Assembly: GCA_900049755.1 (NCBI GenBank)
Contig: LT160593.1
Span: forward strand, 68,684-132,683
From: Corynebacterium provencense
GTDB taxonomy: Bacteria > Actinomycetota > Actinomycetes > Mycobacteriales > Mycobacteriaceae
Length of the DNA: 64,000 nt
Direction of reading: 5' to 3'
The notes below the pieces were generated by a model. It made no database searches. It was not told the DNA's origin and was given only the letters and a program-made list of their open reading frames with translations. A program made the translations under genes and the position numbers. How positions within the stretch are numbered: position 1 is the first letter of the stretch; the number at the start of each line of letters is the position of its first letter. Below are positions 1 through 64,000 of this stretch, piece by piece.

Positions 1-2
1 CA

Positions 3-212
3 CGGCGCATCGCGGGGACCCCGGGGGTGACGGTGCTCGGTGCCGCGGCGGTGGGGGCGGCCCTGCTCACGTTCGCCCACTTCCTGTCCCTGGTGATCGC
101 ACAGTTCTACCGGTCCATCCCCGTCGGACTGCTGACAGTGTCCGTCGGCGGTATCTACATGATCTGGCTGCTGATCCGCGAGGCACGGGTCCAGTACGGG
201 ACGCCGAAATGA
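3..212 (+). CDS. Iron-siderophore ABC transporter permease, C-terminal end (partial at left edge)
   Basis: The reading frame enters from the left edge and stops at 212, so only the last 69 residues are present. They contain two hydrophobic stretches and a short basic tail, as at the end of FecCD-family permeases (BtuC fold), which carry ferric siderophores through the inner membrane. Family assignment rests mainly on the neighbour: the next gene is a FepC-type ATPase whose ATG overlaps this stop codon (ATGA), the usual tight coupling in siderophore importers. The substrate cannot be read from this fragment. The binding protein and any partner permease must lie outside the window. Confidence 0.7.
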   Translation, partial: RRIAGTPGVTVLGAAAVGAALLTFAHFLSLVIAQFYRSIPVGLLTVSVGGIYMIWLLIREARVQYGTPK

Positions 213-1090
213 GACGGGACACCGACATGAGGAGTGACAACACCGTGAACACAGATACCGTCGAGGCGCGGCTGCAGATCCGCGACGCCACCATCGGCTA
301 CGACCAGCGGATCATCTCGACCGACCTCACCGTCGACATCCCGCACCGTTCCTTCACTGCCATCATCGGCCCCAACGGGTGCGGAAAATCCACCCTGCTC
401 CGGGCCGTGGCCAGAGTGCTCACCCCGGTGAAGGGCCAGGTCCTCCTCGACGGCCGGGCGATCGAGACCTACGGGTCAAAGGAGGTGGCCCGGCAGCTCG
501 GTCTGCTGCCGCAGACCTCCCTCGCCCCCGAAGGCATCCGGGTCGCCGACCTGGTCGCACGTGGCCGTGCACCGTACCAGTCCCTCATCCGCCAGTGGAG
601 CCCGGAGGACGAGAAAGCGGTGAAGGACGCCCTCGTGGCGACCCGGACCGACAGTCTCGCCTCCCGTCCCGTCGCCGAACTGTCCGGTGGACAACGTCAG
701 CGGGTGTGGGTCGCGATGCTGCTGGCCCAGCAGACACCGGTGATGCTGCTCGACGAACCGACGACATTCCTGGACATCGCCCACCAGTACGAGCTGATGG
801 AACTGCTGCGCACCTTCCACGACGACGGCAAGACCGTCGTCACCGTTCTCCACGACCTCAACCAGGCCTGCCGTTACGCAGGACATCTCATCGTCATGAG
901 GGACGGTCAGGTGGTGACCACGGGCAGCCCGCAGGAGATCATGACCCCGGACCTCGTGGAGCAGGTCTTCGGTCTGCGGTCCCTCGTCGTCCCCGACCCG
1001 GTCACCGGCACCCCGACGGTGGTCCCGCTGGACCCGAGGTCCGCCGAAGGGGGACTCGCCCCCGTCACACCCGTCGTCGACGAAGCCTGA
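209..1090 (+). CDS. Iron-siderophore ABC transporter ATP-binding protein (FepC type)
   Basis: This 293-residue protein is the ATPase that should power the permease encoded just upstream. Walker A (GPNGCGKS) is at about residues 54-61, the ABC signature LSGGQ at 158-162 and Walker B (MLLDEP) at 179-184, with a switch histidine in VLHDLNQA. The long spacing and HDLNQA motif are typical of the FepC/FecE/FhuC subfamily. The ATG at 209 overlaps the upstream stop by 4 bases; a later ATG (residue 7) is also possible because the first residues are not conserved in the family. The C-terminal 35 residues are a Pro/Val-rich extension. No iron box is visible because the operon promoter lies outside the window. 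Confidence 0.93.
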   Translation: MRRDTDMRSDNTVNTDTVEARLQIRDATIGYDQRIISTDLTVDIPHRSFTAIIGPNGCGKSTLLRAVARVLTPVKGQVLLDGRAIETYGSKEVARQLGLLPQTSLAPEGIRVADLVARGRAPYQSLIRQWSPEDEKAVKDALVATRTDSLASRPVAELSGGQRQRVWVAMLLAQQTPVMLLDEPTTFLDIAHQYELMELLRTFHDDGKTVVTVLHDLNQACRYAGHLIVMRDGQVVTTGSPQEIMTPDLVEQVFGLRSLVVPDPVTGTPTVVPLDPRSAEGGLAPVTPVVDEA

Positions 1091-1114
1091 CAGTCCGCGG
1101 CGACGACGCCTACG

Positions 1115-1627
1115 ATGCACACCATGCGCACCGCGAAGACCACGGCCGTCACTGTCGCTGTCGCCGCGACCACCGTCCTGGTGTCGGCGTCCTGCTCCGA
1201 CGGGACGGAGCGGGATCCCGGCCGGCAGCAGACCGCCACAGAGGCGGCCACCGGGTCATCCGGGCCGGGATCACCCGGCCCCGCTTCATCGGGCCCGGGC
1301 GCAGACGTGGAGGCTTTCCTCGCTGTAGCCCGCGCCGCCGGCTGGAACTGCATCCCGGGTGCGGACCCGTACACCGAACACCCGGGAGCGACCTGCAGTC
1401 CCGGGGCGGGAAAGGAACTCACCGGTGCGGTGTTCGCCGTCTTCGACCGGTCGGACGTCCCCGACGGGGCGGCGGCGGTCACCCTCGCACAGGACGCCGC
1501 AGGTGATGCCGCCGTGCAGGGGCAGTTTCTCCCGCTCGACTCGGACACCGTCTCCGGCTACTGCGTCAACACCCTGGGCACCTGCGCAGACAGCAGGTTC
1601 GACACCCTCGGACTGACCCTGGGATGA
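1115..1627 (+). CDS. Small secreted lipoprotein of unknown function
   Basis: This is a 170-residue protein with a lipoprotein signal peptide: a basic N-terminus, a hydrophobic stretch rich in Ala/Val, and a lipobox ending VSASC. It is therefore expected to be lipid-anchored on the outside of the inner membrane. After the cysteine comes a Thr/Ser/Gly/Pro-rich linker, then a compact domain of about 110 residues with four further cysteines, which could form disulfides. I do not recognise the domain. The gene starts 25 bases after the siderophore ATPase and could be co-transcribed with it. Two in-frame ATGs lie at 1115 and 1124; the second gives a more typical signal peptide. Confidence 0.75.
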   Translation: MHTMRTAKTTAVTVAVAATTVLVSASCSDGTERDPGRQQTATEAATGSSGPGSPGPASSGPGADVEAFLAVARAAGWNCIPGADPYTEHPGATCSPGAGKELTGAVFAVFDRSDVPDGAAAVTLAQDAAGDAAVQGQFLPLDSDTVSGYCVNTLGTCADSRFDTLGLTLG

Positions 1628-1752
1628 CCGGTCTCACAGGGAACTCCCGGTAAAATCCGCCACCTGTCCGCGTGCCGGACTACACTCCCGGGTCCCCGAT
1701 AGGGGATAATCGTCGGCGAACAACTGTCTACCGGAAGCCGGCGTAGGAATAC

Positions 1753-3813
1753 ATGAGCGCAACCAGCGACAACAGCGTCAACAGCAGCACCTCCGACACC
1801 TTCGACCCGCGGCGTCTCGCCCGGGTGATTCTGCCGAAGCGTGGCGAGCCGCGGGACGTCCGGTCCCTCTACATCGTCGAGGACGAGTCGGCCCCCGGTC
1901 GCGTGACCGCACTGTCGCGCACCTCGGCCAGCATCCCTGCCGGCACCGAGGTGAGCTTCGAGACCTACTTCAACGCATTCCCGGCGTCCTACTGGCGCCG
2001 CTGGAGCCAGCTCGGTGAAGTCCAGCTGCGCATCGAGCTCACCGGGGACGCCAGGATCGACATCTACAGGTCCAAGATCGACGGTTCGCGCATCGCGGTG
2101 ACCGGTGGCGTCGTCGAGACAGACGACTCCGGCCGCGGCACCGCGGAGTTCACCGTCTCCCTCGCCCCCTTCGAGGACGGCGGGTGGATCTGGTTCGACC
2201 TCACCTGCGAGTCCGAGACCACGGTCCACGCGGCGGGATGGTACGCCACCGCCGACGCCGGGGAACAGACCCTCGTCGCTGACGCCGTCGTCACCGACCC
2301 CGGTACCGGCGAGAAGACCACGCTGCACGCCGGGGACACCCTCCCCGCCCGGGAGCCGCGCATCACCATCGGTATCCCGACCTTCAACCGGCCGGCGGAC
2401 GCCGTCGCCGCCCTGGAGGCACTGTCCTCCGACCCGGTCGTCGATTCCGTGGTGGACGCACTCATCATGCCTGACCAGGGTACGAAGCATCCCGCTGACG
2501 AGCCCGGGTTCGCAGCGGTCGAGGCCTTCTACGGGGAGCGTCTGCGCATGCCGGTGCAGGGCAACCTGGGCGGCTCCGGCGGCTACTCCCGCATCATGTA
2601 CGAGGCCCGCCACCCGGAGCGCGGCACCGACAGCCCCTTCATCCTGTACATGGACGACGACATCGCCATTGAGCCGGACAGCGTGCTCCGTGCCCTCGCG
2701 GCGGCCCGGTACGCCTCCTCGCCCATGCTCATCGGCGGTCAGATGCTGAACCTCCAGGAGAGGTCCCACCTGCACACCATGGGGGAGATCATCGACCGGG
2801 GCAGCTTCATGTGGACCGGCGCCCCCCACACCCACTACGACCACGACTTCTACCGGCATCCGCTGAGCGACCGCGGCGAGTACGGTGTGACCCCGTCCGG
2901 TGAGAGGATCGACTCCAAGGACCTGCACCGCCGCATCGATGCGGACTACAACGGCTGGTGGATGTGCATGATTCCGCGCGTCGTCGCCGACACCATCGGC
3001 CAGCCGCTCCCCCTGTTCATCAAGTGGGACGACGGTGAGTACGGGCTCAGGGCCCGCGACCACGGCTTCCCCACCGCTTCGTGGCCCGGTATCGCCATCT
3101 GGCACATGGCCTGGTCCGACAAGGACGACGCCATTGACTGGCAGGCCTACTTCCACCTGCGTAACCGGCTCATCGTCGCCGCACTTCAGCATGAGGGAAG
3201 CCCCAACGGCATCATCGCCTCGATGGCCAAGGCGACGACCAAGCACCTCATGTGCCTGGAGTACTCCACCGTGGCCATCCAGAACGAGGCGATGAAGGAC
3301 TTCCTCGCCGGCCCCGACCACCTCTTCGAGATCCTGGGCACCGCCCTCCCGCGGATCAGCGCCCTGAGAAAGAACTTCCCCGACGCCGTGGTCGTCCCGA
3401 GTGCATCGCAGCTGCCCCCCGCGGACGGCGGCCCCGCCCGCCTGACGGAGATCCCGCTGACACCGCTGAAGAAGATCACGACCCTGGTGAAGGTGCTGCG
3501 CAACAACCTCCGCCCCGCTGACCCGCACCATCACGAGGTTCCGCAGGTCAATCTGCCCCCGATCGAGGCACGGTGGTTCTCCATGGGCCGGGTCGACGGA
3601 GCCACCGTCACCACCGCCGACGGCAGGGGAGTGGTCTTCCGCAAGCGGGACCGGGACAAGGCGAAGGAACTTGCGACGGAGTCCGTCCGACTGCAGAAGG
3701 AAGTGCTCACCCGTTTCGACGAGATGCGTCAGCGTTACCGTGTCGCACTTCCTGAACTCACCAGCACGGAGGCATGGGGCCGGATCTTCGAACCGGAGAG
3801 TGTCGGTGAGTAG
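1753..3813 (+). CDS. glfT2: Galactofuranosyltransferase GlfT2 (UDP-Galf polymerase of the galactan)
   Basis: GlfT2 builds most of the cell-wall galactan by adding alternating beta-1,5 and beta-1,6 galactofuranose units from UDP-Galf to the lipid-linked primer, on the cytoplasmic face. The 686-residue protein has an N-terminal beta-rich domain (about 30-190), then a GT-A domain starting at RITIGIPTFNRP (about 203). The metal-binding DDD is at 301-303 in LYMDDDIAIEP, and a conserved WHMAW lies further on. It is somewhat longer than the M. tuberculosis enzyme (about 637 residues), mostly through a longer N-terminus. A possible -10 element (GATAAT, 1705-1710) lies upstream. It is the first gene of the Rv3808c-Rv3806c-like operon; the next gene overlaps its end. 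Confidence 0.96.
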   Translation: MSATSDNSVNSSTSDTFDPRRLARVILPKRGEPRDVRSLYIVEDESAPGRVTALSRTSASIPAGTEVSFETYFNAFPASYWRRWSQLGEVQLRIELTGDARIDIYRSKIDGSRIAVTGGVVETDDSGRGTAEFTVSLAPFEDGGWIWFDLTCESETTVHAAGWYATADAGEQTLVADAVVTDPGTGEKTTLHAGDTLPAREPRITIGIPTFNRPADAVAALEALSSDPVVDSVVDALIMPDQGTKHPADEPGFAAVEAFYGERLRMPVQGNLGGSGGYSRIMYEARHPERGTDSPFILYMDDDIAIEPDSVLRALAAARYASSPMLIGGQMLNLQERSHLHTMGEIIDRGSFMWTGAPHTHYDHDFYRHPLSDRGEYGVTPSGERIDSKDLHRRIDADYNGWWMCMIPRVVADTIGQPLPLFIKWDDGEYGLRARDHGFPTASWPGIAIWHMAWSDKDDAIDWQAYFHLRNRLIVAALQHEGSPNGIIASMAKATTKHLMCLEYSTVAIQNEAMKDFLAGPDHLFEILGTALPRISALRKNFPDAVVVPSASQLPPADGGPARLTEIPLTPLKKITTLVKVLRNNLRPADPHHHEVPQVNLPPIEARWFSMGRVDGATVTTADGRGVVFRKRDRDKAKELATESVRLQKEVLTRFDEMRQRYRVALPELTSTEAWGRIFEPESVGE

Positions 3814-4390
3814 TCGCGAGGACGACCTGCTGGCAGCCTTCCAGGACGCCGTGGTCCGGACTCCCGCCGGGCCTGCCGTCCGGACTGTGGCCCGCGGGCT
3901 CAGCTACTTCGGGGAGCACTCCCTGGGCTGGTGCGCGCTGGCTGCCGTCGGAGCGTTCTCCGCCCGTGACAGCCGGGACCGCCGGACGGGCAGGGACGCG
4001 TGGATCGCTCTCGGCGCCGCCGCCTTCACCGCGCACGCGACGTCGGTGGTCCTCAAACGTGTCGTCCGTCGCAGGCGCCCCCACGATCCCCGGATCACGG
4101 TGGGTGTCGGTACCCCGAGCAGTCTGAGCTTCCCTTCCTCGCACGTGACCTCGACGACGGCGGCACTTGCCGCGCTGTCCCGGATCACGGGCTCGGCCGT
4201 GCCCCTGGCGGGTGTTCCCGTGATGATGGCGTCCAGGTTGGCCCTCGGCGTCCACTATCCCACGGACGTGGCTGCGGGGGCTGTGCTCGGGGCGTTGACG
4301 GAGCAGGCCGTGCACCGGTTCATGACAGACCGGGCGGGGTCCCGCAGGGCCGGAACTGACAGGGCAGAGAGTAAGGAGAACGGTCGATGA
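3806..4390 (+). CDS. PAP2-family membrane phosphatase (Rv3807c-like)
   Basis: This gene belongs to the PAP2/acid phosphatase superfamily. In this locus the family member is thought to dephosphorylate decaprenylphosphoryl-5-phosphoribose made by the neighbouring UbiA enzyme (established for the locus as a proposal, not proven). The three phosphatase motifs are visible: KRVVRRRRPHD, PSSH in SFPSSHVTST, and a later SRLALGVHYPTD with the catalytic histidine. Four or five hydrophobic segments fit a small membrane enzyme. I chose the GTG at 3806 because a GGAGAG sits 5 bases upstream; an alternative GTG is at 3800. It overlaps glfT2 by 8 bases and its stop overlaps the next ATG (ATGA), so the three genes are translationally coupled. 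Confidence 0.9.
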   Translation: MSSREDDLLAAFQDAVVRTPAGPAVRTVARGLSYFGEHSLGWCALAAVGAFSARDSRDRRTGRDAWIALGAAAFTAHATSVVLKRVVRRRRPHDPRITVGVGTPSSLSFPSSHVTSTTAALAALSRITGSAVPLAGVPVMMASRLALGVHYPTDVAAGAVLGALTEQAVHRFMTDRAGSRRAGTDRAESKENGR

Positions 4391-5433
4391 ATCCCGACAG
4401 GCAGAATCCCGACGGTGGACTTATCGGGTCCGAGCCGCACACCTCCGGACTCGACGAGGACACGGCCGTGTGGACGGAGGGGCACACCGAGACCTCCCCG
4501 GACGGTACAGGGAGGACGCCACGGGCGCCGAGGAACCTGCCCGACGCGATGGTCAAGGCCCTGCGTCCGAAGCAGTGGGTGAAGAACGTCCTGGTCGTGG
4601 CGGCACCGGCCGCAGCCGGCGGCGACATGCTCTTCCACGCCGATGTCATCCTGGACATTGTCATCGCCTTCGTGGTCTTCTGCCTCGGGGCGTCCTCGAT
4701 CTACCTCATCAACGACGCCCGTGACGTCGAGGCCGACCGCGCCCACCCGACGAAACGGTACCGTCCCATCGCGGCGGGGGTTCTTCCCGTGCCGCTGGCC
4801 TACATCATGGCGGTTGTCCTCATCGCACTGTCGGTGGGGCTGAGCTTCCTGGCGTCCTCCGGACCGGAACTGGCGATCGTCATCGCCGTCTACATCGCAC
4901 TGCAGCTGGGCTACTGCTTCGGCTGGAAGCACCAGCCGGTCATCGACATCGCACTGGTCTCCTCCGGTTTCATGCTGCGCACGATGGCCGGAGGCGTGGC
5001 GGCGGACATCGACCTGTCCCAGTGGTTCCTGCTCATCGCGGCCTTCGGGTCCCTGTTCATGGCAGCCGGCAAGAGGTACGCGGAACTGAAGCTGGCGATG
5101 CGCTCAGGTGCGAAGATCCGGCGTTCCCTGGAGAGCTACACCCCGACCTACCTCCGGTTCGTGTGGACGATGGCCGCCACTGTGGTGGTCGTCTTCTATG
5201 CCCTGTGGGGGTTCGACATGAGCCAGCAGCATCCGGGGCATGCCTCGGTCTGGTACCAGCTGTCGATGGTGCCGTTCACTGTCGCGATCCTGCGGTACGC
5301 GGCCGATGTCGACCGGGGGGAGGGCGGTGCGCCCGACGAGATCGCGTTGAAGGACCGGACACTGCAGGCTCTCGCGCTCGCGTGGGTCGTGGTCATCGCC
5401 GTCGCCGTGTATGTCATTCCTGAGCTGAACTGA
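4387..5433 (+). CDS. ubiA: Decaprenyl-phosphate phosphoribosyltransferase (UbiA family, DPPR synthase)
   Basis: The enzyme transfers 5-phosphoribose from PRPP to decaprenyl phosphate, the first step towards DPA, the arabinose donor for arabinogalactan and lipoarabinomannan. It is a polytopic prenyltransferase; the PRPP/Mg site motif NDARDVEADR lies at about residues 112-121, and the second Asp-rich region is around the YAELKLA segment. The first 45 or so residues are hydrophilic and unusual in length compared with M. tuberculosis Rv3806c. A conserved LRPKQWVKNVLV segment follows this extension. The gene is the last of a coupled trio with glfT2 and the PAP2 gene. In M. tuberculosis and C. glutamicum the arabinosyltransferase gene aftB comes next, but here it is absent. 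Confidence 0.94.
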   Translation: MNPDRQNPDGGLIGSEPHTSGLDEDTAVWTEGHTETSPDGTGRTPRAPRNLPDAMVKALRPKQWVKNVLVVAAPAAAGGDMLFHADVILDIVIAFVVFCLGASSIYLINDARDVEADRAHPTKRYRPIAAGVLPVPLAYIMAVVLIALSVGLSFLASSGPELAIVIAVYIALQLGYCFGWKHQPVIDIALVSSGFMLRTMAGGVAADIDLSQWFLLIAAFGSLFMAAGKRYAELKLAMRSGAKIRRSLESYTPTYLRFVWTMAATVVVVFYALWGFDMSQQHPGHASVWYQLSMVPFTVAILRYAADVDRGEGGAPDEIALKDRTLQALALAWVVVIAVAVYVIPELN

Positions 5434-5581
5434 GAAAATACAGCTTCCTCTGATCCTTACAGTGCTCTCACCAGGTACTTTTGTAGACCATAGTCACTGT
5501 TTGGTAACGTTCCCGTCCTGTGGCGCGATAGGTTCCGTGACCGAAGACGGTTCCTGACCGGAATCACAGCAGGAAGAGGGA

Positions 5582-6652
5582 ATGATGACGACGAGCACCG
5601 GAAAGCACAGGTCCGCGGGACGGAGCCTGGGGCGCAAGGTCGCTGCACTGATCGTGGCCGTGGCCGCCGCCCTGGGCGTGGCCTCCGTCGCCGCTCCGAC
5701 GGCGTCGGCCGGCGGGGACAAGCGCGCGGAACTGGGGCCCCGCTGCAGCTGGAGCCCCTACAACTACTGGGTGCAGAACTGCTGGTTCTGGTCCGACGCG
5801 ATGGGCCAGGACATCCAGGTCCAGATCAAGCGCTCCAACTCCGATTCGGCGATCTACATGCTCGACGGACTTCGCGCCCGGGACGACTGGAACGCCTGGA
5901 CCTACCTTGGTCACGGGGCGGACCTGTTCGCCGACGATGACGTGAACGTGGTGATGCCGGTCGGAGGGGCGTCACAGTTCTACACGGACTGGTCCGGCAA
6001 CTTCAACGGGATCACCACCCCGAAGAAGCCCCGCTGGGAGACCTTCCTGACCAGGGAACTGCCGGCCCAGCTGCAGCAGGGTTTCGGGATCTCGTCGCAG
6101 AAGAACGCGATCGTCGGCCTGTCGATGGGTGGGACGGCCGCACTCAACCTCGCCGCCTACCACCGTGACCAGTTCAAACAGGTGACCTCACTGTCCGGCT
6201 ACCTCAACACCACCGCCCCGGGCATGTACTCGGCCCTGCAGGTCGCCATGACCTCGGGTTCTCCGGGGGCGTCCGTGTGGGACATGTGGGGTGCCCCCTG
6301 GGATCCGGCGCGGAGCCGAAATGACCCGATGGCGAATGTGGGCCGTCTCAGCGGTATGCCCGTCTACCTTGCGGCGGCGTCCGGGATCCCCAACCCCCTG
6401 GTGGACGCCGGGAACTTCTTCAGTGACCCGATCGGTGGCGTCACAGGCATTGCCCTGGAGCTGCTTGCGAAGACCCTCACCATGCCCTATGAGGCGGCGG
6501 CGCGGGTGGCCGGAGTTCAGGTCACCTCGAGCTACCCGATGATCGGGGTGCACAACTGGACGCTGTGGACCCCTGAGCTCGCCAAGGCCCGCCCGCAGAT
6601 CCTGGACTCGCTCGGAGTCTGCTACCGCGGCGGTCAGTGGACCTGCGCCTAG
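5582..6652 (+). CDS. Trehalose mycolyltransferase (antigen 85 / Cmt family)
   Basis: This secreted esterase-fold enzyme moves mycolyl groups from trehalose monomycolate to trehalose monomycolate or arabinogalactan. The 356-residue product starts with a basic N-terminus, a hydrophobic core and an Ala-X-Ala cleavage site (TASAGG, about residue 42). The nucleophile motif GLSMGG places Ser at about residue 181; the catalytic His is probably His324 in GVHNWTLW, and LDGLRARDD is the conserved acyl-binding region of the family. A GGAAGAGGG ribosome site precedes two adjacent ATGs (5582 and 5585). It stands alone after a 148-bp gap, in the position of fbpA/cmt2 in related genomes. Which acceptor it prefers cannot be told from sequence. 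Confidence 0.93.
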   Translation: MMTTSTGKHRSAGRSLGRKVAALIVAVAAALGVASVAAPTASAGGDKRAELGPRCSWSPYNYWVQNCWFWSDAMGQDIQVQIKRSNSDSAIYMLDGLRARDDWNAWTYLGHGADLFADDDVNVVMPVGGASQFYTDWSGNFNGITTPKKPRWETFLTRELPAQLQQGFGISSQKNAIVGLSMGGTAALNLAAYHRDQFKQVTSLSGYLNTTAPGMYSALQVAMTSGSPGASVWDMWGAPWDPARSRNDPMANVGRLSGMPVYLAAASGIPNPLVDAGNFFSDPIGGVTGIALELLAKTLTMPYEAAARVAGVQVTSSYPMIGVHNWTLWTPELAKARPQILDSLGVCYRGGQWTCA

Positions 6653-6839
6653 GCCCACCACGGGACGGGCGGGGCTGAGAGGTGTACCGCTCCCCCCCGT
6701 GTGCGGTGGGAAGTGGACTTCTTCCCCGGGAGTCAGTTCTCCGGTGATAGTCTGAGCACCAACCTTCAACTGATACTTGAGACTTTTGGAGTGTCGGCGG
6801 ACAGTGTCGGCGACCGACTGGCATAATGGTGCCCGCCTG

Positions 6840-6980
6840 GTTGACACCGCCTGCCGGACAGGAGGGGAACCTGTCCGACGGCGGCTGACGGTCGTGCAGG
6901 TCGATGCTCCACCGTGGCGTCCGGCGGAAGGTCGGACCGCCACCACGGACAGAACTTACGAGACTAAAGAGGAATAACGA
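6840..6980 (+). promoter_or_regulatory. Long leader with two GC-rich inverted repeats upstream of the LGFP mycolyltransferase
   Basis: The 331-bp gap 6653-6983 contains no gene. A possible promoter with a CATAAT -10 box lies near 6822-6827. Downstream are two inverted repeats: GGACAGG (6856-6862) with CCTGTCC (6870-6876), and a longer imperfect one between about 6911 and 6948 that begins CCGTGG and ends CCACGG. If transcription starts near 6835, both would lie in a 5' leader of about 150 bases. The ribosome site AAGAGGAATAA is just before the ATG at 6984. Function is inferred; no known riboswitch class is recognised. Confidence 0.4.
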
Positions 6981-6983
6981 GAC

Positions 6984-8921
6984 ATGAAGACACCTTCCGC
7001 CCGGAAATCCCCGCGCGCGGCCCGGACGCGTCGTCTGGCCGCCTCGGTGCTCGCACTGCCTCTGTCGGTGGCCGTCGCCCTGCCGCTGGCAGGTACCGCC
7101 GTCGCCCAGGAGAACGCCCCCGAGCCCAACCCCTCCGTGCTGGGCGGCTACCTCGACCCGCAGAATGTTCCTGAGCGGGTGCCTCAGGCGGTGCAGCAGC
7201 AGGCCCTGTCCGGGCTTCCGTCCGGGGTCTCCGTGGAGAAGGTGGAGTGGCTCACCGACCGGTGGGTCAACCTGTACATCAACTCTGCCGCCATGCCTGG
7301 CCAGCCGGTCAAGGTCCAGATCCTCCTCGCCCGAGACTGGTACAGCCAGCCGAACAAGACCTTCCCCGCGGTCTGGGCACTGGACGGCATGCGCGCCCGT
7401 GACGACGAGTCCGGGTGGACGCTGTCGACCAACATCGCCCAGTTCTACGCCGACAAGAACGTCAACGTGATCATGCCCGTCGGCGGTGCAGGCTCCTTCT
7501 ACACCGACTGGGACCAGCCGGACGGTGAGGTGAACTACAAGTGGGAGTCCTTCCTCATCAATGAACTGCCCGCTGTCCTCCGGGAAGGCTGGAGGACCAG
7601 TGAACAGCGCGCGATCACCGGCCTCTCCATGTCCGGCACCGCGGCGGTCAACCTTGCCGAGCACCACCCGGAGATGTTCCAGTTCGTCGGCTCGTTCTCC
7701 GGTTACCTCGACACCACCTCCTTCGGCATGCCGATGGCGATCGACTACGCCATCCACGAGACCAGCGGCCTGTCCGCCGTGAACATGTGGGGCCCCTACG
7801 GGTCCGCCCGGTGGAACGAGAACGACCCGAAGCAGCACGTGGAGAAGCTCAAGGGCATCACCGTCTACGCCTCCTCCGGAAACGGCAACGCCGGCGCCTA
7901 CGACACGCAGGGACCGATCCCCGGATACCCGGAGAACCCGGCCGCCTGGGGTCTCGAGGCCATGGCCATGCTGACCACCCGCACCTTCGTCGCCGCGGCG
8001 GACGCCGCCGGTGTCGACGTCATCCAGCAGTTCCGTCCCTCCGGCACGCACGACTGGCCGTACTGGCAGTACGAGATGACGCAGGCCTGGCCCTACATCG
8101 CCAAGACCTTCGGCCTGGAAGCCGGGGACACCTCGACCAGCTGCGCGCCGGTCGGTGCCATTGCCCCGGTCGCGAACACGTACTCCACCGAACTCGGAAC
8201 CTGCCTGTCCAACGAGTACGACGCGAAGGACGGGGGCAAGGTCCAGGACTTCCGCAACGGCCGTGTCTGGTGGAACCCCGCCACCGGTGCTCACGCGACC
8301 TGGGGACGGATCAGCGCCCGCTACTCCGAGATGGGTGGGCCGGACTCCTTCCTCGGCTACCCGACCTCGGAGGAGCACACCATCGCTGACGGACGCGGTC
8401 GCTTCGTGACCTTCGAGCACGGGGCCATCTACTGGACCCCGGAGACCGGCGCCGTCGCCGTGAAGCAGGACATCATCGACGCATGGGGTCGCAACAACTG
8501 GGAGAGAGGCCCCCTGGGCTTCCCGACCGAAGCTGAGACCGGCATCGACGGCGGAGCCTGGCAGAAGTTCGAGAACGGTGTGATCGTCCGTGACCCCGAC
8601 GGGCAGGTGAGGTACGTCGAGGGCGTCATCGCCCAGAAGTACATCGCCGACGGAGGCCCGTCGAAGTCCGGTCTCGGTTTCCCGAACACCGACGAGATCA
8701 AGATCAACGGTGGCGCCTTCAGCGAGTTCGACAACGGCAACATCTACTGGTCCGCCGCCACCGGGGCGCACAAGCTCTCCCGTGGAAAGATCTTCGAGGA
8801 ATGGGGTCGTCAGGGCTACGAGCAGGGACGCCTCGGTTTCCCGGTGTCTGACGAGGTGGTCGACAACGGAGTGAAGAAGGTCACCTTCCAGCACGGTGAA
8901 CTCCGCGAAGACCAGATCTGA
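6984..8921 (+). CDS. cop1: Mycolyltransferase with C-terminal LGFP repeats (Cop1/PS1-like)
   Basis: This 645-residue protein combines a mycolyltransferase domain (about 75-395) with a cell-wall-binding tail. It has a signal peptide ending around residue 42 (TAVAQE). The nucleophile is Ser215 in GLSMSG and the likely catalytic His is His356 in GTHDWPYW. Residues from about 410 to 640 hold four LGFP-type repeats, visible as LGYPTSEE, LGFPTEAE, LGFPNTDE and LGFPVSDE, each followed by a GxWxxF or GAF-like turn. In C. glutamicum the corresponding protein (Cop1, formerly PS1) sits at the same place and is a major TMM-to-arabinogalactan and TDM mycolyltransferase. LGFP repeats are thought to anchor the enzyme to arabinogalactan. 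Confidence 0.95.
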   Translation: MKTPSARKSPRAARTRRLAASVLALPLSVAVALPLAGTAVAQENAPEPNPSVLGGYLDPQNVPERVPQAVQQQALSGLPSGVSVEKVEWLTDRWVNLYINSAAMPGQPVKVQILLARDWYSQPNKTFPAVWALDGMRARDDESGWTLSTNIAQFYADKNVNVIMPVGGAGSFYTDWDQPDGEVNYKWESFLINELPAVLREGWRTSEQRAITGLSMSGTAAVNLAEHHPEMFQFVGSFSGYLDTTSFGMPMAIDYAIHETSGLSAVNMWGPYGSARWNENDPKQHVEKLKGITVYASSGNGNAGAYDTQGPIPGYPENPAAWGLEAMAMLTTRTFVAAADAAGVDVIQQFRPSGTHDWPYWQYEMTQAWPYIAKTFGLEAGDTSTSCAPVGAIAPVANTYSTELGTCLSNEYDAKDGGKVQDFRNGRVWWNPATGAHATWGRISARYSEMGGPDSFLGYPTSEEHTIADGRGRFVTFEHGAIYWTPETGAVAVKQDIIDAWGRNNWERGPLGFPTEAETGIDGGAWQKFENGVIVRDPDGQVRYVEGVIAQKYIADGGPSKSGLGFPNTDEIKINGGAFSEFDNGNIYWSAATGAHKLSRGKIFEEWGRQGYEQGRLGFPVSDEVVDNGVKKVTFQHGELREDQI

Positions 8922-8971
8922 CGGTGCCCCTCATACCGCCCCTGATGCAGCCCCATAGGACAGGAAACCTG

Positions 8972-9541
8972 ATGACAAAGCTGACCGACCGGGCACACGC
9001 CGGCGGCCGCCCCGTTTCTCTCGGCATTCTCGCCCTGGTCACCGCAGGTGCACTGGCAGGTCTCACCGCCTGCGGCGACGATTCCTCGACAGCTGAAGGT
9101 ACAGGAACAGCGGCGGTCGCCCCGTCGACCGTTGTACCGGCCAACCCGACGTCCACGGACGGCACCGTCGCGACGACCACGCCGAACCCCCATTCCGGCA
9201 ACGATGGTTCCGGAGCCGGTGAGGAGGGGTCCGGCTCCACCGCAGACGGCGGAGTCACGGAGATCACCGAGCTGCCCCCCGCCTCCTCCGTCCGCTCCGA
9301 GGCCGACGACGCCTTCCTCGGTGAACTCAGGGCCAACGGCATCGACATCACCGACCAGGTCACCCAGGACCAGGTCATCGCCGCAGGGCACGAGCAGTGC
9401 CAGGCGAACTCGGAGGGGCGCGAAAGTTTCTCCGTCCCCGCCATCGCAGGCCAGCTCGGCACACTCGGGGTGACCGACAAGGCTCCGGAGGAATCTGCCT
9501 CGGTGATCCGTTCTGCGGCAGAAGCCCACTTCTGCTCCTGA
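8972..9541 (+). CDS. DUF732-type lipoprotein
   Basis: A 189-residue lipoprotein with a lipobox ending LTAC (Cys at about residue 34), a Thr/Ser/Gly-rich linker, and a C-terminal domain of about 75 residues. The domain pattern FLGELRANGI, then an alpha-helical stretch with GHEQC and a final Cys, fits DUF732, a small disulfide-bonded domain common in exported mycobacterial proteins of unknown role. I chose the ATG at 8972 because it follows a purine-rich AGGACAGGAAA and begins a good signal peptide; upstream starts at 8924 and 8945 add residues that do not fit one. It lies 50 bases after the LGFP mycolyltransferase, so it may be co-transcribed. Confidence 0.82.
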   Translation: MTKLTDRAHAGGRPVSLGILALVTAGALAGLTACGDDSSTAEGTGTAAVAPSTVVPANPTSTDGTVATTTPNPHSGNDGSGAGEEGSGSTADGGVTEITELPPASSVRSEADDAFLGELRANGIDITDQVTQDQVIAAGHEQCQANSEGRESFSVPAIAGQLGTLGVTDKAPEESASVIRSAAEAHFCS

Positions 9542-9645
9542 TCTCCGCGGAGAGCGCCGGGTCTCTCCCCTGCGCTCCGGAGAACTCCCACGGGGCTTCG
9601 CCGACTCCCAGCGTCCTGTCAGTCTGAGGGGGTAGCGTCGGCAGG

Positions 9646-10602
9646 ATGAAGAAGATCCTCACTGTGCTCGGAGTCCTCGTGCTCGCGGTCATTCTCGTCG
9701 TGGGCGTCGGCACCTGGCTGGGCGGCCGTGGCAACGAGAACACCCCGCCCACCGGCCCTGTACCGGCCCCGGGGGAGACCACCGGAGCCGAACAGCCGGC
9801 GTCCTGTCCGGCGTTCGAGGTCATCGCCGCCCCCGGTACCTGGGAGTCCCGGGCGGACGACGACCCTGTGAATCCCACAGCGAACCCGAACTCACTGCTC
9901 CTCAACGTCACCCGACCGCTGCAGGAGGCCTACGGCGGGCAGGCCACCGCAGCCGGCGCTGACGGCGGGGTGAAGGTCTGGACCCTGCCCTACGCCGCCC
10001 AGTTCCGGAACATCAACGCCCTCACCGAGATGACCTACGACGACTCCCGCAACCAGGGCTACAGCCGGGTCAGTGACGAACTGGCCGCCACCCACGGCGC
10101 ATGCCCGGGGACGAAGTTCCTCCTCGTCGGATTCAGCCAGGGGGCGGTGCTCACCGGCGACCTGGCCACCGACATCGGCAACGGCAACGGTCCGGTGCCC
10201 GCCGACACCGTCGCCGGAGTGTCCCTCATCGCCGACGGTCGCAGGGAAGACGGCAAGGGCACACTCGTCGGGAGTCCGGCAGTGCAGGGCATCGGTGCGG
10301 AGATCGCGCTGAGTTCCGTCAACCTCCTGGTCCAGCCCATCGTCCCGGGGGCGACCATGCGCGGACCGCGTCCCACCGACTTCGGGGCGCTCAACGACAG
10401 GGTCAACCAGTTCTGCGATCCCGCCGACCTTGTCTGCAGTGCACCCCGTGACATCGGTAACGCCATCCAGCGGGCCAACGATCTCGTGGCAGCGAACGGG
10501 ATACATGCCCGCTACTCGACCAACGGCAACGTCGTCCCCGGTCAGACAGTTCCCCAGTGGGTGGTGTCCTGGGCGCGGGGCATCATCGACGGGGGCAGGT
10601 GA
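9646..10602 (+). CDS. Cutinase-family lipase/thioesterase (Culp6, Rv3802c-like)
   Basis: This protein belongs to the cutinase-like family; the M. tuberculosis homologue at the same locus, Rv3802c/Culp6, is an essential envelope lipase and thioesterase linked to mycolate metabolism. The 318-residue product has one N-terminal membrane-spanning signal anchor (about 5-27), then the alpha/beta hydrolase domain. The nucleophile motif GFSQGA puts Ser at about residue 164. The catalytic Asp and His are probably in FCDPADLVC and GIHARYS near the C-terminus, with cysteines able to form the family disulfides. It is followed by a 20-bp palindrome that may end transcription before fadD32. Confidence 0.92.
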   Translation: MKKILTVLGVLVLAVILVVGVGTWLGGRGNENTPPTGPVPAPGETTGAEQPASCPAFEVIAAPGTWESRADDDPVNPTANPNSLLLNVTRPLQEAYGGQATAAGADGGVKVWTLPYAAQFRNINALTEMTYDDSRNQGYSRVSDELAATHGACPGTKFLLVGFSQGAVLTGDLATDIGNGNGPVPADTVAGVSLIADGRREDGKGTLVGSPAVQGIGAEIALSSVNLLVQPIVPGATMRGPRPTDFGALNDRVNQFCDPADLVCSAPRDIGNAIQRANDLVAANGIHARYSTNGNVVPGQTVPQWVVSWARGIIDGGR

Positions 10603-10607
10603 GCGTG

Positions 10608-10627
10608 CCCGGGACGGCCGTCCCGGG
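10608..10627 (+). terminator. Perfect 20-bp palindrome after the cutinase gene
   Basis: The sequence from 10608 to 10627 is a perfect inverted repeat (CCCGGGACGG followed directly by its reverse complement), six bases after the stop codon. It would form a strong GC hairpin in RNA. There is no run of T after it, which is common in GC-rich actinobacteria. A terminator or mRNA-protecting hairpin is an inference. Confidence 0.5.
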
Positions 10628-10760
10628 ACACGCGGGTACCCCGAACGGGGACCTCTGACAGGAGAAACCGTTAAGGTTCCAAAGAGAAAACCACGCGACG
10701 GGCATTACCGTGTGCGCCGCGGGGTGCCATCCGCAGGACAGACCCCACAGAGGAGATTTC

Positions 10761-12647
10761 ATGGACATCAGTGCCGCGATGCAGCAGTTCTACGACGACA
10801 AGGGGAACATCAGCATCCCTGACCAGCTGACCCTCTCGGGTATGAACGAAATGCTCTTCGCCATGGCGCAGATGCAGGGCACCCAGGATTCCCTCCTCTT
10901 CCGCTTCCACGACTACTCCGCCTCCCGCGGGGGAGAGGTCGTCACCTGGACCCGTGCACAGGTCAACACGAAGATCAAGGCCGTGAGCGTCCGGCTGCGG
11001 CAGGTCACCACCCCCGGTGACCGGGTAGCGGTCCTGGCCAACAACAGTCCCGAGTACCTCATCGGGTTCATCGGCGCCCTCTACGCCGGCACGGTGCCCG
11101 TGCCCCTCTACGATCCCACCGAGCCCGGTCACGGCGCCCACCTCACCGCAGTCCTGGAGTCCTCGACTCCGACCGTGGTCCTGACCAACAGGCATTCCGC
11201 GGCGGCGGTACGCGGCCACTTCTCCGACCGGCCCGCAGGGCAGCGTCCCAGGATCCTCACCGTCGACGCGCTCCCGGATTCCCTGGCCGAGGACTGGGTC
11301 AACCCCATGGCCGCCCTGATGGAGCACCCGGAGCTGGCACCGAAGGCCGGTGACCCCGCTTTCCTGCAGTACACTTCCGGGTCCACCCGCACACCCGCCG
11401 GTGTGGTCCTGACCCACAGGTCGATCGTCACCAACGTCCTCCAGGTGTTCCAGGCCGGCCAGCTGCAGATGCCGATGCGTCTGGTGAACTGGCTTCCGCT
11501 GCACCACGACATGGGCATCATCCTGGCGTCCTTCTGCCTCATCCTCGGGATCCCGCAGGACATCATGGGGCCGAGGGACTTCATCCAGGACCCCGGCCGG
11601 TGGATCCGCCAGCTCGACGAGAAAGGGACAGTGGGGGAGGACGCCGTCAACGTGTACGCGGCGGTTCCCAACTTCGCCCTGGAGCTCGCCGCCCGCTACG
11701 CCGACCCGGCGGAGCGGGAGGATCTCGCCGACGTGGATCTCAGCCATGTCGAGGGGATCATCAACGGGGCAGAGGCGGTGTCCCTGCAGTCCGTGGACCG
11801 GTTCCAGGAGGTGTTCGGCCCCTACGGGTTCCGGCGTACCGCGATGAGGCCCTCCTACGGTCTCGCCGAGGCGACGGTGTTCGTCACCACCCCGCAGACC
11901 GAGGACCGGCCCCGGCTGCGGGTCTTCGACCGCGAGAAGCTCTCGGAGGGCACCGCCGTCGAGGTTCCCGCGGACTCCGGCACCGCCGTGCCGATCATGT
12001 CCGTCGGTGAGCCGGGGCCGAACGAGTACATCGTGATCGTCGACCCCGCCACCGGCACTGAGCTCCCCTCCGGGTCTGTCGGGGAAGTGTGGATCCACGG
12101 TGACAACGTTGCCGCGGGATACCTGGGCCGTGAGGAGGAGACCGTAGAGACGTTCCGCAACGTGCTGCCTGTCGGCAGCCGCCTCAACGGTGGAGGGGAA
12201 GGCAGTGCCGCCGCCGGCGCCCCGGAGGACAACTGGCTGCGTACCGGGGACCTGGCCGTGACCGTCGACGGTGAGCTGTACATCACCGGCCGGATCAAGG
12301 ACCTTGTCGTCATCGCCGGCCGTAACCACTACCCGCAGGACATTGAGGCCACCGCCCAGGAGGCCACGGACCAGATCCTCCCCGGTGTCCTTGCCGCGTT
12401 CGCCGCCACCCCCGGGGAAGGGGAGGGCGTGGAGCAGCTCATCATCGTCGCCGAGCGTGACCCGGAGGCTGATCCTGCCCTCGACGGTGACGCTGCCGCA
12501 GCGGTCCGGGCGGCGGTCACCTCCGTCCACGGTGTCAGCCCCGCCGAGGTCCTCATCGTCGACCGTGGTTCCGTGCCGCGTTCCTCCGCCAACAAGATCG
12601 CGCGCCGGGTCGCCGCGAAGGCGTGGGCGGAAGGCGCGTTCGCCTGA
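10761..12647 (+). CDS. fadD32: Long-chain fatty-acid-AMP ligase FadD32
   Basis: FadD32 activates the meromycolic (here corynomycolic precursor) acid as acyl-AMP and loads it onto the N-terminal carrier domain of Pks13. The 628-residue product has the adenylate-forming core: YTSGSTRTPAG (about 204-214) is the ATP-binding P-loop, NWLPLHHDMG and YGLAEAT are FAAL family motifs, and GDLAVTVDGELYITGRIKDLV is the hinge region. An FAAL-type insertion is expected around residue 350. The start ATG at 10761 has an AGGAG site 6 bases upstream. Its position immediately before pks13 and accD is the conserved mycolate-condensation cluster. Confidence 0.95.
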   Translation: MDISAAMQQFYDDKGNISIPDQLTLSGMNEMLFAMAQMQGTQDSLLFRFHDYSASRGGEVVTWTRAQVNTKIKAVSVRLRQVTTPGDRVAVLANNSPEYLIGFIGALYAGTVPVPLYDPTEPGHGAHLTAVLESSTPTVVLTNRHSAAAVRGHFSDRPAGQRPRILTVDALPDSLAEDWVNPMAALMEHPELAPKAGDPAFLQYTSGSTRTPAGVVLTHRSIVTNVLQVFQAGQLQMPMRLVNWLPLHHDMGIILASFCLILGIPQDIMGPRDFIQDPGRWIRQLDEKGTVGEDAVNVYAAVPNFALELAARYADPAEREDLADVDLSHVEGIINGAEAVSLQSVDRFQEVFGPYGFRRTAMRPSYGLAEATVFVTTPQTEDRPRLRVFDREKLSEGTAVEVPADSGTAVPIMSVGEPGPNEYIVIVDPATGTELPSGSVGEVWIHGDNVAAGYLGREEETVETFRNVLPVGSRLNGGGEGSAAAGAPEDNWLRTGDLAVTVDGELYITGRIKDLVVIAGRNHYPQDIEATAQEATDQILPGVLAAFAATPGEGEGVEQLIIVAERDPEADPALDGDAAAAVRAAVTSVHGVSPAEVLIVDRGSVPRSSANKIARRVAAKAWAEGAFA

Positions 12648-12670
12648 GCCCCGTGACCCGTCACAGGGGC
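12648..12670 (+). terminator. Hairpin after fadD32
   Basis: GCCCC at 12648-12652 pairs with GGGGC at 12666-12670, and the internal GTGAC pairs with GTCAC, giving a roughly 10-bp stem with one bulged A and a two-base loop. It begins right after the stop codon. No T-run follows. The remaining gap to pks13 (12671-12898) carries no gene; it may hold the pks13 promoter. Confidence 0.5.
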
Positions 12671-12898
12671 ACCCGGTAGAGTTGTCCCTCTGTGCCGGCG
12701 GTGCCCTGACCGGCGGCCTGTAGCAGTCGGGCGGCCTGTGCCGTTGGAGTACCGACGGAGGCCGCTGTTCCGCTGTCGTCGTACGCGACCGCCGTAACCC
12801 CTCAGACAGCAGTACGACAGCATCACGCCAGCAGAACCACAGTGCAGTACCCGGGAGACACCCGGGCGACAACCTCAGGAAGGCGAATCTCCACGACC

Positions 12899-15800
12899 AT
12901 GTCGACCACGCCAGCAAGTGCCCCCACCACCGTCCCCGAGATGCGTGCCTGGTTGCACGACTGGGTGGCCAGGACCACGGACACCGACCCCGCGGACATC
13001 GCAGATGACCGTCCCCTGGAGGAGTCCGGCCTGTCCAGCCGGGATGTGGTGGTCCTGTCCGGTGACCTGGAACGCCTGCTCGGCGTGACACTCGACGCCA
13101 CCGTCGCCTACGAGTACAACACCGTCGATTCCCTGGCGTCCTATGTCATGGCCCGGGTCTCCGGGACGTCGGGGTCCGACCGTGTCCCCGGCCCGCAGGC
13201 GGCCTCCGCCGCCGGTGCGTGGCAGGACCCCTCCGACCGGCAGGTCGCCGTGGTCGGTATGGCCGCCCGGTACCCGGGTGCGGAGTCCGTCAGCCAGATG
13301 TGGAAGCTCTTCGAACAGGGGCGCAGCGGCGTCGGCGACCTGCCCGAAGGCCGCTGGAGCGAGTACGACGGTGACCCTGAGATGGTCCGTCGGATGTCCG
13401 CCGCCCAGCTCACGGGAGGCTACCTCGACGACATCGCCTCCTTCGACGCGGAATTCTTCGGGCTGTCCCCGGTCGAGGCGGCGAACATGGACCCCCAGCA
13501 GCGGATACTGCTCCAGCTGACCTGGGAGGCCCTGGAGGACGCGCACATTCCGGCCAACACGCTGCGCGGCACCCGCACCGGTGTGTTCATCGGTACCACG
13601 AACAACGACTACGGCATGCTGATCAGCGCCGACCCCACTGCGGCGCACCCGTACGCTCTGACGGGGAACTCCACGGCCGTGGTCGCCAACCGGATCTCCT
13701 ACGCCTTCGACTTCCGCGGCCCCTCGGTCGCCATGGACACCGCATGCTCGTCCTCCCTCGTCGCCGTCCATGACGCGGTCGCAGCGCTGCGCACCGGGGA
13801 AGCGACCCTGGCAGTGGCCGGTGGCGTGAATATTCTCGCGAACCCGTTCGGGACCGTCGCCTTCTCTGAGCTGGGCGTCCTCAGTCCCACCGGTGGCATC
13901 CGGGCGTTCTCGGAGGACGCCGACGGCATCGTCCGGTCCGACGGCGCCGGGGTGCTGGTGCTCAAGCGGCTGTCTGACGCGCGCCGGGACGGTGACGACA
14001 TCCTCGCCGTGATCGCCGGTACCGCGGTCAACCAGGACGGCCGGTCAAACGGCCTGACCGCCCCGAATCCGGAGGCCCAGGTCGCTGTCCTGCAGCAGGC
14101 CTACGGGGACGCCGGGATCGACCCGCGGACCGTCGACTATGTCGAGGCACACGGTACCGGCACGATCCTCGGCGACCCGATTGAGGCGGGTGCTCTCGGA
14201 CGTGTCCTCGGTGAGGGCCGTGACAACTCCAGTCCACTGCTCCTCGGGTCGGCGAAGACGAACTTCGGGCACACCGAGGCCGCCGCCGGCGTGGCAGGGG
14301 TGATCAAGGTCGTCGAGTCGATGCGTCACGGCGTCCTTCCCCGGTCACTGAACTTCACCGGGCCCAACCCGTACATCGACTTCGACCGTGACCACCTGGA
14401 GGTCGTGGAGGATCCGCGGGAGTGGCCCGCCTACTCCGGCCACCCGGTCGCCGGGGTCTCCGGTTTCGGGTTCGGTGGAACGAACGCGCATGTCGTGGTC
14501 GTCGCCCCCGAGGGGGCTGCGCCGGATCCGGACCCGGAGGCACGGGAGGACCGGCCCGCCCTGTTCGACCGCAGTGCCACCCAGACAGTGGACGACGGTG
14601 ACGGCGGGAAGTCCGAACTGGGAATTCCGCAGCTTCTGCCGGTGTCCGGTCTGCTGCCGTCTCGGCGCCGCACCGCGGCCTCGGACCTCGCCGACTGGCT
14701 GGGCGGCCATGACGGGAATGACGGTCACAATGCCGGGGCGGGACAGTCGCTGCTCACGGACACTGCCCGGACACTGGGACGCCGCAGTCACGGACGGTCC
14801 CGTGGGGTGGTCCTCGCGCACGGGCTCGACGAGGCGTCCGCCGGTGTCGCCCGCCTTGCTGCGGGGAAGAAAGGTGCCGGGGTGGCTGCGGCGGACAGTC
14901 CCGACCGGATGGGTGCGGTGTGGGTGTACTCCGGTTTCGGTTCCCAGCACCGCAAGATGGGCAAGGAACTGTTCACCCTGTCCCCCCTGTTCGCGGCACG
15001 TGTCCGGGAGATCGCGGAGGTTGTCGCCGCCGAGTCCGGATGGGATCTGGTGGAACTGGTCACCGATGACGCCCGGGACTACGACCTGGAGACGGCACAG
15101 GTGGGTATCACGGCGATCCAGATAGCGCTGACCGACCTGATGACCGCGGCGGGTGCACGCCCGTCCGCCGTGGTCGGGCAGTCCATGGGTGAGATCGCGG
15201 CGGCGTACGCTGTCGGCGGACTGTCGATGCAGGACGCTGTGCGGGTCGCCTGTCACCGGGCCCGTCTGATGGGTGAGGGTGAGCGTCTGCTGCCCGAGGA
15301 CAAGCTCGGTGCGATGGCGGTCATCGACCTGGGGGTGGATGAGCTGGCGTCCTTCCAGCAGGAGCACCCGGAGTTCTCCGCCGTGGAGCCCGCGGTGTAC
15401 GCCGCGCCGGGTATGACGACGGTGGGCGGACCTGCCCGGCAGGTCGCCGATCTTGTGGCTTTCGTCGACGGTGAGGGGCGCTTCGCCCGTCAGCTGCAGG
15501 TCAAGGGGGCCGGGCACACGAGCATGCTGGACCCGGTGCTCGGTGAGCTGCACGCGGAGATCTGTGACATCACCGCCCGTCCGATCACCGTGCCCCTGTA
15601 CAGCACCGTGGACAGGGGTGTGGTCTACCGGCCGGGGGACACTCCCCATGACGCCGACTACTTCGTGCGGTGCACGCGTCAGCCGGTGTGGTTCTCGGAC
15701 GCGACGGGCAGCCAGTTCGACGCCGGTTTCCGCACGTTCGTGGAGTTCTCGCCGAACCCGGTGGCACTGATGCCGTTGATGAACACCGCTTTCGCCCGTG

Positions 15801-17998
15801 ACGCCGGGGACGCCTCCCTGATGTTCCTGCTCAAGCGGAAGCATCCCGCCGCCGACACCTTCCTCACCACGGTCGCGGAACTGTACGTCCGTGGTGCGGA
15901 CATCGACTTCACCGCGCTGGCGGGGCCGGGTGGTTGGGCTGACCTGCCGGGGATGCACTGGAATCTGCAGCGTCACTGGACCGACGCCCGCCCGGGCGGG
16001 GGTGCGGTCCGCGGCATGCCCGGGGCGAGGGTCGCGCTGCCGGACGGTCGTACCGCGTTCAGTGCGGCGCTGTCCGATGTGACGAGCGTGTCCGCGGTGG
16101 CGGAGGCGGCGGTGCACGCCGTCGACGGTGACGCGGTCGTCTCCGCTGTGGAGAGCTACGGTGCCCTGGCGGGTGCCCCGGGGGACGACGTGACCACCGT
16201 TGTGCAGCGCAGTCTCGGCGGGCTGACGGTGCATGTGCACCACATCGCCGCCGACGGTTCCGCCCGGCTGGTCGGCGAAGCGTTCGCCACCGCCTCCGGG
16301 TCGGCCGCGACACCGCAGGGCGGGGGAGCTGCTGCTCCGGCGGTTTCTGCAGGTGCTGCAGGCGGGGTGGCCCCGGTCTCTGACAGGTCGGCCACCGGGA
16401 AGGGGGCGGTCAACGCCCTACCCGCTGTCGACACGTCATCGGAGAGGTGGGACCCGGAGTCCGGTGAGTCGGTGGCTGACCGGCTGCGTGCCATTGTCTC
16501 CGAGTCGATGGGTTATGACGCCGACGACCTTCCCGGGGAGCTGCCGCTGATCGACCTGGGGCTGGACTCTCTGATGGGTATGCGTATCAAGAACCGTGTC
16601 GAGTACGATTTCGGGCTTCCTCCGCTGAATGTCCAGGAGCTCAGGGACGGTTCCGTGGATTCGGTCATCGCGATGGTCGAGTCTCTGGTGGCCGACGGCG
16701 GGAACACCGGGGAAAGTACCGGTGAGGACGCCGGTGAGGACGCCGGTGAGGATGCCCGTGAGGACGCAGCCGTCACCGCCGCCTCCGACACTTCAGCCGG
16801 CACGACGGACGCCTCCGGCACGACGGACGCCTCCGCGGCACAGGCACAGGCCCGTCCTCTATACACATCTAGAGCCTCCGGCACGACGGACGCCTCCGCG
16901 GCACAGGCACAGGCCCCGACCGGGGTCGGTGTCGCCCCCCGCGATGCCGCCGAGCGCATGGTGTTCGGAACCTGGGCCTCCGTCACCGGTGCCGCTCCGG
17001 CCGGTGTCACCAGCCCGCTGCCGCCCGTCGACTCCGCCACAGCGGAGACGATCGCCGCCAGGATCAACGAACGGTCCGGATCCTCGATCACCGCGCAGCA
17101 GGTGATGGAGGCCGGCACCGTCGAACCCCTGTCCGACATCGCCCGGGAGTTCCTCGAGACAGAGGTGGAGGGCAATATCCGTGTCCTGCGGGAGCGTCCC
17201 TCCGGCTCGCGGCGTCCTGCCGTGTTCATGTTCCACCCGGCGGGCGGTTCCTCGGTGGTCTACGAACCGCTGACGCGGCGCCTCCCCGACGACGTCCCGG
17301 TGTACGGGGTGGAAAGGCTCGAAGGCAGTCTCGACGAGCGTGCCCGAGCATACGTCGAGGACATCACCGCGCTCGCCGACGGCCTGCCGGTGGTTCTCGG
17401 CGGCTGGAGTTTCGGCGGTGCCCTGGCCTACGAGGTCGCCCACCGTCTGGAGAACTCCGAGGTCACCGTCGGTCATCTGGAGCTTCTCGACCTGGTGCAG
17501 CCCCTCCACCCGGCCCCTGACACGAAGGAGGAGATGCACGCCCGCTGGGACAGGTACTCCGCCTTTGCGTCGAAGACCTACGGGATCGACCTGCCGGTGC
17601 CGCACGACCTGCTCGACGAGCAGGGTGAGGAGGCGCTCATCGGCCTGATGACCACCTTCCTGCGCACCTCGGACTCTTCCGGGCACGGCCTTGCCGCCGG
17701 TGTCCTGGAACACCAGCGCGCCAGTTTCGTCGACACCCGCATCCTCAACTCCCTCGACTTCCACCGCTGGGCCGACGTCACTGCCCCGGTGACCCTGTAC
17801 AAGTCCGAGGGCATGCACGAGGGCGCGATCGAGCTGGAACCCAGCTTCGCCGAGATAGCACCGGACGGCGGATGGGGCGGTATCGTCGACGACCTTGAGA
17901 TCGTCCACCTGCCCGGAGACCATCTCGGTGTCCCCGACGAGCCGGCCATCGGCATCGTCGGAGCCCGCATCACCGAACACCTTGACACCCTCAGCTAG
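12899..17998 (+). CDS. pks13: Polyketide synthase Pks13 (mycolic acid condensing enzyme)
   Basis: Pks13 condenses two activated fatty chains to give the mycolate skeleton and passes it to trehalose. Domains of the 1699-residue protein: N-terminal carrier domain (about 15-85, attachment Ser in GLSSRD), ketosynthase (about 110-530, Cys283 in DTACSSS, His in EAHGTGT and NFGH), acyltransferase (about 670-1000, Ser762 in GQSMGE), C-terminal carrier (about 1190-1265, Ser1224 in GLDSLMG) and thioesterase (about 1430-1690, Ser1504 in GWSFGG). ATG 12899 fits the family N-terminus although its purine-rich site (AGGAAGG) is distant; an upstream GTG at 12842 exists. The linker near residues 1300-1340 is a repeat-rich Ala/Thr segment interrupted by an adapter-like patch at 16852-16889, so the protein sequence there is unreliable. 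Confidence 0.96.
16811..16917 (+). repeat. In-frame direct duplication inside the pks13 linker
   Basis: A block of about 42 bases beginning GCCTCCGGCACGACGG occurs at 16811 and again at 16874, 63 bases (21 codons) apart, so the frame is kept. The spacer contains the adapter-like patch. A shorter natural 18-bp tandem repeat (GGCACGACGGACGCCTCC) also overlaps the first copy. It encodes repeated [14 protein letters not shown] in the linker between the C-terminal carrier and the thioesterase. Repeats of this kind are hard to assemble, and the second copy may not exist in the organism. Confidence 0.8.
16852..16889. other. Tn5 mosaic-end junction remnant 1 (probable library adapter artefact) in pks13
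   Basis: This 38-base stretch aligns without gaps to two head-to-head 19-bp Tn5 mosaic ends (CTGTCTCTTATACACATCT plus its reverse complement), the Nextera mate-pair junction. 22 of 38 positions agree, including an unbroken 14-base run from TATACACATCT into AGA. It encodes PLYTSRA in an otherwise Ala/Thr linker. The count is my own by-eye comparison. Confidence 0.75.
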
Positions 17999-18017
17999 CG
18001 TGGGAGGAGTGAGCACC

Positions 18018-19601
18018 ATGAGCGAGAGCACAGACGACCGTTACGGGCCCGGTTCCGGCCGGTCCACCGCGGAGAAGCTCGCCGACCTGCGGCGGCGCAC
18101 GGAGGAGTCCCTGGACCCGGGCAGTGAACGCGCGCGGGCGAAGAGGGACGCCGCCGGACGGACGACCCCGAGGCAGCGCATCGACGCCCTGCTGGACCCC
18201 GGAACCTTCACCGAGATCGGTGCCCTGGCCCAGACCCCGGGCGACGACACCGCCCCCTACGGTGACGGCGTGGTCACCGGGTACGGGCGGGTGAACGGGC
18301 GCCCCGTGGCCGTGTACGCCCACGACAAGACCGTGTTCGGCGGTTCCGTGGGCGAGACCTTCGGCAACAAGGTGTGCGAGGTGATGGACTTCGCGACCCG
18401 TATCGGATGCCCCGTCGTCGGTATCAACGACTCCGGTGGTGCCAGGATCCAGGACGCCGTGATGTCCCTGGCGATGTACTCGGAGATCTCCCGCCGCCAG
18501 CTCCCGTTGTCCGGCCAGTCCCCACAGATCTCGATCCTGCTGGGCAACTGTGCCGGAGGTGCGGTGTACGCACCGGCGACGACGGACTTCCTCATCGGCG
18601 TGGAAGAGCAGACCACCATGTTCGTCACCGGTCCGGCGATCATCGAGTCCGTCACCGGCGAGAAGATCAGCATGCAGGAACTCGGTGGCGCCCGGATCCA
18701 GGCGGAGCGCGGCAATCTCAGCTATGTCGCCCCTGATGAGGCGGACGCCTTCGACTACGCCCGCGAACTGCTCGACCATCTCCCGTCGTCGGCGTTCGAG
18801 ACGACGCCGGAGTTCTGGGCGCCCGGTGACGAACAGTCGGGGACGGACACCGAACTGCTCGACATTGTCCCGGACGACCCCAACGCCGGCTACGACATGA
18901 CCGACGTGCTCACCCGCATCTTCGACGACGACCACTTCCTCGAGGTCCTGCCAGACTTCGGACCGAACGTGATCACCGGTTTCGCCCGCGTGGACGGGCA
19001 TTCGGTGGGTGTGGTCGCCAACCAGCCGATGCAGTTGGCCGGGTGCCTGGACGCGGACGCCGCGGACAAGGCGGCGAGGTTCATCAGGATCTGTGACGCC
19101 TACAACATCCCCCTCGTCTTCGTGGTGGACACTCCGGGCTACCTGCCCGGTGCCGACCAGGAGAAGGCGGGCCTGATCCACCGTGGGGCCAAGCTAGGTT
19201 TCGCCATGGTCGAGGCGAGTGTGCCGAAGGTGACCGTGGTCATCCGCAAGGCCTTCGGCGGCGGCTATGCGGTGATGGGGTCGAAGAACCTCGGTGCGGA
19301 CATGAACTTCGCCTGGCCGACCGCCCAGATCGCCGTGATGGGTGCGGAGGGTGCCGCGGTGATGCTGCAGGGGAGACAGCTTGCGGCACTTCCTGAGGAG
19401 GAGCGTCCGGCGGCGAAGAAGATGTTCATGGACTTCTACAACGCCAACATGACGAGCCCCTATGTGGCGGCGGAACGCGGGTACATCGACGCCGTGATCG
19501 ATCCTGCGGAGACCCGGCTGAGGATCCGGCAGTCACTGCGGATCCTGAAGGACAAGAGAGTGCCCGAGGTGCCCAAGAAGCACACGATCATGCCGCTGTA
19601 G
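18018..19601 (+). CDS. accD4: Acyl-CoA carboxylase beta subunit (AccD4 of mycobacteria / AccD3 of corynebacteria)
   Basis: This carboxyltransferase subunit carboxylates the long acyl-CoA that becomes the alpha-branch of mycolic acid, supplying Pks13 with its carboxyacyl extender together with biotinylated AccA/AccBC and a small AccE encoded elsewhere. The 527-residue product has both crotonase-like halves: N-terminal acyl-CoA-binding motifs around DSGGARIQ and GNCAGGAVYAP, and C-terminal VDTPGYLPG and RKAFGGGYAVMGSK. I chose the ATG at 18018, preceded by GGGAGGAGTGAG. It starts 19 bases after pks13 and is almost certainly in the same operon, as in all mycolate producers. The stop codon is part of an 11-bp tandem repeat. 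Confidence 0.95.
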   Translation: MSESTDDRYGPGSGRSTAEKLADLRRRTEESLDPGSERARAKRDAAGRTTPRQRIDALLDPGTFTEIGALAQTPGDDTAPYGDGVVTGYGRVNGRPVAVYAHDKTVFGGSVGETFGNKVCEVMDFATRIGCPVVGINDSGGARIQDAVMSLAMYSEISRRQLPLSGQSPQISILLGNCAGGAVYAPATTDFLIGVEEQTTMFVTGPAIIESVTGEKISMQELGGARIQAERGNLSYVAPDEADAFDYARELLDHLPSSAFETTPEFWAPGDEQSGTDTELLDIVPDDPNAGYDMTDVLTRIFDDDHFLEVLPDFGPNVITGFARVDGHSVGVVANQPMQLAGCLDADAADKAARFIRICDAYNIPLVFVVDTPGYLPGADQEKAGLIHRGAKLGFAMVEASVPKVTVVIRKAFGGGYAVMGSKNLGADMNFAWPTAQIAVMGAEGAAVMLQGRQLAALPEEERPAAKKMFMDFYNANMTSPYVAAERGYIDAVIDPAETRLRIRQSLRILKDKRVPEVPKKHTIMPL

Positions 19602-19653
19602 CGCCACTGTCGCGCCACAGTAGCGCCACTGTAGCGCCACTGTAGCGCCACTG
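19599..19653 (+). repeat. Five tandem copies of an 11-bp repeat, starting at the accD stop codon
   Basis: Five 11-base units follow one another: TAGCGCCACTG at 19599, 19621, 19632 and 19643 match exactly and the second unit at 19610 (TCGCGCCACAG) differs at two positions. The first unit's TAG is the stop codon of accD. There is no open gene here. The remaining gap to 19871 is GC-rich, shows no gene, and includes the likely promoter of the next gene. Confidence 0.9.
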
Positions 19654-19871
19654 ATCCAGGGGCAGCGGGGGTGGCCGACCGGGCCGTGACGGGGGTGGCC
19701 GGGTGGTCGTGGTGCCGGCGGTGGGGGTGTTCTCCGGGGAAATTACCGTCCCGGTGAATTCACCTCTGGCGGAGAGGCTCCGGAGAGGGTTTAGTGGTCA
19801 ACGGGTCCCGGTCGTCAGTGGCGGGGACCGTGAACTTCACGAACCGACGATTCCGCAAGGACGGTAATCCT

Positions 19872-20498
19872 GTGTCTCTCCATTCCCTCCCTTCCTCCCT
19901 ATCCGCTTCCACGCTCCGCTCTTCCCGTCGTTCATCGCGGCTGTCGGCCCGTCTGTCGTCGCGGGTCGGTGTGGCGGCACTGACCACGGTCACCGCCGCG
20001 GCGCTTCTGGTGCCGGTCAGCTCCGCTGATCCGACAGTGCCGGGCTCGTCGGCCGACAGTACTGTCGCCCAGACGTCTGTGGCCCCGACGTCTGAGTCTC
20101 CGGCACCTGCGCCAGGTGAGGACGCCGAGTCCACCGACGCGCCGGAGGCGACCGGGTCCCTCGAGGACGGCCGGCTCGTCGGCTCCCTGGCTACCACGGA
20201 CTGGGGCCGGGTCGCGCGTGTCGCCGGGGCACTGGCGACGGGCACCGTCAACCTGACGACTGTCATCGACATTCTCTCACTCATCGCGAACTCGCCGCTG
20301 ACATGGGATGATGTCGTCGGTTCGGTGGAAGGTTCCGTCTCAGGCAGCTCCGGCTCCACGGGCGGGAGCAGTACCACGGAAAGTACGCCGGCAGAGAGCA
20401 GTGCCGCGGAGTCCAGCACCGGGCAGAGCACCGCGCCCGAGGCGGAGGAGCCGGCCGTGGCGTCCTCCGGTTCCGGTGTGGGGGACCCGGCCGAGTAG
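19872..20498 (+). CDS. Secreted Ser/Thr/Glu-rich protein of unknown function
   Basis: The predicted 208-residue protein begins with a Ser/Arg-rich N-terminus and a hydrophobic Ala/Val/Leu core, with a likely signal-peptidase site near SSADP (about residue 55). The mature part is low in complexity: an acidic Thr/Ser/Ala region, a short ordered segment (RVARVAGALATGTVNLTTV, about 110-150) and a C-terminal Ser/Thr/Glu-rich tail. I chose the GTG at 19872 because AAGGACGG lies about 9 bases upstream; longer starts are possible. I do not recognise the family. The ordered segment resembles the short helical region of some corynebacterial surface proteins only in general character. It is convergent with the DUF6114 gene. 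Confidence 0.6.
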   Translation: MSLHSLPSSLSASTLRSSRRSSRLSARLSSRVGVAALTTVTAAALLVPVSSADPTVPGSSADSTVAQTSVAPTSESPAPAPGEDAESTDAPEATGSLEDGRLVGSLATTDWGRVARVAGALATGTVNLTTVIDILSLIANSPLTWDDVVGSVEGSVSGSSGSTGGSSTTESTPAESSAAESSTGQSTAPEAEEPAVASSGSGVGDPAE

Positions 20499-20506
20499 GT
20501 CAATCC

Positions 20507-20563
20507 CGCCGGCCCCCCGCCGGCCCCCCTGCCGGCCCCCTGCCGGCCCCCTGTCTGCCCCTG
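20507..20563. repeat. GC-rich CCGGCCCCCTG repeats between convergent genes
   Basis: About four imperfect copies of an 11-base C-rich unit (CCGGCCCCCTG) fill the gap between the stop codons of the two convergent genes. It may form stable RNA structure and end both transcripts, but no clear stem-loop with a T-run is seen. Confidence 0.7.
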
Positions 20564-21988
20564 TCAGCTCTGCCAGGGGCCGATGTCGTTGGTCGGGGCT
20601 TCGAGCACATCCGAGGTGACCAGGTAGGTCTCCATCGTGCCGTTGAGGATGTCGGTCTGACCGGACAGGAAGTCCGGCAGCCCGAGACCGAGTTTCGACA
20701 GTTCCCGGACGATGTTGTCCGGCAGGTCCTCGGCGTCGAGGGTGAGCGGCAGGCCGGTGTCCACCCCCGCCACCTCGGCGGTGATGGTCATCTTCCTGAC
20801 GAAGATGTGGAAGTTCCCGGACAGGGTCGTCACCGCCCCGAGCGTGTCCTGGCCCAGGTCCTGCAGTCCGGGGACGCCGTTGGGGAACTGGACCCGCAGG
20901 TTGGTCAGCACGGTGCGGTCGGAGTCGATGCGGAATGCCTTCTTCGGCCCCTGCAGGGTGTCGACGGTGACCACCGAGAGTTTCATCCCCGGCGTCATTG
21001 CGGTCCGGTCGGACTTGATGGTGAAGGTGTTGCCGGTGATCGGCAGCAGACCCTGCACCGGTGCCGGAGGTTCGACGTTGAGCCCGGGGACCGTGACGCC
21101 GAGGGCGTCGAGGCCACCGTCGATGTTCTGCTGCAGTGCGGTACCGTCCGGCAGGGTCGGCTCGGGCAGCCGGAGTTCCGGCAGGCCCGGCAGCTGCAGT
21201 GAGGGTGCCGCCGGTGTGGTGGAGGGGGCCGTGGTCGTGGCGTCTCCTCCTGTGGCACCGGTGCCGGACGGGGCTGCCGGTTCTACCTGCTGTCCGGCCT
21301 GACCGTCCTGGCCGGGCAGTGTCGGAAGCCGGAGTTCGGGCAGGCCCGGAATCTGGGCGGAGGCCTGGGGCGTGTGTGCCCCGAGTCCGACGGTGAGGGC
21401 GGCGAGGGCTGCGACCGCGGCGACGGCGGTGGTGGAACCGCCCTTACCCGGTTTCTGCTCCTTCGACCTCACCTTCTCCTCTCTCCGGTTCTTCTTCTCT
21501 GCCCGGGCCTCGTCACGTGACTGGGGTGTCCAGGCCAGGGCCATGGCCCCGCCGACCAGGGAGAGGACGGTGCCGATGATGAATCCGCCGAAGTTGGACT
21601 GGGGCAGGGCGACGATCGCCAGGACCATCGCAGCGACCCCGGTGAGGATCCGGCCTTCACCCCGGAACCATGTCATCAGTCCGCAGACGATGAGGAGGAT
21701 GCCGATGACGAGGGTGGAGACTCCCGCCAGGGTGGAGATCTGGATCTGGATGTTGGAGATCTCCAGGCTGAGGTAGGCGGGGGTCAGGATGACCGCTCCG
21801 CCGAGGATCATCAGCAGGCCGGCGCCGAAGGCGCGCTGTCGGCGCCAGGTGGTGAACCTGCGGTTGCTCTTCTCGAGCTTCTCGCTGGTGGTTTCGGCAC
21901 CTGGTCCGGCGTCGGGGGTCACCTCCGCGGCACCGTCCAGAGGTTGTGTCACATCTCCCGGGGTGTCGGGGGTGGGGGTGCCGGTCAT
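20564..21988 (-). CDS. DUF6114-type membrane protein with long secreted C-terminal domain
   Basis: The 474-residue product has a hydrophilic N-terminus (about 1-45), then four hydrophobic helices between about 50 and 150, matching the DUF6114 membrane domain often paired with DUF6230 proteins in Streptomyces. A Lys/Arg/Glu-rich stretch follows, then a further hydrophobic segment (about 195-215) ending in a signal-like ASAQIPG. The remaining 255 residues should be extracytoplasmic: a Pro/Leu-rich linker with repeated LPELRLP and a beta-rich domain that looks like the lipoprotein-like domain of its partner. The start ATG overlaps the partner's stop (TGATG); an ATG two codons earlier is possible. 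Function is unknown. Confidence 0.75.
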   Translation of the reverse strand: MTGTPTPDTPGDVTQPLDGAAEVTPDAGPGAETTSEKLEKSNRRFTTWRRQRAFGAGLLMILGGAVILTPAYLSLEISNIQIQISTLAGVSTLVIGILLIVCGLMTWFRGEGRILTGVAAMVLAIVALPQSNFGGFIIGTVLSLVGGAMALAWTPQSRDEARAEKKNRREEKVRSKEQKPGKGGSTTAVAAVAALAALTVGLGAHTPQASAQIPGLPELRLPTLPGQDGQAGQQVEPAAPSGTGATGGDATTTAPSTTPAAPSLQLPGLPELRLPEPTLPDGTALQQNIDGGLDALGVTVPGLNVEPPAPVQGLLPITGNTFTIKSDRTAMTPGMKLSVVTVDTLQGPKKAFRIDSDRTVLTNLRVQFPNGVPGLQDLGQDTLGAVTTLSGNFHIFVRKMTITAEVAGVDTGLPLTLDAEDLPDNIVRELSKLGLGLPDFLSGQTDILNGTMETYLVTSDVLEAPTNDIGPWQS

Positions 21989-22557
21989 CAGCATTCGGCC
22001 TTGTCGGCGTCGACGACGGACACCTGCGAACCCGCGGCGGTGAGCTGGTCGGCGGAGATGGAGGTGGCCTTGATCTTCTGGTCGAATGCCTGGATGGCGT
22101 CCGCGGCGATTCCCCACTGGCCGGCAGAGGCACCGTCGTCGAGCTGGGAGGCGTCCACACCGATCTGAGGCTTGATCAGGGTCATCCCGCCGTTGAGGCC
22201 GGGGGCGCCGATGACGAGGTTCTCGGCGCTGAAGTTCTTGCCGGGCACCTTCATCTGGAACTTCTTCTCCCCCAGGCCGGGGATCTCGAGGGGGGCGGCC
22301 ATGCACAGGTCGGTGATCTCGGCTTTGGTGAACTTCAGTTTCGCCACTGCGACGTCACCGCCGCTGAGCTTGTCGTTGCCGACGAAGATCGCCACCCCCT
22401 GGCCGTCGAGGCCGTGGACGGTCTGGGAGAAAATGGTGTTCGACAGTGACAGGTTGGCGGAGATGCCGCCCTGTGCCATGGCGACGCCCATGCCGCCGGT
22501 GGCGACGAGCCCGACGGCGAGGATGCCGACGAAGCGCTTGCCCTTGATGTGTCCCAT
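21988..22557 (-). CDS. DUF6230-type exported protein
   Basis: A 189-residue protein with an N-terminal signal-like segment (basic GKR, then a Gly/Ala/Val core, about 6-29) and a beta-rich exported domain ending in a cysteine. The pattern fits DUF6230, a family widespread in Streptomyces and related actinobacteria that is nearly always encoded beside a DUF6114 membrane protein, as here. Its role is not established. The gene is first in a two-gene minus-strand operon; the stop overlaps the DUF6114 start, so the two are probably made in fixed ratio. The promoter should lie in the 166-bp gap 22558-22723. Confidence 0.78.
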   Translation of the reverse strand: MGHIKGKRFVGILAVGLVATGGMGVAMAQGGISANLSLSNTIFSQTVHGLDGQGVAIFVGNDKLSGGDVAVAKLKFTKAEITDLCMAAPLEIPGLGEKKFQMKVPGKNFSAENLVIGAPGLNGGMTLIKPQIGVDASQLDDGASAGQWGIAADAIQAFDQKIKATSISADQLTAAGSQVSVVDADKAEC

Positions 22558-22723
22558 TGTTCTCTTCCTCCGTCAACGACGCCCGTGGCGTCCGTCAGAT
22601 ACGTGGGCGGGGTTCCGCCTCCTGTTGTCCGGGTTATCCTATCGCCGTCCAACGTGTTTCCATGCACAATACGGATATTTTTGCCGACCGAATCTGGTGA
22701 ACGGCGGACACCTTCACGGCGTG

Positions 22724-24046
22724 TCAGTGGCCCGCCGCAGAACTGGTCGCCTTCTGTCCTCGCCGGCGCTCTCCACGGCGTCCTCCCTGTCTTCTTTCCC
22801 GTCTTCCTTCCCGTCGGTCGGAGTACAGGGTCAGGGCGAGCGAGACCAGCTGCACCCCCGCCAGTGAGATCACCAGTGGCGTCCACCCCAGGTCGAAGAC
22901 GTGCCCCAGTGCCCAGCCGAGGATCGAGGAGCCGAGGTAGTAGCTCATGACATAGGTCGAGGACGCCTCGGCCCGGTCACCGTCGGCCCGCGCACCCACC
23001 AACGCGGATGCCGTGGAGTGGGCGGCGAAGAAGCTGGCGGTGAACATCAGTGCTCCGAGGACCGTCGTCCACAGTGCAGGGACGAGCATGACCAGCAGGC
23101 CGGCGACGGAGATCGCCGACGACGCCGTGAGAACCTTCCCGGGACCGTAGCGGGCGGACAGTGCACCCGCCCTGGCCGACGACCATGTCCCCGACAGGTA
23201 CAGCAGGAAGACCATCCCGGCCCAGATCTCACTGAGGCCGAACTGTCGGGTGAGCTGGAAGCCCAGGTAGTTGTACAGCGAGACGAAGGACCCCATGAGC
23301 ATGAAGGGCAGCAGGAACAGGGGGACGAGCCTCGGATTGTGCCAGTGTCTGCGGAAGGCGGAGACCTCGTGGCGCAGGGTGATCTTCTTCGGTGTGAAGT
23401 TGCGCTGTGGCGGCAGGGCCCAGGCGCACACCAGTCCGAGGAGGAAGGCGACGGATGCTCCGGCCAGGGCGGCCCCGCGCCAGTCGGTGATCTCGAGGAA
23501 CCACGAGGGGATGAGGCGTCCCATCAGTCCGCCGATGGAGGTGCCGGCGATGTAGAGGCCCATCACCCTGCCCAGGTGGGAGGGGCGGATCTCTTCGGCG
23601 AGGAAGGTCATCGTCACGGCCGGGACCCCGGCCACCGCTATGCCCTGGAGGGCGCGCAGTCCGATCAGTGAGCTGATGCCGGGGGCGAGGCAGAGCAGCA
23701 GGCTGAGGACGGTGGCGGCGAGGACGGAGGCGCGCAGGACGGTGCGGCGTCCGATGCGTTCGGAGATGATGCTCACCGGGACGACGGTGACGGCGAGAAG
23801 TCCGGTGGTCGCCGAGACGGTGAGGGCGGCGGTGGTGGGGGAGACCCGGAGGCTGTCGCTGATGGAGGGAAGCAGGGCCTGGGTCAGGTACATGGCGTTG
23901 AAGGACGCCAGTCCCGCGGTCGCGGCGGCGACCATGACCCGACGGTATCCGGGGTCTCCGGGGGCGAGTCCGGTGGTTCGGCGGGCTGTGGTGCCCGCGC
24001 CCGGGGGAGTGGCGGGGGCGTTGCCGGGTGGCGTCATGGTTCCCAT
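22724..24046 (-). CDS. MFS exporter (YnfM/Bcr-like, 12 membrane helices)
   Basis: This major facilitator protein has 12 predicted helices and the characteristic loop motif between helices 2 and 3 (ERIGRRTVLRAS). Family-level resemblance is to YnfM-type drug/arabinose efflux carriers. The C-terminal tail is a run of Arg/Gly/Glu that has no family counterpart. The start is uncertain: ATG at 24046 or 24037, or a TTG at 24079. It is transcribed away from a LysR-type gene, with only about 56 bases between starts, so that regulator very likely controls it. The substrate is unknown. Confidence 0.88.
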   Translation of the reverse strand: MGTMTPPGNAPATPPGAGTTARRTTGLAPGDPGYRRVMVAAATAGLASFNAMYLTQALLPSISDSLRVSPTTAALTVSATTGLLAVTVVPVSIISERIGRRTVLRASVLAATVLSLLLCLAPGISSLIGLRALQGIAVAGVPAVTMTFLAEEIRPSHLGRVMGLYIAGTSIGGLMGRLIPSWFLEITDWRGAALAGASVAFLLGLVCAWALPPQRNFTPKKITLRHEVSAFRRHWHNPRLVPLFLLPFMLMGSFVSLYNYLGFQLTRQFGLSEIWAGMVFLLYLSGTWSSARAGALSARYGPGKVLTASSAISVAGLLVMLVPALWTTVLGALMFTASFFAAHSTASALVGARADGDRAEASSTYVMSYYLGSSILGWALGHVFDLGWTPLVISLAGVQLVSLALTLYSDRREGRRERRQGGRRGERRRGQKATSSAAGH

Positions 24047-24102
24047 CGTGCGCGTCGGGGCGTCCTCCGCAAAATGCAACAGGCAGGCTGTACAGTCCCG
24101 TT

Positions 24103-25056
24103 ATGCGCATCGATGACCTGGGGTGGTTCCTCGATCTCGTGGACACCTGCAACATGGCGGACACCGCCGCGGCCACCGGCCTGAGCCAGTCCTCTCTCTC
24201 CCGCCGCCTGGCGGGCCTGGAGGCGGAGGTGGGCACCACCCTGTTCGACCGGCGCGGACGCAACCTCGTGCTCAACCACCGCGGTGAACTTCTCGCCGAC
24301 ACCGCCCGGAAAACACGCGACACCTGGGCAGACGGGGTGGAGGCGGTGCGGCGGCTCGTCGACCCTGCGCGCGGTACCGTCCGACTGTGCTTCATGCACT
24401 CCCTGGGCACGTGGATGGTCCCTGATCTGCTGCGGACCTGGCGGGCCGCCCACCCGACCGTGGAGTTCGAACTGGTGCAGGGGGCGGCGCGGCAACTGGT
24501 CGACCGGGTCGTCGACGGCCGTTCAGACCTGGCCTTCGTGGGGCCGGAACCTGTCGCACAGATCCGTGCCGGGCAGGTCCACTGGTGTGAGCTGGCCCAG
24601 CAGCGCCTCGGCCTGGCGGTCCCGGAAGGTCACCGGCTGGCCACCGGTCCGGACGGTTCCCCACGCACCTCGGTGGACCTGCGCGAGGCGCGCGAGGAGC
24701 CTTTCGTCGCCATGCTGGAAGGTTTCGGCACGAGGATGATCCTGGACCAGCTCAGTGAGGACGCCGGATTCCGGCCCCGCCTGGTCTTCGAGTCCATGGA
24801 GCTGACCACGGTCGCCGGACTGGTCACGGCGGGGCTCGGTGTGGCGATGCTGCCGCTGGACGACCCCAACCTGCGCCTGCCCGGGATGCAGGTCATACCG
24901 CTGAGGACCCGCCGGCGACGGGAACTGGGGGTGGTGTGGTCGGCGTCCGGAACGCAGGCACCTCCGGTGGCGGCGTTCCGGGACTTCGTCGTCAGCGACG
25001 GGAGGTCAGCCGTGACGCCACGACACGCCACCCGATCAGCAGAACCACCAGCATGA
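24103..25056 (+). CDS. LysR-family transcriptional regulator
   Basis: The 317-residue protein has an N-terminal winged helix-turn-helix (about 3-62; ATGLSQSSLSRRLAGLEAEVGTTLF is too long to quote in full, but the pattern SQSSLSRRLAGLE is typical) and a LysR substrate-binding domain (about 90-300). LysR genes usually control the divergently transcribed neighbour, here the MFS exporter. The ATG at 24103 is the natural start of the DNA-binding domain. Its last 65 bases overlap the end of the convergent DUF3054 gene. The effector is unknown. Confidence 0.93.
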   Translation: MRIDDLGWFLDLVDTCNMADTAAATGLSQSSLSRRLAGLEAEVGTTLFDRRGRNLVLNHRGELLADTARKTRDTWADGVEAVRRLVDPARGTVRLCFMHSLGTWMVPDLLRTWRAAHPTVEFELVQGAARQLVDRVVDGRSDLAFVGPEPVAQIRAGQVHWCELAQQRLGLAVPEGHRLATGPDGSPRTSVDLREAREEPFVAMLEGFGTRMILDQLSEDAGFRPRLVFESMELTTVAGLVTAGLGVAMLPLDDPNLRLPGMQVIPLRTRRRRELGVVWSASGTQAPPVAAFRDFVVSDGRSAVTPRHATRSAEPPA

Positions 25057-25420
25057 CCGCGGCGACGATCATGAAGGACCAGTGCGGGACCTCACCGTGC
25101 CGCAACCCCCAGAACACCATGCCCGTGACCCACGTGACCGCACAGATCAGCAGTCCGCTGCCCGGGGCGGAACGCAGACGGTCGGCGGCGATGAGACCCC
25201 AGACCAGCACTGTGCCGATGAGGAAAGGCCAGGTGGTGTCCAGCCATCCGAGGAATGACAGGGGGAGATCCTCGGAATTGTGCGCGATCCGCGCCAGAAG
25301 GGCGAAGATGAGCACCGCGACGACGTCGGCGATGACGGCGTTCCGGATGCCGAGGCCCGCTGTCGCGGAGGTGGGTCCGGTCGGCTCCGGGGCGGGGGGA
25401 CGCCCGTGGTGGGCGGGCCA
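24992..25420 (-). CDS. DUF3054 membrane protein, 5' end damaged
   Basis: About 130 residues with four hydrophobic helices, matching DUF3054, a small membrane family common in actinobacteria and of unknown role. The conserved start of the domain (RNAVIADVVAVLIFALLAR) is clear, but no acceptable ATG, GTG or TTG with a ribosome site lies upstream in frame. The open frame runs on into the adapter-like patch at 25422-25459, so the true start has probably been lost from the assembly rather than from the organism; the upper coordinate is only the last base before that patch. It appears to be the third gene of the mmpL operon, and it overlaps the end of the LysR gene by 65 bases. Confidence 0.7.
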   Translation of the reverse strand, partial: WPAHHGRPPAPEPTGPTSATAGLGIRNAVIADVVAVLIFALLARIAHNSEDLPLSFLGWLDTTWPFLIGTVLVWGLIAADRLRSAPGSGLLICAVTWVTGMVFWGLRHGEVPHWSFMIVAAVMLVVLLIGWRVVASRLTSRR

Positions 25421-25421
25421 C

Positions 25422-25459
25422 CGGTCTCTTATACCCTCCGAGTGTGGTATAGGGGCCGC
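25422..25459. other. Tn5 mosaic-end junction remnant 2 (probable library adapter artefact)
   Basis: Ungapped comparison with the 38-base head-to-head mosaic-end junction gives about 24 of 38 identities, including GTCTCTTATAC exactly and GTATA in the second half. The patch supplies the last codons and the TAA stop of the LPG-type gene (PLYHTRRV) and removes the start of the DUF3054 gene. Confidence 0.75.
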
Positions 25460-26685
25460 CCGCCGGTGCGGGGGGACGGTCGATCCCCGCCGTCCCGTGC
25501 ACCGGCACCGTGCGGGTGGTCGTGGGCGCCGTGGGTACCGTGCACGGCAACCCCCGTGGCGATCTGCCGGAAGGTCGGCGGACGGTCGGGGTCCACCGTG
25601 TCGCGGACGAAGGTCCACAGGAAGACCAGCCAGCCGATGATCGCCAGTCCGATGAAGCTGATCATCCGGAAGACGATGACCGCGGCGATGGCTTTGGCCG
25701 AGGCCATCTCCGCGACGCCGACTAGCATGCCGACGAGCGTGGCGTCCACCGGGCCGAGACCACCCGGGGTGATCTGCGCCTGCCCCACGAGTTTGGCGGT
25801 GATGAATGCGAGGACGACGCCGGAGACCGGGGGTGTGGCGCCGACGGCGTGGACGGCGAAGAGGAGGCAGAAGATCTCCGCGATCCAGTTCAGCATCGAC
25901 AGGGACACCGCCCAGAGAAGCTTTCCCGGTGAGATCCGGACGGCGCTGAGCTGGTCGGCGAACCCGGAGAGTCTGTCGTTCCACCGGTCTTCGGGGGCGT
26001 GGCGTCGGCGGTTGTACCACCGCAGTACCCGCAGCAGACCGGCCTCCACGGTGTCCGGGTGTTTCGCGGTCCAGTTCATCCCCCACGCCAGCAGACACAG
26101 GGCCAGGATGGTCAGACCCATCGAGTAGGGGTGGACCTCCGCACTGAGCAGGAACATCGCCCCGAACCCGAGGACAGCCATCCCCGCCCCGGACAACGCC
26201 CCCGACAGGACCATGTACCAGCTGGCGACGACGGGGGTCGCACCCCACTTCAACTGCTCCCGGAAGATCATGGCCGCGGATATCGCAGGGCCTCCGGGGA
26301 AGGTCGACGACCACGCGTTCGCCGCCAGGCCGAGGGCGTTGGCCGTGGAACGTTTCACCTGCACGCCGGCGGACCGGATGAGGACGACCATGACCTCGGC
26401 CTGTGCGACCATGGCCAGCATCATCGCCACCGACGCCGCGACGACGTACCAGTTGTTCGCCTGTTTGATGGCCTGCCATCCCTCGGAGAACAGGTGGTAG
26501 TGACCGCGTGCGGCGAAGGCGACGATCACGAGTATCAGCAGGGTCAGCAGGGCGCGGACCCTGGGGTCGCGCATGAAGACTTTGATGCGTCGGTGCCGAC
26601 TGTAGGGCACAGGCGTCCCGTGGTCCGATCGCATGTCCGGTCGCTTGTCCGGCGGTTCCGAGGGAACTGGGGAATTGTGGTCCAC
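25429..26685 (-). CDS. LPG-synthase-type transmembrane protein (UPF0104 / YbhN-like)
   Basis: The 418-residue product has eight or so membrane helices and fits the flippase-like domain shared by MprF N-termini and YbhN (lysylphosphatidylglycerol synthase TM region). The conserved GxPAISAAM and PGGLGPVDATLVG motifs are present. Such proteins translocate or support transport of lipids across the inner membrane; the actual substrate here is unknown. The GTG start at 26685 lies three bases after the stop of mmpL, so it is in the same operon. The C-terminal residues (roughly the last eight) come from an adapter-like patch and are probably wrong; the natural protein may be longer or end differently. 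Confidence 0.85.
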   Translation of the reverse strand: MDHNSPVPSEPPDKRPDMRSDHGTPVPYSRHRRIKVFMRDPRVRALLTLLILVIVAFAARGHYHLFSEGWQAIKQANNWYVVAASVAMMLAMVAQAEVMVVLIRSAGVQVKRSTANALGLAANAWSSTFPGGPAISAAMIFREQLKWGATPVVASWYMVLSGALSGAGMAVLGFGAMFLLSAEVHPYSMGLTILALCLLAWGMNWTAKHPDTVEAGLLRVLRWYNRRRHAPEDRWNDRLSGFADQLSAVRISPGKLLWAVSLSMLNWIAEIFCLLFAVHAVGATPPVSGVVLAFITAKLVGQAQITPGGLGPVDATLVGMLVGVAEMASAKAIAAVIVFRMISFIGLAIIGWLVFLWTFVRDTVDPDRPPTFRQIATGVAVHGTHGAHDHPHGAGARDGGDRPSPRTGGRPLYHTRRV

Positions 26686-26688
26686 TGA

Positions 26689-29022
26689 TCAGGTCCGCTC
26701 GCCGTGCCCGTGGTCCCGGCTGTGGTTGCTGTCCCGGCCTGTGTCCCGGCCTGAGTCACTGCCGTCACCGGCAGCGGCGTTGTCCCTCGCGGCGACCCGG
26801 GCCATCAGCTCGGCGAAGGGGATCGGCCGGTCACTGTCGCCGGCTCGGTCAGACAGTCCGGAACCGGCGGGGGAGGACGCCACCCCCTCCAGCCTCTCGT
26901 TGTGCCCGATCTTCTGCGACAACCGGGTCACCCACCGCGGCGCCCACCAGCAGTCCTCGCGCAGCAGGGCCATCAGTGCAGGCACGAGGAACATGCGTAT
27001 GACCGTGGCGTCGATGAGCAGTGCGGCGATCATGCCGAAGGCGATGTACTTCATCATCACGATCGAGGAGAACCCGAAGGCGCCGCACACGACGATCATG
27101 ATCGCCGCAGCCGCGGTGATGATCCCCCCGGTCGTCGCCGTGCCGAAACGTATGGCTTCCCTGGTCGTGGCACCGTGGGCACGTGCCTCGACCATGCGGG
27201 AGACGAGGAAGACCTCGTAGTCCGTCGACAGTCCGTAGATGATCGCCACGATCAGCACCAGGACAGGGCTCATCAACGGTCCGGGTGAGAAGTTGAACAG
27301 GTCTGCTCCGACCCCGTCGACGAACAGCAGGGTGAGGATCCCGAGTGTGGCACCGGTGCCGAGGAGGTTCATGATCACCGCCTTCGCCGGCAGGATCACC
27401 GAGCCGAAGACGAGGGACAGGAGAATGAACGTGGCGACGATGATGTACAGGAGCATCCACGGCAGTTTCGAGAACAGGGCGTCGATGGACTCCACCTCCA
27501 TCGCCGGGGTACCGGCGACGAGCACGGTCGCCCCGTCGACGTCGATGTCGCGCAGTGCCTTGACGATCCGGTCGTTGTCGTCCCTGTCGGCGATGCCGGC
27601 GGACAGGACGGTGACCCCGTCCTCGGTGGGCTGCGAGACCTGGAACGGGGCGGTGAGGCCTTCGACGGAGTTGGCCTGCCGGTAGACTTCGCCGACCGCG
27701 GTACTGCCGCCGTCATCCTGTTTGACCAGCAGTTTCACCGGGTCAGTGCGCAGGGTCGGGAATGCTGTGTCGAAGTCGGCCTGTGCGGTACGGGTCGGGT
27801 CGTCCGGGGGGAGGAAGGTCTCGTTGATGCCGCCGAACTTCACTCCCGCCAACGGCAGGGTCAGGGCCAGAAGAACGCCGACGAGGCCCACCGTGAGGAT
27901 CTTGGCGTGCTTCATGGCGAACTCGGGTATCCGCCCCCACCAGGAGTGCAGGGTCTGGTCGCGGGTCCTGCCCCGGTGGAACAGGGTCAGCCGGTCGATG
28001 TTTCGACCCAGCAGGGAGAACACGCTGGGGAGGACGACCACGCTCAGCAGTGCGGCCAGTCCGACCGCGGAGATGGCACCGTAGGCCACGGACTTCAGGA
28101 ACGCCTGCGGGAACAGCAGGAGACTCGACAGTGCCACCGCCACCATCAGTGCCGAGAAGACGACCGTCTTACCTGCGGACGCCGTGGTGTTGCGCACCGC
28201 GGCCGGGATGTCGCGTCCTTCCGCAAGTTCCTCACGGAACCGGGAGACCATGAACAGGCCGTAGTCGATCGCCAGTCCCAGTCCCAGCAGGGTCACGACC
28301 GACTGGGCGAAGGTGTTGACCATGGTGATCTCGGCGATCAGGGAGAGAATCCCCATGGAACCGAGGATCGACAGGACGCCGACGAGCAGCGGCATGAACG
28401 CCGCGACCACCGATCCGAAGACCAGGATGAGCAGCAGTGCCACCGCCGGCAGGCCGATGACCTCCGCCCGGGCGATGTCGTCGCTCATGCCGGTGTCCAG
28501 TGCCCCGGAGACGGCGGTGGCTCCCGCGATCTCTACCGTGGCCCCGGGGACGGTGATGCTGTGGAGCTGGTCCTCGATGACCCGGTAGTTTGCCAGCACT
28601 TCGTCGGCGACGCCCTGGAGACTGACGGAGGCGAACGCCGATGACCCGTCCGCGGTGATCATCTGCGACTGGCGGGTGTCCCAGTAGCTGTGGATCCTGC
28701 TGATCTGGTCGGGGTGGGTCGCGGCGATGGCGTTGAGCTGCTGCGACATTTCGGTGTGCACGGCGTCCGAGGTGAGGTCGGTCCCGGGGGAGTCCCGGGT
28801 GACGAGCACGATGACGTCGCCGGAGGCGTCCCTCCCGAAGACGTCCTGTTCGATCTGTGCGGCCCTGGTCGATTCACTGGAGGGGTCGTCCCATCCCTCG
28901 GAGCTCATGCGGTCGCCGAGTCTGGTTCCCACGAGCAGGTAGAGCAGTGCGATCAGTGCGATGACGACGACCGGGATCACCCGCCGGAATCGGTAGGCGA
29001 TGTCTCCCCATCTGGTGAACAA
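26689..29022 (-). CDS. cmpL1: MmpL-family trehalose monomycolate exporter (CmpL1-like)
   Basis: MmpL proteins are RND-type proton-driven lipid flippases; at this locus in C. glutamicum the gene is cmpL1, functional counterpart of MmpL3, which exports trehalose monomycolate. The 777-residue protein has 11-12 helices, two periplasmic porter domains (about 40-190 and 390-540) and the proton-relay Asp-Tyr pairs on helices 4 and 10 (Asp253-Tyr254 in AIDYGLF; Asp601-Tyr602 in STDYEVF). The cytoplasmic tail is short and rich in Asp/Ser/Arg repeats (GRDTGRDSNHSRDHGH), unlike the long tail of MmpL3. It heads an operon with an LPG-type membrane protein and a DUF3054 protein. Assignment to CmpL1 over other MmpLs rests on synteny. 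Confidence 0.9.
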   Translation of the reverse strand: MFTRWGDIAYRFRRVIPVVVIALIALLYLLVGTRLGDRMSSEGWDDPSSESTRAAQIEQDVFGRDASGDVIVLVTRDSPGTDLTSDAVHTEMSQQLNAIAATHPDQISRIHSYWDTRQSQMITADGSSAFASVSLQGVADEVLANYRVIEDQLHSITVPGATVEIAGATAVSGALDTGMSDDIARAEVIGLPAVALLLILVFGSVVAAFMPLLVGVLSILGSMGILSLIAEITMVNTFAQSVVTLLGLGLAIDYGLFMVSRFREELAEGRDIPAAVRNTTASAGKTVVFSALMVAVALSSLLLFPQAFLKSVAYGAISAVGLAALLSVVVLPSVFSLLGRNIDRLTLFHRGRTRDQTLHSWWGRIPEFAMKHAKILTVGLVGVLLALTLPLAGVKFGGINETFLPPDDPTRTAQADFDTAFPTLRTDPVKLLVKQDDGGSTAVGEVYRQANSVEGLTAPFQVSQPTEDGVTVLSAGIADRDDNDRIVKALRDIDVDGATVLVAGTPAMEVESIDALFSKLPWMLLYIIVATFILLSLVFGSVILPAKAVIMNLLGTGATLGILTLLFVDGVGADLFNFSPGPLMSPVLVLIVAIIYGLSTDYEVFLVSRMVEARAHGATTREAIRFGTATTGGIITAAAAIMIVVCGAFGFSSIVMMKYIAFGMIAALLIDATVIRMFLVPALMALLREDCWWAPRWVTRLSQKIGHNERLEGVASSPAGSGLSDRAGDSDRPIPFAELMARVAARDNAAAGDGSDSGRDTGRDSNHSRDHGHGERT

Positions 29023-29152
29023 CGCAGGATCCTTTCGTCAGGTCGGGTGGGTGGCGCCGGCTGGGTGGTGCCGGTCAGCCAGGTCGGTTCATTCGGTCAG
29101 TTCGGGTCAGGCTGCCGGGCCGGTCAGGTGACCTGCGTGACTGTCACCACCC

Positions 29153-29962
29153 TCACTTCCTGCGCCACAGGTACTCGCGGATGACGTGGGCCCGGTCCAG
29201 CCCCTTGCCCTCGAACTTCGTGATCACCTTGCGGTCGGTCAGGACCGGGACGGTCTCGTCCCGGTCCTCCGGCCAACCGAGGTACTCGAGGTCGTCTTCG
29301 ACGTCGACCAGGTCGTCGATCCATTCGGCGTAGTCCGCGTGGTCGGTGGCGACGTGCAGGATCCCTCCCGGCCTGAGGCGGGAGGCGATGAGGTGCAGGG
29401 TGCCGGACTGGATGATCCGTCGTTTGTGGTGGCGTGCCTTGGGCCAGGGGTCGGGGAAGAAGATACGCACACCGTCGAGGGTTCCCGGGGCGAACATGCG
29501 GGTCAGGACCTCGACACCGTCACCTTTGACCATGCGGACGTTGGTGATTCCGCCACGGACGACAGCCCCCAGCAGTTTCGCGAGTCCGGGCCGGTAGATC
29601 TCCACGGCCACGATGTTGCGGTCGGACTCCGAGGGGGCCATGGCCGCGGTGGAGGTTCCTGTGCCCGAGCCGATCTCCACGATGGTCCCGTGACCGGTCC
29701 TGCCGAACCAGGCGTCCAGGTCGATGACCTGGTTGTCGGCGGTGTCCGGGTCGTCCCCGAGTTCCCGTCCCAGGGTGGGCCAGTACTTCTGCCAGGTGGC
29801 TTCCTGGTTGTCGGTGAGGGTTCCGCGGCGGAAACTGAAGCTGCCCAGTCGCGGATAGTCGCGACCGTCGTTAAACTCGGTCTGCAACGGTCGCCCGCGG
29901 TGGGACCGGTGAGGGGAATCAGGGGATTCCGGGGAAGTATCGGTAGTAGACATCCATGCCAT
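29153..29962 (-). CDS. trmB: tRNA (guanine-N7)-methyltransferase TrmB
   Basis: TrmB methylates guanine 46 in the variable loop of tRNAs using S-adenosylmethionine. The 269-residue product has the Rossmann SAM site (VEIGSGTG) and the family signature [15 protein letters not shown], with a C-terminal [10 protein letters not shown] segment. Start choices are ATG 29962 (MAWMSTT) or 29953 (MSTTD); neither has a strong ribosome site. The order trmB, hypothetical, hypothetical, PEP carboxykinase is the same as Rv0208c-Rv0211 of M. tuberculosis, near mmpL3 there too. The 130-bp gap 29023-29152 downstream holds only degenerate GGTCAGG-type repeats and no gene. Confidence 0.95.
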
Positions 29963-30027
29963 TGTGGCAGAACAGGCGCGCCGGTGAAACAGCGCCGGCG
30001 CGGTGACAGTCAAGGGGGGACAGCACA

Positions 30028-31170
30028 GTGAGTGCAGTGCAGGCGAGGGAAGCGGGAACTCCCGGGGGTGTTCAGACCGGTGCCGGTGGACGTGCCGGGG
30101 CGGCGGACAGGCGTCGTGGGGGGACGGGCCGGACGGTGGTCTCGGTGATCGGGCCGGACCGTGCGCAGGCTGAGACGGTGGCGGAGGAGCTGCGACGACG
30201 GGTGCCGCACCGACAGTTCGTGGTCGGTGCGGGCCCGGACATCGCTGACGGGGTGGTTGCGGTGACCGGTGGGGACGGAGGCACCGGTGCGGAGCGGGAC
30301 GCCGCGGTGGTGCGGGCGGTCAGGGACGCCACCGGTGGATGTGTCCTGTACACGGGCAGTTCCCGGCCGTGCTGCAACGGTCCGGGGGTGACGGTGGTAC
30401 GGTGGGGTCGGTCCCGGCCCGGGCAGGTGGACGGACCCGACGGACCCGGCGGACCCGCCAGACCCGGCCGGGACGGTGTCTCGGATCCTGTGGCGCTCGA
30501 TGAACTGGCGGAGACCGTCAGTTCCCTGTGGGTCGATGTCCCCCGCTGGCTCCGTGACGCGCGCCGGGCTGACGTGGACCGGGAGGAGCGGGTGAAGGTG
30601 GCGGTGAGACTGTCCGCGGAGAGGATCATCTCAGACCTGCTCGACCCCTCGTCCGGGGGTCCCGATCCGGCCGACCCGGTCGGCGCGGACGCGCTCGGAG
30701 AGCTCTTCCTGGCACGGTTGCGCTGCACCGTCCTGGAACAGGGGGTGGAGTGGCCCCGGGTGCGCGGGGACGAGAGTGCGTACTCCGGCGCAGGCGGTGA
30801 CGGTGTCGGCGAGGGACCCGGTGACGTCGGTGACGGTGGTTCCCGTGACCCGTACGGCGGAGAGGAACCTGGCGGGGACCACAACCGGATGCTTCTGGTG
30901 CTGGTGGCGTCCGCGTATTACCATCTAGATGGGTGTAAGAGACAGGGCTCGGTGGTGCCGCCGGTCGCCGGGGTGGTGGTGGCCCTGGTGCTGGCGGTGC
31001 TGAGGTGGCGGACGGTCACCGCGGAGCGCCGGGCGCGGCGACGGGCACGGACGCGTACACGTCTGCGGAGACGGTGGGGTGTGGTGGTGGCTGAGGTTGT
31101 CAGCAGGTTGAGGACGCCCCGGGCAGCCGAAGCACTGGTCCTGGAACTGAGCGGGGGTGGACTGCGGTGA
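30028..31170 (+). CDS. Conserved hypothetical membrane-linked protein (Rv0209-like position), sequence locally corrupted
   Basis: The 380-residue product has an N-terminal domain with an alpha/beta look ([23 protein letters not shown], about 36-60, given here in part), a Gly/Asp/Pro-rich middle, and a C-terminal hydrophobic segment (about 310-332) followed by an Arg-rich stretch. It occupies the place of M. tuberculosis Rv0209 between trmB and pckA and may be its counterpart. The hydrophobic region is split by an adapter-like patch (30908-30945, encoding [12 protein letters not shown]), so an additional or longer membrane helix may have been lost. GTG 30028 is the start. It overlaps the next gene by 4 bases (GTGA). 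Function unknown. Confidence 0.65.
30908..30945. other. Tn5 mosaic-end junction remnant 3 (probable library adapter artefact)
   Basis: This is the clearest copy: about 28 of 38 positions match the head-to-head mosaic-end junction without gaps, including CATCTAGATG across the join and TAAGAGACAG at the end. It interrupts a hydrophobic stretch of the encoded protein. Confidence 0.85.
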
Positions 31171-31646
31171 ACGGGTTCTTCAACGGGGACTTCACGGGGG
31201 ACTTCACGGGGGATGCCACGGACGGTCTGCCGGACATGTTCGACGACGGGACCAGCGGTGACGGGACCGGCGGTGGAGCAGGCGTGTTCGACGGTCTCGT
31301 GCCCGTGGACGGGGACAGCGGCGGAGGCAACCTCGTGCTGGACATCGACGGGGTACGTTACGGGCTTCCGCCGTCCCACGATCTCGGGGAAGGCGCGCTC
31401 GAGGAGGCGGTGACCCTCACCGGTGACCTGGGACTGGTGGTCTGCGCCGACACGGACGGTGACGGCCTGGTGGACCGGCTGTCAGTCGTGGGGTTCGACG
31501 GGTCCTGGTCGTCCTGGCAGAGGTGCACCGGGGAACCGTCGGGTGAGGCGTCCTCCCCCGGTACACCCCCCGTCACCCCCACAGGTTCCACACATAACTG
31601 GACGGTAGGCGGATGGGAGTGTGTGGATCGGGGGGGATGGGGTTAG
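31167..31646 (+). CDS. Small acidic DUF6802-like protein
   Basis: A 159-residue Gly/Asp-rich protein without signal peptide or membrane segment. The N-terminus holds a short repeat (GDFTGDFTGD), followed by a flexible stretch, then an ordered domain of about 60 residues with GGNLVLDIDGVRYGL and a calcium-loop-like DTDGDGLVDRLSV. The Asp-rich DxDxDGxxD pattern is the core of DUF6802-type domains found in corynebacterial and mycobacterial proteins, some next to pck. The GTG start overlaps the stop of the upstream gene. The function is unknown; an Rv0210-like position is inferred from order only. Confidence 0.6.
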   Translation: MNGFFNGDFTGDFTGDATDGLPDMFDDGTSGDGTGGGAGVFDGLVPVDGDSGGGNLVLDIDGVRYGLPPSHDLGEGALEEAVTLTGDLGLVVCADTDGDGLVDRLSVVGFDGSWSSWQRCTGEPSGEASSPGTPPVTPTGSTHNWTVGGWECVDRGGWG

Positions 31647-31724
31647 GGTGGGAGGGTCAGTGTCGGGTAGTCCCGGCACAGTGCGCGACAACTCTCGATT
31701 TCACCACCCTTGTCAGGAGAATTC

Positions 31725-33566
31725 ATGACCATCCCCGGGCTCGTCGGACAGGCACCCACCACCAACGAGGAACTGCTGCAGTGGATCACCGACTCGGTGG
31801 CGCTCTTCCAACCTGACCGGGTGGTGTTCGTGGACGGCTCCGAGGAGGAGCGGGACCGGCTTTCTCAGGAGCTGGTGGACGCGGGCACGCTCGTCAAGCT
31901 GAACGAGGAGAAGCGGCCGAACAGTTTCCTCGCGCGGTCCAACCCTGCCGATGTGGCCAGGGTCGAGTCCCGCACCTTCATCTGCTCGGAGGACGAGGAA
32001 GGCGCGGGCCCCACGAACAACTGGGCCCCGCCGGAGGCGATGAAGGCGGAGATGCGGGAGCACTTCTCCGGTGCGATGAAGGGCCGCACCATGTACGTCG
32101 TGCCGTTCTGCATGGGCCCCATCAACGATCCGGAGCCGAAGCTCGGCGTGCAGCTGACGGACTCCGCCTACGTTGTCCTGTCGATGGGCATCATGACCAG
32201 GATGGGTCAGGCCGCGCTCGACAAGATCGGCCCTGACGGGGACTTCGTCCACTGCCTGCACTCCGTCGGCGCCCCGCTGGAGCCGGGTGAGGAGGACGTC
32301 CCCTGGCCGTGCAACGACACCAAGTACATCACCCAGTTCCCGGAGACCAAGGAGATCTGGTCCTACGGTTCGGGCTACGGCGGAAACGCCATCCTCGCCA
32401 AGAAGTGCTACGCGCTGCGTATCGCCTCGGTCATGGCCAGGGAAGAGGGCTGGCTGGCAGAGCACATGCTCATCCTCAAGCTGATCAGCCCGGAGGGTAA
32501 GGCGTACCACATCCTCGGTGCGTTCCCGTCCGCCTGCGGCAAGACCAACCTCGCGATGATCACCCCCACCATCCCCGGGTGGAAGGCGGAGGTCGTCGGT
32601 GACGACATTGCCTGGATGAAGTTCGGGGAGGACGGTCACCTCTACGCCGTGAACCCGGAGAACGGTTTCTTCGGTGTCGCGCCGGGAACCAGCAGGCAGT
32701 CCAACCCCATCGCCATGGAGACCATGGACGCCGGCAACACCCTGTTCACCAATGTGGCGCTCACCGACGACGGTGACGTCTGGTGGGAGGGGATGGGTGA
32801 CGCCCCGTCCCACCTCATCGACTGGAAGGGTGAGGACTGGACCCCGGAGTCCTCCGAGAAGGCCGCGCACCCGAACTCCCGGTACTGCGTGCCGATCGCG
32901 CAGTGCCCGACCGCCGCCCCCGAGTTCAACGACTGGAAGGGTGTCAAGGTTGACGCCATTCTCTTCGGAGGACGTCGTGCCGACACGGTTCCGCTGGTCA
33001 CCGAGACCTACGACTGGGACCACGCCACGATGGTCGGTGCCCTGCTCGCGTCCGGGCAGACTGCCGCCGCCGCCGAGGCCACGGTCGGTTCCCTGCGCCA
33101 CGATCCGATGGCGATGCTGCCCTTCATCGGCTACAACGCCGGCGAGTACCTGCAGCACTGGATCGACATGGGCAAGCGTGGCGGGGACAAGATGCCGGCC
33201 GTGTTCCTGGTCAACTGGTTCCGTCGTGGTGAGGACGGCCGGTTCCTGTGGCCGGGATTCGGCGAGAACTCCCGCGTGCTGAAGTGGATCGTCGACCGTA
33301 TCGAGGGTCGTGTCGGTGCCGAGGAGACCGTCGTGGGCCACACCGCCCGCTACGAGGACCTGTACCTCGACGGTGTCACCGAGCCGGAGGAGGATATCCG
33401 TGAGGCTCTCACCGCTCCTCCCGCACAGTGGTCCAACGACATCGAGGACAACGACGAGTACCTCACCTTCCTCGGCCCCAAGGTTCCGCAGGAGATCCAC
33501 GAGCAGTTCGCGTTGCTGAAGAAGCGCGTCACTGCCGCGGTCGCCGACGAGAAGGCCGGCGTCTAA
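31725..33566 (+). CDS. pckG: Phosphoenolpyruvate carboxykinase (GTP)
   Basis: The enzyme converts oxaloacetate and GTP to PEP, GDP and CO2, the gateway of gluconeogenesis. The 613-residue product is full length for the GTP-dependent class. The nucleotide P-loop with the reactive cysteine is FPSACGKTN (Cys at about residue 271), preceded by the metal-binding GDDIAWM region slightly later, and the C-terminal FLVNWFR and GENSRVL motifs are present. The ATG at 31725 has a good AGGAGAA site. It lies 78 bases after the upstream gene, enough for its own promoter. pck is a syntenic marker: in C. glutamicum it is adjacent to the mtrP methyltransferase, whereas here about 14.6 kb separates them. Confidence 0.97.
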
Positions 33567-33581
33567 GCTCCGGAGCCTACA

Positions 33582-34712
33582 GTGGCGCAGGTGGAGCATC
33601 CGCACGAATCCTGCAGCCCTGACCCGGTCCGCGATCTCGTCGTCACCGGACTGGTCGACCCGGTCGCGCATGATGCTGTGGCGCGCACCGGGTCTCCCCG
33701 TACCGTCGCGGGGCGGCCGTCGCGCACGGTCTCGCCGGTCATCGACGTCACCCCGTTCACCCTGCCCACCGAGGTCATCGCCCGGTCGGAGCAGGTCCCG
33801 GTCGTGGTCCTCCTCGGTTCGCCGGTGGACCCCGGCATGTCCGCCCTGCGCCGCAGTCTGGTGGGCAGGGTTTCCCCGGCACGTCTGCGCTGGATTCTCG
33901 CCACAGTGGACGCCGACCGTTTTCCCCGTGTCGTGGCGTCCTTCCGTCCCCGGTCCCTGCCCACGGTCACTGTTGTCGCAGGGGGGACAGGGGTGGCCTC
34001 CTGGACTCCGGAGGACGCCCTGGGCGACCGTGGCGTGGACTGCCCGGACTGGGTGGAGGCCACCGTCTCCACGGTGGCGACGCGCCTGTCCGGGCTTCCG
34101 GAGGACACTGTGGTCGGGTCCCAGTCGCAGGCCGGGGACGGTGCCGGTGGTGCTGACACGGGCAATGAACCGGACCCACGACTGCGCCGGGCCGCCGATC
34201 TGGTCGGTGAGGGGAGGCCGGAGGCGGCGGTCGACCTCTACGACCGGATGCTGGAGGACCGGCCCGGACCGGATGAGAGACGGACCCTGAGTCGGGCGCG
34301 GGCGGCGGTGGGTGTGCTGGTCAGGACGAAGAACCTTGACCGTGCCGCTGTGTTCACCGCGCTGGCGGTGGCAGAGCAGGAGCTGCGCCAGGGCCCGGGG
34401 CAGGGGAGCCGGAGGGCGGATCACGGTGACCTGTCCACGCTGCTGCGTGCAGCCGATGTGCTCGTCCTCGCCGACAGACCCGATGATGCGGTCGATCTAC
34501 TTTCGGCATCACTGACCGGGTCACCGGCCGGGTCACTGTCTGGGGCAGAGGCGGGCACAGGGGCAGGTTCAACTTCGGGGCGGTCGGCAGGGTGGTCGGC
34601 GGTGGAGCTCGGGCGGCTCAGGAGCCGTCTCCTTGACCTCGTCCTGCTCCTGGACGAGGCCGCGCCGGCGACGGTGCGGGCCCGGACGCGGTTGGCCTCG
34701 TCCGTTTTCTGA
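33582..34712 (+). CDS. Thioredoxin-fold/TPR protein without CxxC (YbbN/CnoX-like)
   Basis: The 376-residue product has an N-terminal region (about 55-170) with a thioredoxin-fold layout: a strand (PVVVLLGSPVDPGMSAL) at the position where the redox CxxC would be, followed by LRWILATVDAD and a cis-Pro-like SLPTVTVVAG. The active-site cysteines are missing. The C-terminal half (about 185-370) is helical with TPR-like repeats (RRAADLVGEGRPEAAVDLYDRM in part). This layout matches CnoX/YbbN co-chaperones, which hold unfolded proteins rather than act as reductases. It starts with GTG 15 bases after pckG and is probably co-transcribed. Acidic Gly/Asp linkers are unusually long. Confidence 0.75.
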   Translation: MAQVEHPHESCSPDPVRDLVVTGLVDPVAHDAVARTGSPRTVAGRPSRTVSPVIDVTPFTLPTEVIARSEQVPVVVLLGSPVDPGMSALRRSLVGRVSPARLRWILATVDADRFPRVVASFRPRSLPTVTVVAGGTGVASWTPEDALGDRGVDCPDWVEATVSTVATRLSGLPEDTVVGSQSQAGDGAGGADTGNEPDPRLRRAADLVGEGRPEAAVDLYDRMLEDRPGPDERRTLSRARAAVGVLVRTKNLDRAAVFTALAVAEQELRQGPGQGSRRADHGDLSTLLRAADVLVLADRPDDAVDLLSASLTGSPAGSLSGAEAGTGAGSTSGRSAGWSAVELGRLRSRLLDLVLLLDEAAPATVRARTRLASSVF

Positions 34713-34756
34713 GCCCGGGTCCGTCTCTGTGCCGTCTCTGGGGGGGTGGGGCGGGG

Positions 34757-35848
34757 TCACCGGGCGAGCCGGTAGTCTCCGGTGTCGGGGACCATGGCGT
34801 CCTCCAGTTTCTCCAGTAGCGCGGCACTGTCGAAGCGCACCCCGATGAGCACCACCTCATTGCCGGGGGTGAGCCCGGTGGACTCCCAGCGGGCGGCGGG
34901 GCGGATCGACAGGTCGGGTCCGGCCTGGTGCCACACCTGGGCGAGTTCGGGGCGGTCGGCGATCCAGCAGTATCCCTTGGAGCGAACCAGACCGGTGGTG
35001 GAACGCAGGGTCTCAAGCAGTTTTCCCCGGTCGAGCGGGCGTTTCCCGCGGAAAACCACGGAACTGATGCCGTACTCCTCGGTTTCCGGCGTGTGGGGGT
35101 TCTCCAGCTCCTCGGTGTAACCCTCGTAGGTGCGTGCAGTGGCTTCGCTGTACAGTCTGGCGCCGAGAATCTGGTCGACGACGCTGGCACCGTGGTTCAG
35201 GCCCTCGACCATGATGTCCACTGCCGCCCGCGGGTTCATCCGGCGTACCAGTGTCATGGTCGCTGCGAGCCGGTCTGCAGAGACCAGGTCGGCCTTGGTG
35301 ACGTAGATGCGGTCGGCGAACTCGACCTGGTCGACGAGGAGATCGGCGACGGTGCGTTCGTCGTCGGGGGTCGCACCCCGGTCCGCGTCCGCCAGACGGA
35401 GGTGTTCGCCGATCTGGTTGAGGAACTGCACGGCGTCAACCAGTGTGACCATCGTGTCGATGGGGGCGACGTCGGACAACCGGGTGCCGTCCTCCCACTG
35501 CCATCCGAAGGTCGCGGCGACCGGCATCGGTTCGGAGATGCCGGTGGACTCGATGAGGATGTGGTCGTAGCGTCCGCTGAGGGCCAGTCCGCCGACCGAT
35601 TCCACGAGGTCCTCGCGCAGGGTGCAGCATATGCAGCCGTCGGTGAGTTCGACGAAACGGTCCTCGCCACGGGTGAGGTGGCCTTCCCCGGCGATGAGGG
35701 CGGCGTCGATGTTGATTTCGGAGAAGTCGTTGACGATGACCGCTATGCGGCGTCCGCCACGGTCGGCGAGGACGGCGTTGAGCAGGGTGGTCTTGCCTGA
35801 TCCGAGGAAGCCGGACAGGACGGTGACGGGGGTGGGGCGGTGGTTCAT
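34757..35848 (-). CDS. COG0523 GTPase (CobW/ZNG1-like zinc metallochaperone)
   Basis: COG0523 GTPases deliver or store metals; those in Zur regulons help cells survive zinc starvation. The 363-residue product has the P-loop GFLGSGKTT (about 13-21), the metal-binding CICC motif at residues 72-75 (in GCICCTLREDL), switch region ESTGISEP and the CobW C-terminal domain (about 270-355). The gene overlaps the stop of the upstream ABC ATPase (ATGA), so it is made with the zinc importer. Its place beside zinc-uptake genes and behind a Fur/Zur-type operator supports a zinc role over a cobalt one. It faces the TPR protein gene across a 44-bp gap with no clear terminator. Confidence 0.93.
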   Translation of the reverse strand: MNHRPTPVTVLSGFLGSGKTTLLNAVLADRGGRRIAVIVNDFSEINIDAALIAGEGHLTRGEDRFVELTDGCICCTLREDLVESVGGLALSGRYDHILIESTGISEPMPVAATFGWQWEDGTRLSDVAPIDTMVTLVDAVQFLNQIGEHLRLADADRGATPDDERTVADLLVDQVEFADRIYVTKADLVSADRLAATMTLVRRMNPRAAVDIMVEGLNHGASVVDQILGARLYSEATARTYEGYTEELENPHTPETEEYGISSVVFRGKRPLDRGKLLETLRSTTGLVRSKGYCWIADRPELAQVWHQAGPDLSIRPAARWESTGLTPGNEVVLIGVRFDSAALLEKLEDAMVPDTGDYRLAR

Positions 35849-36486
35849 GCCGGGACTCTTCCGTGGTCGAGGGTGATGACCCGGTCTGCTCCGGCGGCCT
35901 GGACGGGGTCGTGGGTGGCGATGATGACGGTGGTTCCGGCGTCCTTCTCCTCGGCGACGGCGCGGGTGACGAGTTCGGCGGTGGCGGCGTCCACGGCGGA
36001 GAGGGGTTCGTCGAGCAGGAGCAGCGGGGCCTGTTGGGCGAGGCCCTGGGCGATGAGGGTGCGTTGCCGCTGGCCTCCGGACAGGTCGGCGAGGGTGCGG
36101 CCGGCGAACCCGGTCACGCCGGTGCGTTCCATCGCCAGGTCGACGAGGTGACGGTCGTGGCGGGTGAGGGGGCGCAGCAGGCCCCGGTCGCGCCATCTGC
36201 CCATGGCGACGGTGTCGCGGACGGTCACGGGGAAGAGTTCGGGGGCTGCGCTGTGCTGGGGGACGAGGGCGACTGCGTCGGGCAGTCCGGTGATGTGACC
36301 GTGGGAGGGGTGCAGTGTTCCGGCGAGGACGCCGAGGAGGGTGGATTTTCCGGAGCCGTTGGCGCCGACGAGTGCGGTGACTGATCCGGCGGGGAAGTCG
36401 ACGGTGACATGGTCGAGGGAGGGGGTGGTGCGGCGGTCGCCGGCGTAGCTGTGGGTGACGTCGGTGAGGCGGAGTGGTTCGCGCAT
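35845..36486 (-). CDS. aztA: Zinc ABC transporter ATP-binding protein (AztA/ZnuC-like)
   Basis: This 213-residue ATPase is expected to drive the permease encoded divergently at 36516. Walker A is GANGSGKS (about 40-47), signature LSGGQ near 135 and Walker B LLLLDEP near 154, with the D-loop SAVDAAT and the switch H in IIATHDP. It is short for an ABC ATPase, as usual for this family. The ATG at 36486 follows a GTG in frame at 36489. The start lies only 29 bases from the divergent permease start, with the operator between. It is translationally coupled to the COG0523 gene. Confidence 0.9.
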   Translation of the reverse strand: MREPLRLTDVTHSYAGDRRTTPSLDHVTVDFPAGSVTALVGANGSGKSTLLGVLAGTLHPSHGHITGLPDAVALVPQHSAAPELFPVTVRDTVAMGRWRDRGLLRPLTRHDRHLVDLAMERTGVTGFAGRTLADLSGGQRQRTLIAQGLAQQAPLLLLDEPLSAVDAATAELVTRAVAEEKDAGTTVIIATHDPVQAAGADRVITLDHGRVPA

Positions 36487-36495
36487 CACCTAACG

Positions 36496-36512
36496 GTAAT
36501 GATAATCATTAC
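36496..36512. promoter_or_regulatory. Fur/Zur-type operator in the divergent zinc-gene gap
   Basis: A perfect 17-bp palindrome with a single central base (GTAATGAT, A, ATCATTAC) is flanked by TAAC and GTTA in mirror orientation. It resembles Zur boxes of actinobacteria (ATGATAATCAT core). It occupies most of the 29-bp gap between divergent starts, so the promoters must overlap it and the transcripts are probably leaderless or nearly so. Assignment to Zur rather than another Fur-family member comes from the zinc genes around it. Confidence 0.85.
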
Positions 36513-36515
36513 GTT

Positions 36516-37364
36516 ATGGCAACTCTCGTCGACCCTTTCCAGATCTCCTTCGTGTCCCGGGCGCTGCTCGCGGGCAGCCTGACCGCCGTGCTGTGCGCGT
36601 GCATCGGAACCTGGGTGGTGCTGCGTGGTCTGGCCTTCTTCGGCGACGCCATGAGTCACGGCATGCTGCCCGGGGTGGCTGTGGCGTCCGTCCTCGGGAC
36701 GAACCTCATGCTCGGCGCCGCGGTCAGTGCCGTGGTCATGTCCTTCGGTGTTGTCGTGGTCAGCGGGGTGTCCGGACTGTCCCGGGACGTGAGTATCGGC
36801 CTGCAGTTCATCGTGATGCTTTCACTGGGGGTGGTGATCGTGTCCCACTCCGGCTCCTTCGCGGTCGATCTCACCTCCTTCCTGTTCGGGGACGTACTCG
36901 GGGTGGGTGCCGTGGATGTGGCGGTGATCGCGGCGGCCACGGCAGCGGGGGTGGTGGCGTGTCTGGTGCTGCACCGGCCGTTCACGGCGTTGACCTTCGA
37001 TCCGCGTACGGCGCACACCCTGGGGATGCGGCCGAAGCTGGCCCACGCCGCCATGCTCCTGCTCGTCGCCCTGGCGACGGTGGTGTCCTTCCGGGTGGTC
37101 GGCACGCTGCTTGTCTTCGGTCTGCTCATCGGTCCTCCGGCGACGGCGGTGCTGCTGGTGCGCGGAATCGGCCGGATCATGGTCGTCGCGTCGGTGCTCG
37201 GGGTGGTGCAGGTGTATGTGGGACTGCTGGTCAGCTGGTATGCGGAGACCGCTGCGGGGGCGACGGTCACCCTCGTCGGAGGGCTCATCTTCCTCTGTGT
37301 GTTGGCAGGGCGCTCGGTGATGTGTAAGGTTCACCCGCGTATCCGTAATGACAATCGTTTCTAG
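36516..37364 (+). CDS. aztB: Zinc ABC transporter permease (AztB/ZnuB-like)
   Basis: The 282-residue product has eight or so membrane helices and belongs to the ABC-3 (ZnuB/MntB) family, moving divalent metal delivered by the binding protein. Family motifs include GDAMSHG near residue 48 and the GPPATAVLL region near residue 210. The ATG at 36516 directly follows the operator palindrome; there is no ribosome site, which fits leaderless translation. A longer GTG start at 36474 would overlap the ATPase gene and is unlikely. The 3' end carries a second operator-like sequence ahead of the next gene. Confidence 0.92.
   Translation: MATLVDPFQISFVSRALLAGSLTAVLCACIGTWVVLRGLAFFGDAMSHGMLPGVAVASVLGTNLMLGAAVSAVVMSFGVVVVSGVSGLSRDVSIGLQFIVMLSLGVVIVSHSGSFAVDLTSFLFGDVLGVGAVDVAVIAAATAAGVVACLVLHRPFTALTFDPRTAHTLGMRPKLAHAAMLLLVALATVVSFRVVGTLLVFGLLIGPPATAVLLVRGIGRIMVVASVLGVVQVYVGLLVSWYAETAAGATVTLVGGLIFLCVLAGRSVMCKVHPRIRNDNRF
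37345..37361 (+). promoter_or_regulatory. Second, weaker Fur/Zur-like box inside the end of aztB
   Basis: GTAATGACAATCGTTTC matches the upstream 17-bp palindrome at 14 of 17 positions. It covers the last codons of the permease and sits 15-31 bases before the next ATG, next to GGGGAGAG. It could give the AztD-like gene its own metal-responsive promoter. Confidence 0.5.
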
Positions 37365-37375
37365 TAAGGGGAGAG

Positions 37376-38708
37376 ATGAGACGACAGTACGCGGCAGTTC
37401 TGCTCTGCACGCCGGTGCTGGCACTGAGCACCGCAGCCTGCGGCACAGACGGTGACGACGGGACCGTGGCGTCCCCCACCAGCGGCGGGACCGTGGCGTC
37501 CGCCACCCCGCACGGGTACGTCGAAGGGGCCGAGGAGGCGAAAGAGCCGCAACTGCGGCTCGCGGTGTCCGGCGATGACACACTCACCCTCGTTGACCTG
37601 CTCACCGGGGACACAGTCACCAGGATGGACGCCCCGTCGCTCACCGGTGCCGACAACCGCTACCTCTTCACCTCCGACGACGCCGGCACCACCGCCATCG
37701 ACAGCGGGGTGTGGACGGTCGACCACGGCGACCATTTCCACTACTACCGCTCCGACCCGGCCGTCGTGGGCACCGCCACCGGGGAGAAGCCCGGCCATGT
37801 GGTGTCCGCAGGGTCCCGGGTCAGCATGTTCTCCGACGGCAACGGTGAGGTGGAGACCTACGACCGATCCGCGCTGGAGGACGCCGCAAAGAGCGGGGAA
37901 GGGACCATGCCGGACCCGGCCACGGAGTTCGAGGTCGGCGCCCACCACGGCGTGGCCGTCCCCTTCGACGACCACGTGGTCAGCACCCTCGCCCCCGGTG
38001 ACGCCGATGAACTCCCGGACACCCTCGGGGCCTTCGACGAGTCCGGGAAGAAGACAGGGCTCGCCGGTGAGACCTCGTGTCCGGACATCCACGGGGCGGT
38101 GGGGACAGATGACGCCGCCCTGTTCGCCTGCGCGGACGGCGTCCTCGTCATCACAGACGGCGGGGACGGCGCACTCACCGGCCGGCTCATCGCCTACCCC
38201 GGTGGGGCGCAGGGCCGGGCATGGTCCCTCACCTCCGGACGGTCCCTCGTCGCAGCCGCGTTCGAGGACGGAGGGCTCGGCCTGCTCGACCCGGAGGAAG
38301 GCTCGTGGACCACCGCCGCCACGGACGCCCCGGTGACTTCCGTCGCCGTGTCGCCCGACAACAAGGTGGTCTTCGCCCTCGACGAGGACGGCACCGGATA
38401 CGCCGTCGACCCGGCCACCGGCGAGGTCACCGCTCAGAAGAAACTCGTCGCGCCCGCCGCTGCCACCGGCGACGGCGACACCCACCGCTCGGAAGAAACC
38501 CGCCGCGCCCGCCGCTGCCACCGGCGACGGCGACACCGGCGACGGGGACGCTGCCCCGGCCCTCGCCCTGAGTTCCGAGCGCGGTTACGTCTCCGACCCG
38601 GAGGTGGGCAAGGTCACCGAATTCGACGTCCGTGACGGGCTGCGGGAGACCCGCTCCTTCGGGCTCGGGGGCCACCCGTCCGCGATCGCCGTGGTCGGAG
38701 GTAGATGA
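37376..38708 (+). pseudogene. AztD-like zinc metallochaperone lipoprotein, frameshifted by a 55-bp duplication
   Basis: The first 355 or so residues are a clear AztD-like protein: lipobox STAAC (Cys at about residue 22), then a beta-propeller-type domain with His-rich metal motifs DHGDHFHYY, GAHHGVAV and CPDIHG. AztD of Paracoccus passes zinc to the binding protein AztC in the periplasm. At 38428-38537 a 55-bp tandem duplication shifts the frame; the uninterrupted frame then reads an Arg-rich nonsense tail to 38635. Removing one copy restores the frame to the TGA at 38706-38708, giving the expected end (SSERGYVSDPEVGKVTEF is part of it) and an ATGA overlap with aztC. It may be a real pseudogene or an assembly error. 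Confidence 0.8.
38428..38537 (+). repeat. 55-bp tandem duplication causing a frameshift
   Basis: Two adjacent 55-base copies, 38428-38482 and 38483-38537, begin CACCGCTC and differ at three positions, each A or T in the first copy and G or C in the second. 55 is not a multiple of three, so the frame changes. Because the copies differ, a simple read-duplication error is less obvious than a real event, but assembly error remains possible. Confidence 0.92.
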
Positions 38709-39631
38709 TGCGACGTCTTCTTGCCACGGTGGTCGTCGCAGCGTCCGTCACAGCTGTCGTGTCGGCCTGTGGTGGCCAGGATGAACGCCCGGACATCGTC
38801 GTCACCACCAATATCCTCGGCGACGTGGTCACCGGCCTCGTCGGCGACACCGCCGACGTGAAGGTGCTGATGAAGCCGAACGCCGACCCGCACTCCTTCG
38901 GCATCTCCGCGAAGGAGGCCGGGGACGTCGAACAGGCGGACCTGGTCGTCGCCAACGGTCTCGGTCTGGAGGAGGGACTCCAGTCCGTCCTCGACAGTGC
39001 CCGCGAACGGGGAGTGGACGTGCTCAGCGTCGGAGAGGAGATCGACCCGCTCGACTACGCGACCACCGGAGCGACCACCGGATCCGGGATGAAGGACCCC
39101 CACTTCTGGACCGATCCGGCCCGGATGGTCACCGCCACGGAGATCATCGAGGACCGCCTGACCGACGGCCTCGACGACGAGGACGCCGCGAAAATCCGTG
39201 ACGCCGCCGCGGACTACCGCAGCCGGCTCAGGGACCTCGACCGGCAGGTCGCCGAGAAACTCGGGTCCGTCCCCGTGGACCGTCGGAAACTGGTGACCAA
39301 CCACCACGTCTTCGGCTACCTCGCCGACAGGTTCGGATACCAGGTCATCGGCGCGATCATCCCCGGCGGTTCCACACTGGCCGCCCCGTCGGCGGCGGAT
39401 CTGAGGGACCTGTCGCAGGTCATCCGGGACAGTGGCGTGCCCGCGATTTTCGCGGACTCCTCACAGCCCCGGCGGCTCGCCGACGTCCTCGCCGACGAGG
39501 CCGGGGTGCATGTCGAGGTTGTCGCGTTGTTCTCGGAGTCCCTCACCGAACCGGACGGCGAGGCCGGGAACTACATCGACATGCAACGCATCAACGCCGA
39601 ACGCATCGCCGGGGCCCTCACGCCCGGCTGA
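38705..39631 (+). CDS. aztC: Zinc-binding lipoprotein of the ABC importer (AztC/ZnuA-like)
   Basis: This is the solute-binding protein (cluster A-I) that captures zinc outside the inner membrane. The 308-residue product has a lipobox ending VSAC (about residue 22). Metal ligands typical of the family are visible: His in NADPHSFG, His in DPHFW, His in TNHHVFGY and an Asp/Glu near the end (FADSSQP). The His-rich loop of E. coli ZnuA is absent, as in AztC-type proteins that rely on a partner chaperone. Its ATG overlaps the stop of the upstream AztD-like gene when the frameshift is corrected. The next gene is a second AztD paralogue. Confidence 0.93.
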   Translation: MMRRLLATVVVAASVTAVVSACGGQDERPDIVVTTNILGDVVTGLVGDTADVKVLMKPNADPHSFGISAKEAGDVEQADLVVANGLGLEEGLQSVLDSARERGVDVLSVGEEIDPLDYATTGATTGSGMKDPHFWTDPARMVTATEIIEDRLTDGLDDEDAAKIRDAAADYRSRLRDLDRQVAEKLGSVPVDRRKLVTNHHVFGYLADRFGYQVIGAIIPGGSTLAAPSAADLRDLSQVIRDSGVPAIFADSSQPRRLADVLADEAGVHVEVVALFSESLTEPDGEAGNYIDMQRINAERIAGALTPG

Positions 39632-39699
39632 CCGTGCACCACCCGCATTCTCCCCTTTCACTGACTCTTCACCGACCGTTCCCGAGGAGGGACAACCCC

Positions 39700-41010
39700 A
39701 TGAACCTTTCCACCCGTCACCGCCGCTACTCCGTGGCCGTGCCCGCCGCGCTCACCGCCGCCCTGCTCCTGGCCAGCTGCGGAAGCGACGGCGATGACGC
39801 CGGCCAGATCTCCGCCACGGCGTCCTCACCTGCTTCTGAAGCCGGCTCCGAATCCGCCGCTGGACACGACCACGGTGCCTCCGACGCTGAGGAGATCGAG
39901 GCTCCCAGCCCCCGCCTCGTCACCACCTACGACGGAGGCATCCTCACCCTCGACGCCGGAACCCTCGAGGTGATCTCCGACGAGAAGATCGACGGCTTCA
40001 ACCGCGTCAACCCGGTCGGGGACGGCCGTCATGTGATGGTCTCCACGTCGGCGGGATTCCAGCTCCTCGACGCGGGCGTCTGGACCGAACCCCACGGTGA
40101 CCACACCCACAGCTACGCCACCGACCCGGAGCTGACCGACAAAGTCTACCCGGCGGACAAGCCTGGCCATGTCGTCCGTCACGACGGCAAGCTCATCCTG
40201 TTCAGCGACGGTGACGGCAGGATCCAGATCTTCAACTCCGAGGACTTCCGCGACATCTCCGGGGACTCCGGTGCCCCGGAACCGACCGTGAAGACCGCTG
40301 ACAGTCCGCACCACGGTGTCGCCATCGAACTGGCGGACGGCACCCTGGTCCACACCGAAGGCACCGAAGAGGAACGCGACACCGTTGTCGCGCTCGACGC
40401 CGACGACAGGGAGATCGCTTCGAGCAGCGACTGCCCCGGCGTCCACGGTGAGGCAGCGGCGAAGGGGGAGGCCGCCGCCTTCGGCTGCGAGGACGGGCTC
40501 CTGGTCTACAAGGACGGGAAGTTCACCAAGATCCAGGCCACGGAGGACTACGCCCGCACCGGCAACCAGGCAGGCTCGGAGGAGTCCACCGTCGTGCTGG
40601 GTGACTACAAGGTCGACGAGGACGCCGAGCTCGAGCGCCCCACCCGCATAACCCTCACCGACACGGTGGCGAACACCACCAGGGTCGTCGACATCCACAC
40701 CTCCTACAGCTTCCGGTCCCTGGGCCGTGGCCCCGCCGGTGAGGCACTCGTGCTCGGCACCGACGGAAAGCTCCACGTCCTTGACCCTGCCACCGGCGAA
40801 GAGACCGCCGCATGGCCCGTTGTCGGGCAGTGGGAGGAGCCGCTGGAGTGGCAGGAGCCGCGTCCGACCCTGTTCGTGCAGGGTGACCGTGCCTACGTCA
40901 GTGAGCCGGCCACGAAGGAACTGCACGTCGTGGACCTGTCCACCGGGAAGATTCTCCGCAGTGCCGAACTTCCGCAGGTCCCCAACGAGCTCACCGGTGT
41001 GACCGGCTAG
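39700..41010 (+). CDS. aztD: Zinc metallochaperone lipoprotein AztD
   Basis: This intact 436-residue lipoprotein has a lipobox ending LASC (about residue 23), a His/Ser-rich linker (AAGHDHGASD) and a beta-propeller-like domain with zinc motifs HGDHTHSYA, PHHGVAI and CPGVHGE. AztD proteins bind zinc in the periplasm and hand it to AztC. It is the paralogue of the frameshifted copy upstream; both share the EPHGDH or DHGDHF motif order and PGHVV. The ATG at 39700 has a GAGGAGGG site. It ends the operon aztB-aztD1-aztC-aztD2; 41011-41151 then holds only short imperfect GTCCCTGTT and GCGCCGG repeats. Confidence 0.92.
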   Translation: MNLSTRHRRYSVAVPAALTAALLLASCGSDGDDAGQISATASSPASEAGSESAAGHDHGASDAEEIEAPSPRLVTTYDGGILTLDAGTLEVISDEKIDGFNRVNPVGDGRHVMVSTSAGFQLLDAGVWTEPHGDHTHSYATDPELTDKVYPADKPGHVVRHDGKLILFSDGDGRIQIFNSEDFRDISGDSGAPEPTVKTADSPHHGVAIELADGTLVHTEGTEEERDTVVALDADDREIASSSDCPGVHGEAAAKGEAAAFGCEDGLLVYKDGKFTKIQATEDYARTGNQAGSEESTVVLGDYKVDEDAELERPTRITLTDTVANTTRVVDIHTSYSFRSLGRGPAGEALVLGTDGKLHVLDPATGEETAAWPVVGQWEEPLEWQEPRPTLFVQGDRAYVSEPATKELHVVDLSTGKILRSAELPQVPNELTGVTG

Positions 41011-41151
41011 ACGCCCGACCGTGCCTGCTGTCCCTGTTGGTCCCTGTTAGCGCCCGGTAGCGCCGGCTGGTGCCCGGTAGTGCCGATGCGCCGGCTGTGT
41101 CCCCGGGCACTCTGACAGGAGAAGCGCCGGTCCGGCGTCTACGCTGGACCC

Positions 41152-41940
41152 ATGAACGACAGTCCCGTAACCCGGCACACGATCTTTCAGAACTCCCTCA
41201 TGTCCGCACTGCTCGACGGCATCTACGACGGTGAAATGACCGTCGGAGAGCTGCTCGGCAAGGGCAACTTCGGCCTCGGCACCTTCGATGCGCTCGACGG
41301 GGAGATGGTCATCATCGACGGTGTCTGCTACCAGCTGCGCCATGACGGCACCGCCACCCGAGCGGACCTGGAGCAGCGCTCCCCCTACTCGGTGTGCACG
41401 AACTTCGTGCCCCGCATCAGTCGGACGGCCCCGCAGAACATCCGGCGCAGTGAGCTCTCCGCCTTCATCGACGAGATGACCCCCTCAGCGAACTACATGT
41501 ACGCCGTGCGCATCACCGGGACATTCTCGGATGTGACGACCCGTACCGTGGTCAGGCAGAACAAGCCGTACCCTCCGATGACCGAGGCCGTCGGTGATGA
41601 CGCCGAACAGCATTTCACCGATGTCTCCGGGATCATCGCAGGTTTCCGGACGCCGATCTACGAGAAGAACATCTCCGTCCCCGGCTGCCACGTCCACTTC
41701 ATCGACGATGACCGTACCTCCGGCGGGCATGTCCTCGACTTCACCCTCGTCGAAGGCAGGATCGAACTCTGCCCCGGCACGGACCTCAATCTCCGTCTAC
41801 CCCTGACCTCGGCATTCTCGAATGCGAACCTGGATCCGGAGGACCTGGACGCTCAGATCCACGCCACCGAGGTCAAAGGTGGTGCGTCGGAACCCGACCA
41901 GGCACCCGACCAGTCACCCGACCAGGCACCGGGGAACTGA
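41152..41940 (+). CDS. budA: Alpha-acetolactate decarboxylase
   Basis: The enzyme decarboxylates acetolactate to acetoin, diverting pyruvate-derived carbon and lowering acid stress. The 262-residue product has the family zinc ligands and surrounding motifs: the LGTFDALDGE segment, GxxTPIYEKNISVPG, and the HVHFIDDDR and GGHVLDF stretches. The C-terminal tail has a tandem repeat (DQAPDQSPDQAPG) not expected in the family. No acetolactate synthase (alsS) gene is beside it, so acetolactate probably comes from the branched-chain pathway. The gene stands alone, 75 bases before a TetR-type regulator. Confidence 0.95.
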   Translation: MNDSPVTRHTIFQNSLMSALLDGIYDGEMTVGELLGKGNFGLGTFDALDGEMVIIDGVCYQLRHDGTATRADLEQRSPYSVCTNFVPRISRTAPQNIRRSELSAFIDEMTPSANYMYAVRITGTFSDVTTRTVVRQNKPYPPMTEAVGDDAEQHFTDVSGIIAGFRTPIYEKNISVPGCHVHFIDDDRTSGGHVLDFTLVEGRIELCPGTDLNLRLPLTSAFSNANLDPEDLDAQIHATEVKGGASEPDQAPDQSPDQAPGN

Positions 41941-42024
41941 CCTGCCCGGTGCACGGCCGGGGCGCGGGGTCTGCCGCTCCCGCGCCGGGGCGGGGCGGGG
42001 TCATGCACAACTAGGATGATCCCC

Positions 42025-42816
42025 ATGAGCGGAGCAGCAGAGCACACCGTGCCAGAACAGACCGCGCCCGGAGACGTGCTGGCGGGGGTGGGGCCCGTGG
42101 ACGTGGCACAGGGGGAGGCGGCACAGAGGGAAGTGGCACAGGGGGAACCGTCGCCACAGCGGCCCAGGAAGGCCCGGACCCGCCGTGCAGACGGGGAACG
42201 CTCCCGCCGGAAGATCCTCCGGGCGGCCTCCGAGATCGCCGTGGAACGCGGATACGACGGCACCTCCATCGCCGAGATATCCCGACGGTGCGGCCTGCCC
42301 GCCAGTTCCATCTACTGGCATTTCAGGGACAAGGACGATCTCATGGCCACCGTCATCGAGGACAGTTTCGAGGCCTGGAACCGGTCCTGGGACATCGACT
42401 CGGACGGCAGCATCCTCCCGGAGCTGGTCGCCATCGCCGACAGGCTCGTCGACGCCCTGCAGAACCACCCCCAGTTCCTTCACATCGGACTGCCGCTGGC
42501 CCTGCAGAAGAGGTCGGACAATCCCCGGCCGCGGCGCATGTACCTGCAGATGCGGGGCAATCTGGCCGAACGGTTCGAGAAGATCGGGCGGACCCACTTC
42601 CCTGACGTGCCGGCCCACCGCCGTACCGCGGTGATCACCTATCTCATCGCCGGTGCGGAAGGCCTCATCATCTCCCATGAACTCGACCGTTCGCAGGACG
42701 CGCCCTCCATCGGGGAACTGCTGAAGCTCCACGCCAACAGTGTCATCCGGATGATCACCCAGGAAGCCTCGGAATGGCCGACCGCCGACCCCGCCACCGG
42801 ACAGGAGTCCGCATGA
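42025..42816 (+). CDS. TetR-family transcriptional regulator
   Basis: The 263-residue protein has a long non-conserved N-terminus with short repeats (VAQGEAAQREVAQGE, about 30-45), then a TetR DNA-binding domain (about 60-110; motif SIYWHFRDKDDL) and an all-helical ligand-binding domain. ATG 42016 or 42025 could start it; AGGATGA lies about 7 bases before 42025. Its stop overlaps the ATG of the ProC-like gene (ATGA), so the two are coupled. Nothing in the sequence names the ligand or targets. It may regulate itself, the reductase and perhaps budA. Confidence 0.9.
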   Translation: MSGAAEHTVPEQTAPGDVLAGVGPVDVAQGEAAQREVAQGEPSPQRPRKARTRRADGERSRRKILRAASEIAVERGYDGTSIAEISRRCGLPASSIYWHFRDKDDLMATVIEDSFEAWNRSWDIDSDGSILPELVAIADRLVDALQNHPQFLHIGLPLALQKRSDNPRPRRMYLQMRGNLAERFEKIGRTHFPDVPAHRRTAVITYLIAGAEGLIISHELDRSQDAPSIGELLKLHANSVIRMITQEASEWPTADPATGQESA

Positions 42817-43640
42817 CCACGACAGCACACGGACCTGACAGCACAGCGGGCACAGGCGTCATCGGTGTCATCGGAGTCGGTGAGATCGCCGAAGCACTCG
42901 TCACCGGACTGCTGCTGCCGGACACCGGCAGTGTCGTCGTGGATTCGGTGGTGCTGTCCCCGCGCAGTGCCGCACGGTCGGCCAGACTGGCCGCCGGAGA
43001 CCCGCGGGTCACCGTCGCCGCAGACAATGCGCAGGTCGCTGACAGTGCGGACACCGTCATTGTCTCGGTGAAGCCCGACCAGCTCGCCGAAGCTCTGGAG
43101 GGTGTCACCTTCCGTCCGGGTCAGCTGGTGGTCAGCACCCTGGCCGGGGTGGACCTCGCGACGCTGCGCAGGCACACCGGTCCCGGCCCGGAGATCGTGA
43201 GGTCGGTGCCGCTGCCCCCGGTGGCGCGACGGGCGGGGGTGACCCCGCTGATTCCCGCCGAACCTCGGGTGGTGGCGATGTTCGACCTCCTCGGCGGTCA
43301 CCTGGCCGTGCCCGACGAGGAGAGGATGGCGGCGGTCACCGTGATCACCGGGGCCCAGACCGCCGTGCTGCAGTATGTCTCGGTGCTGTGCGACTGGGCC
43401 GCGGCCAACGGCCTGGACCCGGCGTCCTCGGAGATGTTCGTCCGTCAGTCGGTGGCGGGTCTCGAGCCCGGGCTGAAGGACGCGTCGAAGCAGGTCAGTG
43501 AGCTCATCGACCGTTTCGAGACCCCGGGTGGCCTCAATCTCCAGCTGCGCACCGGTTTCTTCGACGAGACCGTCACCGGCGCACTGCTCAGCCAGTTGGA
43601 CGCCCTCCACGACCGCGTCAGAGGCAGCGACCGGGGGTGA
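42813..43640 (+). CDS. Pyrroline-5-carboxylate reductase-like protein (ProC family)
   Basis: The 275-residue product has an N-terminal NAD(P)-binding Rossmann fold (GVIGVGEIAEAL, about 18-29), the KPDQL motif typical of ProC, and a C-terminal helical dimer domain with ETPGGLN corresponding to the SPGGT motif. ProC proper makes proline from pyrroline-5-carboxylate. Several conserved active-site positions are altered here (for example PGGLN instead of PGGTT), so it may be a paralogue acting on another imino compound. It is translationally coupled to the TetR gene, unusual for the housekeeping proC. Confidence 0.8.
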   Translation: MTTTAHGPDSTAGTGVIGVIGVGEIAEALVTGLLLPDTGSVVVDSVVLSPRSAARSARLAAGDPRVTVAADNAQVADSADTVIVSVKPDQLAEALEGVTFRPGQLVVSTLAGVDLATLRRHTGPGPEIVRSVPLPPVARRAGVTPLIPAEPRVVAMFDLLGGHLAVPDEERMAAVTVITGAQTAVLQYVSVLCDWAAANGLDPASSEMFVRQSVAGLEPGLKDASKQVSELIDRFETPGGLNLQLRTGFFDETVTGALLSQLDALHDRVRGSDRG

Positions 43641-43650
43641 CGGCCGGGCG

Positions 43651-44313
43651 TCACTCCTCCGGACGGGGGCCGGCAGATGCGGCCCGGGCCATCGCCTCGG
43701 CCTTCCTCTTCCGGTCCCGGTACACGAGGTAGACGATGAACCCGACCAGGATCAGCGCACAGACGGCGTAGATGAGGGTGGAGAAGCTGTCGATGGTGTC
43801 CGAGACCCGGTGGTAGTTCGCTCCGAGGAGGACGCCCAGCCAGATCAGCACCGCATTCCAGACAGAGGACCCGATGAGGGTGAGGACCGTGAACTTCACC
43901 AGGTTCATCCGGTGGACACCCGCGGGGATGGAGATCAGACTGCGGATGCCGGGGATGACCCGGCCGATGAGGATCGCGGCGTCCCCGAAACGGTCGAACC
44001 AGTGCAGTGCACGGTCGACGTCACGGCCCTCGGTGAGCCACATTCTCTCGGCGATCGCACGCAGGCGGTCCGCCCCGATGGCCGCGCCCAGCCAGTACAG
44101 CAGCCACGCTCCCGTCAGGGAGCCTGCGGTCGCCCAGATGAAGGCGGCCCAGGCGCTCATGTGCCCCTCGGTCGAGGCGAAGCCGGAGAGGGGGAGGACC
44201 ACCTCGCTGGGGATCGGCGGGAAGACGGTCTCGATGAGGATCGCCAGTCCGACGCCCGGGGCGCCGATCGTCTCCATGAGGGAGACGATCCAGTCGACGA
44301 CAGAGGTGATCAC
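43651..44313 (-). CDS. DedA-family membrane protein
   Basis: DedA proteins are undecaprenyl-phosphate or phospholipid scramblases/flippases. The 220-residue product has five or six helices and the family motifs: ETVFPPIPSEVVLPLSG (about 25-41) and FDRFGDAAILIGRVIPGIR with the conserved arginines. I chose the GTG at 44313, with GGAAAGG upstream; an earlier frame adds a Pro-rich extension unlikely to be translated. It is convergent with the ProC-like gene (10-bp gap). The 125-bp gap before it (44314-44438) has no gene. Confidence 0.92.
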   Translation of the reverse strand: MITSVVDWIVSLMETIGAPGVGLAILIETVFPPIPSEVVLPLSGFASTEGHMSAWAAFIWATAGSLTGAWLLYWLGAAIGADRLRAIAERMWLTEGRDVDRALHWFDRFGDAAILIGRVIPGIRSLISIPAGVHRMNLVKFTVLTLIGSSVWNAVLIWLGVLLGANYHRVSDTIDSFSTLIYAVCALILVGFIVYLVYRDRKRKAEAMARAASAGPRPEE

Positions 44314-44438
44314 TACGGGGCCTTTCCGGGGCAGCGGGGGAGCGGGCGGGGAGCGGGCAGGGACGAAAGTTCCCCCCATGGTAAATGAGGGTCACGACGG
44401 ACTGCCACCGGGCCGAGCTCAGGGGAGCCGCCGGATCC

Positions 44439-46730
44439 TTACCCCAGCAGGGACTCCACCGGGGCGAACCGGTCCCCGTAGGTGGCGGCGAGTTCCCGGG
44501 CCCTGGCCACGAACCCTGCCGTGCCCGTGGTCGGGTAGTCGTCACCGGCGTCCTGAGGCAGGGGAGCCGCGGCGGGACGGGCGTAGTTGGTGATGAACTG
44601 GCGGGTGCCGCCGGTCCAGGCCGGGTACCCGATGCCGAGCAGTGAACCGATGTTGGCGTCCGCGTCGGAGGTCAGCACGCCCTCGTCGACACACTTCTGG
44701 GTCTCCAGTGCCTCGATGAACAGCATGCGTTCGATGAGGTCGTTGAGGCTGGGTCCGTCCTGTCCGGCGGAGACCGTGGAATCCAGCCCGTGCCCTGAGG
44801 TGGCGTCCTCACCGTCGGGGACGGTGACGGGGGTGACGCCCAGTTTCTCCCTCAGCTCGGTGCGCAGGCCCTCCCACAGGCCGGTGCGCCGACCGTTGTC
44901 GTCGTAGCTGTAGAAGCCTCGCCCCTCCAGCTTCCCGGGCCGGTCGAAGACGTCGAGCATGGCGTCGACGAGAGCGGTGACACCACCGTCGTCGGTGGTG
45001 ACGCCGGCGGCGTCGTTGGCGGCCTTCGTCTCTGCGCCGATCTTGCGGGCGAGCTTGAGGTTGAGTTCGTCCTGCAGCTGGAGCTGCGGGGCAGGGTAGC
45101 CGGCCTGGCGTCCCGCAGCTTCGATGACGGCCGGGTCCACGCCTTCGACGAGCATGCGCATCGCCTCGTTGAGGACGGTGGAGATGACCCGGGACGTGTA
45201 GAAACCCCGGGAGTCGTTGACGACGATGGGGGTCTTGCGGATCTGGCGGGCGAAGTCGAGGGCCTTGGCGAGGGTCGCCGGGGAGGTCTTCTCGCCGGAG
45301 ATGATCTCGATCAGGGGCATCTTGTCCACCGGGGAGAAGAAGTGGAGGCCGATGAAGTCACCGTCGCGGTCCACGCCCTCGGCCAGGCCGGTGATGGGAA
45401 GGGTCGAGGTGTTCGATCCGAGGACACAGGTGTCGGGCACGGCAGCCTCGATCTCGGCGAAGACCTTGTGCTTGAGCTCCGTGTTCTCGAAGACGGCCTC
45501 GATGACGAGGTCGACGTCGGCGAGGTCGGCGTAGTCGGCGGTGGGGTGGATGCGGTCGAGCAGTGCGGCGGACTTCTCCGGGGTGGTCCGGCCCCGTTCG
45601 AGGGCCTTCGCCTCCAGTTTCTCCGAGTAGGCCTTTCCCTTGGCGGCGTTTTCGGCGGAGATGTCCTTGAGGACGACCTCGAGTCCGGACCTCGCGGCGA
45701 CGTAGGCGATCCCGGCGCCCATCATCCCGGCTCCGATGACGCCGACCCTGGTGAACTGTGTGGCCGGGTAGGGGGTGCCGTCGGCCTGGACCGGGCGGGA
45801 ACCGCCGCCGTTGCAGTGGTTGAGGTCGAAGAAGAAGGCCTGCATCATGTTCGTGGAGGTCGGTCCGGTGACCAGCTCGACGAAGTAGCGGGTCTCCACG
45901 GCGGTGGCGTCCTCGATACGCTTGAGCTGCGCGCCTTCCACGGCTGCGGCGAGGATCGCACGGGGGGCGGGCATGGGGGCGCCCTTGACCTGCTTGGTGA
46001 CGTTGGCGGGGAAGCTGGGCAGCATCGCTGCGAGAGCCGGGGTGGACGGGGTTCCGCCGGGGATGCGGTATCCCTTCCGGTCCCAGGGCTGGGACGCTTC
46101 CGGGTTGTCGGCGATCCAGGCGCGGGCGGCGTCGATGAGGCGGTCGGCGGGGACGATCTCGTCGATGAGGCCGAGTTCGAGGGCGTCGGCGGCGTTGAAC
46201 TGCTTCCCGGTGGTGAGGACGCGGGTCAGTGCGGTGGCCAGGCCGAGCATCCGGGTGACACGGGTGACTCCGCCACCGCCGGGCAGCAGTCCGAGGGTGA
46301 CCTCGGGGAGGCCGACCTTCAGTCCGCGGGCGTCGGAGGCGATGCGGTGGTGGGTCGCGAGGGCGAGTTCGAGGCCGCCGCCGAGGGCGGTGCCGTTGAC
46401 GGCGGCGACGACAGGGACGCCGAGGGTTTCCAGGGTGCGGAAGTCGGCCTTCATACCGTCGCACATTTCCCGGGTCGCTTCAGCGTCCGCGGGAGTGGTG
46501 GTGATCATGGCCTTGATGTCGCCGCCGGCGAAGAAGGTCTTCTTCGCGGAGGTGACGATGACGCCCCTGATCTCACCGGCGTCGACACCGGACTTCAGTT
46601 TCTCCACGGTCTCCGTGAGGGAGGCGCGGAAGGCGTCGTTCATGGTGTTGACGGGTGCGGAGGGGTCGTCGATGGTCAGGGTGACCACACCGTCGGGGTC
46701 GGCTTCCCAACCGAAGATGTTCTCGCTCAT
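44439..46730 (-). CDS. fadB: Bifunctional enoyl-CoA hydratase / 3-hydroxyacyl-CoA dehydrogenase (FadB)
   Basis: This 763-residue protein carries out the middle steps of fatty-acid beta-oxidation. The N-terminal crotonase domain (about 1-210) has the oxyanion-hole segments FFAGGDIKAM and NGTALGGGLELAL. The dehydrogenase half begins with the NAD-binding GVIGAGMMGAGIA (about 330) and has HFFSPVDKMPLIEI and a C-terminal 3HCDH domain. ATG 46730 has a GGAGACC site. It follows the thiolase gene by 10 bases, forming the fadA-fadB operon typical of actinobacteria. Confidence 0.95.
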   Translation of the reverse strand: MSENIFGWEADPDGVVTLTIDDPSAPVNTMNDAFRASLTETVEKLKSGVDAGEIRGVIVTSAKKTFFAGGDIKAMITTTPADAEATREMCDGMKADFRTLETLGVPVVAAVNGTALGGGLELALATHHRIASDARGLKVGLPEVTLGLLPGGGGVTRVTRMLGLATALTRVLTTGKQFNAADALELGLIDEIVPADRLIDAARAWIADNPEASQPWDRKGYRIPGGTPSTPALAAMLPSFPANVTKQVKGAPMPAPRAILAAAVEGAQLKRIEDATAVETRYFVELVTGPTSTNMMQAFFFDLNHCNGGGSRPVQADGTPYPATQFTRVGVIGAGMMGAGIAYVAARSGLEVVLKDISAENAAKGKAYSEKLEAKALERGRTTPEKSAALLDRIHPTADYADLADVDLVIEAVFENTELKHKVFAEIEAAVPDTCVLGSNTSTLPITGLAEGVDRDGDFIGLHFFSPVDKMPLIEIISGEKTSPATLAKALDFARQIRKTPIVVNDSRGFYTSRVISTVLNEAMRMLVEGVDPAVIEAAGRQAGYPAPQLQLQDELNLKLARKIGAETKAANDAAGVTTDDGGVTALVDAMLDVFDRPGKLEGRGFYSYDDNGRRTGLWEGLRTELREKLGVTPVTVPDGEDATSGHGLDSTVSAGQDGPSLNDLIERMLFIEALETQKCVDEGVLTSDADANIGSLLGIGYPAWTGGTRQFITNYARPAAAPLPQDAGDDYPTTGTAGFVARARELAATYGDRFAPVESLLG

Positions 46731-46740
46731 TGTGGTCTCC

Positions 46741-47976
46741 TTAGACTCGCTCGATGATGGTGGCGACGCCCATGCCGGCGGCGACGCAGAGGGTGACGAG
46801 GGCGTATCGTCCGCCTGAGCGGTGCAGTTCGTCGACTGCGGTGCCGGTGATGATTCCACCGGTGGCGCCCAGGGGGTGGCCCATGGCGATCGCGCCACCG
46901 TTGATGTTCAGTTTCTCGTCGGGGATGTCGAGTTCACGCTGGGCGCGCAGGACGACGGAGGAGAAGGCCTCGTTGATCTCCCAGACGTCGATGTCTTCTG
47001 CGGTGAGTCCTGCCTTGGCGAGGGCGGCGCGTGCCGCCGGGGCCGGGGCGGTGAGCATGATCGTCGGTTCGACGCCGGTCGTGGCCGCGGTGACGATGCG
47101 GGCGCGGGGGGTCAGACCGTAGCGTTTTCCGGCGGTTTCGTTGCCGATGAGCAGGAGGGACGCCCCGTCGACGATGCCGGAGGAGTTGCCGCCGTGGTGG
47201 ACGTGGTTGATTTTCTCGACCTGGGGGTACTTGGTCAGGGCGACGGCGTCGAAACCGCCCTGGTCGCCGACTGTGGCGAAGGCGGGGCGGAGTCCGGCGA
47301 GTTTCTCGGGTGTGGTGCCGGGGCGGATGGTCTCGTCACGGTCGAGGAGGGTCAGGCCGTTGGCGTCCCTGACGGGGACGACGGAACCGTCGAAGCGTCC
47401 TTCGTCCCAGGCTGTGGTGGCGCGGGCGTGGGAGCGCGAGGCGTAGGCGTCGAGTTCCTCGCGGGAGACCCCGTCGAGGGTGGCGATGAGGTCCGCGGAG
47501 ATTCCCTGGGGGATGAAGTCGTTGTGGAAGGAGGTGGTCGGGTCCATTGCCAGGGCGCCACCGTCCGAGCCCATGGGCACGCGTGACATTGATTCGACAC
47601 CGCCGGCGAGGACGAGGTCGTCGAAACCGGAGCGGATCTTCATCGCGCCGAAGTTCAGGGCGGTGAGGCCGGAGGCGCAGTAGCGGTTGAGCTGGACACC
47701 GGTGGCGGTGTACGGCAGGCCTGCGTTGAGTGCCGCGGTGCGGGCGATGTCCATGCCCTGGTCACCGAGGGGGGTGACGACGCCGGCGATGACGTCAGCT
47801 ACGGCGGCCGGGTCGAGGTCGGGGTTGCGGTCGAGGATCTCCGTGATGAGGCCGGAGAGGAGGTCGACGGGTTTGACGGTGTGCAGGGAGCCGCCCGGCT
47901 TCCCCTTGCCGCGCGGTGTGCGGACGGCCTCGTAGATGAAGGCTTCGGGGATTCCCGGAGCGGTTGCGTCGGTCAT
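46741..47976 (-). CDS. fadA: Acetyl-CoA C-acyltransferase (thiolase, FadA)
   Basis: Thiolase cleaves 3-ketoacyl-CoA to acetyl-CoA and a shortened acyl-CoA. The 411-residue product has the nucleophile Cys in [10 protein letters not shown] (about residue 91), the GGVESMS motif, the His of [14 protein letters not shown] and the second active-site Cys in [11 protein letters not shown] 47976 is preceded by GAGGA. It is first in the operon with fadB. On the minus strand a TATAGT -10-like box near 48114 could serve as promoter, giving a leader of about 130 bases. Confidence 0.95.
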
Positions 47977-48229
47977 AGTGGTCCTCACGTGAAGTGTCGT
48001 CGTCCCGGTGTGCGGTTCTGCCGGCCCTGCCGGACCAGGTTCCGCCCGGTCGGTCAGGTGGCGGTGTGCGTCACAGGGACAACATACGGGTGCAACATGT
48101 GTCGCCGATCACTATAGTCGCTGCCGGGTGGGCGAGGGTGCGGTTTCCGTGTCTCGGGGGTGGTTTCTTTTAAGCCCCCTGCCTGCGGTTTTGTCTGGTG
48201 AACCTATATTCGGAGGTGGCTGCGGGACG
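47977..48229. promoter_or_regulatory. Intergenic region upstream of fadA, with possible promoter and downstream end of mtrP
   Basis: No gene is seen. For fadA (minus strand), the ACTATAGT near 48110-48117 is a candidate -10, and two CAACAT hexamers about 12 bases apart (48080-48102) may be regulator contacts. Near 48156-48179 GGGGG and CCCCC are separated by an AT-rich TTTCTTTTAA, a weak hairpin that could end the methyltransferase transcript. Confidence 0.4.
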
Positions 48230-49024
48230 CTACCGCCTGCGCAGGACGAGCACCAGGTTCGAGACACCCACCTCGCGCAGTCCGGGCACCTCTGTCATCC
48301 ACCACGCCCACGACGGGTGGTACCGGGGGAAGGCCGCCACGGGCTCGGCGGGGTACGGGTGGTCGGTGCCGGTGACGGCCTCCGCGTACCGCAGCCCGTC
48401 GGCGCAGGAGACCTCGAACAAGGACTCACCCCACCGGTTCTTCGGCGCATGCCCGTGCCGCCGTTCGTAGCGCCGGGCGGCGAACTCCCCGCCGATGTAG
48501 TGCTGCCACAGTCCGGTCTCGTGACCGCCGAACGGGCCCAGCCAGCAGGTGTAGGAGAAGACCATGAGCCCGCCGGGCCTCGTGACGCGCAGCATCTCGT
48601 CCGCCATGCGCCACGGGTCGGGGACGTGCTCGGCGACATTGGAGGAGTAGGTGAGGTCGAACGCGGCGTCCGCGAACGGCAGGTCCATGCCGGAACCCCG
48701 GACGGACGCCGAGACCCGGATTCCCGCGGCGGACATCTCGCCGGCGTCCGGCTCGCAGGTCACGTAGTTGTCCACACCTGCGGAGGCGAAGGCGCGGGCG
48801 AAGTAACCGGGGCCGCCGCCGACGTCGAGGATCCGCGTACCGGCCAGGGAACCGGTGTCTCCGGCGTCAGCCCACACGGCGGAGAGGACGCCGACCGTGT
48901 CCGCGGCGAGGTGCCCGTAGAAACGGTCGGGATCGGCCTGCTCGTACCGGAAGTCGGCGAGGAGGCCGAGTGAGCGGCGCAGTGTCGCGCGGCGGCGGAG
49001 GGTGGGGAGGGTGTTCCCGTGCAT
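48230..49024 (-). CDS. mtrP: SAM-dependent methyltransferase (MtrP, Rv0224c-like)
   Basis: The 264-residue class I methyltransferase has the SAM motif ILDVGGGPGYFARAF (about 66-80), a second acidic contact (CEPDAGE) and the post-I motif (GSGMDLPFADAAFDLT). It matches the Rv0224c family by features and locus; in C. glutamicum the counterpart MtrP is needed for efficient transport of trehalose mycolates. Its methyl acceptor is unknown. In C. glutamicum the gene lies beside pck; here about 14.6 kb of other genes intervenes. The ATG at 49024 is preferred over upstream in-frame codons. Confidence 0.75.
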   Translation of the reverse strand: MHGNTLPTLRRRATLRRSLGLLADFRYEQADPDRFYGHLAADTVGVLSAVWADAGDTGSLAGTRILDVGGGPGYFARAFASAGVDNYVTCEPDAGEMSAAGIRVSASVRGSGMDLPFADAAFDLTYSSNVAEHVPDPWRMADEMLRVTRPGGLMVFSYTCWLGPFGGHETGLWQHYIGGEFAARRYERRHGHAPKNRWGESLFEVSCADGLRYAEAVTGTDHPYPAEPVAAFPRYHPSWAWWMTEVPGLREVGVSNLVLVLRRR

Positions 49025-49129
49025 GTCGACATGGTCGCACACCGCGGAAGGCGGTTCTGACACGGTCACCGGGAAGTGGTGAATGGAAACCTGGTCAGGA
49101 CAGCGGGGCAGGTGTACGCTGCGGCGACC

Positions 49130-49693
49130 ATGAGCACTCCCGGTATTTCTGGCAGTCCGGTCATTCCTCCGTTGTCCGCGCAGGATTCGCACCCGCCGCG
49201 GGGTATCCGGACGCTGTGGTGGTTCCCTCCCGTGGTCAACGACCGTGCGGCCCGGACGACGGCGATGCTGGTCGTCGCTCTGTCTGTGGTGGTCCTCGTG
49301 TTTTCGCGGACCGGTTTCGCCACTGTGGCGCTGGTCCTCAATGTCCTGCTTTTCGCGGGTTTTGTGCTGCGTGTGCTCGCCGGTCCCCGGTTTGACCCGT
49401 TCGGCCAGTTGTCGGTGCGTTGGTTGGCGGGTGCGGTGTTCGGTGGGCCGGTGATGACGGCGGGGCCTCCGAAGCGTTTCGCGCAGGGGATCGGGGTGGT
49501 TTTTTCCGGGGGGTCGTTGATTCTGCGTGCGGTGGGTTGGGATGTCGCGGCGGATGTGGTGCTGCTGTTGCTGGTGGTGGCGGCGTCTCTGGAGGGCTTC
49601 GTCGGACTCTGCCTGGGGTGCCGGATCTTCGCCTGGCTGCAGGACCGTGGGGTGATTGGGGCGGATGTCCGGGCGGACTGCGCAGTCCGGTGA
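49130..49693 (+). CDS. DUF4395 membrane protein
   Basis: The 187-residue protein has an N-terminal tail, then four hydrophobic helices (about 45-80, 98-150). The pattern of a basic linker before FDPFGQLSVR, and a CLGC motif near the end (GLCLGCRIFAWL), fits DUF4395, a membrane family sometimes beside thioredoxin-type or rhodanese-type proteins and of unknown role. The CxxC-like CLGC pair could be redox active. ATG 49130 is the start. It is divergent from mtrP, with 105 bases between starts. Confidence 0.8.
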   Translation: MSTPGISGSPVIPPLSAQDSHPPRGIRTLWWFPPVVNDRAARTTAMLVVALSVVVLVFSRTGFATVALVLNVLLFAGFVLRVLAGPRFDPFGQLSVRWLAGAVFGGPVMTAGPPKRFAQGIGVVFSGGSLILRAVGWDVAADVVLLLLVVAASLEGFVGLCLGCRIFAWLQDRGVIGADVRADCAVR

Positions 49694-49725
49694 CTGTCAG
49701 CCCGCGGTGACTGCGGTGACTGCGG

Positions 49726-50967
49726 CTACTGCCGCTGGTTCACTGCCGCGGCGAGGAGTGCACCGATGACCCCTACTGCCGCGAAGAGCAGGAACGCTGC
49801 GGTTCCTCCGCCGGTGGCGGAGACGATCGCCCCGGTCACCGACGGACCGACGATGCCGCCGATCCGTCCGATACCCAGGGACCAGCCAACGCCGGTGGTC
49901 CGGGCTGTGGCGGGGTAGGAGCGGGTCACCCACCCGTTGATGAGGGTCTGGGTGGCGACCGCCCCGTAGCCGGCGAAGGCGGCGAGGGTGAGCAGCAGTG
50001 CCGTGGAGTCCGCTCCCGCGAAGCAGAGCACGGCGGCGGCTCCGACGAGGAAGGACGCCGTGACCACGATCTTCGATCCCCACCTGTCGGCGGCCACTCC
50101 GGCTGCGACTCCGCCGACGATTGCGCCGAGGTTGAAGCAGAGGAGGAAGTTCAGCGAACTGGAGAATCCGCGCCCGGCGTCCTGCATGAGGGTGGGCAGC
50201 CAGGTGTTCGCGCCGTAGACGAACAGGAGTGAGCAGAAGCTCATCGCCCAGAACAGTACGGTGGTGGCGCGGAATGTGGGGGAGAAGATGATCCGCAGGC
50301 CGTCGCGGGCAGCGTGGCGTCGGTGTTCTGCGGGTGTGCCGGCGGGAACCTCCTGTGACTCCGGCAGCCATCGGCGTGCCGCGGGGAGGACGGTCACCAG
50401 CGGGAGGGCGGCGATGAGGTACATCCAGTGCCAGGAGAATGCGGGCACGACCCATTTGGCCAGCAGCGCAGCCGCGACGCCGCCGACCGGGTAGCCGGAC
50501 TGCATGATGACGTAGGCGACGGCACGTCGACGGACCGGGGAGAATTCGGTGGTCAGTGCGGCCGCCAGGGGCATCACCCCGCCGAGACCGATGCCGGCGA
50601 GGAACCGCACGACGGCGAACACCTCGGGGCCGGGGGCGGCGGCGCAGAGGATCATCAGCACGCTGAACCAGGTGACGCAGCCGAGGAAGGCTCTGCGGCG
50701 GCCCCACCGGGCGGCGAAGGTGCCGACGAGGATGGCGCCGACGAACATGCCGACCAGGGCCGAGGATCCGACGAGGCCGGCGGTTCCCGAGGACAGTCCC
50801 CATTCTTCGCGGAGTTTCGACAGGGTGGTGCCGTAGACGACGATGTCATAGCCGTCGAAGGCGATGGCGGTGCCGCAGACAGCCATGACGCCGTAGGGCA
50901 GCCGGTCGGTGGCGGTGCCGGTCGGGGTTGTCACGTCGGTGACGCCGACGGTGGAGGGGGAGCTCAC
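49726..50967 (-). CDS. MFS transporter of the aromatic acid:proton symporter type (AAHS)
   Basis: The 413-residue, 12-helix carrier has the DGYD motif in helix 1 (AIAFDGYDIVVYG) and the loop motif RWGRRRAFL, both typical of the AAHS family that takes up benzoate, 4-hydroxybenzoate, gentisate or similar acids. No aromatic catabolism gene is nearby in the window, so the substrate is open. A nested palindrome about 50-80 bases upstream of its start (51013-51050) is a good operator candidate. It is convergent with the DUF4395 gene. Confidence 0.9.
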   Translation of the reverse strand: MSSPSTVGVTDVTTPTGTATDRLPYGVMAVCGTAIAFDGYDIVVYGTTLSKLREEWGLSSGTAGLVGSSALVGMFVGAILVGTFAARWGRRRAFLGCVTWFSVLMILCAAAPGPEVFAVVRFLAGIGLGGVMPLAAALTTEFSPVRRRAVAYVIMQSGYPVGGVAAALLAKWVVPAFSWHWMYLIAALPLVTVLPAARRWLPESQEVPAGTPAEHRRHAARDGLRIIFSPTFRATTVLFWAMSFCSLLFVYGANTWLPTLMQDAGRGFSSSLNFLLCFNLGAIVGGVAAGVAADRWGSKIVVTASFLVGAAAVLCFAGADSTALLLTLAAFAGYGAVATQTLINGWVTRSYPATARTTGVGWSLGIGRIGGIVGPSVTGAIVSATGGGTAAFLLFAAVGVIGALLAAAVNQRQ

Positions 50968-51012
50968 GGTTCTTCTTTCACACTGGGGCCCGGCCGGTGT
51001 GCCGGGCAGTAG

Positions 51013-51050
51013 ACGGACAGAATGGGTAGCCTACCCTGTCTGTGGTCCGT
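51013..51050. promoter_or_regulatory. Nested palindrome upstream of the MFS gene
   Basis: An inner inverted repeat GGGTAG-C-CTACCC (51024-51036) is surrounded by an outer pair ACGGAC (51013-51018) and GTCCGT (51045-51050), with GACAG/CTGTC arms between. The whole is nearly symmetric about 51030. It lies 46-83 bases before the MFS start codon, the right place for an operator. Confidence 0.6.
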
Positions 51051-51249
51051 TTGGTCGTGGGTGGGCGGGTTCGGTGGGCGCCGGCTCCTTACTGCAGGCT
51101 GCGGGTCTGTGTGACACTGTGCGGCCAGATACTGCGGTTCGTGCAGGGATAAGGTGGTATGTCTGTGGGCCAGACCCCCGTGTGATGGACACCCCTGGTT
51201 CCGGCAATGGACAGGGGAAGGAAGATTGCGTTCGCCCATTCTCCTGAAT

Positions 51250-51378
51250 ACCGACTCGGAGCAGTTCAAGCTTGACGCCGTCGCCTTGTGCGAGCCCGCC
51301 CAGGACACGCCACTGGAGTCCGTGGTTGCCGAACTCGGCAACAACCGCAGCACCCTCGAGGCCTGGGACGGCCGCTTC
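51250..51378 (+). pseudogene. Remnant of an IS3-type transposase OrfA
   Basis: About 43 residues resemble the N-terminal helix-turn-helix of IS3-family OrfA proteins: EQFKLDAVALCE, then ESVVAELGNNRSTLEAW, which matches the usual pattern of Phe-Lys-x-Asp-Ala-Val and Leu-Gly-x-Asn-xx-Thr-Leu-xx-Trp. The usual Ile/Val and basic contacts are partly decayed, there is no intact OrfA length, no OrfB and no clear terminal inverted repeats. The remaining gap 50968-51497 holds no other gene. Confidence 0.65.
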
Positions 51379-51497
51379 TCATCGAACCCGTGTGCCGGCA
51401 GTACCGACCGCTCGGAAGCTGGTGTCACCGGACCGTGCAACAGACCTCCCGGTTAGCCCCAAGCGGTGTCCCCGCGGGTGTTACCGTGGTTCACATC

Positions 51498-52637
51498 ATG
51501 AAGGTTCTTCTGCTGTGCTGGCGAGATTCAGGTCACCCCGAAGGAGGTGGCAGCGAGGTGTACCTGGAACGCGTCGCAGAGCACCTGGCGTCCCCCGGGG
51601 GAGGAGGACACGACGTCACCTTCCGCACCGCCCGCTACCCGGGATCCGCACCGGTGGAGCACCGTGACGGTGTGACCTACGTCCGTGGCGGCGGTCAACT
51701 GTCCGTGTACCCGCGGGCCTGGTGGTACATGTGCAGGAACCGGTTCGACGTCGTCGTCGACACCCAGAACGGGGTCCCGTTCTTCGCCCGCATCTTCGCG
51801 GCGGGGCGTCCTCCCGTCGTCCTGCTGACACACCACTGCCACCGCGAACAGTGGCCCGTGGCAGGACCGCTGCTGTCCCGCATCGGATGGTTCACCGAGT
51901 CACGCCTCTCGCCCCTCGTCCACCGGCACACCCCCTATGTCACCGTCTCCGAACCCAGCGCCGGCGACCTGGTCGACCTGGGGGTCGACAGGGACAGGAT
52001 CACCGTGATCCGCAACGGGGTCGACAGTCCCGCCCCAGAAAACACGAACCCGGACAACACGACTCCGGACGTCACCGGCAGAACCCACCTGGTCACCCTG
52101 TCCCGCCTGGTGCCCCACAAGCAGATCGAGCACGCCGTCCACGCCCTGTCCGCGGTACTCCCGGACCACCCGGGAACTGTGCTGGACGTCATCGGTGACG
52201 GCTGGTGGTCAGAGAACCTGCGCCGGTGCGCCGCCGACCTGGGGGTCGCCGGCAGTGTCATCTTCCACGGACACGTCACCGAGGCGATGAAGCACCGCAT
52301 CCTCGCCCGCGCGGACGTCCACCTTCTGCCCAGCAGGAAAGAGGGGTGGGGCCTGGCGGTCATCGAAGCCGGACTCCACGGCGTCCCCACCCTCGGCTAC
52401 TCCTCCTCGGCAGGACTGCGTGACAGTGTGGTCGACGGCCGGACCGGCATCCTCGTCGACTCCGAAGGGGACCTCATCACCGCTCTGGGCGGGCTCCTCG
52501 ACAACCCGGCCCGGCGGCGGGAACTGGGGGACGCCGCCCGCGCCCGCGCCCTGAGTTTCTCGTGGGACGCGACCGGGAAAGCATGGCAGAAACTGCTTGC
52601 AGACCTTGTCCGGGAATCGCGACATTCCACCAGGTAG
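51498..52637 (+). CDS. GT4-family glycosyltransferase (Rv0225-like)
   Basis: The 379-residue protein is a GT-B glycosyltransferase of family 4: an N-terminal acceptor-binding half starting VLLLCWRDSGHPEGGGSEVYL with the GGxE/S motif, and a C-terminal donor-binding half with VTLSRLVPHKQIEHAV and the ExxxxxExxG-like motif SRKEGWGLAVIEAG (about 275-288). M. tuberculosis has a similar gene, Rv0225, beside the mtrP homologue. Donor and acceptor are not known; a role in envelope glycolipids is inferred from position. ATG 51498 is the start. It follows an IS remnant. Confidence 0.88.
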   Translation: MKVLLLCWRDSGHPEGGGSEVYLERVAEHLASPGGGGHDVTFRTARYPGSAPVEHRDGVTYVRGGGQLSVYPRAWWYMCRNRFDVVVDTQNGVPFFARIFAAGRPPVVLLTHHCHREQWPVAGPLLSRIGWFTESRLSPLVHRHTPYVTVSEPSAGDLVDLGVDRDRITVIRNGVDSPAPENTNPDNTTPDVTGRTHLVTLSRLVPHKQIEHAVHALSAVLPDHPGTVLDVIGDGWWSENLRRCAADLGVAGSVIFHGHVTEAMKHRILARADVHLLPSRKEGWGLAVIEAGLHGVPTLGYSSSAGLRDSVVDGRTGILVDSEGDLITALGGLLDNPARRRELGDAARARALSFSWDATGKAWQKLLADLVRESRHSTR

Positions 52638-52802
52638 GCGGGTGAATTGGAGGTTACTTACGACTTCTGCGACCTGCGAATTTAAGGTTACTTTCAGTCA
52701 CTCGAATCGTGGTCGTGAAAAGAATTTCGGTACAGTGGATCCGGTGATCTTCACGGTTCTGATGACGGGAACCGTACGACGACTGCTGGAGGATGATGCC
52801 GT
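52638..52802 (+). promoter_or_regulatory. Upstream region of the betaine/proline transporter operon
   Basis: The 165-bp gap is locally AT-richer than its surroundings. It contains two GGTTACTT repeats (about 52653 and 52685) and a possible -10 (TACAGT near 52731), followed by GGAGGATG as ribosome site. Osmotic control is plausible for this transporter, but nothing specific is recognised. Confidence 0.4.
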
Positions 52803-53936
52803 GTGACTGCCGTGCGCGCCCGTGACCTGTACAAGGTATTCGGGAAAAAGCCTGGTGAAGTGGTACGTAGACTGAAAGAGGGGGCAGACCGCAGCGAGCT
52901 GACAGGCCTGGGGACGGCCGCTGTGATCGACGTGAATTTCGATGTCGAAGAGGGGGAGATTTTCGTTGTCATGGGCCTGTCCGGGTCGGGGAAATCGACT
53001 CTGATCCGCATGATCAACGGACTCTGGAAACCCACTGCGGGAACAGTGGAGGTCATGGGGGAGAACATCGCGGAACTCGACGGAAAAGCGCTGCGTGACC
53101 TGCGCGCCCGACATGTGTCGATGGTCTTCCAGCACTTCGCCCTCCTCCCGCACCGCACAGTGAGGGACAACGCCGCCTACGCCCTGGAGATCCGCGGCGT
53201 CCCCAAGGAGGAACGCCTCGCAAGCGCCGACAGGTGGCTGGAGAAGGTAGGACTCCAGGGCTGGGGCGACAGCCTCCCCGGCCAGCTGTCCGGAGGAATG
53301 CAGCAGCGCGTCGGACTGGCCCGCGCCCTGGCCGCCGAAACCGACATCCTGCTCATGGACGAAGCCTTCTCCGCCCTCGACCCCCTCATCCGGTCGGAGA
53401 TGCAGGACCAGCTGCTCCAACTGCAGCATGACCTGCACAAGACCATCATCTTCATCAGCCACGACCTCAACGAGGCGATGAAACTCGGGGACCGCATCGC
53501 GATCATGCGGGACGGTCGGATCGCCCAGATCGGCACCGCCCACGAGATCCTCACCAACCCCGCCGACGCCTACGTCGCCGAGTTCATCGCCGACGTCGAC
53601 CGCTCCCGCGTCCTCACCGCCGCAGAGATCATGACCCCCATCGAAGAGTTCGACGCCGAAGAACGCGAAGACACCGGCAGCTTCCCGAAGGTCGAGGCCA
53701 CCGACATGGTCTCCGAACTGTTCGAACAGTCCGCCGCCGCCGACGGTCCCCTGGCCGTGACCGACAACGGCAGCGTGGTCGGCACCGTCGGCGCCGAAGA
53801 CCTCGTCTCTGCGATGGCCCCGCCCGCTGAACCCGCTCAGCCCACCCAACCCGCAGAGCCCGCAGCCCCCGCTGAGCCAGCGGAGCCCGCCGAGCCCGCC
53901 CCGGACAGCACAACCGACCCCCGGAAGGAGGCGTAG
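52803..53936 (+). CDS. proV: Glycine betaine/proline ABC transporter ATP-binding protein (ProV-like)
   Basis: This ATPase energises uptake of compatible solutes. The 377-residue product has the ProV-type N-terminal extension with the DLYKVFG motif, Walker A GLSGSGKS (about 60-67), the QHFALLPHRTV Q-loop, signature LSGGMQQRV (about 164-172) and Walker B ILLMDEA (about 182-188), then a CBS-like C-terminal region (about 280-340). The final 40 residues are a Pro/Ala/Glu repeat tail (PAEPAEPAEPA). GTG 52803 is the start. The permease follows 3 bases after the stop. Confidence 0.95.
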   Translation: MTAVRARDLYKVFGKKPGEVVRRLKEGADRSELTGLGTAAVIDVNFDVEEGEIFVVMGLSGSGKSTLIRMINGLWKPTAGTVEVMGENIAELDGKALRDLRARHVSMVFQHFALLPHRTVRDNAAYALEIRGVPKEERLASADRWLEKVGLQGWGDSLPGQLSGGMQQRVGLARALAAETDILLMDEAFSALDPLIRSEMQDQLLQLQHDLHKTIIFISHDLNEAMKLGDRIAIMRDGRIAQIGTAHEILTNPADAYVAEFIADVDRSRVLTAAEIMTPIEEFDAEEREDTGSFPKVEATDMVSELFEQSAAADGPLAVTDNGSVVGTVGAEDLVSAMAPPAEPAQPTQPAEPAAPAEPAEPAEPAPDSTTDPRKEA

Positions 53937-53939
53937 GCC

Positions 53940-54803
53940 GTGGGAACCATCGCCAACCCCGACGTCCCCCTCGGAGACTGGATCTCCGACTTCATCGACT
54001 GGTTCACCGGCGCCTTCGGATGGCTCCTCGACTTCATCGGAACCGTCCTCGACGGACTCTACGACGCCTTCTACTGGGTACTCGGTTCCCCCACCTACCC
54101 GTGGCTGGTCGTCATCTTCGGCCTCATCGCCTGGGCCAGCGTCAGCTGGAAGGCCGGCATCCTCACCGCGGCAGGCTTCTACCTGGTCCGGGCCGTCGAC
54201 GAATGGGTCCAGGCCATGGAAACCCTCTCCCAGGTGCTCGTGGCCGTGCTCATCGCCGTCGCACTGTCCGTACCCCTGGGCATCTGGGCGGCGAAGTCAC
54301 GCACCGTATCCGGGGTGGTCAAACCCGTCCTCGACTTCATGCAGGCCATGCCCGCACTGGCCTACCTGGTGCCCATCATCGTCATCTTCGGCATCGGCGT
54401 CACCCCGGGAATGATCGCCACCCTCATCTTCTGCATGCCCCCCGGGGTCCGGTTCACCGAACTGGCGATCCGCCAGGTCGACCAGGAGACCGTCGAAGCC
54501 GGCAGGGCGTTCGGCGCCTCGAACACCCACATCCTGTTCCGCATCCAGCTGCCGCTGGCACTGCCCACCATCATGGCCGGAATCAACCAGGTCATCATGC
54601 TGGCACTGTCGATGGTGGTGCTCGCCGGAATGGCCGGCGCGCCCGGCCTCGGAGCGGACATCACCAGTGCGATCAGCAGTCTCAACGTCCCGCTGGGAGT
54701 GAACGCCGGCATCGCCGTCGTCATCCTCGCCGTCTTCCTCGACAGGGTGACCGCGGGTCTCGGCAACCGGACTCCGCTGGCCAGGGCACAGCGCAACGCG
54801 TAG
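53940..54803 (+). CDS. proW: Glycine betaine/proline ABC transporter permease (ProW-like)
   Basis: The 287-residue permease has an N-terminal hydrophobic and aromatic segment and six or so helices. The BPD transporter loop motif ETVEAGRAFGAS, the segment contacting the ATPase, is near residue 182. It works with ProV and ProX to import glycine betaine or proline. GTG 53940 starts 3 bases after the ProV stop and the ProX gene follows 13 bases after its own stop, so the three form one operon. Confidence 0.95.
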   Translation: MGTIANPDVPLGDWISDFIDWFTGAFGWLLDFIGTVLDGLYDAFYWVLGSPTYPWLVVIFGLIAWASVSWKAGILTAAGFYLVRAVDEWVQAMETLSQVLVAVLIAVALSVPLGIWAAKSRTVSGVVKPVLDFMQAMPALAYLVPIIVIFGIGVTPGMIATLIFCMPPGVRFTELAIRQVDQETVEAGRAFGASNTHILFRIQLPLALPTIMAGINQVIMLALSMVVLAGMAGAPGLGADITSAISSLNVPLGVNAGIAVVILAVFLDRVTAGLGNRTPLARAQRNA

Positions 54804-54816
54804 GAGGAGAACAACC

Positions 54817-55848
54817 ATGACCAGCACACCATCCGGCACCCGGAAGCCCGGCCACAGCGCCCGCACCGTCTGCGCCGCACTCGCCGCAGGCGTCCTCACC
54901 CTCTCCCTGGGCGCGTGCGGTGCGAAGAACTCCAACGACGAAGTCACCGGAGCGGGGGAGGAGGGCGGGTCCTACGCCGCCAGGTTCGCCGACTGCGTCC
55001 CCGGCGAGGACTCCGCCGACCTCACCACCACGGACGTGGACGCCGACAAGTCGATCACCGTCGCCGCCTTCAACGGCTGGGACGAATCCTTCGCCGCCTC
55101 CCACCTGCTGCGCTACGTCCTCGAAGACGAGGGGTACACCGTCGACATCCAGTCCCTGGACGCCGGCCCCGGCTACACCGGCGTGTCCCGGGGCGACATC
55201 GACCTCATCATGGACTCCTGGCTGCCCGTGACCCACGAAAGCTACCTCGAGCAGTACCGGGACACCATCGAACCCCTCGGCTGCTGGTACGACAACGCCA
55301 GACTCACCATCGCCGTCAACGAAGACTCACCGGCGCAGTCCATCGCCGACCTCAGAGACGACGCCTCCGACTACGGCAGCCGGCTCGTCGGCATCGAACC
55401 CGGCGCCGGGCTGACCGAACAGGCCAAGAAGGCCGTCCGGGCGTACGGCCTGGACGACTGGAACTTCCAGATCTCGTCGACCCCGGCGATGCTCGCCGAA
55501 CTGAAGAAGACGACAGACGCCGACGAGAACATCGCCGTGACCCTGTGGCGCCCCCACTGGGCCTACGACGCCTTCCCCGTCCGCGACCTGGAGGACCCCG
55601 AAGGGGCCATGGGAGGGGCGGAGAACATCCTCAACTTCTCCCGCAGCGGATTCTCCGGTGACAACCCCTACGTCGCCCAACTGCTCAAGAACCTCGTCAT
55701 CGATGACGAGCACCTCTCATCCCTGGAGAACGTCATGTTCTCCGACGAGAACTACGGGGGAGAGAACCTCGACGCCGCAGTGGCGGAATGGGCGGAGAAG
55801 AACCCCGACTTCATCGACGCGTGGAAGGCCGGCACGCTGGGGAAGTGA
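54817..55848 (+). CDS. proX: Glycine betaine ABC transporter substrate-binding lipoprotein (ProX/OpuAC-like)
   Basis: The 343-residue protein has a lipobox ending SLGAC (Cys at about residue 34) and an OpuAC-type substrate-binding domain. Conserved pieces include FNGWDESFAASHL, GYTGVSRGDIDLIMDSWLP (given in part) with the aromatic cage residues, and LTIAVNEDSP. The protein binds a quaternary-ammonium solute and delivers it to ProW. An AGGAG site precedes the ATG. It is the last gene of the operon. Substrate choice among betaine, ectoine, proline or choline cannot be read. Confidence 0.93.
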   Translation: MTSTPSGTRKPGHSARTVCAALAAGVLTLSLGACGAKNSNDEVTGAGEEGGSYAARFADCVPGEDSADLTTTDVDADKSITVAAFNGWDESFAASHLLRYVLEDEGYTVDIQSLDAGPGYTGVSRGDIDLIMDSWLPVTHESYLEQYRDTIEPLGCWYDNARLTIAVNEDSPAQSIADLRDDASDYGSRLVGIEPGAGLTEQAKKAVRAYGLDDWNFQISSTPAMLAELKKTTDADENIAVTLWRPHWAYDAFPVRDLEDPEGAMGGAENILNFSRSGFSGDNPYVAQLLKNLVIDDEHLSSLENVMFSDENYGGENLDAAVAEWAEKNPDFIDAWKAGTLGK

Positions 55849-55896
55849 CGCGCACCGGACTGCGTCGAACCGGCCTACCCCACGTCTACAGTGGGC

Positions 55897-56526
55897 ATGA
55901 TGATCAACGACACTGTCGCGACCGCTCCGGACACCGCGTCTGTGGTATCCGCGGTGTCCGGGGTGGCGTCCTCGGTGTCGTCCGCGGTGTCCGGCGTCAT
56001 TTCCGACCTGCAGCACCAGGTGGACGCCCTTCCCCCGGTCCTGCAGTTTGTCGCCGTGTTCGTCCTCGCGGTCGTCCCCGTGATCGAAGGTGACATCGCC
56101 GCCGGTATCGGCATGGTCGCCGGCGTGGACTGGGAGTTCACTTTCGTCGCCGCAGCCGGTGGCACCGCACTCGCCGCCTGGGCCGGCGCCCTGTGGGGCT
56201 CCCGGATCACGGAGCGGCGGCGTAGCCGCACGCTCCCCCGCGATGACGCTGGGGCTGCAGCGGACACGGAGGACGCCGTCGATGTGGTCCCTTCACGCCG
56301 CCGCGCCGCGGCCGACCGGATCCTCGCCAGGGTCGACCGCTACGGCCTGGGACCCGCGATGGTGCTGTGCGGTTTCGTTTCCCCGGTGGGGCTGAACACC
56401 TTCGTGCTCGCGATGGCAGGGTTTGACCGGCGACGCCTGGTGGTCTGGGGCGTGGTCAGCGCCGTGCTCAACGTCGGGATTGTCGTGGCCGGGACCACCG
56501 GAGTGCTGCACCTGCTGCTGCACTGA
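55897..56526 (+). CDS. Small multidrug-export-like membrane protein
   Basis: The 209-residue product has an Ala/Val/Ser-rich N-terminus, a hydrophobic pair (about 45-100) with FVLAVVPVIEGDIAAGIGM, a basic/acidic loop and a second hydrophobic pair (about 145-208). The general layout, two helical pairs with a conserved EGD and SPVGLN, agrees with the small multidrug export protein family (PF06695), whose function is not well established. The start is ATG 55897 or 55900 (a GTG at 55891 is also in frame). It stands 48 bases after proX. Confidence 0.65.
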   Translation: MMINDTVATAPDTASVVSAVSGVASSVSSAVSGVISDLQHQVDALPPVLQFVAVFVLAVVPVIEGDIAAGIGMVAGVDWEFTFVAAAGGTALAAWAGALWGSRITERRRSRTLPRDDAGAAADTEDAVDVVPSRRRAAADRILARVDRYGLGPAMVLCGFVSPVGLNTFVLAMAGFDRRRLVVWGVVSAVLNVGIVVAGTTGVLHLLLH

Positions 56527-56621
56527 CCCCGGTGCCGTGGTCGCCCGGTGATCAGCGTGTTCCGTTCCTGGATCGTGGCGTGGTCAGATGCATACGGCGC
56601 GCCGGGTCATACTCTGTTCTC

Positions 56622-57998
56622 ATGCCCGATTTCCTTCGTTCCGTTCCGCTGGTCGGAACCCAGGCCACGGTGGTCTTCCTCATTGTTGGTCTGATCTGCC
56701 TGCTCGCACTGTCCCGACAGATGCTGTGGCGCCCCGGAACAACCCGTCGACGGAGGTTGACAGTGCTCTGCACTGTCGCCGCTGTGACCGTCATTGTGTG
56801 TGCGGCCCTGTTGGTCTACGTCGTCGTGGGCATTGACGTGGGGCTGTCAGAGATCCCTCCGGCAGCACTGGCCGGTGGTGTTCTCACGGTCGTTGCGGTC
56901 GTAACCGTGGTTACCGGGTTTGTCGGCTGGATGAGGCAGGACCGAGGCACGCGGGGGACCCTGCGGCCCGTTCGTTCGTCTGTCCTGGTCGGCGGTGTGC
57001 TGCTCACCTCGGTCCTCCTGCTCAACGTTGCGTTCAATCTGTACCCGGAGGTGGGATCATTGCGGCCAGGTAAGGCCTATGAGGAGACTGATGCCTCGGA
57101 TCTCCCGCGGGCAGTCGGTTCCGACGGCACAGTGTCTGTCACGGACTGGCAGGACCAGGATGAACACACCTACCAGGGGGGAACGCAGCCGAAATACGGG
57201 TCCGTCGTCACTATGCCGGTGCCCACGCCGGCATCAGGATTCGCGGCACGGGACGCGCAGGTGTACCTGCCACCTGCCTGGTTCTCTGAGCCCCGTCCCG
57301 CACTGCCTGTCCTGGTGCTCATGGCGGGGATCCCCGGTGCTCCGTCCCAGTGGTTCGGCAGTGGACGTGTCGGTGATGTCGCCCACCGCTACCAGCGGAC
57401 CCACGGTGGATTGTCTCCTGTGGTCGCCGTGGTCGACGCAACAGGATCTACCTGGGGAAATCCTGTGTGCACAGACTCGCCGACGGCGAAGGTCCAGACC
57501 TTCCTCAGCAAAGATGTTCCGTCCTGGCTTGTCGGCCGTTTCGACGCTGACCCCGACCAGTCCCACTGGGCGATCGGCGGCCTGTCCTACGGAGGAACGT
57601 GTGCGTTGCAGGTGGTGGCGAATGCCCCCGAGGCCTACGGGATGTTCCTCGACTTCTCCGGAGAGCGGCGTCCGACAGCCGCAGACGGCAGCCACGAGAC
57701 GACTGTCCGGGAATTCTACGGCGGGTCACAGGTGGCGTTCGCTGCCGCCAATCCGGAGGATCTGTTCCACGCACATGCCTCTGACGGCAGGTATGCGGAC
57801 GTGGTCGGATGGTTCATCGCAGGTAAGCGGGACAGTTCTGTGCGTAACGATCTCAGTGCCCTGGCGGACGCCGCACAAGCGGCAGGCGTCGATGTCACCG
57901 TCCAGACGGTGCCCGGGGCCCATGACTTCGGTACGTGGCGTGAGGCCATACGCCGAGCCTTCCCTGCCGTGGCCGAGCATGCAGGACTGGCAGGATGA
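56622..57998 (+). CDS. Membrane-anchored esterase (alpha/beta hydrolase of the mycolyltransferase/esterase D superfamily)
   Basis: The 458-residue protein begins with four hydrophobic helices (about 10-130), then an extracytoplasmic esterase domain (about 165-455). The nucleophile Ser lies in GLSYGG (about residue 320), and the probable catalytic His is in GAHDFGTW near the C-terminus. The domain is related to the esterase/mycolyltransferase superfamily (PF00756) but lacks the classic mycolyltransferase acyl-binding motif. ATG 56622 is preferred. It precedes an LssY_C protein, a small membrane protein and lysX, and may act on an envelope lipid or ester. Confidence 0.8.
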   Translation: MPDFLRSVPLVGTQATVVFLIVGLICLLALSRQMLWRPGTTRRRRLTVLCTVAAVTVIVCAALLVYVVVGIDVGLSEIPPAALAGGVLTVVAVVTVVTGFVGWMRQDRGTRGTLRPVRSSVLVGGVLLTSVLLLNVAFNLYPEVGSLRPGKAYEETDASDLPRAVGSDGTVSVTDWQDQDEHTYQGGTQPKYGSVVTMPVPTPASGFAARDAQVYLPPAWFSEPRPALPVLVLMAGIPGAPSQWFGSGRVGDVAHRYQRTHGGLSPVVAVVDATGSTWGNPVCTDSPTAKVQTFLSKDVPSWLVGRFDADPDQSHWAIGGLSYGGTCALQVVANAPEAYGMFLDFSGERRPTAADGSHETTVREFYGGSQVAFAAANPEDLFHAHASDGRYADVVGWFIAGKRDSSVRNDLSALADAAQAAGVDVTVQTVPGAHDFGTWREAIRRAFPAVAEHAGLAG

Positions 57999-58035
57999 CA
58001 GGCTCCCGATTCGCCGCTGTGATATTGATGAGAGC

Positions 58036-58854
58036 ATGAGTTTGGCCCGCTACCGGATCTCGCTGACCGTGGTCCTCGACCAGTTTTTCTTCATCTTCGC
58101 TGCCGGGGCGGCGCTGTGGCTGGCTTGGCTGCTGTTCACCGAGGCCTTCGATGTCGGCTGGGCGGGGACGGTGTATCTGGTCGCCTTCTGGGCGTTGCTC
58201 GCTTATTTTGTGCTGCCCCGTGTGCACCGCATCTTCGCTGCAATCTACTTACCCGGTTACTTCATCGGTCGTACCCGTACCAGCGACGGTCTCCTCGGTG
58301 ACCCGGTGAATGTGGCTGTGCTGGGTGACCAGTCTCAGATTGAGACGGTGATGGCGGCTGCCGGGTGGACCCGGGCGGATCCGGTGGATCTGTGGTCGTC
58401 GATGCGGATCGTGGCCTCGGTGATCATGCGGAGAAGTTACCCGACCGCACCGGTGAGCCCGCTCTTTCTCTTCGGCAGGCTGCAGGATCTGGCGTTCCAA
58501 CAGGAAGTCGCGGGAAACCCGGCGAAGCGACATCACATCCGGCTCTGGCGCACACCGGACGAGTGGCTGCTACCCGGTGGTACCCGGGTGGACTGGCTCG
58601 GCGCGGCCACTTTTGACCGTGCAGTGGGGTTATCCCTGTTTACCCTGCAGATCACCCATAAGATCGATGCTGACATCGATGTCGAGCGTGACTACGTCAC
58701 CGCGTCAGTCATGGACACCGGCATCGGCGCAGAACTGGAAGTCATGACTGACTTCGCTACCGGCTACCATGCCCGCAACGGCGGAGGAGACTCAGTGCGT
58801 ACCGACGGGAGTCTGCCGGTCATCGACCTCAGGAAAATCCACCGTGATGACTGA
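58036..58854 (+). CDS. LssY_C-domain membrane protein
   Basis: The 272-residue product has two N-terminal hydrophobic helices (about 10-70) and a soluble domain with the LssY C-terminal signature: DPVNVAVLGDQSQIETVMAAAGW in part, PVSPLFLFGRLQDLAFQQ and HIRLWR. In some proteins this domain is attached to PAP2 or DedA parts; here it stands alone. The function is unknown, with a link to membrane lipids suggested by its usual partners. It starts 38 bases after the esterase and overlaps the next gene by 8 bases. Confidence 0.82.
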   Translation: MSLARYRISLTVVLDQFFFIFAAGAALWLAWLLFTEAFDVGWAGTVYLVAFWALLAYFVLPRVHRIFAAIYLPGYFIGRTRTSDGLLGDPVNVAVLGDQSQIETVMAAAGWTRADPVDLWSSMRIVASVIMRRSYPTAPVSPLFLFGRLQDLAFQQEVAGNPAKRHHIRLWRTPDEWLLPGGTRVDWLGAATFDRAVGLSLFTLQITHKIDADIDVERDYVTASVMDTGIGAELEVMTDFATGYHARNGGGDSVRTDGSLPVIDLRKIHRDD

Positions 58855-59380
58855 GCGGCGCCGTCACCGGGAGAAGCGTCCCGCCGGAGAGTTTCTCGCC
58901 GCCCTAGGTGACTCGGGCGTCCCTGAAGTTGATCCCGGGCGTAGACCGGCTGGGGTCTCACTCGGTATCGCTTTCCTCCTGCTCCGCGCGCTGAGCGGCG
59001 TGCTCTGGTTGATTGATCTGGTGACCAACTGGGACACGGTGGTTTCGACGGATCCGAACGGCAAGTGGGGCGCGCTGGCTTTCGCCGTGCTGCACATCGG
59101 CTGGACAGTGCTGCTACTGGCTCTCATCCGTTCCCTGTGGCGGGGATCGGATGTGACCCGGCTCGTGGTGCTGTCCTGGACGACAGTGAACATCATTATT
59201 TTCGCGGTCGGCTACTTTGCCCGTGGTCAGCAGATCGTCCTGAGTACTTCTCTGCTGGCACTTCCGCTGGACATCCTCGTCCTCCTGGCCTTGTCCGGCA
59301 GAGATGCCCGCGCCTGGACCCGGGCCAGGACTGAGCTGAGGCACCGGGCCAGAGAGAAGCGCCGGGCTACTTTGTCATAG
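58847..59380 (+). CDS. Small four-helix membrane protein of unknown function
   Basis: The 177-residue product has a basic N-terminus, four hydrophobic segments (about 36-56, 68-95, 105-122, 127-147) and an Arg-rich C-terminus (RARTELRHRAREKRRA). I do not recognise the family. ATG 58847, with AGGAAAA upstream, overlaps the end of the LssY_C gene, so translation is probably coupled. Its 3' end overlaps the convergent lysX by 14 bases. Position suggests the same lipid-related group of genes. Confidence 0.7.
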   Translation: MTERRRHREKRPAGEFLAALGDSGVPEVDPGRRPAGVSLGIAFLLLRALSGVLWLIDLVTNWDTVVSTDPNGKWGALAFAVLHIGWTVLLLALIRSLWRGSDVTRLVVLSWTTVNIIIFAVGYFARGQQIVLSTSLLALPLDILVLLALSGRDARAWTRARTELRHRAREKRRATLS

Positions 59381-62300
59381 GGAAGGCGAGCACGTCGCGG
59401 ATCCCGCCGCCGACGATGAGCATGACCAGCCGGTCCACTCCGATACCCATGCCACCGGTGGGGGGCATGCCGAACTCGAGTGCCCGGAGGAAGTCCTCGT
59501 CGACCTCCATGGCTTCCCGATCACCACCGGCTGCGAGCAGGGACTGGGCCTCCAGCCGTTCGCGCTGCAGGAGCGGATCGGTGAGCTCGGAGTAGGCGGT
59601 GCCCAGTTCCGTACCCCAGGCGACGAGGTCCCAGCGCTCCACGACACCGTCGATCGACCGGTGGGGCCGGGTCAGCGGCGAGGTTGACGCAGGAAAGTCG
59701 ACGTAGAACGTCGGCAGGGTCGTCCGGCTCTCCACGAAGTCGCCGTAGAGCTCCTCGAAGAGGTGGCCGTGGTCCCAGTCCGCGCGCCACGGATAGTCGA
59801 TGGCGTCCGCCACACGATGCAGTTCCTCCACAGGGGTACCCGGAGTGACTGCCCATCCTGGCTCCGGGGTCCGGCCGCGGGCGGTCAGTTCTTCGGTGAG
59901 GGCGGCGGTGACTGCCTCATAGACACTCACCACAGGCCACTGCCCGGAAATGTCGACGAGTGCGCCGTCAGGGCCGGTCACTGCGGGTCGACCGTGGACG
60001 GCGATCGCTGCGGCACAGATCAGTCGGCGGGTGAGGTCCATCATGTCGTGGTAGTCGGAGTGGGTGCGGTACGCCTCCAGCACAGTGAACTCCGGGTTGT
60101 GGGTGGCGTCTGCACCTTCGTTGCGGAAGTCTCGGCCGAGCTCGTAGACCCGGTCCATCCCGCCGCAGAGGAGCCGTTTGAGGTAGAGCTCCGGAGCTAT
60201 ACGCAGGTAAAGGTCGATGGAGTAGGCGTTCGAGTGGGTCATGAACGGTCGGGCGGATGCGCCACCGTGTGTCTGCTGGAGTACGGGGGTCTCCACTTCA
60301 AGGTATGCGTCAGCGTCGAGGACGCCACGCAGCGCCTTGAGGACCGCCGCGCGAGCCCTCAACCGGAAACCTACCTGTGGGTTGACAGTCATGTCGAGGT
60401 GCCGGTTGCGCAGCCGCGTCTCCGGGTCGGTGAGACCTGAGCGGGTGTCCGGCAGGGGGTGCAGGGCCTTGGCCTCAATCCGCAGACTGTCGGCCAGTAC
60501 CGACACCGTGCCGTTCCTGGACGCGCCGACCGTACCGGTGACCTGCACGAGGTCGGCCAGGTCGAGGTCGTGGATTCGTGTTGTCGCGGCCGGACGAGAG
60601 GCTTCAACGAGGATCTGACAGCGGCCTGTGGAATCCTGCACATCGAGGAATGTCACTCCACCGAACCGGCGGCGCGCCATGATGCGCCCGGAGACGGTCA
60701 CCGGTGTGTCGGCATCCAGTTTGGTGACGTCCCCGCAGCCGACGGTGGGCTTCACGGCGACGGGCCACGGGTCTACTCCGGCTTCACGTAGTCGAGCCGC
60801 GGTGGACATGCGGACCCTGACCTGCTCAGGAATCCGACGGTGCGGTCGAACCGGGTTGGCGACCTCGTCGCGCCAGGTGGGAACGCGGGCGAGCGCCGCC
60901 TCCGCAGCAGGGCCGTGCACAGGTTCCGGAGATGTCGAGCGGCGGGCCAGGATCCGGGCGCCGGGCAGCGACGAGAGGTCGGGGATGAAGCCCTCGGCCA
61001 TGCCGGAGGCGACACCGACGCGCACGACGGAGGTGCTCTCGCCGTAACAGAGGTAACGCGGCACCCACTGCGGGTTGTACTTCTCGTTGGAACGGTACAG
61101 GGCCTCCATCTGCCACCACCGGGAGAAGAACACGAGGACGCGGCGGTTGAGCCTGGTCAGCGGGTCGGTGCCGATGTCACTCTCGGTGGCGAAGATCCGG
61201 CGGAAGACCGCGAAATTCAGTGACACGCGGCGTGGTTCAGGCACACTTCCTGAGTTTTCCGCCTGCCCGAGGCACAGGTCGACGACCATCTTCTCGACCG
61301 TGCCGTTGGGCGCGGCGGGGCTGCGCCGCATAAGGTCGAGGGACAAGCCGTCGGGACCCCACGGCACGAGGGAAAGCTCGGCGACAACCTCGCCGTCCAC
61401 GAGTGCCTCGACGAGTACGCAGTCTCCGTCGCCGGGGTCTCCGATGCGGCCCAGCGCCATGGAGAATCCACGCTCGTCAGTGGTATCGCGCCAGGCCTCC
61501 GCCCGTTCGTCGACCCGGTGAAGTTCCTCGGCGGTGAGTTCGTGGTGTCGTCGGGTGCGGACGGTGACACCGGAGCGGCGGGCCCGGGACACGGACTGCC
61601 GCAGAGAGCGGAACTCCGGGGAGGACAGGTGCAGGTCGGCGGAGTGGAGCACGGCCTCGTCACCCAGCCGCACTGCACTGAGACCGTGACGTGCGTAAGC
61701 GCGGGCTCCGGTGTCGGAGGCGCCCATGACTGCCGGCGTCCATCCGTAGGACGCTGCCATCGCGGTCCAGGCACCGATCGCCGAATCCCAGGCCGCCGGG
61801 TCGCCCAACGGATCGGCGGCGGCGAGGCAGACACCGTTTTCCACGCGGTACGTTATCGCCGCGCGGCCGTCGGGGGCGTAGAAAACGGATTTGTCGTGAC
61901 GGAAGGAGAAGTAGGCCAGGGAATCGGAGCCGTTGAACCGGGCGACCATGGTCCGCAGAATTTCCTCGTCGGTGTCGGACAGGGCGTTGCGGTCTCCGCT
62001 GGACCGCAGCAGGACCATGACACCGGCGATGACGGAGAACGCGGAGAGCACTGAGACAGTGAAGCGGATGAGGGCGGTGGGCGATCCACCGAGTACACCA
62101 TGCTCGGCGATATTCACGCCGACCGCGTGCTCGAGAACCCACCACCACCGGTCGGAACCGGACAGGCTTCCGGGCCAGAGCGAGACAAGGACGGCGCCGA
62201 CAACGGCGGTCGCTGTCACACCGGTCAGCCAGCAGCCCAGACCACGCCACACTGATCCGCTGCGGGTGCGGGCACGGAAACTCCGGTAGCCGAGGAGCAG

Positions 62301-62798
62301 ACCCACGAGAATGACAAGCTGGATCATGCAGCCGATGATGAACAGAGGCCAGGGTCCGTCATAGATAGTCTTCAGGCTCGCCTCGACGATGATGGGCAGG
62401 TCTGGGTCACTGAGTAACGAGTCATCTCCGGGTCCACCGTTGGAGACGATGACGATGAAGGCGACGAGATTGAAGATGTTGAGCGCCGCGAACAGGATCG
62501 TCCAGATGAGCCAGCCGAGCCGCTTGCCAGCGAGGAGAGCGCCGCCGAGGAAGAACAGTGCCACACACCAGGCGAAGGAGGGCGGCAGCGGGAAGAACAG
62601 CAGATCCAGGGCAGCCCGCACGGAGCGCACGTTCCTGTCGATGTAGGTCAGCAGGACGATGAAGGCACCGAGCAGGGCGTAGCCGGTGAAGAGAACCCCG
62701 AAGAATCGTGGGAGCCGGCGGTCGGGGGCCTTCGCAGGTTGGTGCTGTGCAACCGATATCGGAGCGGTTGCGATCAAGGTCGGGGACGAAGTAGTCAC
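59367..62798 (-). CDS. lysX: Bifunctional lysylphosphatidylglycerol synthetase / lysyl-tRNA synthetase (LysX)
   Basis: LysX charges tRNA with lysine and transfers lysine to phosphatidylglycerol, giving the membrane positive charge and resistance to cationic peptides. Domains of the 1143-residue protein: about seven N-terminal helices (30-260), a GNAT-like LPG synthase domain (about 290-600), an OB-fold tRNA-binding domain (about 690-790) and a class II LysRS core (about 800-1143) with motif 2 FRNEGADATHNPEFT and motif 3 GMGIGVDRLVM. Length agrees with M. tuberculosis LysX (about 1172). I chose GTG 62798 for its GGGAG site; longer starts lack conservation. The promoter should lie in the 273-bp gap 62799-63071, where a TATATT-like -10 is seen near 62920. 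Confidence 0.95.
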   Translation of the reverse strand: MTTSSPTLIATAPISVAQHQPAKAPDRRLPRFFGVLFTGYALLGAFIVLLTYIDRNVRSVRAALDLLFFPLPPSFAWCVALFFLGGALLAGKRLGWLIWTILFAALNIFNLVAFIVIVSNGGPGDDSLLSDPDLPIIVEASLKTIYDGPWPLFIIGCMIQLVILVGLLLGYRSFRARTRSGSVWRGLGCWLTGVTATAVVGAVLVSLWPGSLSGSDRWWWVLEHAVGVNIAEHGVLGGSPTALIRFTVSVLSAFSVIAGVMVLLRSSGDRNALSDTDEEILRTMVARFNGSDSLAYFSFRHDKSVFYAPDGRAAITYRVENGVCLAAADPLGDPAAWDSAIGAWTAMAASYGWTPAVMGASDTGARAYARHGLSAVRLGDEAVLHSADLHLSSPEFRSLRQSVSRARRSGVTVRTRRHHELTAEELHRVDERAEAWRDTTDERGFSMALGRIGDPGDGDCVLVEALVDGEVVAELSLVPWGPDGLSLDLMRRSPAAPNGTVEKMVVDLCLGQAENSGSVPEPRRVSLNFAVFRRIFATESDIGTDPLTRLNRRVLVFFSRWWQMEALYRSNEKYNPQWVPRYLCYGESTSVVRVGVASGMAEGFIPDLSSLPGARILARRSTSPEPVHGPAAEAALARVPTWRDEVANPVRPHRRIPEQVRVRMSTAARLREAGVDPWPVAVKPTVGCGDVTKLDADTPVTVSGRIMARRRFGGVTFLDVQDSTGRCQILVEASRPAATTRIHDLDLADLVQVTGTVGASRNGTVSVLADSLRIEAKALHPLPDTRSGLTDPETRLRNRHLDMTVNPQVGFRLRARAAVLKALRGVLDADAYLEVETPVLQQTHGGASARPFMTHSNAYSIDLYLRIAPELYLKRLLCGGMDRVYELGRDFRNEGADATHNPEFTVLEAYRTHSDYHDMMDLTRRLICAAAIAVHGRPAVTGPDGALVDISGQWPVVSVYEAVTAALTEELTARGRTPEPGWAVTPGTPVEELHRVADAIDYPWRADWDHGHLFEELYGDFVESRTTLPTFYVDFPASTSPLTRPHRSIDGVVERWDLVAWGTELGTAYSELTDPLLQRERLEAQSLLAAGGDREAMEVDEDFLRALEFGMPPTGGMGIGVDRLVMLIVGGGIRDVLAFPMTK

Positions 62799-63071
62799 GG
62801 AAACTCCCGGGGATGAGGGCGCCAGCTGCTGCGGTGGGTACGAGCTGTGAACGACTGAAGGTGGTGGTGCTCCAGAGACTGATGAGCCCACCGGACAGTG
62901 ACTGTACGCTGACGGAATATAGTGGAACCGCAGACCGGTGCCATGGCATTTTCCGGCGGAAAGGTGGCGTGCCGATTTCAGAATTTCTCCGGAGACTCTG
63001 TCGCCGGGGTGTCGGGGTCGTTCTCCCGGCACCCCGTCCCGCCGCTTGTCCGGCCCGTCGAGTTTGCATAC

Positions 63072-63998
63072 TCACCCCACGCGGTAGAGCGTCCACCTGT
63101 CGTCCGACCAGACCAGTTCATGGGGGGACGCCGGGTCGGTGAGTACCGCGGGGACGTCGACACCGGCGTCACGGGCAGCGTCCACCTCGACGAGGACGAG
63201 GTCGACACCCGCCTCCGCCAGGCCGTCCGCCCCGTCTGCGGTTCCGGGCGCGGCCCCGGGGGTGAACCCGTCCCCGGAAGCACCCCCGGACGCCAGTTCG
63301 GAGAGCAGTTGCACCGTCGTCGGATCACCGTCGACGACTCGTCCGTCGACGATGAGGTAGCCGGGGTCCACAGGTGAGCCGGGCAGCATCTTCAGCAGCG
63401 GGTCCAGCACCGGACGTCCGTCGATGAGCCGGTAGTTCCCCGGAGGCCACAGCAGGGTGTGCGGGTCGCTGAGGTCGGCATTCTCCGCGGCGTCCTCCAC
63501 CGCGTCCACGGCATCGGCATACCCGCCGTCCAACGCCACCGGACGCAACTGTGCCAGATCGGCGGGAAGCAACGGGACCTGCAGGAACGCCAGTGCTCCC
63601 GCCAGCAGGACCGGGACAGGCGAAGTAACCCGCGGCACCAGCACATCGACCCGCGACACCAGCATCACCAGTGCCGGCAGCGCGAGCACCACGAATTTCT
63701 GGATGTCGCGCAGCAGCCCCGCCCCGGGCACGGTCTCCAGCACCTCACCGAATAGTGTCAGCCCCGGCCCAGTCGCCAGCAGAGCCGGCACCACCACGGC
63801 CACCCCACCCAGCGCCGACAACCGTCGCAGGCCACCGGTCCACCCACTCCGCCGCCACAGCACCACCGCCACCGTCACAGCGGCCACGGCGAGCAGTACG
63901 CCGGCGGGCGGCACACATCCCGATGTGTACAAGACACAGCCCTGTGGCCGCAGGTGGGCGCAGTGGGGCGCGGCGAGGCCGGTGACGACACGGATGCC
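63072..63998 (-). CDS. Large membrane protein, C-terminal part (partial at right edge; possibly Rv0226c-like)
   Basis: The frame is open from 63072 to the window edge, so only the last 308 residues are seen. They contain about four hydrophobic helices and then an extracytoplasmic domain of about 150 residues (DPHTLLWPPGNYRLIDGRP in part; WTLYRVG at the end) with no cysteines. The layout resembles the C-terminal half of the large conserved envelope membrane proteins encoded beside Rv0225 in M. tuberculosis (Rv0226c). An adapter-like patch at 63902-63939 lies within the coding region (encoding VLYTSG), but the frame stays open through it, so the gene is probably intact apart from local residues. 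The identification is tentative. Confidence 0.6.
   Translation of the reverse strand, partial: GIRVVTGLAAPHCAHLRPQGCVLYTSGCVPPAGVLLAVAAVTVAVVLWRRSGWTGGLRRLSALGGVAVVVPALLATGPGLTLFGEVLETVPGAGLLRDIQKFVVLALPALVMLVSRVDVLVPRVTSPVPVLLAGALAFLQVPLLPADLAQLRPVALDGGYADAVDAVEDAAENADLSDPHTLLWPPGNYRLIDGRPVLDPLLKMLPGSPVDPGYLIVDGRVVDGDPTTVQLLSELASGGASGDGFTPGAAPGTADGADGLAEAGVDLVLVEVDAARDAGVDVPAVLTDPASPHELVWSDDRWTLYRVG
63902..63939. other. Tn5 mosaic-end junction remnant 4 (probable library adapter artefact)
   Basis: About 25 of 38 positions match the head-to-head mosaic-end junction without gaps, including ACACATC and GATGTGTA on either side of the join. It is the fourth such patch in the window and sits inside the right-edge membrane protein gene. 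Confidence 0.7.
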
Positions 63999-64000
63999 GC

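Follow-up and report, generated by a model that had tools for sequence, protein, structure and literature searches.

A degraded mate-pair adapter junction, very probably an assembly artifact, within an open reading frame of Corynebacterium provencense

The host reading frame and the patch at 30908

The window (the whole 64,000-nucleotide stretch analyzed; C2:68684-132683) belongs to an assembly of 3,084,178 bases in 22 contigs and has a GC content of 67.6%. The feature under study is a short patch within an open reading frame (Table 1) that lies between what we take to be a trmB-like gene on one side and a PEPCK-like gene on the other. The label "Rv0209-like" for this ORF comes from an earlier annotation of the same DNA (the sequence-only reading), which also held that the patch splits a hydrophobic segment of the encoded protein. 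Protein alignments agree: at the position of the patch, the hydrophobic stretch is unbroken and 45 residues long in three relatives (G405, G417, and G431), while in the window ORF it is 41 residues long, shows a hydrophilic dip, and has ten patch-encoded residues in its middle. The ends of the 45- and 41-residue stretches were placed by hand on the alignments. At the nucleotide level, positions 30851-31060 were too divergent from two relatives to use, and the protein alignments were used instead. The patch codons TAT, CAT, CTA, TGT, and AGA occur at 0 to 2.4 per 1,000 codons in four nearby ORFs (patch excluded). The reading frame remains open through the patch, either by luck or as a weak effect of the patch length.

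Without gaps, the patch matches 28 of the 38 bases of two head-to-head Tn5 mosaic ends, the 38-mer that forms the Nextera mate-pair junction. Both the central join (CATCTAGATG) and the end (TAAGAGACAG) are intact, and the match described in the sequence-only reading is confirmed. The two 19-base arms meet head to head with no spacer, the right arm matching at 17/19 positions and the left at only 11/19. The fit of the left arm rises in a gapped alignment with single-base gaps, although this resemblance to a mosaic end is suggestive only. A strict search of the window with the 38-mer at up to 3 mismatches retrieved nothing; thus, the copy at 30908 is degraded.

As a chance control, 60 order-1 Markov sequences of 64 kb each gave best scores of 19 to 23 of 38. 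The top scores in the window were 28 (at 30908), 25 (63902), 24 (25422), and 22 (16852). The sequence-only reading had judged the pattern very unlikely by chance in DNA of about 70% GC; the measured GC content is somewhat lower, but the improbability stands against the control maximum of 23. Its description of the patch as the best copy holds inside the window and fails elsewhere, as nine places in the other stretches read reach 34/38.

Three further sites in the window were recorded (Table 1). The ORF around the remnant at 16852 is presumably polyketide-synthase-like. Between aligned flanks at this site, the spacing is 109 and 102 bases in two relatives, compared with 229 and 228 in the window. 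We note that, over positions 16811-16914, the linker in this ORF looks artificially lengthened. At 25422-25459, the window exceeds two relatives by 40 and 53 bases between the aligned flanks; this candidate is a weak one that could instead be an inverted repeat of natural origin.

Table 1. Features of the window discussed in the text
Feature	Coordinates	Strand	Remark
Host ORF, 380 aa, open	30028..31170	+	Hydrophobic segment interrupted at patch
Degraded Nextera mate-pair junction (probable), palindromic	30908..30945	.	Score of 28/38
Ten codons read from the patch	30916..30945	+	Rare-codon content
41-base direct repeat, left copy, abutting the 16852 remnant	16811..16851	+	Printed sequence; 25 bases computed
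Second remnant, 22-base piece with exact junction core TATACACATCTAGA	16852..16873	.	Inside 1718-aa ORF
41-base direct repeat, right copy	16874..16914	+	Read from printed sequence
Weaker candidate, 24/38, left arm 14/19	25422..25459	.	Outside the 78-site list
Third remnant, 25/38, right arm 16/19	63902..63939	.	Junction scoring

Copies across the assembly

When a 24-base part of the junction was searched against the genome at up to 3 mismatches, 54 matches were retrieved, compared with 0 for the reversed control. These matches carried two (n = 19) or three (n = 35) mismatches, and none carried fewer. The 19-base arm retrieved 105 genome matches; among the best 100 of the 105, 54 had exactly two mismatches and none had fewer. 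The 56 stretches around the listed matches, together with the window (193,682 bases in total), were then scored for the junction. The score histogram comprises a smooth background followed by a separate hump at 27 to 34 of 38, with nine sites at 34 and fifteen at 33. In the 193,682 bases read, 59 sites score at least 27, and no site scores 35 to 38. A broader list of 78 sites (total of at least 27, or one arm of at least 15) contains no arm better than 17/19; that is, every arm has at least two mismatches. Because the stretches were picked by arms with up to 3 mismatches, the worse tail of this distribution is undercounted, while the missing better tail is unaffected by the choice. Across the 59 strong sites, the substitution rate in the copies is 21% at A/T positions versus 9 to 12% at G/C positions, an approximately twofold bias that is not fully explained.

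The junction is confined to one assembly in the sampled set. Of 201 genomes drawn evenly from the family, the source genome alone matches the 24-base part (0/200 for the others), and two relatives (480 kb and 80 kb read) contain no junction score of 24 or above. The sequence-only reading had proposed a comparison with a close relative's genome; in the sampled relatives, the junction is absent. Taken together, the match, the dozens of copies, and their absence from the sampled relatives bear out the earlier identification of the patch as Nextera mate-pair circularization adapter. We conclude, at a probability of about 95%, that the patch at 30908 is leftover adapter, an assembly artifact and not biology. 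The artifact is of a known kind.

With no arm in the 78 sites below two mismatches, trimmed data are favored over untrimmed data as the source of the copies. It is fairly likely that the better copies were removed from the reads beforehand, and the sharp lower limit suggests a trimmer that tolerated a single mismatch per arm. The default error rate of Cutadapt, 10%, corresponds to exactly one mismatch for 19 bases. A screen of the finished contigs, as opposed to read trimming, is a possible but rather doubtful source of the same limit, and it contests the trimming step only. Such a screen would fit the sharpness of the two-mismatch floor, as well as N runs that border an arm, at their start in two stretches (L195 and L217) and at their end in a third (L205). 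However, these N runs measure 201, 24, and 86 bases, unlike an arm (19) or a junction (38), and look like scaffold gaps.

Flanking sequences and the origin of the copies

Direct repeats of at least 20 bases adjoin the junction at 11 of 74 usable sites, compared with 0 of 4,000 control points (4 of the 78 sites were too close to the end of a stretch to be usable). With shorter cutoffs, the counts were 17/74 versus 5/4,000 (at least 12 bases) and 19/74 versus 19/4,000 (at least 10 bases). Two of the 11 sites are both arms of one place in L184, leaving 10 places. The adjoining repeats range from 20 to 59 bases; the one in L177 has 59 bases to either side, and the one in L201 has 40. The junction in L188 is flanked on each side by a copy of a block of at least 107 bases, an N run of 86 bases also lying between the two, and both block copies align to one stretch of relative G417. 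When the 193 bases preceding this junction were searched against the genome, 107 of them were recovered at their own place, along with an 81% match elsewhere; the remaining 86 bases are N. When flanks were compared with the fetched parts of G417 and G431, 8 of the 56 stretches aligned over more than 400 bases in total, and repeats within the assembly's own flanks were used instead.

Gaps and contig ends also occur beside the copies. Nine N runs of at least 24 bases are present in the 57 sequences, and 5 of the 78 sites touch one or lie within 25 bases of one (0 to 23 bases away). In L195 (1005-1224) and L217 (1020-1062), the left arm is followed immediately by the N run, and in L205 a run ends at an arm. 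The gaps in L195 and L217 look as if contig ends had carried adapter. Two copies lie near the ends of short contigs (C10 and C18). The GC content of the flanks (50 bases on each side) is 74.3%, compared with 67.6% in controls. The remaining sites are plain in these respects: 63 of 74 usable sites have no adjoining repeat of at least 20 bases, and an N run within 25 bases is lacking at 73 of 78, with 30908 belonging to both groups.

The sequence-only reading had attributed the patch to a contig polished over untrimmed reads, an account that the data do not support in this form. The two-mismatch floor of the arms points to trimming, and the adjoining repeats, edge N gaps, and contig-end copies, found at a minority of sites, point to joining or gap closing and not to base-by-base polishing. 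We therefore regard it as likely that contig joining or gap closing built the junctions into the assembly. At 30908 and at most other sites, where neither a repeat nor an N run is present, we only infer joining. Under this scenario, short-read contigs would have broken at GC-rich, poorly covered places, and scaffolding and gap closing would have bridged the contig ends with reads still bearing the junction. Copies with up to one mismatch per 19-base arm would already have been trimmed away, leaving only error-rich ones. At 30908, the bridge may have replaced part of the hydrophobic segment, with the frame kept by chance.

Consensus polishing, in which junction-bearing reads overwrote correct sequence base by base, contests the joining step only, and gap closing or contig joining is the likelier route. 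It would sit well with copies that are mosaics of matches and mismatches, with substituted bases at A/T positions that lean toward G/C as native DNA would, and with a site at 30908 that retains an open ORF and adjoins neither a repeat nor an N run. Against this, duplicated flanks adjoin the junction at a minority of sites, the N gaps of L195 and L217 start right where an arm ends, and the stretch at 30908 is four residues shorter than in the three relatives. On balance, we consider polishing improbable.

Palindromic elements of a natural Tn5-like or MITE-like family could likewise explain why palindromic copies with mosaic-end arms are numerous and dispersed, but this reading is highly improbable. 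None of the 200 other sampled family genomes has a copy, and no arm in the 78 sites exceeds 17/19. A 9-base target-site duplication was identical at 0 of 76 sites tested, one of which showed two mismatches. A search of the genome for the Tn5-type domain PF14706, the only transposase domain searched, gave 0 matches, while the control detected E. coli. The identical synthetic junction also occurs exactly in unrelated assemblies. Tn5-like transposon origin was rejected on the first, third, and fourth of these grounds: nothing in the sampled relatives, no 9-base duplication, and no PF14706. A real mosaic-end palindrome family, recently amplified in this strain and unrelated to library preparation, is less probable still. 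Chance resemblance was rejected as negligibly probable: 10 of the 38 bases do differ from the junction, but random maxima (19 to 23, versus 28) and the reversed control (0 genome matches, versus 54) both fall far below what was observed.

The significance of the leftover adapter is one of data quality only. In the parts read, a genome that stands for its species contains no fewer than 59 strong remnants, some with duplicated flanks, and at least two remnants, or pieces of them, lie inside ORFs of the window. Screens for the exact adapter would be expected to miss such remnants, since no arm seen has fewer than two mismatches. Any gene model or repeat analysis based on this assembly should be checked at the remnant sites.

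Comparison with known systems

The 19-base mosaic-end arms are common to the copies described here and to Tn5/IS50 mosaic-end insertions. Unlike in such insertions, the arms here meet with nothing between them, are not bounded by a 9-base duplication, and occur in a genome with no match to PF14706.

Closer counterparts are found in public assemblies. When named public assemblies were scanned for an exact 26-base junction core, at least 120 stretches were obtained, 80 of which were scored, several from the same assemblies. Among these 80 stretches, drawn from the matches listed, there are 94 junction copies, 72 of which are exact over 38 bases. We note that the scored stretches (L042-L121) hold mostly exact mate-pair junctions in many named assemblies of unrelated bacteria, again among the matches listed. 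The public junctions were found by an exact 26-base core; here, by contrast, the best copies differ from the 38-mer at four positions, and each arm differs at two or more.

The adapter and its handling are documented in the literature. The exact 38-mer is printed as a biotin-labeled ring adapter that circularizes fragments of about 4 kb (PMC7357533). The portion of the Skewer paper that deals with the junction adapter describes the mate-pair protocol, the adapter, and the need to trim it, with the sequence not given there (PMC4074385). For Hugonella massiliensis, the source of one of the 80 listed stretches with the junction core (L118), the corresponding paper describes a Nextera mate-pair library, six assemblies from trimmed and untrimmed data with GapCloser run on each, and a final SPAdes assembly on trimmed reads (PMC5552949).

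The copies in the present assembly resemble the retained Nextera junctions in Hugonella massiliensis LN908985.1, Collinsella ihumii GD8, and Enterococcus sp. 10A9_DIV0425, with which they share the same 38-base head-to-head ends. They also resemble the public junctions in their flanks: among the matches listed, repeats of at least 20 bases adjoin 17 of 75 usable junctions in public assemblies (versus 4 of 2,070 controls), a share similar to the 11 of 74 in the source assembly.
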